Assembly (NCBI RefSeq): GCF_964355755.1
Contig: NC_092670.1
Location: 35,389,795-35,453,794, forward strand
DNA from: Antedon mediterranea
Taxonomy: Eukaryota; Echinodermata; Crinoidea; Comatulida; Antedonidae
Reading direction: 5' to 3'
DNA length: 64,000 bases
The position numbers were made by a program, and so were the translations under genes. The notes beneath the pieces are model-generated. The model saw only the letters and a list, made by a program, of their open reading frames with translations, ran no database searches and was not told where the DNA came from. This document shows, piece after piece, positions 1 through 64,000 of the stretch. The number at the start of each line of letters is the position of its first letter. Positions within the stretch are counted from its first letter, which is position 1.

Positions 1-539
1 CACTGTGCTAAATTATTTCATTAAATGTATCTATCCTTTAGTCTATCTTGGTTTAGGCTGTCTGTATTATTCAGCTTAAAATAATTAATTTCCTATGCCA
101 GATGACCGAATTTATAAAATCGGTCTTTAGAATAAATTTATTGTTATTTTTATTACTATAAAGCGTTGCTTTAAATTATAGACCACCATTTCGTGGATAC
201 AACATGTTATATTCATTTGATGGTTTATTATACAGTATAGGCCTACTACACTGTAGCATGAAGTGAAGTAAGCCTACTAATGCATTACCAAATTCAATCA
301 ATGTTCAGTAGTATTATTTATTACTTGTGTGAATTCGGTTATGCCTGACTAGTTTTAAGATATACATATTTTAATACGTAACTGAATGGTGCTTTGTGTA
401 GTCTTATAAGTTATATTAAACTTAAAAAATACATTATGATTCTGTACCATGGAGACAATTTGGTATAAATTATATTACAATCATTTGTTTAACTGTTTGT
501 CATGAACCAGATAAACTATTAACTAGGAATTTTGATTTA
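1..539. other. AT-rich intergenic DNA, no gene seen
   Basis: No open frame with recognisable protein content and no splice-site pair that would make an exon on either strand. It is the left flank of the foldback array that begins near 540. Confidence 0.5.
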
Positions 540-3260
540 CAGACCAGATAAATAGAGTTCCAAAGATATATGCCTGTTCAACTGAAATGGTTGCAATTAG
601 TGGCCATTTTTCAACAATTTTCCTGTACTATTAGTACAGGGATTTTTTTCGATAAATGGCCAAAATGTCATCTTTTTAAAATTCAATAATTATGCGATAA
701 TATTGCAAAACCAAAAGGGTCGAAAATTGGCTATTTTTCGAAAAATTTCCTGTACAGGGAAATTTTCGAAAGATGGCCCAAAAATATCCACCTTTTAAAA
801 TTCAATAATTATGCGATAATATTGCCATATGTGTGCATATATTGTGTTATTATCATCTTATAGGGCCATAGTAACTAGTTACGTCAAAAATAAAAGGGTC
901 GAAAATTGGATATTTTTCAAATATTTTCCTGTACTATAATACAGGGAAATTTTCTAAAAATTCAATAATTATGCGATAATATTGCCATATGTGTGCATAT
1001 ATTTTGTTATCATCATCTTATAGGGCCATAGTAAATACTTATGTTAAAAATAAAAGGGTCGAAAATTGGCTATTTTTAGAAATTTTCCTGTACTATATTA
1101 CAGGGAAATTTTCGAAAAATGACAAATTTTCGACCCTTTTATTTTTAGACATAAATGGTTACTATAGCATAATAAACATGCGCAGAGTCGAATAATGGGT
1201 TTTGCGCATTTCAATTATGCTATAGTAACCAATTATGTCAAAAAATAAATTGGTCGAAAATTATTTTCAGATATAAATGGTTAATATAGCATAATAAAAA
1301 TGCGCAGAGTCGAATAATGGGTTCTGCGCATGTCAATTATGCTATAGTAACCAGTTATGTCAAAAAATAAAATGGTCGAAATTTGGCAATTTTTGGTAAA
1401 AATTCCTGTACTATAGTACAGGGAAAATTTTCGAAAAATGACCAATCTTCGACCATTTTATTTTTAGACATAAATGGTTACTATAGCATAATAAACATAC
1501 GCAGAGTCAAATAATGGGTTCTGCGCATGTCAATTATGCTATAGTAACCAGTTATATCGAAAAATAAAAAGGTCGAAATTTGACCATTTTTGGAAAAAAT
1601 CCCTGTACAGGGAAATTTTCAAAAAATGACCAATTTTCGACCCTTTTATTTTTAGACATAAATGGTTACTATAGCATAATAAACATGCGCAGAGTCGAAT
1701 AATGGATTCTGCGCATGTCAATTATGCTATAGTAACCAGTTATGTCAAAAAATAAAATGGTCAAAAATTATTTTTAGACATAAATGGTTACTATAGCATA
1801 ATAAACATGCGCAGAGTCAAATAATGGGTTCTGCGCATGTCAATTATGCTATAGTAACCAGTTATATCGAAAAATAAAAAGGTCGAAATTTGACCATTTT
1901 TGGAAAAAATCCCTGTACTATAGTACAGGGAAATTTTCCAAAAATGACCAATTTTCGACCCTTTTATTTTTAGACATAATTGGTTACTATAGCATAATAA
2001 ACATGCGCAGAGTCTAATAATGGGTTGTGCGCATGTCAATTAAGCTATAGTAACCAGTTATGTCAAAAAATAAAATGGCCGAAAATTATTTTTAAACATA
2101 AATGGTTACTATAGCATAATAAACATGCGCAGAGTTGAATAATGGATTCTGCGCATGTCAATTATGCTATAGTAACCAGTTATATCAAAAAATAAAAAGG
2201 TCGAAATTTGGACATTTTTGGAAAAAATCCCTGTACTAGTACAGGGAAATTTTCGAAAAATTACCAATTTTCGACCCTTTTATTTTTAGACATAAATGGT
2301 TACTATAGCATAATAAACATGAGCAGAGTCGAATAATGGATTCTGCGCATGTCAATTATGCTATAGTAACCAGTTATGTCAAAAAATAAAATGGTCGAAA
2401 ATTATTTTTAGACATAAATGGTTACTATAGCATAATAAACATGCGCAGAGTCGAATAATGGGTTCTGCGCATGTCAATTATGCTATAGTAACCAGTTATA
2501 TCGAAAAATAAAATGGTCGAAAATAATTTTTAGACATAAATGGTTGCTATAAGCATAATAAACATGCGCAGAGTCGAATAATGGGTTCTGCGCATGTCAA
2601 TTATGCTATAGTAACCAGTTATATCGAAAAATAAAAAGGTCGAAATTTGGCCATTTTTGGACAAAATTTATAAAAATGGCCAAAATATCCACTTTTTAAA
2701 ATTCAATAATTATGCGATAATATTGCCATATGTGTGCATATATTGTGTTATCATCATCTTATAGGGCCATAGTAACTAGTTATGTCAAAAACAAAAGGGT
2801 CGAAAATTTGCTATTTTTCAAAAATGTTCCTGTACTATAGTACAGAGAAATTTTCGAAAAATTGCTAAAATATCCACTTTTGAAAATTCAATAATTATTC
2901 GATAATATTGCCATATGTGTGCATATATTGTGTTATCATCTTATAGAGTCATAGTAACTAGTTATGTCAAATAATAAAAGGGTCAAAATGCGGCTATTTT
3001 CGAAAATGTTCATGTACAGGTTTTTTTTTTTTTAAATTGACAAAATATCATTAAAATTATTATTGATGTAACATGCATAGAACATTTGATTCTGCGCATG
3101 CTCAGAACACATTCTGCAATTGCTCAGAACACATTCTGCACATGGCAATTATGATTTTTTTTTTGATTTTTCGAAAATTTGTTGAGGTAACATGTGAGTC
3201 TGTGCATGTAATTTATAGTATAGTTAAGTAATAAAAGGGTCGAAATTTGGCTATTTCTCG
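540..3260. repeat. Foldback-repeat array of alternating palindromic modules
   Basis: About ten copies of a module of roughly 120 bp lie between 1150 and 2640. Each module is a palindrome: outer arms 'ggttactatagcataat' and 'attatgctatagtaacc' flank inner arms 'catgcgcaga' and 'tctgcgcatg' (copies near 1178, 1300, 1498, 1686, 1806, 2003, 2122, 2312, 2442 and 2565). They alternate with a second palindromic module centred on 'cctgtac...gtacagg' and bordered by 'ggtcgaaa' and 'tttcgacc'. A third module containing 'aattatgcgataatattgcc' occurs on both sides of the array (near 685, 795, 968, 2703 and 2888). The short frames inside the array are by-products of the repeat. It begins about 300 bp beyond the GTF3C4 stop. 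Confidence 0.9.
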
Positions 3261-3562
3261 AAAAAAATGTGTGTTTCACAATTTCTTGTAGCTTGTGAAA
3301 GTATGTATTTGAATATTTTAAGAGCATTTCAATTTTGTTGTGAATACTTTTTTAAACAAAATGTATCTAAAATACATGCTGGTAACTAAGCATTAAAATT
3401 TAATCTTCAATGTGAAAAGTAGAAGTACATAGATGGTAGTAAATGGCAGGATAGGTGTTGACATTCATCCAAAGCTCTGATGCAATTTCTGTGTAGGTGA
3501 ATATACAGTATGTATAACCTACTAACAAACAGAGATATATACTTGCCAATTATATGGCAATG
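3261..3562. other. 3' flank or 3' UTR of GTF3C4
   Basis: Lies between the foldback array and the GTF3C4 stop codon (minus strand). It probably includes the 3' UTR. No clear AATAAA was placed. Confidence 0.3.
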
Positions 3563-6500
3563 TCACCATGGAATCATTTGCCCACCACAGTTGATACAGT
3601 TTGTCTTTAAAAACATTTTAGACCAGTCATCTAAGGAGAAAATATAAAGAACAATTACTTTTCCTCTAGAAGAAACACTGTTCCACCTAACTTCTGTTCC
3701 ATTAAAAACCAAACCCTGTACCATCACTACCTCATCTCATCTGATACCCTACCACCAATCCACCTGACACCCTACCACCAAAGCACCTGATACCCTACCA
3801 CTAATCCACCTGATACCCTACCACCAATCCACATGATACCCTACCACTAATCCACCTGACATCCTACCACCAATCCACCTGACACCCTACCACCAATCCA
3901 CCGGACACCCTACCACCAATCCACCGGACACCCTACCACCAATCCACCTGATACCCTACACCTAATCCACCTGTTACCCTACAACCAATCCATCTGACAC
4001 CCTATAACCAATCCACCTGATACCCTACCACCAATCCACCTGGCACCCTACCACCAATCCACCTGATACCCTACCACTAATCCACCTGAAACCCTACCAC
4101 CAATCCATGTGACACCCTACAACCACTCCACCTTGATACCCTACCACCAATCCACCTGGTACCCTACCACTAATCCACCTGGTACCCTACCACCAATCCA
4201 CCTGATACCCTACACCTAATCCACCTGATACCCCACCACCAATCCACCTGATACCCTACCACCAATCCACCTGAAACCCTACCACCAATCCACCTGACAA
4301 CCTACCACCAATCCACCTGACACCCTACCACCAATCCACCTGATACCCTACCACCAATCCACCTGACACTCCACTACCAATCCACCTGACACCCTACAAC
4401 CAATCCACCTGATACCCTACCACCAATCCACCTGAAACCCTACAACCAATCCACCTAGCACATCACCAATCCACCTGGCACCCTACCACCTGACACCCTA
4501 CAACCAATCCACCTGATACCCTACCACCAATCCACCTGACACCTTACCACCAATCCACCTGATACCCTACCACCAATCCACCTGACACCCCACCAACCAA
4601 CTCACCTGACACCCTACCACCAACTCACCTCACACCCTACCACCAACTCACCTGACACCCTACCACCATGCCCACCTGGCACTCCACCACCAATCCACCC
4701 GACACCAACCCCCCTTACACACCCCCAAACTGAAATATCAATGTGTTATTTTTGTTCTTACAGTGGATTTGTTACTTTTCCATTTTTGTTTGTACAACTC
4801 AATCGTGATCCAAATTAAAGCAATATTTTCAAAATAAATCTCATTTCATAATACCAAACACTTAAAGAGGATATGCAACAAATTCAAATGTTATCCATTG
4901 GATATGTACCTGCTTTCGGCTTTATTGCAATGGCACCGCAAATATCACAGTAATTCGTCTGTGACCTTTGACACAACTGTAATGATTGACTACATCGTCC
5001 TATATTTAACAAAAAAAACAACCAAAACTAATAACTATTTTTGTTTCAGAAAATGCTAACACAAATTGTTGTTGACAAAGAAATTAAAGTCAAAGCAGTT
5101 AGGTAGGGGCGCCCCGAACCATAAGCCAAATCGGCAGATTTTATAAGGCTCTCCTTGACTACATTTCTGGTACAACGTTTTAAAAATGGAGGTCTAGTGT
5201 GCAAATCTGGCTTGTGTGCACTTCATTGTAGGGTTTACCACAGTTTCCTCCTCAGCCTCCGTTGTTGTGGACAGACACATTGACAACAGTTTCAACTTGG
5301 TGACGGTTATTATATAAAAGCGCAATATAAATAAATATGAATTAATTACTGTATATAAATATGAATCTATTATTTATCATAGTCAACTAACTAGTGAATC
5401 TAAAATCTAAATATCGTCCATGTACGCATTTGATTAAAGATGTATTGTCCCTTAAAAACATGAAAAATTAAGATAAATTTAATAGGTTACTTTGTAGTTT
5501 TAATCAATTTAATCACTTCCATAGGAAAACTAAATTTAAAAATAATGTTTTTACCTATAAAATAACAAAATAAATGGTTTCATTCAACCAAAAACTCATT
5601 GGCTGGCAGCCAATTGGACTATTTTTGGCTTTAGATTACATTTTTTCAGTTAAATAATTTTTTGTTTTGATCCAATTTTTAGTCAAAGTGGATAACTTTT
5701 ATGTGACATGAAAATGGTATATTCAGTCAAAAATGTTTTAAGAATTATTTTTTCAGGGGGACAATACATCTTTAAAACTTGAATACAATATTCAATTGTG
5801 TTTTAACAAAATTATCAGTTTAATACTTATGTTTATGTGTAATAATTTCTCAGAAATGAAATATCTAGCACATTTCCTGTACATACATAAATCATCTTTC
5901 GACAATAAACATTTCTTGGAAGACATTTTCCCATTAAAGCATTTAAAAATATTTACAAATTATGATTTATGATCGTTACTGAAATTAGCATTTATTTAAA
6001 ACATTATGTCATTCCATCAGATTATAAATCAATACATCTTCATAAAGTTTACTACAACAATGTACTGCAGTAATCAATCATAGTACTGTACATATATTAA
6101 TTAAACAAATAATATTTGCATACTTACTCCAGTTGTGTTTGTTTTTGCATTCATCTTCATATATATTAGTAAATGGAATATGTGAATTCACATTAAGAAA
6201 AATGATACATTATTGATTATATAAAATAAATTTCAAAAATCTTTGTCAAAAATCAATAGAAGTATAAAGTATTGTACATAATATTTCAGCGAGCACATAT
6301 ATCATATTCCTATTTATTTTTGTGATTAAACTAACAGCAGAAGCATTACTTACCATATCAAGTTCATCAGTATCAATCAGTGTCAATTTGTCTTATCACC
6401 GTATCATCATCTTGTCATATCATATTACTAAAATCATCAACATTTTTTTCTGACATTTTCTTCAATATGCATTGTCATAATAAACATTTTGCCAATTATT

Positions 6501-9500
6501 CTCATATCATATTCCATCATATTCATTATCATCATCATCATTAGTCATATCATATTACTAAAATCAACACCACTGTAATCTGACAAATTATTTTCTCATT
6601 ATTATCAACATTTTATTCAATATGCATTATCATACTAATCATCTTCCCAATTATTCTCATATCATATTCTTTACTATCATCATCTTCAATAATCATACAT
6701 ATTATCAATTTAATTATCTCTATCATCATCACATCAATATGTATCCATCCTGTAAATAGAGAATTCTCGCTGTTGAGTGTAAATAAGATAAAATCCTCTT
6801 TCACTACTTTTCATCATCATAATCTTACCCATTCACATTTTTGTTATCATTGTCATAACCATTATCATCATCAGATCATTATCCTTTATCACTTAAAATA
6901 ATCGAAAAGGATATCATTTTGACACAAACAACAGGATTCCCTATGTGTAATATTTGGGTTCGTCTTCTTCAACGAGTCGTAAATATTGTTTACTAACATC
7001 TTCTCTTCACCATCGCAAAGTGCGTTGCAACTTGACAGCCAGTTGAGGGCGACGTAAACTGTGGATATTTCTGAAAAAACGCACCAAACCAAAAAATTAC
7101 CAAAAAAACATGAATGTTAATGTACATTTAAACATTAGTCTAATTTTTCCTGCAGCAAATAATAGGGCTAAAGTAACCTTTTCTATAATCTTGGCTTTGT
7201 AGACCATGTATTGTAGATTTCTGTCCTACCATGGTTAATTTAAACAAAATCCTTCCATGCTGCATTGCATAATATAACTTTTAAAAACATCTGTCCTGAC
7301 GTCCATATGGTGTTACTTAAGCTCTGTCTACACTATCAAACTAGTTTGACAAAAAAAAGTGTGATGTGTCCAAATATGGTAGTGATATGCACAAATATGG
7401 TAGTGACATGACGGTGGACTAGAACACTAAAAGAGGAAAGAATTTGTAAAGTTTGTAACAATAATTTAGTTGAAAACAAGTTTCATTTTGTTATGTCCTT
7501 TATATAATAATGTAATTTAAGTAAAAAAGAAAATATTTATTCTAACCTTGCTAAGTTCATTTACTTTGCTTATAAAAAGAGAAAGCTTTATTTAACGCAC
7601 TTGTTTATTTTATTTTTTGTATTTGGGCCAATTGCCTACGTATAATAAATGGCCTATACTCCTAGGAAAGAAAGACATCATATGTCTATATATGGCGCCG
7701 TAGTTGGCTGCCGATGACACGATGTGACCCTTAGGGGAGAAGAATGTTGTTGAAAAGGTGTAACATCAAAGTACACAGCACTCTGACCTTCATGAAATAG
7801 TGCTATAAATGTCGCATACATACATACATTACATATACATCACATTTTTGACACATTAATAAAGTTTAGTAGTTTATACAGATCTTTATAATAATAATAA
7901 TTTATTTAAAAAAACTGAAAAAAAAAAGAATTAAGAATGGATAGACGAGTAGAAAACAAATTGAAAAACAAAGGCAAATACGTTCAAGTAGTGACAGACT
8001 CTTGACAGAGATCAGAGAGATCCATCATTCGCAAAGTAGAATCTACACTTGTGGATTAAAATATAATTTATAATGTATATGATAATGATGAAGTGAGAAT
8101 CAATATTGTTTGACATATATTATGATTTAATATTACAGCCAATTTATAACTCCAAAATCATAATTTCAAATGATTTAAAAAGCTTGCCTTAATATAATCC
8201 AGATAGTATGGCGACCTACATCTTTTTCTTACAAATAAAAAGGTGGTTTAAAAAATAATATTCAACCTTTAACCTATCATCCATTACTGCGTTCTGATTG
8301 GTCAAATTGCTGTTCTAGTATAACGACCATGCTTCTTAGTACACTAGAACCCCTTCATTCGGACACATACAGTATTTAGGGACAGTACTTTCCAATAAAA
8401 CGAATGAGGAATGTTTTAATATTATGGCCAAAATGCCTCTATTCAGGATACTTTGTTTGGTCCTGTATTTAATAGATGATTTTATACAAAACCTAAATAA
8501 GTTATTGTCATTTGATTGGATGATTGATGGTCACATGGCGTGGAATAGTACGCACTAAAACATATTAAGAAATTTTTCAATTCAGTAGTCATGTTAAAAA
8601 AAGGGTTAATGCATTTTTCAGTAATTCTATTACTACTACTTTAAACCATAAATATGCCATAGTTTTTACCTGTTTCTGTGAAAGATTGTTGTGAGACTTC
8701 CCAGAGCCTAAGGGAAGCCATTAAGTGCTCGGCTAAGAGGGTTTCAGTTATCTTGTCTGCCTCTGCTTCCTGTCAACACAAATAAAAGGAAGTGATCATT
8801 ATTTAAAATGATGGGGATGAAATACAATTCTCCCAATATCAGACATTCTTTGGCTGGCCTGATTTTGTAATAACAATTCATCAATTTTATCAACAAGTTT
8901 TAACAATTAGTAATACAATTTAAATCATTAAATTGACTTTTAATTTATTACTTAATAAATTAAATAATTTAAATATAGTAATAAACCAACAACATGTATA
9001 TGGTATTTTGAATGTGTTTTTAAAATCTAAAAAGATTTAGGACCATTTTTGGAAAAAATGGTTTTAGAAGAGTTTCTGCTTTTCAGAGTCCGGTTAGGAG
9101 CGTTATTTTCCATTTCATTGATAAAAAAGGAATCAAAATATAAAGCACTGATACAGATCAGCAAATCTGTACTGTCACCGCCAATTCTTTTAAATTGATG
9201 CTTATGAATTTTAAATATTTGTTGGAATTTCTAAATTGGGGCATCCATAACCAATTATGTAAAACTCATTCAAATTGTTGAAGAATTATTTGAGTACAGA
9301 CTTAGGGGAATTAATCATTTTAGACATTACTGAAATTGGTTGATGGAAAACACGATTTGTAATGTACACACACGATGCATTCTGGGAAAAGTGTTACAAT
9401 ATAGATTGTACATTTGGGTTTACTATACAAACACACTAGCATATAAATGAGATCAACTGAAATCGAATGAATTATTGTAAAGTGGATTATTTAAATTACC

Positions 9501-12500
9501 AATGCTAATCTTCAAAAAAAAAATTTCAAATCATCAGTATTGAATCAATTACTCTACATCCATAATACTGAAGTGGCACTTAAATACTTCACTTTGGTAC
9601 TATAATATTACTGATAAACTATTGTAACATGTGATGCCAATGTCATAAGGGCAAATAAGATGGCCACTACAAATAAAGTTTAACATGTATTATAATAAAC
9701 TTTATTAAAACAATAAGTGTTATAAAATATATATATAAAAAAGCATGGAAAAAGTATCCCATTGGAAAATATTTTCTAAATTATTTAGTTTAAATGGCCG
9801 TTGTCAGTGCCTGTCAAACAATGTCATTATTACCTCTCACTAAAAATGGTGTGCTATATAAATCCAAAGGCAAATTATTGAAAAAAGGATACTGCTGTGG
9901 GTATCAGTGGCAGGATCCCAATGGAGATGAATAATAAGCAAAAAAGCTAAAACAAAATAATAATAATATATACAAAAAATATTTATAGTGCTTTTGAGAT
10001 TTATTCTAAACACAAATTGTTTAGTAAATGATGTTAAATATTCTCCTAAAAAGTAGATAAATGTGTATAAACAGTCATAAATATAATGGTGTGAACATAC
10101 TTTATGCATTCCAAATTTTATGGGATCTGTACTTTGATAAAGTAATCATTCCACAAATTTAAAAATGTTTATAATTTTGGACTAATTCCAACAAAATTGT
10201 AAAACTTTATATAGGAAGGAATGAATTGCTTGTAATAATCAATTATTTTAAGAAAAAGTTTAAATTAAATTAGCATAAAATTAGTATGGAATAAATTAAT
10301 AATTAATTCTAAAAAAGGTTTAATTAAATTTAAAAAAAAGTGTAATAAAAGTTTTAAAAAGTTGTGCATATTGTAACTATTGACAGTTTCAGGTCACACC
10401 ATTTTTAGTGAGAGATAATAACGACATTGTTTGACAGGCACTGACAACGGCCATATAAACTAAATAATTTAGAAAATATTTTCCAATGGGATAAGTCGGT
10501 CTCCTTAAAGGCCGGTACACACTGAAAAAAAATACACAAGGAGCATCAAATCACACCATAAGTTTGACGGTTAGTGTGAACATCCAATTAAAAATGTGCA
10601 AGTTTAATTCAACTTTTATTGTCAGCGACTGACTTTTTGTCTGAAACTTTATTATACCTCAAGTACTATACGTATGAAATGCTATATGTGCCAAAATATT
10701 TATCTTTTTACCAATATTAGGTCGAAATGCTGTCTATAACCTAGACTGGTATTATCAGTACAATAATATCTAAGTTTCAGTTGGAGTATTCTATTTTTCA
10801 ACAACAAATTATTCATTTCAATTTCATAAAGTAAATTATCTTGATTTTCTAGATTTAAAACATATTATTCATAGAATAAAAAAACATGATTGATTACAAT
10901 ATAATTTAAATTAATGAGAAACCATTAGTAGTAATTGTATTAGCTCAAGAGAATTGCCCAACTCATAAAAAATTAAGCACAATGGCAATTTCGAAAAAAT
11001 TATATTGCTATATAAATCCAAAGGCAAATTACTGAAAAAAGGATACTGCTGTGGGTATCAGTGGCAGATCTCAATGGAGATAGATAATAAGCAAAAAAGC
11101 TAAAACAAAATAATAATAATATATACAAAAAATATTTATAGTGCTTTTGAGATTTATTCTAAACACAAATTGTTTAGTAAATGATGTTTAATAATCTCTT
11201 TAAAATAAAAGTAGACAAATGTGTATAAACAGTCACAAATATAATGGTGTGAACATACTTTATGCATTCCAAATGTTATGGGATCTGTACTTTGATATAG
11301 TAATCATTCGACAAATTTAAAAATGTTTATAATTTTGGACTAATTCCAACAAAATTGTAAAAGTTTATATAGGAAGGAATGAATTGCTTTTAATAATCAA
11401 TTATTTTAAGAAAAAGTTAGTATGGAATAAATTAATAATTAATTCTAAAATGAGGTTTAATTAAATTTTTTTTAAAGTGTAATAAAGTTCTAAAAAGTTG
11501 TGCATATTGTAACTATTGACAGTTTCATGTCACACCATTTTTAGTGAGAGGTAATAATGACATTGTTTGACAGGCACTGACAAAGGCCATATAAACTAAA
11601 TCATTTAGAAAATATTTTGTAATTTATTAAAATTTCTCACCATATTTGTAATGGTTTGCTGACGATTGTGGTCTTCTTCTAGACCATGAGGGCGCTTTCT
11701 TTCGCATATTGCTTTCAATTTGCAGTTGAAGAGATTCAACTGGTTCAAATATTTATTATGGCCTTTGCTCTTTGCATCAGGTTTTGGAATAGATAACTGA
11801 TCAACCTCCTCATCATCAACAGCAGTAGCAACAGATTGACGAAATAACTCTAGATACTCCAACTTGTTTGCAATATCCTCACCTAGGGCAAAATATAAAC
11901 CATATATATTATTATTTTTAAATTCTATTTTGACAAACCAAAATTAGTAACTGACCTGAATGACACTTTTAGTGCTCATTTCACGAGTACTTTCTTCAGA
12001 GTGACGACTATATTGTTAAGCAAAATGCTCACCGTTAGGTGGCGTTCACCTAGTAACAATAGGGTCGTATACGTGACTCAGGAAATGGGCGCCTTTGTCT
12101 CGGTTCATGGTTTTCTCTCCTCTTCGTCTGCCTGATCCATATTGTCCCCTTGATGCGTCTGGTGTTTCCATCTTCTGCCCTGTCTATGATCCTATTGTTA
12201 GGCGAACAATGAGCGCTGGAACTGTCAGTTACTAATTTTGGTTTGTCAAAATAGAATTTGAAAATAACGTATCTTCAACCCAGATGAACATTTTCAATCA
12301 ATTATATATATTAATTAGTTCCATTCCTAAATTGTTTATATCTACCAAGCTATCTTCATTGTTTTCTACTCTTACTCTCTCACCAGCCTATTTTTTTTAT
12401 TTTTTTTTATTTCAGTCCACTCAGGCAGTGCTTTTCTTCCTAAATACTTTTTCCAAGTACTCTTATCTGCACTGATGAAGGGCTAGTAATGCCGGAAAGC

Positions 12501-12606
12501 TCTGCTTATTTTTCTGGCTGTTTTACTTTATCATTTTGATTTAGCTTTTTGCTTTATTAGGTTATATGCATGATATGCATATAACCTCTTGATTCTGTCA
12601 AAATCT

Positions 12607-12653
<47 letters not shown>

Positions 12654-15600
12654 TTCTTTCCTTAGCACTATTTGTCCGTGAATTATCTTGGCATCAGTTT
12701 CATCTATCTAAGTCAATTTTTCAGAGTATATTCCTTATGGCCAGGAATCGATGTGGTTATGTTTTCACGATGCGCAATCAAAAATTACGCGGTCTACGCG
12801 CGATTTAACGAAATCACGTTTGTAATCATATCTTCACAAACATGAATCACTTTTAAACAAAATTTGGTACTCATAAATTTCAGGTCACATTTCATCATAT
12901 GGCAATACAATTACGTGCGTAGCGCATATAACGCATGCGTACGCGCGCTTAAAATGTTGAAAATTGTCAGAATTTATTTTCGATGAAATTAGAGTACGTT
13001 TCAGGCAATTTTAAGCGTTTAAAAAATTGCCATGAGTGCGCAGATTTTTGCACGCGCACTGCGCGTCAAACGTTAATGCGCACTGTTTGTGTCCGATTAC
13101 TGTTGTATAACCTTTCTTTAATAATATCATCATATTTTATTCACTTTTCAACGCGAAACAGCGTTATACGAGCACGTCAAAAGTGACGGGCTACGCACGT
13201 GTAAGTTAACAAAATGGTGAAAATATGCTAAATTTTAAAATTAATATATATCGTTAGAATGCTCGGGAACACCTATTTTTTATTTAATTTTCTTGAAGTG
13301 TATGTATCATATGTATGATTTATTATGAAATTAGAAGAACAAAAGTTGATTAAGTCATCATTAATGGCATATTAAATTTAACAAAATTAATTTCGACAAT
13401 CAAACAAATTATAACATTTTCTTAGGCCAAAATAACAAACTTAACGTTAACTTTCTTCCTTAAGAAGTTCATATATTAAAGTTAAAAGTATATAGTTTGA
13501 CAGTGCATCATTTTTTTAAATTTTTAAAGATGTCATCATAGTAAAACATTATAATTTATTGCGGTATGTATTAATCTATCTGCACCAAAGTGGTTACTGC
13601 ATAGTAAATACATGGAGGAATTTTTCTCCAACTTTTAGTCAGTTGTGTATGGCTCGATGGTCTGTGCTCGTGTCAATGGCATTCAAGGTACCGAGTTCGA
13701 GTCTCACCTTGGGAAACGAAATAAGATTTTTTTTTATTATCCGTATTGTTCAAATTTATTTCTTAGTGTATATATTATACACATGATTTATAATGAAATC
13801 TAGATAAAAAGTTACTTTATGTCTTTATTATTATGTAACAACAAATGCGGTTTATGACATTATACGCAGAGGGATCTTTGATCGGATTGTGATACCGGCT
13901 ATGGTGTTCGCGTTAGCAAGGTCCTATCATATATTATAAATAATTAAAGATTCTGAGAAAATCAATCAATCAATATATCTTTTAAAAATCAATTATCTTT
14001 ATTTAAATCAATGCATATAACCTATAATTCGTCATAGTGACGAATTAAATCTAGTTCTATTTTGTATCTTCATTGAGATTCAGCCACTGATACCCACAGC
14101 ATTGTCATATTTTTTTTTAGTAATTTGCCTATGGATTTATATATATATATATATATATACAGTACAGGATATTACGCTCCTCTACTTTCTGCTATATACA
14201 TATATACTATGTTGTTTTGTAGAGCACTCTTCAGTTCGAAATGGTGCATTTTTGTTGTGAATACTAAATTGGCATATTAGCAACACTATTTGTATTTTTG
14301 TATTGTATTTGTATTTTGTATTTATATTTGTCCTCAAGCTTAACTGGAAACTGAGGAAATTCGGATTAGGCCCTCCACGGACCCACGGCAGCCAGCAGTG
14401 CAGCGCCTACCAGATTAGCACACCGGGAGACGATCCCCTACTCTTTTCGAATAGTGTACTAAGTTCTTTAACGTGCACTGTTAAGTACACGGGACCAACG
14501 GCTTTACATCCCATCCGAAGGACGAGGCAATGAGAGTAAAGCATCTTGCCTAAGGATGCAATTAGTATGGTACAGATAACCTCGAACCCATGCCTATCAC
14601 ATGCTAGTCCGATATTACCATTACACCATCACTCTCCAGTATATACAGCACCCGCCACAATTTCTAGACGGTCTCCCAACCAGAACGCAACCGGGCCCAA
14701 CATTGCTTAACTTCGGTGCCCTGCATAACTGGCTAAGCCTATATTTTGTGCCAGTTCTGCGGTACATTTCATTTAGAAACCTGAGCTGCACTGACGAGAT
14801 CTAATAAGATCGAAACAAGATCGAAATAGTACTGTCTGCAGGATATATATACAGTATATATATTTTCTTTTTCTTTATTGTTGTATCTAAAGGTCTTGCC
14901 AAATTGTATTTTTGCTTTGCTAGATGGATCAGCCTTATAAAATAAAATTGAAAAAAATTACATATATCAAATTATCATTTGTAGGAATAATTATTCTCTT
15001 TTTTTTTAAACCAAAAGTACAACAAATTCTATGTCAATTTGATTATTGACGTGCCCATTTATTATCAGGTATATTATATTATTATTATCTAATTATTACA
15101 GCTTAATTAAAAATAAAACAAATTAAACTACTATCAAAAACATTTTATAGGTTTTTTGATTGTTTGGAAATGGAGTGTTGGTTTCTTACCATTACCTGTT
15201 ATTTATTGTTGACAAAATAGTGTGATAGCATAACTTTTAGACTGACTATTTCTAGCAAATGTTGTTAATATTTCAAATATGGTATATACTACCACTATTG
15301 TTTAGCTGTCTTAAATGGCTATAAATTGAAAGAACTGCTATGGAATTTCATTTTATTTATTTCAACAATATTTTATGAGGGTGGTCCATCCAGCATCAGC
15401 TGATCATTAGGGACCCTCAAACAATACAAACAGAAAATACAAAATAAACTATAAAAACATAAAATTAACAAAGATAAAAATAAATAAAATTAGAGAAAAT
15501 CAGATAAAAGGAAATAAAAAAAAACAGAAGATAGAGATAGCTGAAACATAAAATACTTATAAAGAAAACGTAATGTAAGAATGTATGTCAGACAATGAAG

Positions 15601-18600
15601 TACTGTAAACAAAAGCCATTGGAGAACATTAGAAACATTACATTGTATAACCTGGCCTACAAATATAAATAACACTCTTAAAAACAATGTCGGTTGAAAT
15701 TGATATAACATTTAAGGTAACTAAAACACAATTTACCATTATTCAATTATGAGTAAACTAGGTTGTATTGCATTGTTTTTATAAGATCATTGCGCACACT
15801 TCTATTTGAAGTATATTTAAGCTATACTAAACGAGAGAATGTACTGTGTTTGAATCATAATATCTAAACTATCGTTGCTATTAAGTGTTTTGCGAGTAAG
15901 GGTATAGTATTGTAAAAATTATGAACATTGTCAATTTTGCATCACATATCTTTACCAAAAAGCTTTTAATACAAATTGGAATAACGAGTAGTTTGGGTAG
16001 ACAACTTCTCACATTCATCGATTGTCTGAACTACAGTACTCTTGTTGGTAAGCTTCAATCACTGCCATTTCATAACTGATTTATTTATAAATTCAAAGGC
16101 AAATTACTGAAAATAATGACAATGCTGTGGGTATCAGTTGCTGGATCTCAATGGAGATATACAATATAATAAGCAAAAAACTAAATCAAAACGATAAAGT
16201 AACACAGCCAGAAAAATGAGCAGAGCTTTCGAGCAACAAGTGAGAGTACAAAGTAGAGAGTATTAAACAGACAAGCGCTGCCTGAGTGGACTGGAATAAA
16301 AGAAATAAAAACAAAGGAGGCACAGGCTGGTGAATAGAGGGTGGAGAGAGTAAGAGTTTGAAAACAAAGAAGATAGCTTGGTAGATACCTGTATAAACAA
16401 TTTTGGAATGGAACTAAAAAACAACTAAAATGGTGGTTAAAATATTTAAATTTAAACTTATGTAGTCAATGGAATAATTTTACCAATCTAGGAGTATATT
16501 CTTAATGTTAAGTACAAAAGGTTTTTTGGCATAATATGTTATAATGTATATTTTTTTCTATATGGTATACCTTAACTCAAAACATCTTCTGCCATTAACC
16601 TGTAACTTGGAGTTGTTGTTTTAATATTAGTTTTCAAAGTATGAGTTTTAAGTTTTGATTTCTGTATTTTGTATTTAATTGAGTGTTGAAATATGGTAGG
16701 TAAAACAAAAATTGTGTTTACTTATTTACCTTGGTCAGGGTTTAAAAGCTGCTGATGTAACTCTTCAGCTTCTATTTCCCAGTTAAATTTTACAAGGTCG
16801 CTCTTGTGCCGCTTCCGAGATCGTTTAATATTTCTAGAAAAAAAAAGTAATTTAAATATAATACTAAAACAACAAATAACGATTGTATGTTTTAGAGAAG
16901 AATTGCGCATGTACAATGTTTTTTTTTTTTTTTTTCACCTTATTTTGTCACATAAACTTTGATAGTGTAGAAAGAGCTTAATAGAGCTTAATATGCACAA
17001 TGAAGACAGTTCTAGTCAAAGTTAATAAGTCAACAAGTTTTTAACAGACAATTTCTCACTAAGAACCGTACGCAGTCTTTAACGGCACACTTACGTGCAG
17101 ACCTCGACAGAGAAGGCAGCATTGGGTGAGAAAACTGTGCCATAGCTAATTTTGCTTCTTGTTTTGGGTGCTTCAGCAACAGTGGTAGAAAGAACGAGCA
17201 AACTCCCTTCAACTTTGACAGTGATTTTTTGTTTCATCATAGTCCTACTAACAACAGTTATAACATCTCCATCTGAGCCGAGACCTGTGAATAATAAGAA
17301 CAAAATAAATCTCTTATTGCTAGTTGTTTATTTTTGTTTTAATGTAAAACGCAATGTGGCTTTTAGCATAATGCCCTCTATCTAGCCCGATTTTTTATTA
17401 TTATTATTCTCTATCAACATGTTCTACTGCTGAATGTTCGATCCAAAGGACCAGGCACCAAGAGTAAAGAATGGTAGAACACATATTATAAAGGACACCT
17501 TCAGGACCCAAAAGTGTCCACTTAATAGGGGTACCCCTTGAATAGGGAGAGATACTGCTAGCCATCGTCTTTGCGTAAGGCTGCATAACTAACTAGAAAG
17601 CCACTCCGAGAGTGCATACCTCCGCCTACTGTAAAATTCTCCTACATAAGATTTCTCCGGTAAAAAATATATCTATAAATATTTGTGTGTGTCTTAATGC
17701 TGTTTGCGATTTAGGCTAATTTCACTACAAGCATGTGTATTCGAGTTTGTAACAAGCCTTTCAATTAACAATAGGTTCAGTTGACTAACAATAGAACAGC
17801 AATGCGAAAATCAAACGAGTGAATTTGAAAAGAAATAGGTTTTTTAAACTACTCGCATCAACAAACGTGCACATTAAATCAAGTTATGTTTTAAAATTAC
17901 AAATCACAAATTATAACTCTTGCCTCTTGTACAAAAATGAAGTTTTTTGGACAAGTAGTTCTCGAGAAAATGCAATTTCAGTTAACTTGTTACTTTAAGA
18001 CTGCTCACCGGCTTTTGAAAAATTCTGTCCTATCTTTTAACACTAGCAGGTCTGAAAAGTATACTCAAAAAGTGGTCCAGAATTGGGACTGTGGTCCCAA
18101 ATGGTCCCAAAATATAATGGAATGGTCCTTGACCACATATCTATCTGTATATTCATTTTGGTAAAGATCTTGTAATTACTTTTTGAGCAATCCTGCTAAC
18201 AAACAAACAAACAAATGAAAGCACTCAGAAACTGAGTGAAATACTTGGCAAAATATATCCACTGACTCGGAGCATGTTGAAAGATACATTTTTTTTGCTT
18301 TAGGTATTAGCTTTACATTGTTAAAATCCTGCTGGGGTTAATAATGTGTTTAAATAATTTTTTGATACAAACAACTCCGGCATTGCAACAATGACCTTTC
18401 TAAAATCAAGATTGACCAGAATAATGATCGAGGAGTGTCTTGAAGCTGTACCGATTTGCGGCGCCTCTGCCTTAACCCATGTAGTAATATATCAATTTAC
18501 CTGAAAATCAATAGGCATGTTCTGTAAGTATATACCTGATGAAATAAGGAAGGACACACGCTGGTGCTAACAAAACTACTTATCAACTTACAATAGTTTA

Positions 18601-21600
18601 ATTTGAATAACAATAGAACAGCAACGCCAAAAACAAACGGGTGAATTTGAAAAGAAATAGGTTTTTTTAAACTACTCGTATAAAAAAGCTGGTACACTGA
18701 ATCAACTTTTGTTTTAAAATTAAAAATCACAATTTATAACTCTTGCCTCTTGTACAAAAATGATGTTTTTTGGACAAGTAGTTCTCGAGAAAATGCAATT
18801 TCAGTACACTTGTTACTTTAAGACTGCTCGCCGGCTTTTGAAAATTGTCTCCTATCTTTTAACACTAGCCGGTCTGAAAATAATATCATTTTTGTTATTT
18901 GTGAAGTTATTAATAAACCAATTTTGTTGATTTTCAATAGGCATGGTCTGACAATATATACCTATCGACACCCAAAAATTCAGAACGATAACTTAAAAAC
19001 TGTAGGCGCTATCGTGCTAACAAACTAACAAACAAACAAACAAACATACAAACATACATACAAACAAAGTGAATACTATACTTGGCAAAATTCTTTTTTG
19101 CCAAGTAACAAACAGACAAACAAACACACGCTACCGATTACATATACCTCCTTGGCGGAGGTAAATAAAACGGCTATTTTGACTGTTATGATTTCACGCT
19201 CTAGCGACACAGGATATTTGTTGTCTTCCCCCTAACCGTCATGTTTTGTAAAGTCCGTAATGTCTCTTCTAAATGACTAGGCACCAAGAATAAAGTATGT
19301 TTAATTTACAATCCAATATTGCATTTAAATCCTTTACATACTTTTAAACTTACCAGTAACTTGAGACGAGTGTAGTGCATGCGTGTACCCTTTTCTTATT
19401 ACTTTTGGGTTGCCATTCTCATCAGAGTTTAAATCGAACACCAAAATGTATTGACCTTTGGCACAAACAAGTCTATAGAACATCTGCAGAAATAAAAATT
19501 ACTATTTTTAACCAAATGAAAAAAGATTCTTTGGAATGGAACTGTCAAGAAATTGTATAAAAAGAAAGTGACACAATATGTACTTAAGGACATCATTCTT
19601 CCTTCAATTGAACATTGAATTTATATTCACTTTTCATAAATTAAAATACTGTATTATTTTAAAATCAATATTTCTTTTTAATTGAAGAACAGTACATATA
19701 ATGTAACTTATAGTGACCTACATTTAATTCTTAAGAATAAAAAATTCAATATTAGTATTACTCATTTTGGACACTTCTATTAAAGACACTTTCATTTACT
19801 TTCATGAAACAAACAACTTGCTCAAATATACGGTATGTTTAAACACAATGGCCACGCCCTTTTTAATGAACACCCCGAATGGCCACGCCCTTTTTAGTGA
19901 ACACCCCTAATGGCCACGCCCTTTTTAGTGAACACCCCTAATACAAGATGGAATTGAGAATTTAAACTCAATTAAGAATAAACACTGCTGTGCCACATAT
20001 GATTAAGAATCACCTCATTTTCTTTTTTGTCAAACAAGCTCCACCAGAAGAAAGAAACTTCAATCAAATCTTCTTCCCAAAGTGTTACTTGATTTGCTAA
20101 AGTTACTTGTGATTCTGGTTCCTTTGTAGGGTCAAAGTTCAACTTCAAAATCTGTATTCGTCCATCAGTGGTTCCAACTACAAGTAAGCTATCCTCCAAT
20201 TTTTTTGATTTCTGTTCCCATTTGATAGAAGATGGAGAAGGAATTCCAGCATCTAGAATGCCAATGAGGCTAATATCATCTCTAGAAGATTTAGGAAAAT
20301 TACTTAGTTGAAATGAATTGAGACCATTCCCTGTTATAAGGTAATAGAAGGATAATTAGGAGCAAGAATTTTCTGCACATTGTCGTTTACTTTTCACTCT
20401 TTAAATGAATTCAAACAGTTAACTTAACATACTGTAAGTTTATATGTGTGGATGGAGGTTACAGTAAAGTTCATTGAACTTTAAGTCGAGGCATAATGAC
20501 AATGATGTAGGACTTAATTCTTTGAATACAAGAGATGACAGATTGTGGTAGACCAGTTATCATAAAACTTTAACTTACATGCACGATGACAGCCTCAACC
20601 CTGCTTAACATGTACAGTACATACATTTTCAATAGAATTGCATATCTTATAAAATACATATAATTTTGCTTAATTTTATTTTTCTAATGGCAATATGCCC
20701 TACTTTACGGTGGCTCCAACACACCGTGACATTACGGGTTTGGGATAGAACTGACTGTCATGAAATGAAATCAGTATATAAATACATAGCAAACTAAAAC
20801 ATAGTTTGACAAAAAAGTTTGATGCCCAAATATGGTAGTATTATGACATCATCATGTCCATATATGGGCACATCACATTTTTTGTCACATAACGTTTGTT
20901 AGTGTAGACAAAGTTTTAGATTTAATGATTAAGTAGCTTACTTGGATATAAATGGAAGTAAGCATTTCCAAAATATCAATAGTCCATCTATTGTGTAAGT
21001 AACAAGAACTGTATAGGCTCTCTCTCCTGCTTCGATTCTTTCATTGTACACACCAGACCAACACATATCTAGAAGTATCAGTCAAAAATATATAACACTG
21101 AAAATCATAATTTTAAGTAATTAGGTTAGGACACCTCTATTCAGGAGACAACCTGCAATATAAGTTTTGACTTAATAGGGTTCTGCTGTTATGTGAGGAA
21201 TACAAACAATGCCAGGTTGATTATTTGTGAAATGAACGAGTGGAATATATGTTTCAACAATACAGGCCACCTCTATTCAAGGGACACGCCTATTAAAGAC
21301 GACACCCCATTATGGGTGACAGAATTCTTTGAAATAAACAAGGGGAAATACATATGTTTGGACACTACAGGTGTCCCCTAGGGTTTTACTGAACAAAAAC
21401 CATGCAAGTGATTATTTGTCAAATGAACGAGTGGAAATATATGTTTTTAACCCTACAGACTTTTTAAGGGACACTCCTATTAAGGAGACACCTACATTAA
21501 AGGACCACCCCTATTAAGAACACAAATTTTTTGGTCTTGAAAGTTTCTCCCTTAATAAGTGTTCTACTTTATGTTAATATAATAATAAAAAGAGAATACA

Positions 21601-24201
21601 TCTGATTACCATTAATAGATACCATTGAAAATCTATTTATAGCCAAATCGATGATATTCATTCCACCAGGATCAGGCCTTAGTCTGTAACCTTTGTCCTT
21701 AGCATAGTCAAGTAACATAGAAGAAACATTAACCACCTAGGAAAATGAAAAGAGGGAAGAGTGAATGTAATTTAGACATATGATTTAGTAATATTTGTAT
21801 TGGCCTACATGTGGTATTAGATGGTATAATTATGAAGGTAGTTATGGCATTGTAAGTGCCACCGGCGAAGATTGTCCCCCTTAATCACAAAATCATTAAA
21901 TTGTTGAAATGAAATAAAAAGTAAGACTATGACACGCATGGCGTATCGTATGTAATATCTTCAGACGCTTGATACGAGAAGAATTAAATTATGTAAAGAA
22001 TTTGCACATCAATGCGTCTGTTCCAATTTCTTCAAAGAGTGGTTTCCTATTAATTCTCGTTCTCACAGTATGCGCCTTAGTAAATCCAACAAATTTCTCA
22101 TCCCCCGTGCTCGAACCGAAAGATATGCCAAAAGTGCTATACCCTTTCTTGCCAAACTCCTTAATGACAAATTATTCTTGTTTTATTGGTCGTCAATTGC
22201 AATTTCTTCTTGCGTGTTTTTGTACTGCTTTTGTAAATTTTCAATTTTGTATATTTTTTATAGATTCTTGAATTTTTCTTAAAATTTTTAGATTTTTGTC
22301 CTTTTGATGTGTACATTATCATGGTAATATTGTTTTAATTCAGCCTTGTGCTGTGATTATGATATATTGAATAAATAAAAAAATAATGAATAAATATCAG
22401 AAAATATAGTATCTAATCTATTTGCATGAATATAACCCAGTGCCTAAAAGTGAGTAACCCAAAATAATTATATTTTTTTATGTGCTCAGAAATCAATTGA
22501 AACGACCTATAAATTACTCAAAGAGCCGGACTTCTTAACGTCGGATTTTTACCCCCTTTCCTGTAAAATCGTTGAATCCGGTCCATTTAACGCAACTTAA
22601 CGTGACTGGAAAATAGGCTTTAGGCATGATCTTGAGACTTGTCTGCTTGTACTATAACATGCTTTACACTTGACTTGTCTTTCAGATGGGACATTAGGAG
22701 GGATCATTTTATAATGTGCTGATCATAGTTCTGTAGACTGTGGATATTGTGTGGGCACAAAGGTGACATAATTCAAACTTTTTTAGTTCAGAAATATATT
22801 TCCTTGACTGCTGTACAGTGAGCTTCAGACTCAAGCACCATTGGGAAAGCAATAATCATGGCCACCCCTAAATGAATGACAATAAAGCAAGGAATTTCCA
22901 TACCTCTTTCCATTTACCTAATGTTGTTTCAACATATAGTTTTAGTTGATGGTCGGTCTTTAGAAATGACAAAATACACCTAAAAGACAAAGAATGTATT
23001 ATTGTAAAATATAAAATTAATCATCACCATGTCAATTATGCCATAAACCCTCCGCCACTATTTTTAATGTTCTTCTCTAGACAAGTCTCAAGATCATGCC
23101 TAAAGCCTATTTTCCAGTCACGTTGAGTTGCGTTAAATGGACCGGATTCAACGATTTTACAGGAAAGGGGGTACCATTTCAAAATCTTTTGATGTCAATT
23201 TATACAACTCGGTAAAAATAAAAACCAGAATGAAAACAAATTATCAAGACTATCAGACAATAGAAGAGAAATGTAAAAATGAAATAAAATGATCATGTAT
23301 CAGATGAGAAAAGAGAAATCTTTAAAAATTGAACTTAAAACATTACCTATTTGTGTTTGTACATCCTTTTGGGGACCAACATATTGATCTTTGAACTGAA
23401 CGCATGAGACCACCTGATGCTGCATCACCAGTGGGTTTTCCAATTGTGCCGTCTATATGAAATCTTGCTCCACCATCTAGTAAAAAAAGGATTTTTATTT
23501 TACTCAAAGCTTGCACTTAGAATTTGTGTAATCTGCACAGAGAAGTATTGAAAATATTAAATTGCTGCTTTGAAATTAAATACATTTTTTTGCAGAATTT
23601 ACTGGGATATTTTTTTTAAAGTTTACCACAGTTTTTGTTGAAATTGCTGGTTAGCTTATCAGAAATTTTCTTTACAGACAGTCCATTGGTAGAGTAGTAG
23701 TGGTGATCTTCATACTCTACTGCACATTTTTGGCAGACAAATGTGTTGCTGGTGTTTTCAATCTTGCACACTAACCTCTGAAAAAATGAAACAAATTACA
23801 AACAAAGCAGGCACTTCTTGAAAAGGCGCTTTAAATTGATTAGTAGGCCAGGCCCTAGCTGGTTCATTACAGAGAAAAGGTCTACGTCAATAACAAAAAA
23901 ATAATTGGGGGCGAATCAACCTCGAATCAACAAACGTACGTCTATGCCGCTAGGTTGGTGTACTGTCTAGGTAGGCATATATGCATACGCTACCCGGCCT
24001 ACATACAGATCGCAATAAAACCTACTCATAATTATATAAACAAAAGAGCTCATTTAATTATGATTACAAGCAAACTATTAAATGATATCATACAAATATG
24101 TTTATAGTCTTTTCAGATGCAACGGCAACCGTCAAATCATCAGAAATCGCAACAGAATTGCATCCATGCAAAGCACTAGCAATATTTATGGAAGCTGACA
24201 T
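3563..24201 (-). CDS. GTF3C4: General transcription factor IIIC subunit 4 (TFIIIC90), 16 exons
   Basis: Subunit of nuclear TFIIIC, which recruits RNA polymerase III to tRNA-type promoters. Exons, 5' to 3': 24094-24201, 23627-23777, 23347-23476, 22904-22979, 21610-21736, 20942-21068, 20014-20302, 19354-19483, 17095-17284, 16730-16833, 11641-11882, 8670-8769, 6915-7070, 6128-6181, 4910-4999, 3563-3630. The spliced frame is 713 aa (human about 822). The N-terminal half is propeller-like and carries family signatures such as ICWSPKGC, MCWSG and FWKCLLPF. The C-terminus is the TFIIIC zinc module: CCLC (638-641), DIPFT, C655, H659, R663-C664, C671, C679-x2-C682 and C703-x2-C706, followed by stop. 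This order matches the family. Uncertain points: the exon 6/7 junction (the strongest acceptor, at 20330, breaks the frame; 20302 keeps it) and the non-canonical intron 13. The gene is divergent from METTL18. Confidence 0.85.
3737..4722. repeat. Minisatellite of about 23 bp units in the last GTF3C4 intron
   Basis: About 40 units of a degenerate repeat with core 'ccacctgataccctaccacc' followed by 'aat'. Variants with 'gacacc', 'ggtacc' and shortened units are scattered through it. It has strong strand asymmetry: C-rich on plus and purine/G-rich on the transcribed strand of GTF3C4. It fills most of the intron between exons 15 and 16 (3631-4909). Confidence 0.95.
5101..5345. mobile_element. Possible SINE-like repeat in GTF3C4 intron 14
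   Basis: A GC-richer block in AT-rich intron DNA, ending in 'tatataaaagcgcaatata' followed by an A/T tail, as short retroposons often do. No tRNA A and B boxes were seen, so the class is not established. Confidence 0.3.
5434..5775. mobile_element. Short inverted-repeat element bounded by TTAA
   Basis: The ends are 'ttaaagatgtattgtccc' and its reverse complement at 5758-5775, so a TTAA lies at each boundary. TTAA targets are typical of piggyBac-type insertion. Total 342 bp with no coding capacity. A related, more decayed copy in opposite orientation lies at about 46410-46751. Sits in GTF3C4 intron 14. Confidence 0.6.
6182..6914 (-). other. GTF3C4: Putative U12-type AT-AC intron (GTF3C4 intron 13)
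   Basis: Read on the minus strand, the intron begins 'atatccttttc', which matches the minor-spliceosome AT-AC donor. It ends 'ttaatgtgaattcac', with a branch-like 'tttcttaat' whose A lies about 11 nt before the terminal AC. Splicing here rejoins the frame as CCLCQN-D-IPFT, which keeps the family spacing between zinc ligands. A reading through the GT in 'ttttaagtgata' does not. Confidence 0.7.
6340..6860. repeat. ATC/TCA-rich tandem repeat inside GTF3C4 intron 13
   Basis: Simple (TCA)n-like sequence with a larger tandem duplication of about 130 bp. 'gtcatatcatattactaaaa' occurs at about 6414 and 6543, each copy followed by 'caatatgcattgtcat' or 'caatatgcattatcat' and then 'attctcatatcatattc'. 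Confidence 0.7.
7318..7410. mobile_element. Palindromic MITE family 1, left half
   Basis: Begins 'aagctctgtctacactatca' and carries 'aaactagtttgac' and 'caaatatggtagtgatatg'. Only the left arm remains. Other copies: 20789, 28204, 28820, 36519, 59098 and a fragment at 16944-16983. In GTF3C4 intron 12. Confidence 0.7.
9755..10493. mobile_element. Non-autonomous DNA transposon with terminal inverted repeats of about 100 bp
   Basis: The left end (9755-9853, starting 'tatcccattggaaaatattt') is repeated in reverse complement at 10394-10493 with few mismatches. The 540 bp between has no coding capacity and contains the 'ataaatccaaaggcaaatt' and 'gatactgctgtgggtatcag' words shared with repeats at 11008, 14060 and 16085. 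Located in GTF3C4 intron 11. Confidence 0.85.
11008..11618. mobile_element. Second, 5'-truncated copy of the 9755-10493 transposon
   Basis: About 600 bp in direct orientation to the first copy and closely similar over the internal region and right terminal repeat. The left terminal repeat is missing. Its right end stops 22 bp short of the 5' splice site of GTF3C4 exon 11 (exon boundary 11641). Confidence 0.85.
11920..12259. mobile_element. 340 bp foldback element with perfect 36 bp arms
   Basis: Arms 11920-11955 and 12224-12259 are exact reverse complements (inner end 'attagtaactgac' against 'gtcagttactaat'). The similarity extends imperfectly about 10 bp further out. The GC-richer interior has no ORF. 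The left arm begins 37 bp upstream of GTF3C4 exon 11, so it overlaps the region where its branch point should be. Confidence 0.85.
12300..12557. repeat. Dispersed repeat, inverted partner at 16160-16421
   Basis: Shares 'cagtccactcaggcag', 'gaaagctctgct', 'tttttctggctg' and 'accaagctatctt' with the reverse complement of 16160-16421. Lies directly between the foldback element and the 12558-14024 element. Confidence 0.7.
12606..12654. repeat. (ATTT)n microsatellite
   Basis: Twelve uninterrupted tetranucleotide units. Confidence 0.95.
12700..13200 (+). repeat. CpG-rich dispersed repeat, copy 1
   Basis: Contains 'aattacgcggtctacgcg', 'acgtgcgtagcgcat' and 'cgttatacgagcacgtc', which is unusually CpG-dense for this window. 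A similar copy lies in reverse orientation at about 50760-51240, inside an intron of the CUB gene. Confidence 0.8.
13630..13720 (+). mobile_element. tRNA-derived SINE head
   Basis: A-box-like 'tggctcgatggtc' and B-box-like 'gagttcgagtctc' are spaced about 50 bp apart, as in a tRNA-type polymerase III promoter. They are followed by a T-rich stretch. The fragment does not fold as an intact tRNA. Confidence 0.55.
14310..14640 (-). mobile_element. tRNA-derived SINE with conserved core
   Basis: On the minus strand the head carries 'ggtgtaatggtaa' (A-box-like) and 'gggttcgaggtta' (B-box-like). The body contains the plus-strand words 'actaagttctttaacgtgca' and 'catccgaaggacgag'. These correspond to 'actaggttctttaaagtgca' and 'tatccgagaagactcg' in the SINE at 52815-53120, whose head is different. 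Confidence 0.7.
15343..15720 (-). mobile_element. Possible 5'-truncated non-LTR retrotransposon 3' end
   Basis: Read on minus it ends '...ttgttgaaataaataaaa' after 'gatcagctgatgctggatgg', which resembles a retroposon 3' end with an A-rich tail. No reverse transcriptase frame remains. Confidence 0.35.
16160..16421 (-). repeat. Inverted partner of the 12300-12557 repeat
   Basis: Same words as 12300-12557 in reverse complement. It is preceded by a 'gctgtgggtatcagttgctg' segment shared with 9890, 11040 and 14090. Confidence 0.7.
17605..19163. mobile_element. Repeat element with internal duplication, GTF3C4 intron 8
   Basis: The left border 'gagagtgcatacctccgcc' and right border 'ccttggcggaggt' form short inverted ends. 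Inside, a segment of about 190 bp (17865-18062) is repeated at 18690-18880, sharing 'ttggacaagtagttctcgag' and 'ttgttactttaagactgctc'. (CAAA)n runs lie at 18200 and 19020-19050. A short relative with the same borders lies at 26025-26205. Confidence 0.6.
19847..19939. repeat. Three tandem 31 bp units
   Basis: Starts at 19847, 19878 and 19909. The unit begins 'aatggccacgccctttt' and ends 'gaacacccct'. Copies are nearly identical. Confidence 0.95.
20789..20919. mobile_element. Palindromic MITE family 1
   Basis: Carries 'catagtttgacaaaaaagtt', 'atgacatcatcatgtcc', 'gggcacatcacattttttgt' and a right end 'agtgtagacaaag'. Lies 22 bp downstream of the GTF3C4 exon 6 boundary. Confidence 0.65.
21219..21540. 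repeat. Direct repeat with 191 bp spacing
   Basis: 'gattatttgtgaaatgaacg' at 21219 recurs as 'gattatttgtcaaatgaacg' at 21410. Both are followed by 'agtgga...tatatgtttt/c', and a 'ggacac..ctattaa' motif is scattered after each copy. Confidence 0.7.
21950..22400 (+). mobile_element. CR1-like non-LTR retrotransposon, 3' fragment
   Basis: An open frame from 21971 to 22282 reads as the C-terminal end of a non-LTR reverse transcriptase polyprotein. Typical features are RRIKLCKEFAHQC, then FFKEWFP, then KFLIPRARTERYAKSAIPFL with the stop shortly after. The 3' tail is '(ttgaataaataaaa)'. The element is 5'-truncated and therefore dead. In GTF3C4 intron 4. Confidence 0.75.
22551..23171. repeat. 93 bp inverted-repeat pair flanking GTF3C4 exon 4
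   Basis: Arms 22551-22644 and 23079-23171 are near-perfect reverse complements ('tcctgtaaaatcgttgaatc' against 'gattcaacgattttacagga'). The 434 bp between includes exon 4 (22904-22979). Exon 4 encodes conserved TFIIIC sequence (CILSFLKTDHQLKLY), so the arms are more likely two opposed insertions than ends of one element carrying the exon. Confidence 0.9.
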
Positions 24202-24829
24202 TTTGAATTTCAATGGAAAGATTCATTTTTTGGCGTGTACAAATTTTAATTTAAAAATTACCTTTTCCTAATAATATTAAAGTACAAAGTAGAGTCATCT
24301 ATGTTTATAATCAGCCAAGTAGTTTTATAGTTTAATGTATTAATTATATTGATATTTGACTGAATAACAGAGATAATAAAAATAATAAATGAATTAAATA
24401 TTCAGAATTGCAGACTTTAGACTAGTTTACACCAAAATTAAATGGAACAATCCTCATTATTGGTACTATTTGTACGGCAACGTGTACTAAGGGCAAATAG
24501 CAGGTAGTACGCTACGGAACGCTCCATTTTACTCCCGGTACAATCAAATTAATATTTACAACATTGAAATATACATATTTATCATTTAGGTTTAAATATT
24601 TCTCAAATATTATATAAAATTAAAATGTAATTATATTTTATTTATTCAATTAAATTATTATTCGATTAAATATGATAGGACGTACCTGCAAACGTTTGTT
24701 TAATTCAACTGTAAAATGGAACAATCCTCATTTTGGTGACACGTGCGTATACGGCAAAGTTAAAAAATAATAACAAAGGGCGAATAGAATGTGGTGTGGT
24801 TTGAATAAATGAGATGTAAACACGAAGTG
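24202..24829. promoter_or_regulatory. Bidirectional promoter region between GTF3C4 and METTL18
   Basis: 628 bp separate the two start codons, which point away from each other. No clear TATA box was placed for either gene. A segment near 24438-24497 is repeated near 24714-24790: both contain 'atggaacaatcctcatt' followed by 'ttggt...tacggcaa', then 'aagggc.aatag'. One copy sits nearer each gene. Confidence 0.55.
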
Positions 24830-27800
24830 ATGGCAGAATTTCGGTTTGATTTTGTAGTTAAAGATAACGATGTTGAGACTGATTACCCATTAGAAACGCT
24901 GAAAAGTAATTGTGTATTATCAGTGCATATTAAAATATTAATTAATACTGTAGTAGTATTATGTATTTGCCTCCTAGCCTGACCCTAGGCTACTCACACA
25001 CTGTTTATATACTACTACTACTACTGTATGTACTCTCTAGCGTGAGTAGGCCTATATAGTCCTACTACAGACATCTACAGTAGCTAGGCCTATTCTATTT
25101 ATGCCTACTTGATTCAGATGATACAGACTCCCAGGGTGTATATACTATATTTAACTATAATACTGTACTGTACTAGCAAACTATTTCTCTTCTAATTTAG
25201 TAAGTAACAATACTACAGTGTCAGTAAGTAGGCCTACTAAATTCTAATACAGGGTACAGTAACAATTGTCGTATTCGATTGAGAACTTTCAACATAAAGA
25301 TTCGTTGAGTACTTTTTGTATTCGAATTGTAAATTTGTGCTCAACAGAAAGTCATTTGAATAGAAAACGTTGACAACGAAAGCTTTTTCGTTTAAGAACA
25401 ATCTCAACGCTCAAAATACTCTGTTAAAGAAGTACTCAACGGAAAAACTACTCAACGGTCCACTCGAATACGCTAAATGTCTTTTTTTATTCAGCTGCAG
25501 CTGTTCCCGAAAGTACTACTTCAGCAATAGGGCATAAAACATCATCAAAAAGTGCAGAAGAGCTCATCGTTGATCTGTCAGCTGTGGAAGACCAGGTTAT
25601 ATCATACTGTTTTATTTTTGTTTCTTACTGTTACATAATCAATGTTGCAAGAATGTAAAAACATACAGTAGTATGAAAGTATGTAGTATGAAAATGTCCT
25701 GAATGATCACCCCTCAATAATCTTGACACATTCTGTCTGAATAATTTCAACTTTATAACAAAATGAAACATTGTAACAAACTGTAAACAATATTGTGTTT
25801 TCTTTTTTTCAGATTAACCCTGATGACATTGATGTTATTCAAGTTGGAGATATTGATATCAAATACATAAATTCAACAGGGATAGAAGAAGAGATCAGGA
25901 TAGAGGAGTGTGAAAGGGATAATAAAATCACCAATTCAGACAATTTGGCAAAAGCCATTTTAAACCGTTCAGATTTAATCAGTGGGGTTTATGAAGGTAC
26001 TAAGTGTACATTAAAAGGGCACTCAGAGAGTGCAAACCTCCACCTATAATATTAAAACTAAACGTGTTCCCATAAAGCTAGCTATGAACCCATCCTTTAA
26101 AATCTTATGAAAATCGAGCAATAACTTTTTGAGTAATCCTGCTAACAAATATAGAAATAAAGAAACACACCCAATTGACCTCATAACCATTCTGGCAGAG
26201 GTAATAAGGTTGATCATTGTTATCGTGTTTTTAAGCCACTAAACACAACAAAAACTTACAGTGGTATATATATATAATAAATATTAAAATATCATGTAAA
26301 TTAATTTCAAAATTAACTCCTTCTTCTGTCATGTTAGTGCTGCAGCCATTTCTGGGTTTGAATCTACCATATAAAATGCAAAAAACTCCATAAGATGCAC
26401 TGTATCATCATGTATCTATGTTCTGCGTATTTAATTCTTGTCTAACAACAATCTATTTGTTTAACCTTGGCCTCAGGTGGATTGAAAGTATGGGAGTGCT
26501 CTTTAGATCTTGCCAATTTCCTAGCACAAGAAATCACATCATGTGAACATCTTGACGTCCTGGAGTTAGGATGTGGAGCTGGTATCCCAGGGTTATATCT
26601 TATGGCACAGGGTGCTCTAGTACATTTTCAAGATTATGTAAGTTTTAGGTATAGGCCAATAAAAGAGTGCAATTAGTCATTGGGGTGTCGATGTGCCTAT
26701 AGTATCACAACTGATGTTGCATGATACTTAGCCTAAAGTTGCCCTTATGTCGACGTGGAAATCAACTGAACTGTGTTGACATTAGTGCTCCGAGCAACTG
26801 ACAGGCACAACAAAAATGTTGACATAAGCTTAGTTGCTTTCACTTGTCAATGTCTGGGACTGGAAACATCAAATCAAGTCACACGTATGGTATAGGTAAC
26901 TGTGATCAGTTCAATTTTACCGTAAAAGAGCCTGGGCATACACAACTATGAAGCGCACCGTACAGTTTCAGTATTGAAGTAAGTGCTCACACACTAGTTC
27001 CTTTCAGTTCTTTCGGTTGCTCAAGATGTCAACATAAGCGGTCTCATGCAACTATAGTTCCTTTCAGTTTGGTTGAGTTGAGTTCCATGTCGAGTTCTGT
27101 TACCCTTTAGTTCCAAATAATGTTTGACTATCTAAATTTCTTAAAATTCTAATTTACTTCACCTGTTTTTCATTAATAGAATTCCGAAGTACTGGAGCGA
27201 TTAACTGTGCCAAACGTGATTATGAATCAACAGAATAGAGACGATCAAAAAGGAGTTAAAAATAAGAAAGAAAATCAAATAAAACAATCTTGTCGTTATT
27301 TCATTGGTGACTGGTCCGATATGACAGATGTCCTAAAAACCAACAATATACCCAACAAGTAATTTATTTCTATTCTGAAGGCAGTGCATTCATTCAAATT
27401 CACATTTATTCAGCAATATAAATATTTACATTACAGAGATCTTACAGAGACAAGTAATTGTCTGTAGTCGTAAGACCCTTTGGAGAAAAAAAATATAATC
27501 ACAAAGAAAAAACATTTTAAAGGTACAACAAAAAAATAAGTAAAAGTGTGCATACATTCATTATATACATCGACAAAATGGCATATTCCATAATATAAAA
27601 CAAACTAATACATATGTATCTAAAAACACCTTGTTATATTAATATGTTGAAGCTAAAAAGAAAAAATGTGGTATAAAATAAAAAGCATCTCAAAATAATA
27701 TTTCCATCTTGTGAAAGTCAATATACTACTGTACTGGTAGATAGTCTTAATAAATGATGGAATGTTTTTTTTTGTGAATACACAATGAGTTACAAAACAG

Positions 27801-28689
27801 GGTTTTTTATAATAATATTTGTATTTTACTCTTTATTAAGGTATGACGTAATACTGACATCTGAAACAATTTATAATGTGTCTTACTATGAACGCCTTCA
27901 TGATCTATTCTCAGCTTCATTAAAACCAGCAGGCTGTGTGTATCCTTTTGATGAAATAAAATCTAGAAAACTAGTGCTTTGGCTGGGGTACTGTACTGTA
28001 GGTCCAGGATTTCTGAAATGGGAAACAGAGGCGTGCTATCCAACCCCCTACTGTACACCCCCTTAATAGAGAAGAGGCCCCCTAAGCTCTTATAAATATT
28101 ACAAAAGGTATAATAAACAAAATGATCCCAAACAATATGGTCTTGAAAAATATACCCCCCCCCCCTCCCCTACATCCCTCTTCTAGATCCCCAAAAATGT
28201 AGTTAAGCTCTGTCTACACTACTACACTAGTTTGAAAAAAACAAGTGTTATGTGCTCAAATATAGTATTGATATACCCAAACATGGTAGTAATATGACAT
28301 CATCATGTGCATCATAAAGGGGCACGTCACATTTTGATAGTGTAGACAGAGCTTACACTAAAGTATGTTGGGTCAGGGAAAGGTTTTCGTGCTTTAGATA
28401 ACTTCTTAACTTGTTATCAGATATGTAGCAGCAAAGACACACTACTTTGGAGTAGGTGGTGGCACCAGAGTCTTTGAAGAATTTGTTATCAAAAAGCAAA
28501 TGTTTAACATTAGTTGTTGTTGGAAAAATAATGAAGGTAATATTACAGTTTTCATTTCACTGAATCTATAAATACAGTACTTTACAAATACCATTTTTAG
28601 TATTTAATTTTTAACATGATTACACAATGTGTTCTTTGTTCTTGATAGGTTTACAACGTGAAATTTTAAAATTGGAATTCAAAACATAG
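24830..28689 (+). CDS. METTL18: Histidine protein methyltransferase 1 homolog, 8 exons
   Basis: SAM-dependent enzyme that methylates a histidine of ribosomal protein L3. Exons: 24830-24905, 25495-25595, 25813-25996, 26477-26637, 27180-27358, 27841-27939, 28421-28536, 28649-28689. All introns are GT-AG and in phase, giving 318 aa (human 372). The start FRFDF matches the family's FQFNF. SDLISGVYEGGLKVWEC is the family signature. SAM motif I is VLELGCGAG (148-156). HFQDY (170-174), a CRYFIGDW segment, YDVILTSETIYN and AKTHYFGVGGGT follow in the family order. It ends GLQREILKLEFKT. The central insert before CRYF is short and lysine-rich. Divergent from GTF3C4 and convergent with PNPO. Only the first start codon was judged by homology. 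Confidence 0.92.
26025..26205. mobile_element. Short relative of the 17605-19163 repeat
   Basis: Bordered by 'gagagtgcaaacctccacc' and 'tctggcagaggtaat', with 'tttttgagtaatcctgctaa' inside, as in the larger element. Inserted 28 bp after METTL18 exon 3. Confidence 0.55.
27388..27480 (-). mobile_element. Non-LTR retrotransposon tail, minus orientation
   Basis: Minus-strand reading ends '...gctgaataaatgtgaatttg', the TTGAATTTGAA-type tail seen also at 33890, 54660 and 62575. In METTL18 intron 5. The 5' extent is undefined. Confidence 0.4.
28204..28355. mobile_element. Palindromic MITE family 1, full copy
   Basis: 'aagctctgtctacacta' at the left and 'tagtgtagacagagctt' at the right are reverse complements. 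The middle carries 'atgacatcatcatgtgc'. METTL18 intron 6. Confidence 0.85.
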
Positions 28690-29701
28690 AAGAAATTAAA
28701 TTGGTTTTAGATTCGTGAAATGATTAAAAGACCAAGAACGACAGACGATAAGGTGGAGCAGATTTTACCAGAATGGGAGACAGACGATAATGTGAAGCAG
28801 ATTCACGATCCATGCGTCTTAAGCTCTGTCTACACTGTCAAACTTTATGTGACAACAAATGTGATGTGCCCATATATGGACATAATGATGTCATATCACT
28901 CTACCATATTTGGGCACACTTTCGCCTATAATTGTTGTTAGTATGTATTGTAGTACTACGTTCGAGAAAAGATTAAAACATAAAACAAAGTCATGTTATC
29001 TAGTAGTATTCAACACTTTTATTTAAATATTGTATATATAATGATGATAAATAATATTTACTATTCATTTTATAAGCCACACTATGATTTACCTATTCAC
29101 AGCATATGAAAATCTTCAAAATTTTACCACTGTTTTAATTGTGCCCTTAAACAAGCACAATGTCTAGAATAAGGTACTGCAAATACTGTAGTATGTAGAC
29201 ACATAATAGAACCAACAAATTTAAATACATTATAATTTTATAGAATAAGTTTACATGGAGTTGAATGTCAACATGAGCCTGGTAATTACAGTGTCAGTTC
29301 AGATCTTTTTAAAGGACTTTTAACACGGAGCAGTGTACTTGAGTCATTAATATAACTATTGCCATGGAAATACTGAATTATATACAGTAGTACACTATTT
29401 ATCATTTATAACTAATAGTATATTAAGTATATTTATTGTCCAAAAAAGACCCACAGTGCCACAAATAGCCTAAACTGTAACATTTTTTTACAATACAAAA
29501 ATTCAAAAGAAAACTACATAATAGTTAGTGTTGAGTTATAATTAAGTGCATAAAAACCTGAAAGCTTGTAACACTCCCACCTACCTTTTGAATATCTGAA
29601 GCCTAACTTGCAATTACTTACTAGGAAGACCGTTAGATATCATTGCATTTATAGGCCAGCCCTGCCCCTTACAATTATAATTAGCTGTACATCTTCTAGG
29701 C
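28690..29701. other. Convergent intergenic region of METTL18 and PNPO
   Basis: Probable 3' UTRs of both genes. On plus, 'attaaa' near 28972 is a possible METTL18 polyadenylation signal. On minus, 'aataaa' at 29432-29437 would serve PNPO, about 265 nt after its stop. A MITE family 1 copy occupies 28820-28925. Otherwise nothing recognised. Confidence 0.4.
28820..28925. mobile_element. Palindromic MITE family 1, in the METTL18 3' region
   Basis: 'aagctctgtctacactgtca' at the left, with 'gatgtgcccatatatgg' and 'catatcactctaccatattt' inside. The right arm is lost. Begins 131 bp after the METTL18 stop. Confidence 0.7.
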
Positions 29702-32543
29702 CTAGGGTTGTTGTCGTTCATATACCCAATCACCTTCTCCATTATGTAATAGTACTTGATCTACTGTTTCATTTTCTCTGAGCTTTCTAAAGACGATCCT
29801 GTCGTGGATTCGATTGCTTTGACCTTGCCAAAATTCAATTTGATCTGGAATCACTATATACCCTCCCCTGTACAAAACAATGTTTTTGATAATTTTATAA
29901 CTGATCTTAAATGTACAGAATATAAAAATGTCAATAGAGTAGGGCAAAGATCTTGAATCCTTTTTTTTTCTAAGAAAATTATGAGAGTCAAATGGCAGTG
30001 CGATTAAGGCAGGGGTACCGTTTACTGTACCCAAAGAGCCAATAATATTGGAATTTGGTTCGTGGCGGACTCGCTCCTACCTATTTGATATAAATAGTGG
30101 GGAGGGGATAGGGGAGGCTGTAAAAGAACCTCAGAATTAGTTGTAGAATTTTAAAAGTTACCAGAAATCAGGCTTTGGTATAAGTTTACTTTCATCTTGG
30201 TATTTCAATTCCAATTCTTCCTGTTTTTTAATTAGTACCTAAAAAAAAAAATCAATTTTTAATTACCAGCTTTGACATTTACCATCTTATGATGTAAGTT
30301 ATGATGTAAGTTGCAATGTAAGGCAATCTAACAACAGGACACAGCTCACCTTGCTAAGATAGGAACTCCTAATAGTCCTTTGATCTTATTTCTGGCTGCG
30401 ACAACAATACTGTACTATGTACTTATTCTCTGCAACGCGCAGTGTCTGTTAAGGAATGTGGAACTGATCGTGTCGCAGCCACAGATAAACCCTTTGATCT
30501 CTGGAGCTCAGCATCCTGTTGTTAATGTTAGATTGCCTTGCTTTAAACTCATCAATAAAATTGAACAAACATATTTACTGTTACTCGGATTTGCTATCAA
30601 AAGTTTGTATTTTAAATGTTTTTTGATATTGCATGCTTCTATTTTTCACATATTTATGCTACCTTTGTTAAAATGGAAGTTTACTATAGACCATGGCAAA
30701 AAAAATTAAAACAAAATATGGACTGGCAATGCTATATAACTCTCCAGATGTTCCATGTTGGCACCTCTGTGTTATTGTTTATAAATGCACTATTACGTTA
30801 TATTTAATTGAACATTGCTTACATCTCTGCTGCTGATTGGTTGGCTTTGATTGCTAACAGTTGCACCTATTTGACTACATCTTGGTCTTGAATGGAAGTA
30901 TTTACACGACTCCTCCTCAGACAACCTCCTCACTTTTCCGTCAATCCGAACCTGTAATTAAAATGCAGAAACCCATTATGGTATAACAATATCGTACAAC
31001 AATGTGACTGTGATGAACGTCAGTTTACAAAAACAAAACACGTCCTACGTTCAAACGACACATACACTAAACATACACGTTCAACTAAAATTTCCTTTCG
31101 GAAATTTTTTAAATTTTAATTATTTTATAAAGCAAAAAAGAACAGCGTTGTTTTACAAAAATCTATAGACCATTTAATAAGCTCAAAAAATAAAAACTGG
31201 TGGGAAAGGGTATACATGCTCAAAACACAATAATGTGTTAAGTTGTTTGATTTTCAATCTACCGTCTTCGGTGCACAAACTTGTTTAGAACTGTGCTTTT
31301 TAGTATGTGTTCAATGTAGCACAGTAAGTCATAAAACATCATACCTGCTTGTTTAAAGGTTCCCAATAAAACACTAAAGATGCATATGGATTCTCTTTCT
31401 GAAAAAAGACAAATTTTAATTTAATAAATATCGTTGTTTATCAATTATCATCAGTATTCAATCAGTCTTTAAATTTACATTATTTTTGCATCTTGTATCC
31501 TCTGCCTGTGAATGAAAAATGAAATAACAAAAATATGCACAAATCTTAACAACAACAAACTGCTTAAGTTTTCCTAAATTTGAATTAAGAGTTTATTTTG
31601 TACAGATCAAGAAGCCTCCAAAAGTGCTAAATTTAAACCATCTTTTCACTTACAAGTTCTTTCCCTTTGCGACTGTTAAAGTTTGTATAGAACTTGAAAC
31701 CTTCCCTGCAGTAGCCCTTCAAAAGTACCATTCGGGCTGATGGTCTACCTTCTCTAAAACAGTAAATGTGTTATTGATTATAATATAAATATTAAATGTA
31801 GTATTTATAAGAGCCATAAATGTCTCTGAATCTAAATAAAAATTGATCAATTGTGTATATAATACTTAATAAATTACATTAATATGAACTTTGGCCAAAA
31901 ATAAATGTTGGTTTTACGTCCAGGATTTGAATTTGAATTACTTTAATTATTAGCCAGTGTGATGTACCAACATGAGAATGATAGGGTAAAAGTCCAAACT
32001 CTTAACAGTAATCATTCAATCCAACATTCAATACATTTTAAATTGAATAGACGTAGGGGGAAAAATAGCAAATCAGAGGAGGCGTGAAAATATTCTGTTT
32101 TATTTGGCCTATTAAGATCAATTTATATTTAAATTTTCTCAAACTTTTTTTAATTAATTAATTGACAACATGATGAGGACTTCAAATTCTCTCTCTCGAT
32201 TCACCACACCTGATGTTGCACCTGATTAAAATGCGAAGCTCATCTAAATTTCTTACTTTGTAGCTGTGGCAATGGTCATTTTATTTCCTTCTTCAATCTT
32301 GTCATTATTGCATGCTTCCTTAAACCAAGCGTCGAATTGTTGAATGGGATCTTTGCTAGAAAGATGACATTCCAAAAACGCTTCATGTTCGCTTTTGTAT
32401 GCCGTCCTCATATTAGCCACTTCTACATTGTTTATGTCGTTAATTATGCCCGACATACTCCAAAAGTGAGACGTGCTATTTACAAGACACTTTGGCACCG
32501 GACTGATAAGACGTTTTAAAATAAAACCTCTGAATAGAAACAT
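29702..32543 (-). CDS. PNPO: Pyridoxine/pyridoxamine 5'-phosphate oxidase, 6 exons
   Basis: FMN enzyme that oxidises pyridoxine or pyridoxamine phosphate to pyridoxal phosphate with O2. Exons: 32257-32543, 31654-31753, 31345-31398, 30823-30951, 30162-30238, 29702-29867. All junctions are GT-AG and in frame, giving 270 aa (human 261). The family core begins [12 protein letters not shown]. The FMN-binding segments [24 protein letters not shown] and [17 protein letters not shown] follow, then FHSRP..SQIGA, and the C-terminal block [18 protein letters not shown] ends in WVYERQQP. The first ATG adds about 45 basic and hydrophobic residues before the conserved core. This may be a mitochondrial presequence, or the internal Met may be used. 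Confidence 0.93.
30318..30540. mobile_element. Foldback element in PNPO intron 4
   Basis: 'aaggcaatctaacaacagga' near 30319 pairs with 'tcctgttgttaatgttagat' near 30510. An inner pair, 'ggctgcgacaac' and 'gtgtcgcagcc', extends the fold. Confidence 0.65.
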
Positions 32544-33106
32544 CAAATCTTAAAAAAAAACATACAATTTGTTCAATCTGTAAAGGCTTTGCCACTGAAT
32601 ACAAAAAGCCTACCTAAAAAACCTAGGCCCTTTAGTACAGGCCTACTCTATTCAGAAATTATAACTTATTTAAAGTTAATATGATCATCAATCAAGCTGC
32701 GAAGTTAATGTTAACCCAGCCTTATAGTTCAGGCATAGAATGCTACTAACTAGGCCTAGCCCTCAAGAAGGCTAAGCTCACTGTGTACAGCAGTAGCAAG
32801 CCAAGGTCTAGGCATAGCTACTGGGTATGCTTAGTTAGCTGCTGTAGCTAGCCTCTCTATTAGGCTAGTTAGGCCCTGCTGGCCTGGACCTGCTGGCTGG
32901 GCGGACCTGGCCACAACACAACTTCATTCTCACGAGCCTACCAAACTTCATCATAATGCGTCTTCTACTTCCATGGATCGACTTGCTTAGTATTTATCAG
33001 GGATCTCCTTTATCAGATGCCTAATTTGTTTAGAACAGAATATATGAAAATACTAAAAAGATTACGAATCCAATCAATAGGAATTCTACTTTTTTTTATT
33101 TTAAAG

Positions 33107-33180
33107 CTTACCTGTGTTACATAACCAAAGAAATGTTTTTAATAACCGGCGGCGGCCAAACAAAGGTCATTTGTCATGGA
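33107..33180 (-). other. Possible 5' UTR exon end of PNPO
   Basis: On minus, 'taacacag|gtaagc' is a strong donor at 33113/33112, and the GC-rich 'ccgccggt' lies upstream. A matching acceptor, T-run plus 'aag', lies at 32549, just before the PNPO ATG. No coding is implied. Confidence 0.3.
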
Positions 33181-34504
33181 TGAATGATTCTGCGATTAGT
33201 CGATTATTAATATGGGGAGAGAGAGATGTCGGTCTCCAATCAGAGAAGGGTGGATACAAATTAGTAATAATTCATTTCACTTTATTTTTCTAATATCAAT
33301 AATTTATCAATCTCATTAGTAAATGCCTGAGAAATTTACTTCTTAATTTTCTGTAAGATTTCATTAACATGAGATGCACGCAAATTACAATATGAAATAT
33401 CCATCATTGTAAACTATATACTACAGGCCCGCTGTCTAAGCATGTATATTAAGAAGATGGAATCCCATGGAATACAAAGTTAGGCCTACAACATGAACAA
33501 GAACACTTATACAGTACTAACAATCAAAACGCCAATAAGAAAAGTTTTGCATTTAAATGTGCAAGATAGTAGGCCTATAGAAACTGAATTTCTGAATTTC
33601 ATATCTAATATTTTTTTTCACACTATAGATAAATTTCCTTTCGGAAAACTAATAAAACCACTTGTTTTTAATTGAATGCAAAAATATATAGACTATTTAA
33701 TAACCTCAACTGTTATTGTTTTCAGAGGTAGGTTTTGTAAAAATCCTTTCAATAACATTCTTAAAAATAATTTGACCAACATTAAAATGCTCACATTATC
33801 GTGATATTGAACTTCTGATGACCCGTTAAAATGTATAAATATAAATAATATATAAAAGCTATTTAGAAACTGAACCTTTACTCTTTAACCTGCATTCAAT
33901 TCAATTTATTTCGAATTTTATATGAACAATACATACAATAAACATACATACACTTGCACAATGCTAGATCCCGGGGACCTCAACAGCGAACTCAATCGCT
34001 TTGATGGGAAGAACCTTGAAAAATCATATATGAAACACCGTCATGTGTCTCAATACAACGATACTATATAGTCACAGCATACCATAGCAGGCCTATGACT
34101 ATAATACGGTACATTATTCTGGAAACATTTCGAGTGTTTCAAACCTTTGAACTTCTAACATTTATTGCAACCGATTCATTAGTCTTGTGGCTAACTATCA
34201 TTTTGATTGTTTGAGCTTAATAAACGTGACAACGACTTAGAGGCTCGTGCACTAGCATCGGCACTCTAGATAATAAATCCAATCTAAAAAACTGGTCCGC
34301 GACACTAAAATTACCTAAGTAATTTTGGTAGATTTGCTAAATATTAATTTACTTACAGAACGACAAGTTAAAATACAAAAGACGATGAATAAGTTCTATT
34401 TACAATAAATATTCATAAGAAGTGGTTATTTATAACTTATATCATAACTACACTACATTTAACGAAGTTGATGACAATTTCGGAAGATAATTTCCTCATG
34501 CTTG
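33181..34504. other. Intergenic DNA between PNPO and the GPCR gene
   Basis: AT-rich with no gene seen. At 33890-34060, read on minus, there is a retroposon-like 3' end with tail 'aataaattgaattgaat'. Confidence 0.4.
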
Positions 34505-34666
34505 ATTGCCACTAGAGACGCAACACAAAGACGTACGGTAACGCAACGTAAGGCAGTTGAGCAATCACAATTAGCGATAAATTATGCGAACTGTCGCTTA
34601 TCATTGGTCAACACGCTTGCGTTGCGTTTACGTCCTTGCGATACATCCTAGTGGGAACCAAGCTTA
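34505..34666. mobile_element. Inverted-repeat MITE family 2 next to the GPCR stop
   Basis: 'actagagacgcaac...aaagacgta' at the left pairs with 'tacgtccttgcg...cctagtggg' at the right, with 'gcaatcacaattagcga' and 'tgtcgcttatcattgg' as inner arms. Lies 43 bp downstream of the GPCR stop, so it is probably in the 3' UTR. Relatives: 46750-46861 and 59306-59648. Confidence 0.8.
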
Positions 34667-34708
34667 AGCAAAAACATATAACATTTAATACAAAATTAAA
34701 CTTCAAAA

Positions 34709-37700
34709 TCAAAGACTCGTATCCATCATTGTAAACTGCATTGTTGCCGAAGAAACGAGGTCTGACGTAGATGCCTGACTGTCGGATGATTTTCGTTTTT
34801 GTCGATTGTGGCGTCGCTTCCTCAAGTGATTCTTTACATTCAAACATGATAGAGATATCTTCCATTGCTCACGAACATCTTTGTATCGAGCGCAGTGAAA
34901 CACGAAGATAAAAAATCCTTGGAAGGTTAATCCAATAACAAACAATGCCTACAATAATAAAATAAAAAATAGTAATAACTTGCAACACCTAGAGTCTTAG
35001 GTTAAATAGAAATAATGGTTGAGTATTTAGCGCCTAAACACGTTTCTAAAAGTTTGTAAAAAGCAGTGGGTAGATGTTACACATACAGTACTACAACTTA
35101 CATCTTTCACAGTGGCCCCTTCGTGGCGAACTGCTGCCAAAAACGGCGTTAATTTGTCTGTTTACAACGACATTAGTTTGAGAATTTAATTTAGCTGTTC
35201 AATGGTTACTAAAAGAATACATAACGCGTATACCGCATGTAGCTAGTCCCGGGGTTCAATACTGACCTACGTGCCAGGGTTGTAACTCACGACTCTTTAA
35301 CTCCACTCCCTACTAAAGCCTCAAATGTAATTTATAAGCACGAAATTATGAAATACTTTATCCATCCTGTAATTGGCGAGTTTGCTCGCTGTTGGATGCG
35401 TATGAAATATAAACAAAATATACATAAAATTTACAAAAATAATTACAATTGTCCTACCTGGCATACGATTTGAGTTACTTGCAGCGGAGTGTTGACTGAA
35501 TTGTAATTGATGATAGCAGCCGCACCAAACACCCACGTAAGACCAAGAAGAACAAATAAGGCAACTGCACCTCTTAGCTGACTCAAACGATAGTCTCTAT
35601 TGTCTGAAATACAATATTTGAAGATAAAAATAATAACATACTAAATCGTCACCAGGACTAGTTACCTGACGCGCGCACACGCACCGTAAATCATTGTGTG
35701 GGAAATTGCGATATGATCAACACGCCAAAAGCTTTCACTTAAGAATATTAGACCCATTCACTTGGAACTTTCATTCAGGATTAAGAGTTTAAGTAAATGG
35801 TGACTCGATCTGGCAAAACTGGCAAATATTTTTTAAATAATGAGAAACTATAAATTATTCAATTTATAAATTTGAAAATGACTCAAGTAGATTACAAGAA
35901 AAACAGCGTTTGAAAGTTTGCAATAAAATTGTTAAGCTCATAAAATTACCATAATCATGGTTTTGAGTGTTTCCACTTTCATTGACATTAGACGGAGATG
36001 ATGATGCTGGTTAATTTTTGCCTAAATAATGGCAACTTAACTACTTGATACATACTGTCATGCTGTGCTTTGTCTTTAATCACTTTAAGAACAAGTCCAA
36101 AAACCGTTGCGTTGAAAATAACTATCAATGCCATGGGAAAAACAAACACCCAGTAGAAAGTTTTTCTACGCAAGGTGCATCTAAAAATGTAATAACAGCA
36201 TGGTTAGTGTATAGTATATAGTACTTCATTTTCAGTTTTGGAAAGAGAGAAGCTTAAAAGTAGTCTGCACTAACAACTAACAACTTTAGCAAATTTGTCT
36301 GCAAAATGTTTTTTACCGAGTATGATAATAATGTAAAGTGTGCTCTCGTAGACTTCTCTGCAACCTTGCTTTATGCAGTTTGCCCGTCCATATACTAGCA
36401 AATTTAAAACAAACAGCATAAGCATTTCCTTTAGAAACCTAAATACTGATCTACATCTACAATTATGTAGTGTGGATTTATTATTATTGATGAAAAGGTT
36501 AAATAAGAGTGTCATCATTTCTATACACTATCGAACTTTATGTGACAAAAAATGTGATGCGCCCATGGAAATGATGATGTCATATCACTACCATATTTGA
36601 GCATATCACTATCATAATTTGGGCACATCACATTTTTTTCGTCAAACTAGTTTGATAGTGTAGTAGACAGAGATTTAGATCATCCAACTTACGTGAATGC
36701 ACAGTTCGAGTATGTTCCATCATAACATTCCATAGAAAGGAGAAATGGAGTAGAGACTATAAATAATGGCAGCCCTGTAATAACAAATAGTTTCCTTATT
36801 CAAACGTGTCCTTTTTGCAATTAAATTTCACCATCATGGCGATCGTTACTGCTAAATATAGGCCTATTGAAACAACTTTGTCTTTTAGCGTTTTACAACA
36901 AATACACATTATTTTATTATTATTGAATTGAATTGAATTGAAATTTATATTTATACTGCTGGGTAACCTCTTATTTTCACCATAAATTCCTAGCAGCTAG
37001 TGACTATTTGATTCTATATTTTCTTCTTGTGTCGTGTTTGTTTAATTTGTTGATTTGTATTATATTCGTAAAATGTATCTTTTGCCTGAATAAGTAAAAG
37101 AAAAAAAACCCAGAAAAAAACTTGCCCCATGCTATGATACCGCTTCTTAGTACAAAATGCGAAGTGTATTGTGTAAACACTTTCACCAGGGCCAGGTACA
37201 GGTTCACAGCTTCTACTCCATTCCACATCATGGATACAAGTATGAAGTATGAACGAAGAAAGTTTGCCACACGGCAACCACGTATTCCACTAGTCATGGT
37301 TGAACTGATTACGAGTACCAACAGAAGTAGCAATACTGAAACGCTCAGATTGACAAGGATCAAAGTCGGGCGACCTCGTCGTAAGTTGCTAATGATAAAT
37401 GGATTATGGTAAAATATTACATTGACGTCACATCATCAAAATGAGAACAAACTTCAATCAGCTACGTAACTAGATTGACGTTTGTGAATAAATAATTACC
37501 AAAATATGAGTTAAAGGAGAATTATTTTTAGCACTTTCAATGGCATTACACAGTGGTACTTTGCAGAATGGTGGTAATATGGAGGTAGTCATTCGGAGTC
37601 TGCCTGCACTAAGAGATTATATATGTTACAGTAGACATTTATTGGCTGTTCAATGTGTCCCCTCAATACTGTTGAAAAGGGGTAGGTCTACTAAACATCG

Positions 37701-40700
37701 TTATTGCCACTCTAGTTTCAAAGGTGTCTCACGCAGAAGGGTGTGCCAAATGAGAGGATCTACCGAATATTCTTTTAATATAAGCATTGGTAGGCCTACA
37801 ACTTACCGATATATAGCATACGTCATTATTGTCAAAATTAAGCTAATTGTAGATAATATATACCCAATATAACTGACAATAGCAATGCCTTTGGTGTAAG
37901 GAAATCCCTGTAAAAACAAAGAGAGTAAACTGTTTGGAAATAAAATAATTTTTGTACTACATTATTGCAGTAGTAGCATTAGGCATACAACTCTTCCTCT
38001 ACGACAAAACATGTTGTACTTCTAATGGAATGCTCGAGTGATATTCTAGGTAAAATCTGAAGTAGGCCGGTTTTTTAAAATATTTATTTTAAAGTATGCC
38101 TATTTTGTTTATTAGCCTTGAATTTGATCTCGATAATTGTAATGGATTATTAGTTTTAGTATTGTTGTAAATACTGGTCGGTCTGAAACCAATACAAATC
38201 TTGTGATATTGTGTAACGATTTAAAAAAAGGTTCACGGTAACAAGTACACATAAAACCATGTCTGGTTCGTCCACAACCATTTACAAATACACTATAGGT
38301 AGTCTGTCTATCGAATAAATACAAACAATATTTACCAGCCAATCGAATGAGCCCGATGGTGCTTCGGTGGGTTTTTTTGTTGGCGGGATTAACTCTTCAA
38401 TGAGACTTATCAAATCAAGATCGTGGCACAAGCATCGTGTGAACGTGGCATTAGTATAATTCAAATGACATTCGGCTTCAGACCATGATAGTGAAACTAA
38501 CAACATAAATAAAGATTGTAATAATAATTAGATAACGATGTATACATGCCAATTAATTAGTAAATGTGGTAGTTTTGGTGAATAATAGGACGGTTCTAAA
38601 AGGTGATGGCTCAAACACTGGTTAGAATTATTACCATCATGTTTCTTGTAGCCAAACTAGTAGCACACCAAGAATGATGCTATTTTATGTACAGTAATTA
38701 CTTTGAAAATTAATCAATTATCTACTAACAATGTTACCGTATTATATAGTTCAGTATCTAGTTTAGTTAAATCACTAATTTAGTAATCGATATACTTATG
38801 TATGTATGTTATAAATACAATAAAAACAATTGAACAATTCAAATTATATTGTTAGATACCTACCTGGCGTGAATTCCAGGTCGGAAATTGTCACATTTAG
38901 TGGTGTAATGTCTCCAGCAGCGCATTGGAAACTTGGTCTTTCATACTACAAGATACAGCCATTTAAAAAAAGAATTTAATATAAAAATAATAAAAGTACC
39001 TTAGTAAAGTTTTGCAAAGATATTAGGCCTATAGATTAATTGTAGATTTTTGGAAGAACGCTTTTTGTAGATATAAATAGTAGGCTACATCAGTTTGTTC
39101 ATTCTTCTTACCAAATCATGATTTTCAACAAGGTGATGGAACGTCACATATATTGGTTCAGTCAGAGAATCAACCGCTTTATCGTCTGCGAACGCATGTA
39201 CATAAACCATGACGTTGTCGCTTACAGGAGTTACGTCACCAGTAACGGGAATGAAAAATTTGGTTGTGTAGTACACAATAACTGCTGACCTAACAACTGT
39301 TGAGCCACTACTACTCTTCGTATTCATTCTGTCAGTATCACCGTAGAACTTGAACGCTGTAAAATTGCAAGGTGGTTAACTAAATGACCTTAAAATTCCC
39401 AATAATCAAAAATTAAAAATTCTGTATAGTTAGGCCTAAAAGTTTCATCACCTTAGAAGGCCTAGCCCTACTTACATTTAGGCTCCCAATCTGTTACTTC
39501 GATAGTAAGAACAGTTGTTCCTTCACTGTCACCATCTCCACAGGCACTTGAAGAAAAGCTAAATTGACGTGGCAAGTTAAACCATCCGCTGCCTTTCGGT
39601 TGATTCAATTCAATCATGAGGTTAGCGGAATAATGTTCAATTTTCTCTGAATTCTGCGGAAAAATCACCGCCTCTGTATACTTCTCCAGGCTATTCGCTA
39701 AGCTGTTAAATAATATTAATAACATTTATTATAAATTTAAAGCACACGAGTATACGAAATCAAAAAAGTAGGCCTACTATCTAAAGCAATACTGTTGCAA
39801 CATTACTTGTGATCCGTAGTGTTTTCTATATGTTTTTTGTAATCTATTTAATTTTGTCTATAACAATTTTCCATCGCATTTTCTGTATAGATAAATAATT
39901 ATAATTATTACTCAATTGATTATTCTTTTTACCTTAATGTCGCATCCTGCGATTTATGAAGGATGTCCAATGGAATATCTAGGATATTACTTGCAATAAA
40001 AACCAGTAGGTCACCGACTGAAGGCATCAGGTCAAACACTTCGGCCATCCCGTAGCTTTGTACAAGTTCGACGATGGCTGCCGTAACTTTCACATCTTCC
40101 TCAGTCAGCAAAGTTTCGTTTCTGATTAAAGATTCGACGGTCTTTAAATACACAATTACTTCTGTTGTGTTTCCTACTTCACGTCTGTTCTGTAAAATAC
40201 CATTTACTAAAATTTGTTTTCTTTCTGTGCAAATATTTTAAAATGAGATTGATGATAATGATCATGTATAAGAAAATTAAATAATGTTATAAAGATGTTT
40301 GAAAACAAAAAGGTTATTTAAACCAAACGTCTTTGTATAAACTTTTAAAACTTCTTTTGTAAGTGTATTATAGAAAAATATAAGAAAATTAAATGAAAAA
40401 AGGAGGTACGGAATTCAAAGTGAATTTACAAGATTTAAAAATGTTACTGAAATCAAATTGTTAATGATATTAGAAATTTAAAAAATGTGATAAATAATAT
40501 GATTTTATGTGATGACATGAAAGATGATATTAATGTGAATAAAAGTGGTGTTTATGCCACAAAATAGAAAAAAAACATCTGTTTTCAAATTGATTTATTT
40601 TTTACGCCTTTAGCTTGTAGATTGCTCTTCTATCTTACCGCCGATGCAAATCCTTTTCATTTATTCATCCATGACCTACTTTGCTTAATTATATATTATT

Positions 40701-43255
40701 ACAATTCTACATTACATTTACCATTGTCTGTAGAGATGATTCGAGACTGTCCTGTAACTCTTCAAGTACCAGTGTGATGTTCGAGTGCCATCTACACATG
40801 TCAGTGACTGCTGCTCCCCATGTAGAGTTAAGAGAAAACGGCATCCGTCTAATTAAAAAACCCTGCGGTGGAGGAATGCACGGCCTGTATGCCATGGAGC
40901 TAGGATGGTAGAATGGCCATACACCATTGGGACAGGGAAGGTAAGCATAACTTCCCGCAGTAGTTGTATTCCACATAAAATCACCCTTCAAATCATCGGT
41001 TGGGTCACTCCAGCAGATATCTGAAACATAGGTATACCACAGAAGTTATTGTATGCCTAATGATTTGTTAACATGTGTTTTTCAAACTAAAAAAGGGATT
41101 ACTTTTTTTTATTAAACCTTTTCTGACTTCAAGCAGCATTTGTTATGTAATTGTCCAATAGTTAAAAGGATATGGAACTTCCTCCAAGAAAAAAAGGACA
41201 GTATTTTTAATACAAAATTGATACAATTAGAATCATTTATAAATCAAAGATGAAATTGTTAGAGATTATAATAATTTTTATGAACCTTTATTTTATTTTA
41301 TAAGGAGATGGAAATCTATGTTGTTTTTGTTTGCTTTTAATTTTAATTTTAATATGATTATGTTTTCCTTTGTAATGTCTTATAATTATGAAAAAGATAG
41401 ATAGATAGATTTTTCAAGACACATCCATTCACTGATAATACACATTTAGTTCATGTATAGTATAACATGTTTGGATTGAACAATTTATTAACGTAACAAG
41501 AAAACATAGGTCTGGCCATACCTAGATAAGCATTTTTAATTAATTATTTAACATTGCGCGTTTATAATTGGCAAAATAGCAATAATCTTCTTTACATCTA
41601 ATGGAGTGACGGGTAATGTTTGGTGTACTAGTTACTAAACATACTAAACAATCAAATTGTAGGCATGTATCAAGTTATCGTGTAATTCTTCGTTCGCAGA
41701 TGTTCTTAATGATACGGGATAATGATAAGCCAATAACTAAGCACCGGATACTCATACACGGTATTATAAGTTCGTAACAGGGAAATTCATCATAATATTC
41801 ATACAAAACAGATTTCCTATGGAAAGCTCCATTAGAGTTCTCGCTAAAGTTTGGATTCAACCATGCTTTACATCGGTGGACGTCTTAAACAATTGTAATA
41901 CCGGGTGTTGACGAAAAACAAAGTTAATTTGACAATAAAAGCTGTTCAAAAGTTATCAATGATTGGTCCACGGAACTATTTAACTTACCGTACCAGGTTA
42001 AATAACTAAACCTGAACGGACCGGCATTTTATATACGGTATCTAAAGATTGTATATGCTTAAAGGTAAAAACGGTACTGTACATAAGATTTTCCACTCCC
42101 GTGCGCATTACGCAATTTCATCACGTGTCACACACGATACTTATTTTTAAAATTACATGCGAGCATTTTTCAAAGGAGTGCTTAACAGTTAAGCACTCCG
42201 TTTTAGGGAAGATCATCGCAAACGCACATTGACTTCAACTGGAGTGCTGAGTGTTTACCAAACATGTTTCAATAGCCTCTTCCTGTGAAGCTTTTATTTC
42301 AAGAGTTTGTTTAACGATTGTAAAGTGTTAAGTAAACACAATTGCGATTGCTTCCAACTGAAGCACTAATAGTTTCACATCCAACAAGCAATAAAAGCAA
42401 AGAATATCATGGAAGCATTATTCGTTGGTTGGTGTTTCTTTTATAATTCTTGGAAGTCCAACCAAGAGTGTGTCAAAATATGTTTGATATCACTAACGTT
42501 AAGAAAACACCGCCTTCAAGTACTTGGAGTTAATGCACATGGTGTACTAAAGTTCATTGTAGAGGTTCTACCTGTCTATGTATTATACAGTACATTATTT
42601 TTATTCAGAAAATTATTCAGGTAACTTTTATAATAGCAGGTTTTGATAAATTATTGGGCTTTTTGTGTGTTTAAAACTGTACTATATAAAACATATTCAG
42701 GTAACTTGTATTGTAGCTGGCTTTGATAAATTACTGGGATCTTTGTGTGTTTAAAATTATACTATATGAAAAATTAACTTATATAAAACACAATGAGACT
42801 TTTACACATTTCACTGTTGACACGCCTTGATGTGCCTGTTCACATTCACCGAATCATATCAGAGTGATATCTGATGTATCTATTCAAGTTATTAAGTCCG
42901 ATATACAGATAACTCCGATAGGTCATACTACATACATCAGGTTAAGAGCGCAGAACAAGTTAAACATAGATAAAATAACATTATTCTCACCTGTCCTGCA
43001 TTCTTCTGTTGAGGGAGCATCCGCATTGTCCTTATGTAATTCTCTGAGTTCTTCAGGACTGGCAATTGTTGGCAAGGGCGCCATGGTTGATAGGAACTCA
43101 GGAACGAATCGTGAAGAGAAGTTTCTCAGCAAGTCAGATTTGTGAACAAAATTACCTTGATTATATTTATCTGATATGCTATCTGCTACAGTTTGTTTTA
43201 TGACAATTATAATAAATAGTTTTAAAATAGTTGATGAACGGTTCTTTTTGGCCAT
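34709..43255 (-). CDS. Adhesion G protein-coupled receptor, 14 exons
   Basis: Cell-surface receptor of the adhesion (class B2) type. Exons: 42991-43255, 40722-41020, 39933-40189, 39476-39702, 39112-39356, 38864-38945, 38336-38496, 37807-37907, 37126-37388, 36693-36774, 36056-36180, 35950-36006, 35458-35603, 34709-34948. The frame is continuous over 849 aa. Order: signal peptide (MAKKNRSSTILKLFIIIVI); hormone-receptor-like motif (about 85-135, CWSD, CPNGVWP, YRPC); GAIN domain (about 190-480); GPS with SWSEAEC and RCLC (to 482); TM1 YIGYILSTISLILTIMTYAI; TM2-TM3 LVNLSVSVLLLLLVLVI to LALVKVF; TM4 GLPLFIVSTPFLL; TM5 FYWVFVFPMALIVIF; TM6 ALFVLLGLTWVFGA; TM7 ALFVIGLTFQGFFIFVFHC; then a Ser- and Arg-rich tail. 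The usual HL-T cleavage residues are replaced. Exon 9 uses a GC donor. Vertebrate subfamily not assigned. Confidence 0.88.
36519..36678. mobile_element. Palindromic MITE family 1 in a GPCR intron
   Basis: 'ctatacactatcgaacttta' at the left and 'aaactagtttgatagtgtag' at the right, with 'gatgatgtcatatcactacc' inside. Its right end is 14 bp from the end of the exon at 36693. Confidence 0.8.
36933..36990 (-). mobile_element. SINE tail fragment
   Basis: 'ttgaattgaattgaattgaa' followed by 'tatactgctgggtaacctct', the same border as the SINE beginning near 52815. In the GPCR intron between exons 9 and 10. Confidence 0.5.
42609..42773. repeat. Tandem duplication of about 83 bp
   Basis: 'attcaggtaactt.tat..ta' then 'gctttttgtgtgtttaaaa' at 42609-42690, repeated at 42694-42773. 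In GPCR intron 1. Confidence 0.8.
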
Positions 43256-45935
43256 TTTTAATCAACAACATTAATTTCAATAACAGTTATGTCATCTGAC
43301 AAATTCGTTTAATTGCTGGCCACCTGAAGAAATACAAAGACACTTGCTATTGGTTCACAATTAATGCAAAAATTATAGATGGTATTGGTAGCAAAGTTAA
43401 CATACAAACACATTATTATAGCCTACGAATATGAAAACAAAGTAGTACATTACATGACAATGGTTAAGACAAATAATGTGTAATTATTGTTTTGAATAAG
43501 ATGCGCCTGGTGAATTAGATTAATATTAAATTATTTTCAACTCATTTTAGTCTAAAAGTTCATTCTAAGATCGATGCATTGATTTAAAAGGAGTCTAAGT
43601 GATAATTGATGAAAGTTTGTTACTAAATAATAAAAGAGCATAGAACAAAATTTAACCAATAAATGTTCGTGTCCGAGGAACAGTATAATTGTAAACAGTC
43701 TTCATTATAACTACATACTACAACAAAATCAGACACTTTATTTTATTAATGAAAAACAAAAAGAAAAAAGTAATCAATAACCTGATAGATTTGCCCTTTT
43801 GCATATAAAAAGAGAACTAATTATTTTGCTGTTACTACATCTTAAATGTACTTATTGTACTTGGGCCAGTGGCCTACATACTATAAAATAACAGGTCTTT
43901 AATTATTGACTAGGATTATGAGCAGGTACCGGTAAGCATGGCGGTGTTGAAAGAGCAATGATTGGTATAAACGCATATATTGCATTTCTTCAATACGCGC
44001 TTGGGATGATTGCTCATGGTATCATACCAGCCTATACATGTGTTTGTTCTTCCTGAATGGTATTGAAATAAATCATGGAAGATAAAATTAGAAATCAATT
44101 GAAATAGGATCGATTGTACTTCCTTTCGTGTGATAAAGAAAATTGTCGATTGATAAAGCTATCAGGATCATTTCAGTTCGAAATTGAAACTTGTTCATTA
44201 TTCTATAGAGTGATTCTAATTAAAGACCAGCAGTTAGATATTACAAAATCTGTTTCTAGTTGTCTCATTATAGAATGGATAGGCCATGCTACATTCATTG
44301 AAATAGCTACATATAACATATTATGTACTTTCTATCATAATTTCAACATTAGATCCAATGCCACAACAATGGTATTAATAAGACATTGTACTTACCCTGT
44401 TTTTCGTCAAAATTGAATGGCACACTTTATTTTTGTTCCAATTTATATAATTCCAACATAGGCCTAAATATTTCAAGTAAGAATGTCTTTTCGACCTTTA
44501 CGCCAGCTTTGATAACCTGAGATTGCGGTAATCAGTGTGTGCATTAAGATACCATTCAGGATTTTCAGAGTGATTGGTCAGTTAACTACCACGTGATAAT
44601 CCATCAATTAAGGTTTTAAAGTATTAAGATAAATCGTATTTACCTACTATTGTTTACTTCAGTAATGTCATTGAACGAATGCGTTCAGTGTTGATGTAAC
44701 GCGTTTTGTGCAATGTGTTTGAGATTCCTTGTGTTCCAAATCGACCAGTATGAATTCCTTTAGGTTCCAAAGTTTTGTAAACCAATAATTATAGCCGTAT
44801 AGCACAACTTAACTCAATTTTATTTTCATATTTTACAAATCATGGAATAATTATGTATTAGTATACATTTAAGCAGCTAAATCATCTATTAAAGCAACAT
44901 TAGTAATTATATTGTTATTTGTTTTTATCTATTAATTGAAAAATATCTACATTATAAAATCTACCTTTTCAATAAAAATCTATTAAAACGTATTAGCAAC
45001 AATAACATTTTTATTATTCTATAAAAAGCAAGATTTAAAAAGCAACTATTTATTTAAATGTATTTATTAAAGTGCAGTTTACAAATGTTAAACTATTCTA
45101 AAACTATTTGATCTAACTTCTAAGTTCGATTAGCACGCGTATCATCTAGAAATTTGTTTAAAAAACAAATATGAAGCTTTAAAACATAATGAAAATAAAC
45201 GAATTAAATCATAAACATTATACATTTACTATTATCAACGTTAAAAAAAGATCGTTATCATAAGCATTGGCCCTAATTTGCATAAAATAACGAAAATACC
45301 GTTGGTGGCGTCCTGGTAATAATTTTCTATTTTTTATTTGTTTATGAAATTCGGCGTTTTACGAAGGAGATGTTTTGTATAGTGTATGCCAATAGAATGT
45401 ATATCAATACAGTTGTTGTCTGTTATTAGCAGATTATTTGTTTTAAATTTTGATCACGTCTAGGCCTACTTCTTACTGATGACCACTGTAATTCGATTAA
45501 AACTGGTTAATTATTAGTTTGTTCGGCCGTCTAGTACATCTCACGATTACCAGGCTAAAAGAAAATCATAATTATAATTATTATCTGTTTTTACACAACT
45601 AATCGGAACTTGTCTATACTAATGACAGAGTAATATTAAACTAGGTTAATTCATTTCATCCATTTTCACAAAACACACGGCAAGTTTTAGTAAAGTTAAT
45701 GTTTAAGCAATAATACACCCTTAGCAAAATGAATTAAGGCTAGATACAAATCTCATTTCATTTCATAAACAATGTATTATTATTAAGACAGGATCACAAT
45801 ATAAAACAGATACACTGTTATCTGATTGTTTGATCCTGTATAAATATATTATTTATTATTATTATTATTATAAGGAAGTTATAATTAGTTTATTTTAGGA
45901 ATTGTTTGTATTAAAGTTTGAATTATATGGGACAT
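43256..45935. other. Intergenic DNA between the GPCR and CUB genes
   Basis: Holds the GPCR upstream region on the right of its start and the CUB-gene 3' UTR on the other side. No exon with supporting splice sites was found. A cysteine-bearing minus frame at 43916-44098 and a plus frame at 44114-44416 were examined and not accepted. Confidence 0.45.
45852..45857 (-). terminator. Polyadenylation signal of the CUB gene
   Basis: AATAAA on the minus strand, about 80 nt after the proposed stop at 45936. Supports the tiny last exon as the true 3' end. Confidence 0.55.
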
Positions 45936-48900
45936 TCAAAAGTGTAAAAATAAAGAAATGAGGCACGCCTAAAAAGATAGTAAAACATGATATGACTCTT
46001 ATAATATGGTGTTTGTATAGGTGTGCCATTAATAGAACCTTACCACAAATCCACTTCCTTCTTCTGGTTCTGGGTTAGCTTTCGGTCCTGGTTCTGGTTT
46101 ACCTTCTGGTTCTGGTTTACCTTCTGGTTCTGGTTTACCTTCTGGTTCTGGTTTACCTTCTGGTTCTGGTTTACCTTCTGGTTCTGGATTACCTTCCGGT
46201 CCTGGTTCTGGGTTACCTTCGGGTCCTGGTTCTGGTTTACCTTCTGGTCCTGGTTCTGGATTACCTTCCGGTTTTGGTTTTCCTGGTTTACTTAGCGGTG
46301 GCTTTGTATCTGAATCACATTGGTATATTGGGTTACCACCAGCGTCTTCGGGTCCGTCTATCAATAAAACATTGGTAAATATTAGTGTTCATTTTCTATA
46401 GAAATAAATTCTGTATCTGTTTATTGTCCCCCTGAACATTTTGTTGTTGAATATTCCATTTTATTGTCACATAATAGTTATCCATTTTGACTCAAAATTG
46501 GATCGAAAAGAATTTTATTTATCTGAATAAACTGCAATTTAAAGCAAAAATAGTCAAATTGGATGCCAGCAACCAATAGGTTTTTGGTGTAATTTAACCA
46601 TTTGTTTTGTCATTTTATAGGTGAAAATAGAGTTTTTCCCGTTTTTTCAACTGAAGTGATTAACTTTATTAAAACTACAAAATAACCTATTCAAAGTATT
46701 ATTTAATTTAATCTTCATTTTCATTTTTTTTGGGGGAAAATACATCTTTAAGCTGGGTTCTCACTTGGACGCAATGCAAGCACGTAATAACGCAAGTAAG
46801 TCGAGCAATCAGTACGGCGCGATAAAACGTCCTTGTTGCATCTCCAGTGAGAACCAATCAAAAGTACTGTAGTGTAAAATAGTAATTTACTAACTAAATG
46901 TAAGGTCTGTATCTTCAAAGGAAATAGCGAACCCTTGGTAATCACTGCCGTAAACATCGGTATCAAACTCCATCCACAGGGCTCCTTCATTAGAAAGGAA
47001 CGACACTGGGTCAGGTAGGGTAAAACCGAAATGACCATCAATATGTATCGTTTTATTATCGTTTTTGCTGCATCCGTCTCCAACTGTTAATGTATCACGT
47101 GCTCCTTCCGTTTGAAACGTCTGAACAGTTGCACGTATGCGCTTGCCTGGTGGAGCATTGATGATGTAAGTGCATTTGGTGTTAGGAGGATAACCCAACG
47201 GGTAACCTGGAGCTGCGATGGCAGTGCGTCCTCCCTCCGGTACGTAAAATTGTCCTCCGCATGCTGTAAAACGTGTGGAAAAAATGAAAACATTAAGTAG
47301 TAGCAGTGTGTTACATTTGTAGTTAACATTCCGTCTAATGTAGCAGTAAAATCATATCTTTGTCACAGTACAGTATGATTTTCTACGTGTGCAATTACCT
47401 AACCTCATCTTCGACTTGAAAGTATGCGTTTCAAAAGTATGCTATAATTCGTGTTTAATATAAAAAAAAAATATGTATATACATACTCGTATCAGGAAAT
47501 GAATCAAATTCTACTATCCATCCCTTCATTTCAACGAGGAAATTTGACCTGAATCGTACCCACAAGTCTGTCGAATTTAAAAGAAAATCGTCCGGACGAT
47601 CACTGCCACTGTGCGACAGAATGACGCTATCAGTGTCGTCTGGGTCGTTGCCGCGTCCCATTTCAAATAGGTCGTTCGACAACTCGGTTTCAAATCGCAT
47701 AAAACGAACATAAAGCTATAAGAAAATAAACATAATTGTATGAGATGAGACATTAGGGCTACATTATTTACGTACGAAAAGAGTCACGCTTATGGTTCTG
47801 GTAACACATTTACCCAAAACTATCAACTTGTAGGCATGCATCTTGTCATTTTGGTTCGTGTGTGATGTGTAAAGTGGAAAACTGACACCCACGTCCACCA
47901 TTATGTAAAATTGCAAAAAGAAAAGAGGTACTGTATATGCAGGATACAAGGATCAAGTTTGAATAGATACTAAGCTAGTAATGTGGTTGTTAGTTAAAAC
48001 TTTTAAATAGTTTGCGTTATTCTATGAACAACTTAGTCAAATAAAGTTACCTCTGCTGCTATGGGGAAAGATAGAAGCCACGTGCATTCCATCATTGGAT
48101 TGTAAGCAGGCGATCCGGGTGATTTTAATTCATATAAAGTGTCCGTTACTGTTACGATGTCACCGCAACCTTTGTGTAAAATGTAATGATAATTATTGAC
48201 TTAATTTGAATCTACAACATGTTATATTTTAAAATTCTGTACAAAGGTTATGTACTTGTATGGTGCCTATAAATCATTATGAATGTACATTGTTGTTTTC
48301 GTATAGTTCTAAAGAAAAAATGCACCCTTTTTTACCTGTGTCTAACTTTGGGCCTTCCTTTGGCTTAAATTTTGTGCTGGCCTCTGAAAAATATTAATGC
48401 ATACAGAATACATTACAAATGATCCAATTATATATATTTAAGGTAATATTTTCGATTACAGGTCCTAAAGAAGCTACTGTTTTCTAAATAAGTGTTTCTG
48501 AATGAAATACCCACTTTTGTCTGAAGCATCATATACATCGACGAAGAAGCCCTTGTCTGCTGTTGAGTAGTCAGACGAAAATACCAGCCAAGCATTGTTT
48601 TCTCCAATAGTTATGTTAGCCGGATTTGGTAGTTTTCTACCGGTGTGTAAGGTGATAGCATAATTTTCACCATTGACAGCAGGTTCCTTTCCGCTTCCCA
48701 AGCTCATACTATCAAACAAATACTCAGTACGGAAGACTCTGAAGAAGAAACTTAATTCAGTACCTGGTGGGGCACTGATCTGCCAGAGACAGAAGGAATC
48801 TAGCGTGTAAGAACGATCGGGATAGTACGGAGTTGCAATGGATGCACTTCCTCCAGAAGGAAGCTCAATATTGCCACCACAATCTAAAAGACACAGAACA

Positions 48901-51900
48901 ATAATTATAAGTTTTAGGATAAATTAACAATCTCAGATTTTAGTTTGGTTTATTACTACAAGTCAACGCAAAGGCGTGTGTTACAGTTTTAGGATACAAT
49001 GCCATTCTAGTCCTAGTAGTAGGCATACGGCGGATGTTGGATTTTGGACACCTGACTTGCTAACTTCTACTACAGACTTGAATTTAAAAAAATTTATGAC
49101 GTAAACATATTTTTACCATAATTATCAAGGTATGATTGTAGGTAAAATTGAGGTAAATTGTAAGTATTAGGCCTACTAATTTTCACAATGGAAACGTACC
49201 ATATCTGCATCAATCGGTATGAATATGCCTAATAGTATGACTATATTGCCTACATTCAGAACTGGAATGTAATATACATACCGTTGTATGGCTGATCACG
49301 AACAATTGCTTCGAAACCAGTCCTCGTCAAAGCACCATTGGTAACTAAACGTACCCACAATTCGCTTGTTCTTGAAACAAAGGAATCCGGTAAGTCTCTA
49401 TGCGAAAATAGAAAATTTGTTTAGACAAATGACTCAACAATTTTGGAAAATAAATTAGGCTCACTTTACCTCTTGACATGCATAATGTATCTTACCTCCC
49501 CGTGTAAACCTTTTCTGGTAGAGTAGGCTTAGCTCCGGATCCTACCTCTATCCTATCCATTCTCTCTTCAACATCCATTCGCGTAAAAGTGATACCTGCA
49601 CGGCGTCCAGGTGTAATTTTGACAGACCATACACACGATAGGCTGTTGTTATAGTTACCGGGGTGGTTAGGCGATTTGATTTTTCTTGATTCATTCACAG
49701 CTAGTTCAATTTTCTCATTGCAATCTTCAAAAATGTGATGAGATTTACTATGTTAAAGCTTATAAATGAACCAATTATAATATAACCGACTGATAATATT
49801 ACAAGGAAGACTGTCAAAATACTGTACGTTACCTTCGTTGACTTTAAAAGGAAACGGACTACTGGCAACTGGAACTTTCGGATCTTTGAAAGAAAGTGAA
49901 AAAGAAACAATTAACTGATAAGAAAGCCTATAAAGTACCACAACACACACAAAAAAAGAACTAGTGTTTTTGTAATTTTTATGTCCATTTTATCAGTTCT
50001 TTTGTTATAGGACCCAAGTTAAAATAAGTTTTAAACTGTTCTTAATATTTCTTTGCATTTCTTGTAATCAAGGCCTGTTAGTTTTGTGCAATTGTTTTTC
50101 TGTTATTTCTACGTTATTTCTAATTATTTTTAAACCTTGATTGCCAATTAAAGAAATATAAATTCAGGAACTTTATTTGTAGTTTTTTTTTTTTTAATAG
50201 AAGCATAATAGTAATATAATTTTCAGAATAAAAATGGTTTCATTACTGTACACTTCAGAGTCAGCTACATCTATTTTAAAGCCGGCTTCTCTATCCCAAT
50301 CATCGCTAATGAATGTGATGAACAACTCATTTCCAGACGTCGTGAAGTTGTTAGGTGTTGGTAATTTCAAGCCAGTATGTCGGTAAATGATATATCTATC
50401 TTTTTTCTAAAGAAGGAAAACATACATTATTTTTTAATGAAAGGGTACTGTAATAATAAATAATAATAGGATTTTTATAGCGCACATACCACTCAAGAGT
50501 GCTCAAGGCGCCGTGAAGTTGTTAGGTGTTGGTAATTTCAAGCCAGCATGTATAATAGAATTCAACAAAACAATAACAACAAAATAACAAGGCCAACAGC
50601 CATTAAGTCGCGTGCTACAATGCATAGTGATACCGGACCGACAGACAGACCGACAGACAGACCGACAGACAGACAGACCGACCGACCGACATAGGGAACT
50701 ATACTGACCGAAATTACTGAACATGTTTAAAAATGTTGAAATGTTTAAAAAAACATTTATATTTTTTTAATTTACACGTGCGTAGCCTGTCACTTTCGAC
50801 GTGCTCGTATAACGTAATTTCGAGTTGAAAAGTAAGTCAAGAAAACAGAAATCGGGCAAAAAGAGTGCGCAATAACATTTAACACGCAGTGCGCGCGCAA
50901 AAATATGCGCACTCATGGCAATTTTGTAAACGCTTAAAATTGCCTGAAATGTACTCTTATTTCATCGAAAATAAATTTTGAAAATTTTAAGCGCGCGTAC
51001 ACATGCGTTACATGCGCTACGCACGTAATTGTATTGCCATATGATGATTTATGCCCTGAAATTTATGAGTACCAAATTTTATTTAATTGTGATTCATGGT
51101 TGTGAAGATATGATTACAAACGTGATTTCGTTAAATCGTGCGTAGACCGCGTAATTTTTTATTGCGCACCGTGAAAACATAACCACATTGATTCCTGGCC
51201 CTAAGGAATATACTGTGAAAAATTGACCTAGCTAGATTAAACTGATATCAAGATAAGGTCAGAAAGCGATAAAACGCATAGTGATACCGGACCGACAGAC
51301 AGACCGACAGACAGACAGACAGACAGACCGACCAACCGACCGACATAGTGAACTATAGAGTCGCTTCCACGCGACTAATAACTAACGCCTGTGTTGAATA
51401 TTTATGGAGTCATTATAAACGGCAACAAACTGTCACCAGAATTTTTGTAATAATGCCCGACTGCCTAAACATTGTAAAATAAAATGTCGAAGCTAAACTA
51501 ATGTTCTTTTTTTAATTTGCAATGTTTAGATTTTAAGCTGAAAACAGGGTGCCTCGCTAACGAGGCTGGGCAGCTGTCACCTAGCTCCGCCAAATTTGTA
51601 CTTTTAATCACTTTGATGCGACTGAATATTTTCTCAAACAATTCAGTGAAATCACTGGTTAAATGTCAGTTTTGTTGGAGACTGTGTGAACTTCCGATAG
51701 GCAAGTTCACAAGTACGTAAGTATATACGTGTATGACTATGTCAAACAAACAATACAATAACTACCGTTGAGTCTTCTGTGAGTCCATTGCCCATACTGA
51801 CGTAGTCCACTTCTGGTTCAGTTTTGAAACCTGTAACGATTGCTGTAAGCTGACGTCCCTCGGGTACTTTGACACTCCAGTAACAGTCCATGTCGTCTTC

Positions 51901-54900
51901 GTAACGGGCGGGGTAGTTTGGTGATGTGATGGTAACCTTACCTTGGGCTTTTAACTCAATATCTTCACCACACCCTAATTGGTAAATATTCGTATTAAAA
52001 ATAAGTTTATGATAGGGCTCGCCGACATTCATATCCTACATTTAAAGATGCAATTGTTATTGTTATATTGTATAAAACAGTAAGATAAATCACAGTGTAT
52101 CGATTATCAATGTGATCGAGTAAATACACAACATAGTTAAGGCCTATAACATTTATATGAACAATTATACAGTACTATGATGAGAGATTTAGCTTTCATA
52201 TTCACTCGAACAAAATGAACTTATGTATCCTTGTACATCAGGAAGAAGTTTACATTTGAGACTACTTACAATTTTTTTTCCAGATCACAAGTATTCTCAA
52301 ATGTACTAGGAATATTCTGTATTATTACGACAGAGTTAGGCTAAACATTTCTACTTGATTCCCTGACGTAAACACTGGGCCACGAGTAATATAAATTTAC
52401 ATATCATGTCACATTGTTTTATCACATTGTTTAATATAATAAATTTTAATTTCTAACGTACTTGTAGGTTGGAATTGACGTAATCCGCACCATTCTTGTT
52501 TCTCTTCACCGGCACACTTTGACTTATCTTCGTAACCATAGTTTTTCAGTGTCTGATTTAGGCATGACGGTAGCTGTTCAAGTGCACACGTTTGGTAACC
52601 ATCACAGATCTCTTCCCATGACACGCAGATGTTCTCTTCGAAACATTGTACTCCTTTAAATGGATTGCCCTCACAGACTATGGATAATCAATTATTTTAT
52701 TTTATAACAGCCCTGTAACAACATCGGTAACAAAATGGTAAATTAATCTATGTATTCATTTTTTCTCGTTTATTTATTCGTATTTTCGTTTGTTTTGTTT
52801 TTTTGTTTTTTTTGAAATATATATTTATACTGGGTAACCTCTTCAGTCAATGACTGATCTCCCAGAGGGCCCAGTTGGTGATCAGTGGCTGTGATGTACT
52901 AATACACCGGGGTAACCCCCTACATCGTCTCGAAAGATGTACTAGGTTCTTTAAAGTGCACACGAGCCAGATGTGTAAACTGGACCTACGGTTTATAGTC
53001 CTTATCCGAGAAGACTCGTTCTACCACCAGAACCATGGAGTGAGTGAGCCTCGAACCCCTGCCGTTGTTATGGCAAGGTAATTACGGTTCCACTGTTTTA
53101 ACCGCTCGGCCACTCACTCATCAAATGTTTGTTTCATTCGTTTATACATTGATTCATCTCATATAACATTACGTACAGCAAAGCATAATTATTGTTATAC
53201 TTACAATCAGTTCCTATTGCGTCAACAAGAATTTTAGCCGAGTCAATAATGTATTCATTGTATTTTTTAGAATATCGAGATGCCTGCCTCCGTTGTCTGG
53301 AGATGAGATCTTTTAAATTCAATTTTTTCTAGAAAGAAAATTTTACAAGGAACAGTAAATAGTTTTTATAAGTAATAAAAATGTATACAAAAAACATTCA
53401 AACACGAAATAGCCCATATAAAACAAAGGGAAAATCAACCACAGCAAAAAAGTGATTAAAATTTATTAAATTAAAACATGATAATATTTTGAATGCTACA
53501 GAACATTTCGTAATAAGACAGTACAGTATTATACACATGCAGTCAAATCATGTATTAGTTTTGTACTATACTAATAAGTACCCTAAGGCCTATATTTAAA
53601 GTAGAGACATATAAAAGTATTTCTTTTTAACCACCACAATCATAAGGGTGGAAGTAATTCAAGCAATAAAGAAGGTGACAACCAGACAATATTCATCCGC
53701 TGTTTTGCTTTGACAAAATACAAATGTCGTTTTATTTACTAAGCATGAAAAAAACAAGTCAAGTAAAAGCCCATAGATTAACCAGGGGACTTCAGTAGCA
53801 GTTTGCTCGGATTAAAGGTTATTTTTCAGAAAGAACCTTTCGAAGAAAATCTGTATACGTCATCTTGCAAAACACCATTACATTGTGGAACAATTGTTAA
53901 CGATCTACAATGGTATCTGTTAAATACTGATAACAATAGGCCTACAACACAATAATTTTTGTAGAGAAATCATGTCGCGCCAAACGTTTATTATTATTAC
54001 TAAAAGAGCGAAAATTAATTACTACGTATACATTTTGAACGCGCGATAACTTCTTGTTTTTTACATTATATATTTAGGGGTTGAAATAATGAACTTAAAT
54101 GTGATGCAAATACTGTAGTAGGTGCATATACAATAAATTACAAAAACGTCTCTTCTTTCTACGCAAATTAAACTCTTTTAAAATTGACCGTACTATTTTA
54201 CAACTTTTTTTATACTTATCTTAAACAGTGTACTTAGTTTTTGCTTAATATGTTATTATGGTAATTCACGTTTTAAAGATAGACTTTTATTTAATAAAGT
54301 AGTTAAACAAGGCAGTAAAATAGTAGGCTCGGAACAAATTAAACCTGAAGTTTTATATAAGGAATTAGTAATTTACAATTATTTCAAAAGACCACGCTCC
54401 CCCTCTGCACTATGAACTTAACAAAAGTCAACGTAGTGACAGACTCCTTCAAAGAAAAATTAAAACAAATAGATATGGCAATTCATTCGTCCTTGCTGCA
54501 ATTTATTAGTAGTATTTTAATCGATTTTTTAGGATTTTATATCTATATTTTATATCGTAATTTATATATTTTATGTACTGTGTCCATTTTATATTTGTAT
54601 GTAGGCCTACTGTATTTTGAAAAGGCCAACAGAGTTTCCCCATGGTGATAATAAAGATTTTAATTGAATTGAATTGATTTCTGATTGGACGCGCAATCCA
54701 ATTTCATTAAGCATAATAAAGTTTAGAGACAACTATATTAATTTCATTGAAGCGAAAATATCAATGAACTGTGATCTCTCGCTGAAATGGTTCTGGAAGA
54801 TAGAAATAATAATGACTTCGCATGCGCATAAGATGGGCTTTCGGTTCGCGCGTAAAACTGACCTACTGTGAAAAAAAAAAGGAATTAAGGTTTACTGGAC

Positions 54901-55576
54901 ATAGTTGAAATATAATAATGGTAAAAACATTCCTTAGACGGACAAACTTGACTAAAAATACAATGAACAACGTGGCAATATTCAAGGCTATTGTTATTAA
55001 CTTTTTGTTGACCTTAAACTGTCTTGTCAGTCAATTAAATATTGTATAGTGTATTTTAGTTTATTTTGATATTAAGATTAAAATATCATTTGATTGATAC
55101 GGTCCAAAGTAGTTTAACAGCAAACAAGAACACTGTGGTCACTGTGTTAGCTCCCACTAGCTTTTGTTTATACCGACAATTGTTGCAAATAAAAAAACTA
55201 ATAATCATGACGTAACGATGACGTCACAGTGATACTTGCGTTAAAATTTGATGCAATTAGAAACATGATAATTAATATTAGGCGCCATACGCAGCAAAAG
55301 TTTTAAAATTTCCACTTGTATTTTTGCTTGACACTTTTGCTGCGTATGGCGCCTCATAGATATATACCGTATAATAAAGGAAATTACAAAAAGGTTTATG
55401 TCGGAAAAACTTTATTTTAATTTATCCTATTTTAGTTTTGTTTTAATTGCTATATTTATGGAAAATTACACACGAATAAAGAGAGGTTAACTTACAAGCT
55501 CAGCATCACTGCGATACCTGGACTCAGACAGAGCAACCAATGCACCTATGGCAAAAAGAACGCACCAGCCCCTCAT
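45936..55576 (-). CDS. Multi-CUB extracellular protein with LDLa-like module and PEG-repeat stalk, 15 exons
   Basis: Function unknown. Exons: 55496-55576, 53205-53328, 52462-52677, 51766-51974, 50247-50406, 49833-49883, 49496-49724, 49282-49397, 48515-48883, 48336-48383, 48051-48169, 47487-47715, 46895-47263, 46044-46357, 45936-45968. The frame is continuous over 888 aa. Order: signal peptide ([19 protein letters not shown]); basic SRQRRQ, a possible furin site; cysteine-rich LDLa-like segment (about 70-135, ICDGYQTC); CUB1 (141-263), CUB2 (281-395), CUB3 (396-518), CUB4 (535-650), CUB5 (651-773); a Pro-Glu-Gly-Lys repeat stalk (about 795-870); and a last exon adding [10 protein letters not shown]. 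Each CUB keeps the first cysteine pair only. Acidic calcium-site residues are kept in CUB1, 3 and 5. The donors of exon 9 (GTGGGT) and exon 13 (GTTAGT) are weak. The short hydrophobic end suggests a GPI signal or membrane tether. Confidence 0.82.
46060..46290 (-). repeat. Coding minisatellite, Pro-Glu-Gly stalk of the CUB protein
   Basis: Tandem 18 bp units encode PEGKPE with an 18-27 bp variant PEGNPEPGP. At least eight units, in frame with both flanking splice sites. The opposite strand is also open and reads as repeated FWFTFW, which is an artefact. Confidence 0.9.
46410..46751. mobile_element. Decayed inverted copy of the TTAA element
   Basis: Shares the ends 'ttattgtccccctgaa' and 'aaaatacatctttaa', and internal words such as 'aattggatgccagcaaccaa', with the reverse complement of 5434-5775. 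Confidence 0.55.
46750..46861. mobile_element. Inverted-repeat MITE family 2
   Basis: 'aagctgggttctcacttgga' at the left and 'ccagtgagaaccaa' at the right, with 'acgtaataacgcaagtaa' inside. Abuts the TTAA element and lies 33 bp from CUB exon 13. Confidence 0.65.
50512..50551 (-). pseudogene. 40 bp copy of CUB-gene exon 5 inside intron 4
   Basis: Identical to exon 5 positions 50341-50380 except for one base (gccagTatg against gccagCatg). In the same orientation, 171 bp upstream in the transcript. Flanked by repeat sequence ('caagagtgctcaaggcgc' on one side). Too short to be a usable exon and lacks splice sites. Confidence 0.85.
50620..51390 (-). repeat. CpG-rich dispersed repeat, copy 2, with flanking CAGA/CCGA microsatellites
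   Basis: The body at 50760-51240 matches 12700-13200 in reverse. Both ends carry a near-identical block 'gcatagtgataccggaccga' plus (cagacagaccga)n plus 'catag.gaactata' (50624-50705 and 51279-51359). An outer 'agtcgcgtg' and 'cacgcgact' pair may be the true ends. In CUB-gene intron 4. Confidence 0.8.
52815..53120 (-). mobile_element. tRNA-Leu/Ser-like SINE
   Basis: On minus the head reads 'gagtgagtggccgagcggtt' (A box), and about 50 bp later 'ggggttcgaggctc' (B box). The body has the core shared with 14310-14640. The tail ends in 'ggttacccagtataaatata'. In CUB-gene intron 2. Confidence 0.8.
54630..54680 (+). mobile_element. Non-LTR retrotransposon 3' end
   Basis: 'tccccatggtgataataaag' followed by 'attttaattgaattgaattg' is a typical retroposon end with a TTGAA tail. 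The preceding open frame (54412-54648) shows no recognisable domain. In CUB-gene intron 1. Confidence 0.5.
55280..55354. repeat. Perfect 21 bp inverted repeat with 33 bp loop
   Basis: Arms 55280-55300 ('aggcgccatacgcagcaaaa' plus g) and 55334-55354 are exact reverse complements. GC-rich arms stand in AT-rich DNA. It lies in CUB-gene intron 1, about 140 bp after exon 1. Confidence 0.9.
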
Positions 55577-57734
55577 ACTGAAATGACCTCTCAAGGTAGT
55601 ACTTTAACGTCTATCCTACTAAGCTAGAACCTCTGCAACAAGACGTCCACTCCTTGCCCCTAGACTGACAAAGTAACAAGTAATTCGTTCACCTTGGATC
55701 TCATCGAAAACGGTTCACATATGGTTTCTACATCTTCGGGTTATGGACTTCTGACGATCGAACCCTGGGAATATTATTAACAAGTCCCTATGGACCTGGG
55801 TTTGAAGTTTTGACCAATCAGAAGTGTCGGTCTGCGACACAATTGGACAGACAAGTTTGGTGTGATCGTTACAGATTACGAGTATTAGCAACTAATATTT
55901 GTCGGTCGATCGGATTAACTTAATTCGGTTAGTAATAACACAATTTATTAATTTTGTTGGAAGCTGGTAACTCTTATAGAGAATAAAAATAATAATAGAA
56001 GATCTAATAGTTTGAAGAGATGAAAGGTATTTCCTATTCGATACTAATCGAATATGACGTATCTAATATAAGTGTGTTTAGTATACATTAATCATTGGAA
56101 ACTGGTCGTAAAGTTGACTGCATTAAATGTCATTATGCCTAAGTTAACTATTGTAACAGCAAAGTAAAACAACATTTAATGCAATTACATTCCCTACAAA
56201 ACTGCATGTCAGAATATGATACCGTATTAAACCACCACCCAAACGTGCCTGCAAACAATTTGTAAAAACTTAAATATATTGAGTGAGATTAGTATGGTAC
56301 TAATATTATTATATAGGCCTATTCAATATTAAATAAATGATAAAGACGCTAGTAAATTACCAACTGAACATTTTATTGCACTCAGGCTGTTTCATGAGTA
56401 TGAACTCAATCTTCAGGTGCTTGGCTCTGAATGATAGTCACAAGTGAATACAAAAAGCTATAATGAAGTTGTAAGGCAAAATTAAATATTATATATTAGA
56501 TATATATTAGATATTAAGAGATATCTTTATTTCCGAATTGATTACAGCTTGGCACACCATAGTATGGTATGATATGAATGATTTTAAAGTAAAAATAAGC
56601 AACAATTATTATGTAAAGCACAAATTAGAGAACCAGCTGATTAGGTAAAAAATAAAATTGAGGTTGTTTAAAGACTATAAGGTTCAGAAATCAAGTAAGT
56701 TTAATCTTAAAAGGAATTACTGGATTGTCCTGTTGTTTTTCATCATAGTCTGAAATGGAATTACACTTCGGACAGTGACCATCAACCGTATAACAGGTGT
56801 TATTAAGTTTTGTAATCTAGGCCTATATTAACGATTAGAGCTGCAAGAAAAGTACCTTTGACATTTACTGTTCATCCTCACGCCCTCTTCAGTCGACATC
56901 TGCGTGTGAACTTTCAGTTTGTAGTATCATCATCACAGTATGACAAGCCGTTAATACGTATGTTTTGATAATAATGTTTATTATGTAATACAATTACAGC
57001 GCTACAAATGTAAGAAGTCACGCCATAAATAAAAGATGATTACTTTTTCCAAAAAAAACACCGTATTGATCAGCATGCATAGGCCTGATTAATAAAACAA
57101 AAATAAAATCAGTAAAACATAATAACTGTAGTATATAGCAAGCCCTTCAAAAGTGCTGATAAATATGCTTAGCTGGCCTATAGCTCATGACGATCTTTTG
57201 AAAAAAGTGCCATTTCGTAAAAAAAGAACGCCCTTCACATAACCTGAAGCTAAAATGTTGTGTTTTATTTATAAGCGTTTCTTCATGAAATACAATTTCT
57301 GGAACAAATGCTTGTTTTAAAAATATAAGTCATTTATATTGGTCAGAGTTCATATACAGATGTACAAATACATTTAATTCGTTGGTATTTCAACTGACTG
57401 GGCTTGGAATCAGAATCAAAATAGCACCATCAAAATTGGCATCACATTAATTCCACTGAGAAATAAAACTATTGTGCTATTACAGAACACATTACTAGGA
57501 ATATTGTATTAATTGAAATCCCCAAAAGTGTTCTTATCTTTTCTTGAGTGCCTACTGTTTCCTATCTAGCCTATATAACATATCCTCAAATTGCAGTTTG
57601 TTGTTATATATTATTATTCGATATAATTATGTAATTTCAAAAATTATTCTCATATTTTTTTAGTATGAGTGTTTATTATTTTTTTGATATGATGGCTATA
57701 TCATGTTGATTTACTGAGTTTTATCTGAATCCTA
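55577..57734. other. Upstream region of the CUB gene, no gene seen
   Basis: The first few hundred bases probably hold the CUB-gene promoter (minus strand). No TATA box was confidently placed. The rest is AT-rich. No exon was recognised that would extend the gene at 57735 upstream. Confidence 0.35.
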
Positions 57735-58388
57735 ATGTACAGTAAGTATAGCGACATTGTGTATTTAATAAAAATAGATATTTTTGATATAGCGCAAATA
57801 AAAGATGTCTCTATGCGCTCCACAATAAAAGAGAAAGAGTGGAAAACAAAAGGAGGAGAACAAAAAGACAAAAACAGCAAGCTAGTACCCAAACTGGAGT
57901 ATGGGGATACACCATCACCGCTAACTGGGGATCAGATATTTGGTAGGGAAGTAACTAAGACTAGGTAAAAGGTTACTCCAGGCTAATTTAATTCCTCGGA
58001 TTAAGCACTGTTATACAATTTATAATTAGCCCGGTGGTTTTTGATTGACAACATGTAAAGTTAGTTAAACAATATAAACCGTGAAATGTAAAGACATCAA
58101 TCAAACGTTATTGCTCAAATCACGATTGCTGTTGTAAATTGATGTCCGCCCTCATTCAATCCAATTGTTTTCTTCTGCAAGTCAGCTTTTGGTGCGTATT
58201 AAACTATTCTGATTGGTTAAAGTCAACTGCTAATCCTGTGTTATCATTCTAGATATTACGAATATCTGTCTGGACCGGAACCGAAAGAAAGGAAAATCAA
58301 TCGATTAAAGAGCTATGAACTATACCGGAAAATAGTCAACAGAATGAAGAGATATGATAATTATTCATCTGTTGAAAAATCGTGGTAG
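57735..58388 (+). CDS. Unrecognised small basic protein, two exons visible
   Basis: Exon A ends 57964 ('actag|gtaaaa') and exon B is 58253-58388, after 'ctgtgttatcattctag'. The junction is in frame. From the ATG at 57735 the product is 121 aa. A second Met at 57813 gives 95 aa, and an acceptor-like AG at 57791 would allow an upstream exon. The residues are strongly charged: KEKEWKTKGGEQKDKNS, then LEYGDTPSPLTGDQIFG, then across the junction TKTRYYEYLSGPEPKERK and RLKSYELYRKIVNRMKRYD. The end looks helical. No signal peptide or membrane segment. I do not recognise the family. The clean donor/acceptor pair and the protein-like composition on both sides are the evidence that it is real. Confidence 0.45.
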
Positions 58389-58439
58389 ATTACAAAAGTT
58401 GTGATTTGTTATGGTAGATACGGAAGTCACCTTTAGTTA

Positions 58440-59068
58440 AAGCCCCATTCCCTACGTTTTTTAGATCTAATTTAAGATCACAGACTATATTTAATGTAAA
58501 AATAATACTATATGGTCCTATTGCGATAACTTTTTTCGTCTTTAAACGGTTAAAAATGTGAAAAATAAGTCGATTCTAATAATTATAGCGGCCCGCTATA
58601 AATCCCAAAATGCATTGCGCGCGGATGGATATTTTTGTTTTTCACCTGTAATTCGCCCACTTTTCGATCGATCGTGAGGCCAAAACAAATGGAAGACTCC
58701 TAACTTTTCAGCGAAAATACCGGGTTTTCCCCAATTTGTATCAACGGAGTATGGCAAAAATAGAAAGACAATTAATGCAGCAACTATACAACGTCAGGCT
58801 AGGTATATAGGTAGCGTACGATGTTCGTACGTTACCGATGTTTACCAGCTAGGCCTACAAAACTAAGCCTAGCTAGGCTAGGCCTAAGACCGTCCACGAG
58901 AGGTCGATCGCCGCGAGCTACTTAGGTAGTGCATTGTTTCTCACTTTTTATCATAATTTACCATAAAACGTACATTTAAGACAAGGAATGACATGGTTTA
59001 ATGTTTTTAAAGTGATATATATGTATTATTTTCCAAAAAACGTCCAAAATTGCAGGGAAGGGGTCTTT
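58440..59068. mobile_element. Non-autonomous DNA transposon, GC-rich interior
   Basis: Imperfect terminal inverted repeats: 'aaagccccattccctacgtt' at the left, and 'aaagaccccttccctgcaat' when the right end is reverse-complemented. Similarity continues for about 50 bp. The interior has CpG-rich stretches ('gcgcgcggatgg', 'cgatcgatcg') and many taggccta-like words. No ORF. Confidence 0.6.
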
Positions 59069-59097
59069 AAAACTCCGTTTGTAACATTACTACGTGT

Positions 59098-59251
59098 AAA
59101 GATTTGTCTACACTATTAAACTAGTTTGACAAAAGTGTGATGTGCCCAAATATGGCAGTGATATGCCCAAATGTGGTAGTGATATGACATCATTATGTCA
59201 CAATGATCATGGGCAAATAACATAACTCTTGATAGTGTAGACAGAGCTTTA
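59098..59251. mobile_element. Palindromic MITE family 1
   Basis: 'gtctacactattaaactagt' at the left and 'cttgatagtgtagacagagc' at the right. Carries the duplicated 'gcccaaatatggcagtgata' motif. Confidence 0.85.
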
Positions 59252-59305
59252 CCCGTAGTATGCCACGAACGAACTTTTAACCAAAGGTTCAATACAACGT
59301 CTCTC

Positions 59306-59648
59306 AAGCGTGGTTCCCACTAGAACGTAACGCAAGGACGTAAACGCAACGCAAACGTTTTAACCAATCACAAGCAAAGTTATAGACAGTTAGCAATCAC
59401 AAGCGAATAAGCCATCGCTTGTGATTGGTCAATTTACTTGCGTTGCGTTACGTCCTTGCGTTGCGTCGTAAAGCTTGGTTCCCACTAGAACGTAACGCAA
59501 GGACGTAAACGCAATGCAAGCGTTTTAACCAATGACAAGCAAAGTTATAGACAGTTAGCAATCACAAGCGAATAAGCCATCGCTTGTGATTGGTCAATTC
59601 ACTTGCGTTGCGTCCTTGCGTTGCGTCGCTAGTGGCAACCACACTTAG
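59306..59648. mobile_element. Two tandem copies of inverted-repeat MITE family 2
   Basis: Copies 59306-59470 and 59471-59648. Each starts near 'tggttcccactagaacgtaa', folds about 'agcaatcacaagcgaataag' and 'cgcttgtgattggtcaat', and ends with 'cgtccttgcgttgcgtcg'. Confidence 0.85.
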
Positions 59649-60465
59649 CAACACATTTATACAGTATATGCCTACTTTTTATTAAGGTGTTTTCTATCTA
59701 CTCGTATATAGGCCTATTTACACTTCTCTTATCACTATAGAACATGAAAAAACTTATTTATGGAAATATTTTCTATTTCACTAACAGGATTTAAACACTA
59801 TTGAGAAAAGTTAATTGTCATGGTGCTTTATGCAATGTGTTAATTGATATAAGAGACAGGGAAGGGAAACCAATCCCATATGTATTCGGTTTAGTATGAC
59901 TTACAAACACTAATAGAATAATTTAAACCAATCCTAGTTTTAACCCTTTAGTGGGTACTCAAACGGTTGATGCACTTTTTGAATTTCATGACACTTTGAG
60001 GTTGGGTTCGATTAAGGTAGGCCTATTACAAATAAAAAATTCAAAAAATCAATTACTAGGCCCTACTAGAAGCTAACAGCAGTCATCTTCAATCATGTTA
60101 CGAAATGTTAACATTGGAGCATAGTTTGAATACAGTTGAAGTAAATAAAGTTTCTAAGTTAGAAAACCCAAGTCTAAATTACGTTTAATCTACCGGAAAA
60201 CAGACTTCAAACTAATTCTCACATACTGCAAATAAGTTTGAAATAAAATTGAGGACGCTGCTTCATTTGACGGAGTCACGTGATTATTTCTGTTTCAAAA
60301 GGAAATGCTTTTCATTCAACACAATGAAACATTAATCAATTATAATTAAGTAATTATAAAATAATTTAACCTATCCTATAAAATGATTGGTAAGATGTGT
60401 GTTAAAACACAGAGGAAAGTAATTCGCGATCAAATTACAGAAAAAAAATAAATTCAATTGTTAGC
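59649..60465. other. AT-rich intergenic DNA, nothing recognised
   Basis: No supported exon, RNA gene or well-defined repeat on either strand. Confidence 0.4.
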
Positions 60466-60609
60466 CTACTTTCCTGAGAGCCAACCGCGACTCGATGTTT
60501 TTAGTTTGTTTAACCACCTTTCTAAATGTTGCGCCAAAGTTGAGTTAACGATAAGAATAATCGTGGCTACCATGAACACTTTTAGCAAACGTTTCATTAC
60601 CTTTTCCAT
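60466..60609 (-). CDS. Short ORF for a putative secreted basic peptide
   Basis: 47 codons from ATG to TAG. The N-terminus MEKVMKRLLKVFMVATIILI continues VNSTLA, a textbook signal peptide with a likely cut after Ala. The remaining 21 residues begin QHLERWLNKLK and end SSRGWLSGK. They carry five Lys/Arg and one Glu with two Trp, a composition seen in amphipathic secreted peptides. Alternatively it may be the first exon of a larger secreted protein, although the only nearby GT (in 'gaaaggtggtt') is a poor donor. No polyadenylation signal was found close downstream, so it could be chance. Confidence 0.3.
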   Translation of the reverse strand: MEKVMKRLLKVFMVATIILIVNSTLAQHLERWLNKLKTSSRGWLSGK

Positions 60610-61321
60610 GCAGTAGGCCTATCTTACAACGTCAGACCTACTATAACCCCCTCGGGTTTCTATATTTCAAATGGCAGGAATTCATTTCAATCCGGGGTCA
60701 CAGTGAGCCGTGTATGTACCTGCATACGGGCTTATTTAGGAATGTCACTCTTATCCCAAAAGAATTTCGTAAAGTCTGAATTTAAAAATAGAAAAAAAAA
60801 ATCAACCTTTTCATTACTAAAGAAATGCAAATACAGTTATGTTTCTATTGAATGTTCTAGAATTATTTAATTCGATATTCAGTAGTATATATAATACTGT
60901 CTAATAATGTTTAATCAACTTCTCATAAAAAATAAAAGCAAATTGTTTAGCAACCACATCATCAATTTCAAACTATTTCTGGAATTTGGAAATATTACTT
61001 AATTAAAAATGCAGGTAGTTAATCGACTATCAATATTATTATTATTATTAATTTTATAATAGAATCTTTACTGTTTGAAAGTCTTTCTTTTTCTTGTCAT
61101 CTATATATCATCACGTGACTTATCTATTTTGCCTGTCTCAAAAGAAGTAAAGCAATAATTGAGTGAATTCCGGGAATAATAAGAAACATAAGTCGATCAA
61201 TCCAGTGTAAGTCTAACGTCACCCAACGATAAGTGCATATATTTGTTAATACTTTAGACGTTTCAAAAGGTGTTGCATAACCCCTGGATAGGTGAGTTTA
61301 CGCGTATCTCAATGCTGCAAC
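60610..61321. other. Upstream region of the 61322 exon
   Basis: No gene seen. A strong donor-like 'aggtgagt' at 61289 lies just before the 61322 ATG and could end an alternative 5' UTR exon. Confidence 0.3.
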
Positions 61322-61429
61322 ATGGTTCGGCTTGTTGTTGTTATCACGCTGATTTGTTTCTGTTGCATTGGAGATACGAATCATTATCTAGGAGGAACCT
61401 TTAACTGGCGACCACTCAATCAAGGAAAG
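61322..61429 (+). CDS. First coding exon of a secreted protein, runs off the right edge
   Basis: 36 codons from ATG to a donor 'ggaaag|gtaaag', phase 0. MVRLVVVITLICFCCIGDTN is a signal peptide. The mature start HYLGGTFNWRPLNQGK resembles the 'GG-x-W-x-P' opening found in several invertebrate secreted and matrix proteins (my recollection, not checked). No continuing exon was found before 64000, so the rest is inferred to lie beyond the window. The upstream in-frame extension to 61292 has no ATG. Confidence 0.5.
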
Positions 61430-62574
61430 GTAAAGTACACATTTTCTAATTTTAACACTTCTTTAAACGTAACGAATTTTTTCCTGTTGTTTTTCATCTT
61501 CTTGTTGTTCTTGTTGTTTCTAGTTTTTTTTTAAAATTATTATTCTGTACTATTGGCCATTGGCTGTTGGATGTGAATTAAAATAAAGTAAATAGTTACG
61601 GACCAACTTACTAATGATTATGTGTTTTAATAATCGTAAGTATCAATATTATATTCGAGTTTAGCTTTACTAAAATATTTCTATTACCTTTTTATAAAAT
61701 ATCAATCATTTCGTGTTTCATGTTTCCTTCTGTCTCCTGCTATTCTTTCAGATAATTGTTTTTATAGTGAGCATGTACACAGCTGAAGCGTGTCCCACAA
61801 TTTGTATCTATCATTTTTTCTCTAAAATACTTAGCTTCTTTAAATTCCATTAAAATAATCTGTACTTTTGAAACGTGAAAATCAAATTAGCGGATATATT
61901 GATTATACATTTTAAAACTAAAAATATATATTTGAATATATTTGAATGCCAGAGGAATTTTGTGAATAGCGACCTTTGACCCTGCAATTCCATTCCGATT
62001 TTGGTGTCATATTGTAGATCAAATGGGGCCATGTTTCGTGAGATCTGGATGTGATCTCTGGGTTGTTCAGATAAACAAACAAACCAACCAACCAACCAAC
62101 AAACAAACCTATGGGAGTGGAAACACAACCGCCTACGTATACATTCTTTGTACACACTAGGCCTAGTAATGTTACTTTCAATATACATTATAATCTGTAT
62201 TTGATAGCACGTAACAATGCTAAATGTCATACGAGGTATTACAAAAAGTTAAATCTTTTGAGACAGCCTAATAAAATAACATTAAGTTTTGACAAATCAC
62301 CGACAACAGTTCCAAATGTAGCTTCTTATAGCCTATGAAATATCTAGTGTGCACGTAGAGGAGGTCCGGGGTTTTAACAGCTACATCCGGAATAGATTAA
62401 ATTATCATTAATTGCACATCAAAGTCGTGGTTATTTGATATGCATTTTTAATCTCAAAAATTATTTTGAATAAATTTTAATTTATTTAGGTATCCTATTA
62501 TTGACATGTATGTTACTTATAAACTATGTTTAGTGAATAAACACAGACCAATATTCAGAGAGAGCGTTTGTACG
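61430..62574. other. Probable intron of the 61322 gene
   Basis: AT-rich. An acceptor-like 'attctttcag' at 61750 opens a frame that ends in 33 codons without protein-like features, so it is not called an exon. A (caaac) simple repeat lies at 62075-62110. Confidence 0.35.
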
Positions 62575-62705
62575 TTCAAATTCAAATATTCTTTATTCAT
62601 CCTCAATCATGAAAATATACAACAACAATATATGAGAACATAAAAAAGATGAAAAGGAAACACATAAAAACTCAAAAGAGCTTGACGTTTGCTCGTTATT
62701 CCAAG
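62575..62705 (-). mobile_element. Non-LTR retrotransposon tail, minus orientation
   Basis: Minus reading ends 'gaataaagaatatttgaatt' plus 'tgaa', the tail type seen at 27388 and 33890. It is back to back with the plus-strand fragment that follows. Confidence 0.45.
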
Positions 62706-62719
62706 CATTTACTACCGAA

Positions 62720-63212
62720 ATGATCATGAGTATAATTTTTCATAGTATAATTTTTGTAGTTAAGTGTTTGCATATTTTAATTGATTTTGATATATTTGAA
62801 TACCTTACAATTAATTCTCGGTATCCAGAGTCCCTCACCTTTAAACACATGTATGCTAGAACTAATGCATTTAAATACTCCCTGTTTGTTAATTTCCCTC
62901 GAATATGGGAATGTATCCCGCATGAAGTTCGTAACAAAGTCCTGTTTAACTTTAGGGGGTTTAGAAGGGATTTGAAAAAATGTATTACTGATATCGAATT
63001 CATCTAGACTATCACTGTGTTTTTATGTCTATTGCGTTTTTCGTACTATTAGTTGGGAAAGCCACTCGACAGTGCAGTTCTTTTGAACTGATCCACTTTT
63101 GGTTACCCGCAGGTGCTGATAGTACTTTTGTTCTGTTTTGTTGAATGATGCCGTACCTTGTTTATGATATTTGTATGTTACCTGGAAATTGAATAAAATA
63201 AAATAAAATAAA
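62720..63212 (+). mobile_element. Non-LTR retrotransposon, 3' fragment
   Basis: The frame ending 63007 reads as the last part of a non-LTR reverse transcriptase: TINSRYPESL, then RTNAFKYSLFVNFPRIWECIP, then EVRNKVLFNFRGFRRDLKKC. The tail is (aataaa)n at 63192-63212. 5'-truncated and dead. Confidence 0.75.
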
Positions 63213-63459
63213 AATGAGAAGGCTTTAAAATACAGTTTGATATCTTTTATAGAGAAATATAATAATAGGGCCTAAATCTCACAGATTAGACAAGGAATTA
63301 TTTAGAATGAGTTTTAAACTTAACATAATAGGCCTGTTTTTGACAACATAAAAATACACACAAGTGTTTATACCATTATATAATTTAGAATACCACAGTT
63401 GTAGAAAACTAAGCGGAAAATGTTGCTATTCATTTACAAAATGGATACCGCCTAAAGGC

Positions 63460-63700
63460 CTGTTCATACTAGGACGATAACAAACGACGATATATGAATG
63501 TACACATTTCCTACAAAAAACTGAACAAGTTTTCATTTTATACTTGTAATATCTTTTGTGAAAATTAGGGAAGAGTGAAATTACAAATGAAAATTATTAA
63601 TTTCACTCTTCCCTGGTGAAAATAATATTTCACAAATCGTAACAATAGAGTTATTGATCGTCATTAGTTATCGTCCAAGTATAAACAGTCATTTAAGTGA
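63460..63700. mobile_element. Inverted-repeat MITE with an inner hairpin
   Basis: 'tcatactaggacgataac' near 63467 pairs imperfectly with 'gttatcgtccaagtata' near 63668. Inside, 63567-63583 ('agggaagagtgaaatta') and 63598-63614 are exact reverse complements with a 14 nt loop, flanked by 'ttttgtgaaa' and 'tttcacaaat'. Confidence 0.7.
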
Positions 63701-64000
63701 CGTCATTTGGGTATAAATAGTTGTCTTAGTTCTTACTGATGTTTTCATATAATAATTTGGATTGTGATGATAACTTTGTATTCACGGGAACAATATAGTA
63801 AGTTGATGCTGGTTCATCTTCTTTGATATTATAATTCATGATGGTGTTGAACATTTTCATAATAAAGAGAAAGTTATTTCACATTATTGTCAATGTGTTT
63901 CCAATTAAAGTTATTAGTGGTGAAGTGAAACATTAAACTAATAATACTGGTAATACACAATGCACACATACACCACCGGTGCATACACAAATCTCTAAAT

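Follow-up and report, generated by a model that had tools for sequence, protein, structure and literature searches.

How does a gene keep its protein in one piece where a coding exon runs into an intron that opens with AT and closes with AC? In the window analysed here, a stretch of 64,000 nucleotides of the Antedon mediterranea genome, this question is raised by GTF3C4, in which such an intron would fall between the exons that encode the zinc ligands of the protein. Judged from the DNA, this is almost certainly a genuine U12-type AT-AC intron in single-copy GTF3C4, removed between AATG and ATATTCC. The gene lies on the minus strand, and its exons are the following.

24094–24201, minus strand: likely first coding exon (MSASINIASALHGCNSVAISDDLTVAVASEKTINIF), recognised by eye only and outside the joined model
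11763–22979, minus strand: eight in-frame exons of the TFIIIC90 beta-propeller
22979–22904, 21736–21610, 21068–20942 and 20281–20014, minus strand: beta-propeller exons 1 to 4
19483–19354, 17284–17095, 16833–16730 and 11882–11763, minus strand: beta-propeller exons 5 to 8, the end at 11763 being provisional
8670–8769, minus strand: upstream exon, joined in frame to exon A (EAEADKITETLLAEHLMASLRLWEVSQQSFTET)
6915–7070, minus strand: exon A, ending CCLCQN(D), with the first zinc-ligand pair
6128–6181, minus strand: exon B, (D)IPFTNIYEDECKNKHNW(R), with the further ligands C and H
4884–4999, minus strand: exon C, the last coding exon, RCSQSLQLCQRSQTNYCDICGAIAIKPKAGTYPMDNI-stop, with a provisional 3′ boundary

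The eight exons from 22979 to 11763 form an in-frame chain with no stop, and their resolved donors are GT, of the U2 type. The last four exons (8769–8670, 7070–6915, 6181–6128 and 4999–4884) likewise chain in frame, down to the stop codon. The model is provisional at its 5′ end and in the stretch from 11763 to 8769. The first part of the gene matches the TFIIIC_delta profile (PF12657) with 50.4 bits against a cut-off of 27, and the only solved structure matched by the whole exon chain is human GTF3C4 (8cli_B, E 3.6e-22). No second good copy of the three C-terminal exons was found in the 354 Mb genome, and the donor stretch of the AT-AC intron occurs there once. Taken together with the zf-TFIIIC profile described below, these matches uphold the identity proposed in the preliminary description, and support a single-copy GTF3C4 encoding TFIIIC90, a subunit of the RNA polymerase III factor TFIIIC.

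Read down from 7070, exon A closes TGT TTG TGT CAA AAT G and is followed by ATATCCTTTTCGATTATTTTAAGTGA. Exon B reads AT ATT CCA TTT ACT AAT ATA TAT GAA GAT GAA TGC AAA AAC AAA CAC AAC TGG A, directly followed by a U2-type donor, GTAAGT. Between the two lie the intron and its signals.

6182–6914, minus strand: U12-type AT-AC intron, 733 nt, phase 1
6905–6914, minus strand: U12-type 5′ splice site ATATCCTTTT, complementary to U11 and U6atac
6192–6200, minus strand: branch-site motif TTTCTTAAT, complementary to U12 snRNA
6182–6183, minus strand: terminal AC, the 3′ splice site

The first base of the intron is 6914 and its last 6182; it starts ATATCCTTTT and ends TTTCTTAATGTGAATTCAC, with AATG|ATATCCTTTTCG at the donor border and ATTTTTCTTAATGTGAATTCAC|ATATTCC at the acceptor border. 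Its GC content is 25.5% and its 3′ terminal sequence is CATTTTTCTTAATGTGAATTCAC. The donor at 6914–6905 conforms to RTATCCTTT and matches the U12 consensus over its full length. The branch site TTTCTTAAT differs from the consensus TTCCTTAAC at two positions, both of which could still form G-U pairs; either of two adenosines in it may be the branch point, at 12 and 11 nt from the last base of the intron, where about 11–13 nt from the 3′ splice site is usual for this class; these distances fall within the published optimum of 11–13 nt (PMC3584512). After the branch motif only GTGAATTCAC precedes the AC, with no pyrimidine tract, so that the termini are those of a U12-type intron (AT-AC or GT-AG, without a strong polypyrimidine tract), here in the AT…AC form. 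The intron splits an Asp codon, G|AT, and this phase 1 position agrees with the tendency of U12 introns to avoid phase 0 (PMC7367187). Both the intron and the next exon open with ATAT, hence shifting the intron by one to four bases leaves the mRNA unchanged; read from the sequence, none of these shifts yields GT-AG. The coordinates 6182–6914, the donor, the branch motif and the terminal AC had all been given in the preliminary description, and re-reading the sequence returned them exactly; the branch distance of about 11 nt that it quoted corresponds to the two adenosines at 12 and 11 nt. Inside the intron, from 6752 to 6352 on the minus strand, a U2-like acceptor (TTTACAG|GATGG) and a strong U2-like donor (TATG|GTAAGT) stand some 400 nt apart, a pair seen by eye that is possibly a cryptic exon or a decoy.

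Could the major (U2) spliceosome excise this intron all the same? AT-AC termini are also found outside the U12 class (PMC3584512, PMC8280824), and U2-type AT-AC introns such as SYCP2 intron 5 and TAF2 intron 1 (PMC8280824) share their terminal dinucleotides with the GTF3C4 intron. Such introns occur in a few genes. The GTF3C4 donor and branch site are of the U12 type: the donor is ATATCCTTTT and not the ATAAGT-like, U1-matching sequence of U2-type AT-AC introns, and the branch site, 11–12 nt from the intron end, is not separated from the acceptor by a pyrimidine tract. Excision by the major spliceosome is accordingly very improbable.

Slightly more improbable still is the use of a GT-AG intron at this place, which would change the zinc module or cut the C-terminus short. 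All GT-AG, GC-AG, AT-AG and AT-AC introns with a donor in 7000–6861 and an acceptor down to 6128 were enumerated, and 38 stop-free joins reach the terminal stop. Three of them are GT-AG joins, whose donors lie at 6932, 6929 and 6923 and which share an acceptor (last intron base 6155); yet each removes the conserved IPFT segment and at least part of the first CxxC, and their donors, GTTGTT, GTTTGT and GTCAAA, are poor. The zinc module is kept in only three of the 38, all of them AT-AC joins with the acceptor at 6182, and among these the join from 6914 alone combines a U12 donor with the human spacing. Moreover, the IPFT codons are preceded by an in-frame TAA at 6212, and the sequence that separates the two contains no AG; thus no AG acceptor could deliver exon B whole.

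The protein that results from the AT-AC join matches the Pfam zf-TFIIIC family (PF12660) with 40.6 bits (E 2.8e-10, cut-off 23), and at the junction it aligns without a gap to human GTF3C4 (8cli_B), CCLCQNDIPFTN / CSLCKEILPFTD. The unspliced reading, CCLCQNDILFDYFK-stop, ends after FDYFK, and the read-through protein matched no relevant family in the profile search. When the PF12660 profile was run against the whole genome nothing was found, as is expected because the module is split over three exons. The preliminary description had thus rightly read the stop after FDYFK, the zinc-module spacing that the intron preserves, and the location within a pair of zinc-ligand-coding exons, CxxC in exon A and C…H in exon B. 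It had further proposed that TFIIIC90 maturation depends on U12 splicing, and this would probably be so because no other intron type restores the zinc module.

How much of this could be due to chance? The donor alone is weak evidence, since ATATCCTTTT is seen twice in the window against 0.53 expected. Genome-wide, 318 copies of the 11-mer ATATCCTTTTC compare with 280 of its reversed control, and the consensus branch followed by CAC is counted 25 times against 20 for its reverse, each at most a slight excess; these counts prove nothing by themselves. More telling, TTYCTTAAY followed by AC within 5–11 nt has a single occurrence in the window, both strands counted, and that occurrence is in this intron. 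When the intron was shuffled 20,000 times with its dinucleotides preserved, a donor-like word never appeared in the first 12 nt, and YTTAAY correctly spaced from the terminal AC appeared in 0.7%. The strongest evidence is that the splice sites lie exactly where protein homology needs the join, and in the right phase; a chance coincidence of donor and branch signals at positions so defined by homology and phase is not credible. A pseudogene or a misassembly with a coincidental AT-AC match would draw on the provisional parts of the model (the 5′ end and 11.7–8.8 kb), but this is the least probable account, given eight stop-free in-frame exons that match TFIIIC_delta and human GTF3C4, a last set of four that chains to a stop codon, C-terminal exons without another good genomic copy and a donor stretch found once.

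The second ATATCCTTTT of the window lies at 41173–41164 on the minus strand and continues with AACTATTGG; no coding exon was seen by eye to end there, and it is treated as a chance occurrence. From 41173 downward on the same strand, there are exons whose translation resembles an adhesion GPCR in its hormone-receptor-like region (CWSDPTDDLKGDFMW…), a candidate identity for that neighbouring sequence.

The machinery that a U12-type intron calls for is encoded in the same genome, which contains genes for U11, U12, U4atac and U6atac, all above the Rfam gathering scores: U12 with 125.7 bits, U4atac with 97.6, U6atac with 136.6 plus a weak second match, and U11 as two diverged loci with 88.6 and 82.9 bits (at C5:11057853 and C8:13519935). 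The donor ATATCCTTTT is complementary to the U11 5′ end, AAAAAGGG, and to GAAAGGA of U6atac. The branch motif TTTCTTAAT pairs with UAAGGAAAAU of U12 snRNA, with 10 contiguous pairs predicted for the U12 of this genome, and the predicted pairing energies are −7.4 kcal/mol for U12 and the branch site, −7.3 for U6atac and the donor, and −5.8 for U11 and the donor. The assignment to the U12-type AT-AC class made in the preliminary description is borne out by the donor and branch consensus, by this snRNA complementarity and by the presence of the minor snRNA genes. CENATAC (CCDC84), an AT-AN-specific splicing factor, was found on contig C8. When it was depleted in human cells, 92% of the A-type minor introns were affected (PMC8280824). 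The genome also contains three CHHC zinc fingers that belong to the zf-U11-48K family, two of them neighbours at C1:36872864–36873648 and one at C1:17371156. Tandem pairs of CHHC fingers are also typical of Gtsf1-like proteins; any of the three may be a candidate U11-48K, and the neighbouring pair could be Gtsf1-like.

We infer that in the animal the transcript is spliced at these AT-AC sites. In the order of events established for the minor spliceosome, the donor ATATCCTTTT would be bound through base pairing by U11 and the branch site TTTCTTAAT by U12, after which U6atac would take the place of U11 and the intron would be excised between AATG and ATATTCC. The CxxC part of the zinc module at the C-terminus of TFIIIC90 would thereby be fused to its C…H part. 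Were the intron retained, the frame would run only a few residues into it (ILFDYFK-stop), and another exon junction would follow downstream of this stop. A stop in such a position invites nonsense-mediated decay, and the intron-retaining GTF3C4 mRNA is for this reason a likely target of that pathway. It is an unlikely, speculative extension that TFIIIC90 levels, hence tRNA and 5S transcription, are set by minor-spliceosome capacity in this lineage; if true, intron retention would strip the zinc module and trigger decay, linking U6atac/CENATAC activity to RNA polymerase III output.

With this intron, a core RNA polymerase III factor would join the genes that need the minor spliceosome to keep their coding sequence intact. 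The wider weight of the finding hinges on whether other animals share the intron. It is a well-supported addition to the well-known class of animal U12-type AT-AC introns, of which human IPO5 intron 21 is an example (PMC8280824), and it resembles them in its donor (ATATCCTTT), its YTTAAY branch 11–13 nt before the terminal AC, the missing pyrimidine tract, a phase other than 0 and its single occurrence among U2-type neighbours. What sets it apart from the known members is its host gene: among the papers searched, none links GTF3C4 to minor introns, U12-type introns or the minor spliceosome, though the intron may already be catalogued in supplementary intron lists or databases. It also carries a warning for annotation: software that accepts only GT-AG introns would here predict a truncated GTF3C4 or a garbled zinc module.

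Like human GTF3C4/TFIIIC90 (8cli chain B), the crinoid protein combines a beta-propeller with a C-terminal zinc module, with equal spacing at the splice point, but its tail past the H-x-W-x-RC motif is shorter. Directly downstream of the 3′ end of the gene, positions 3741–4706 hold a tandem array of a 23-base unit (CTGATACCCTACCACCAATCCAC) in at least 33 copies, about 87% alike, and a further tandem array at 1139–2645 has periods of 122, 188 and 318 bases, with repeats 90–96% alike.
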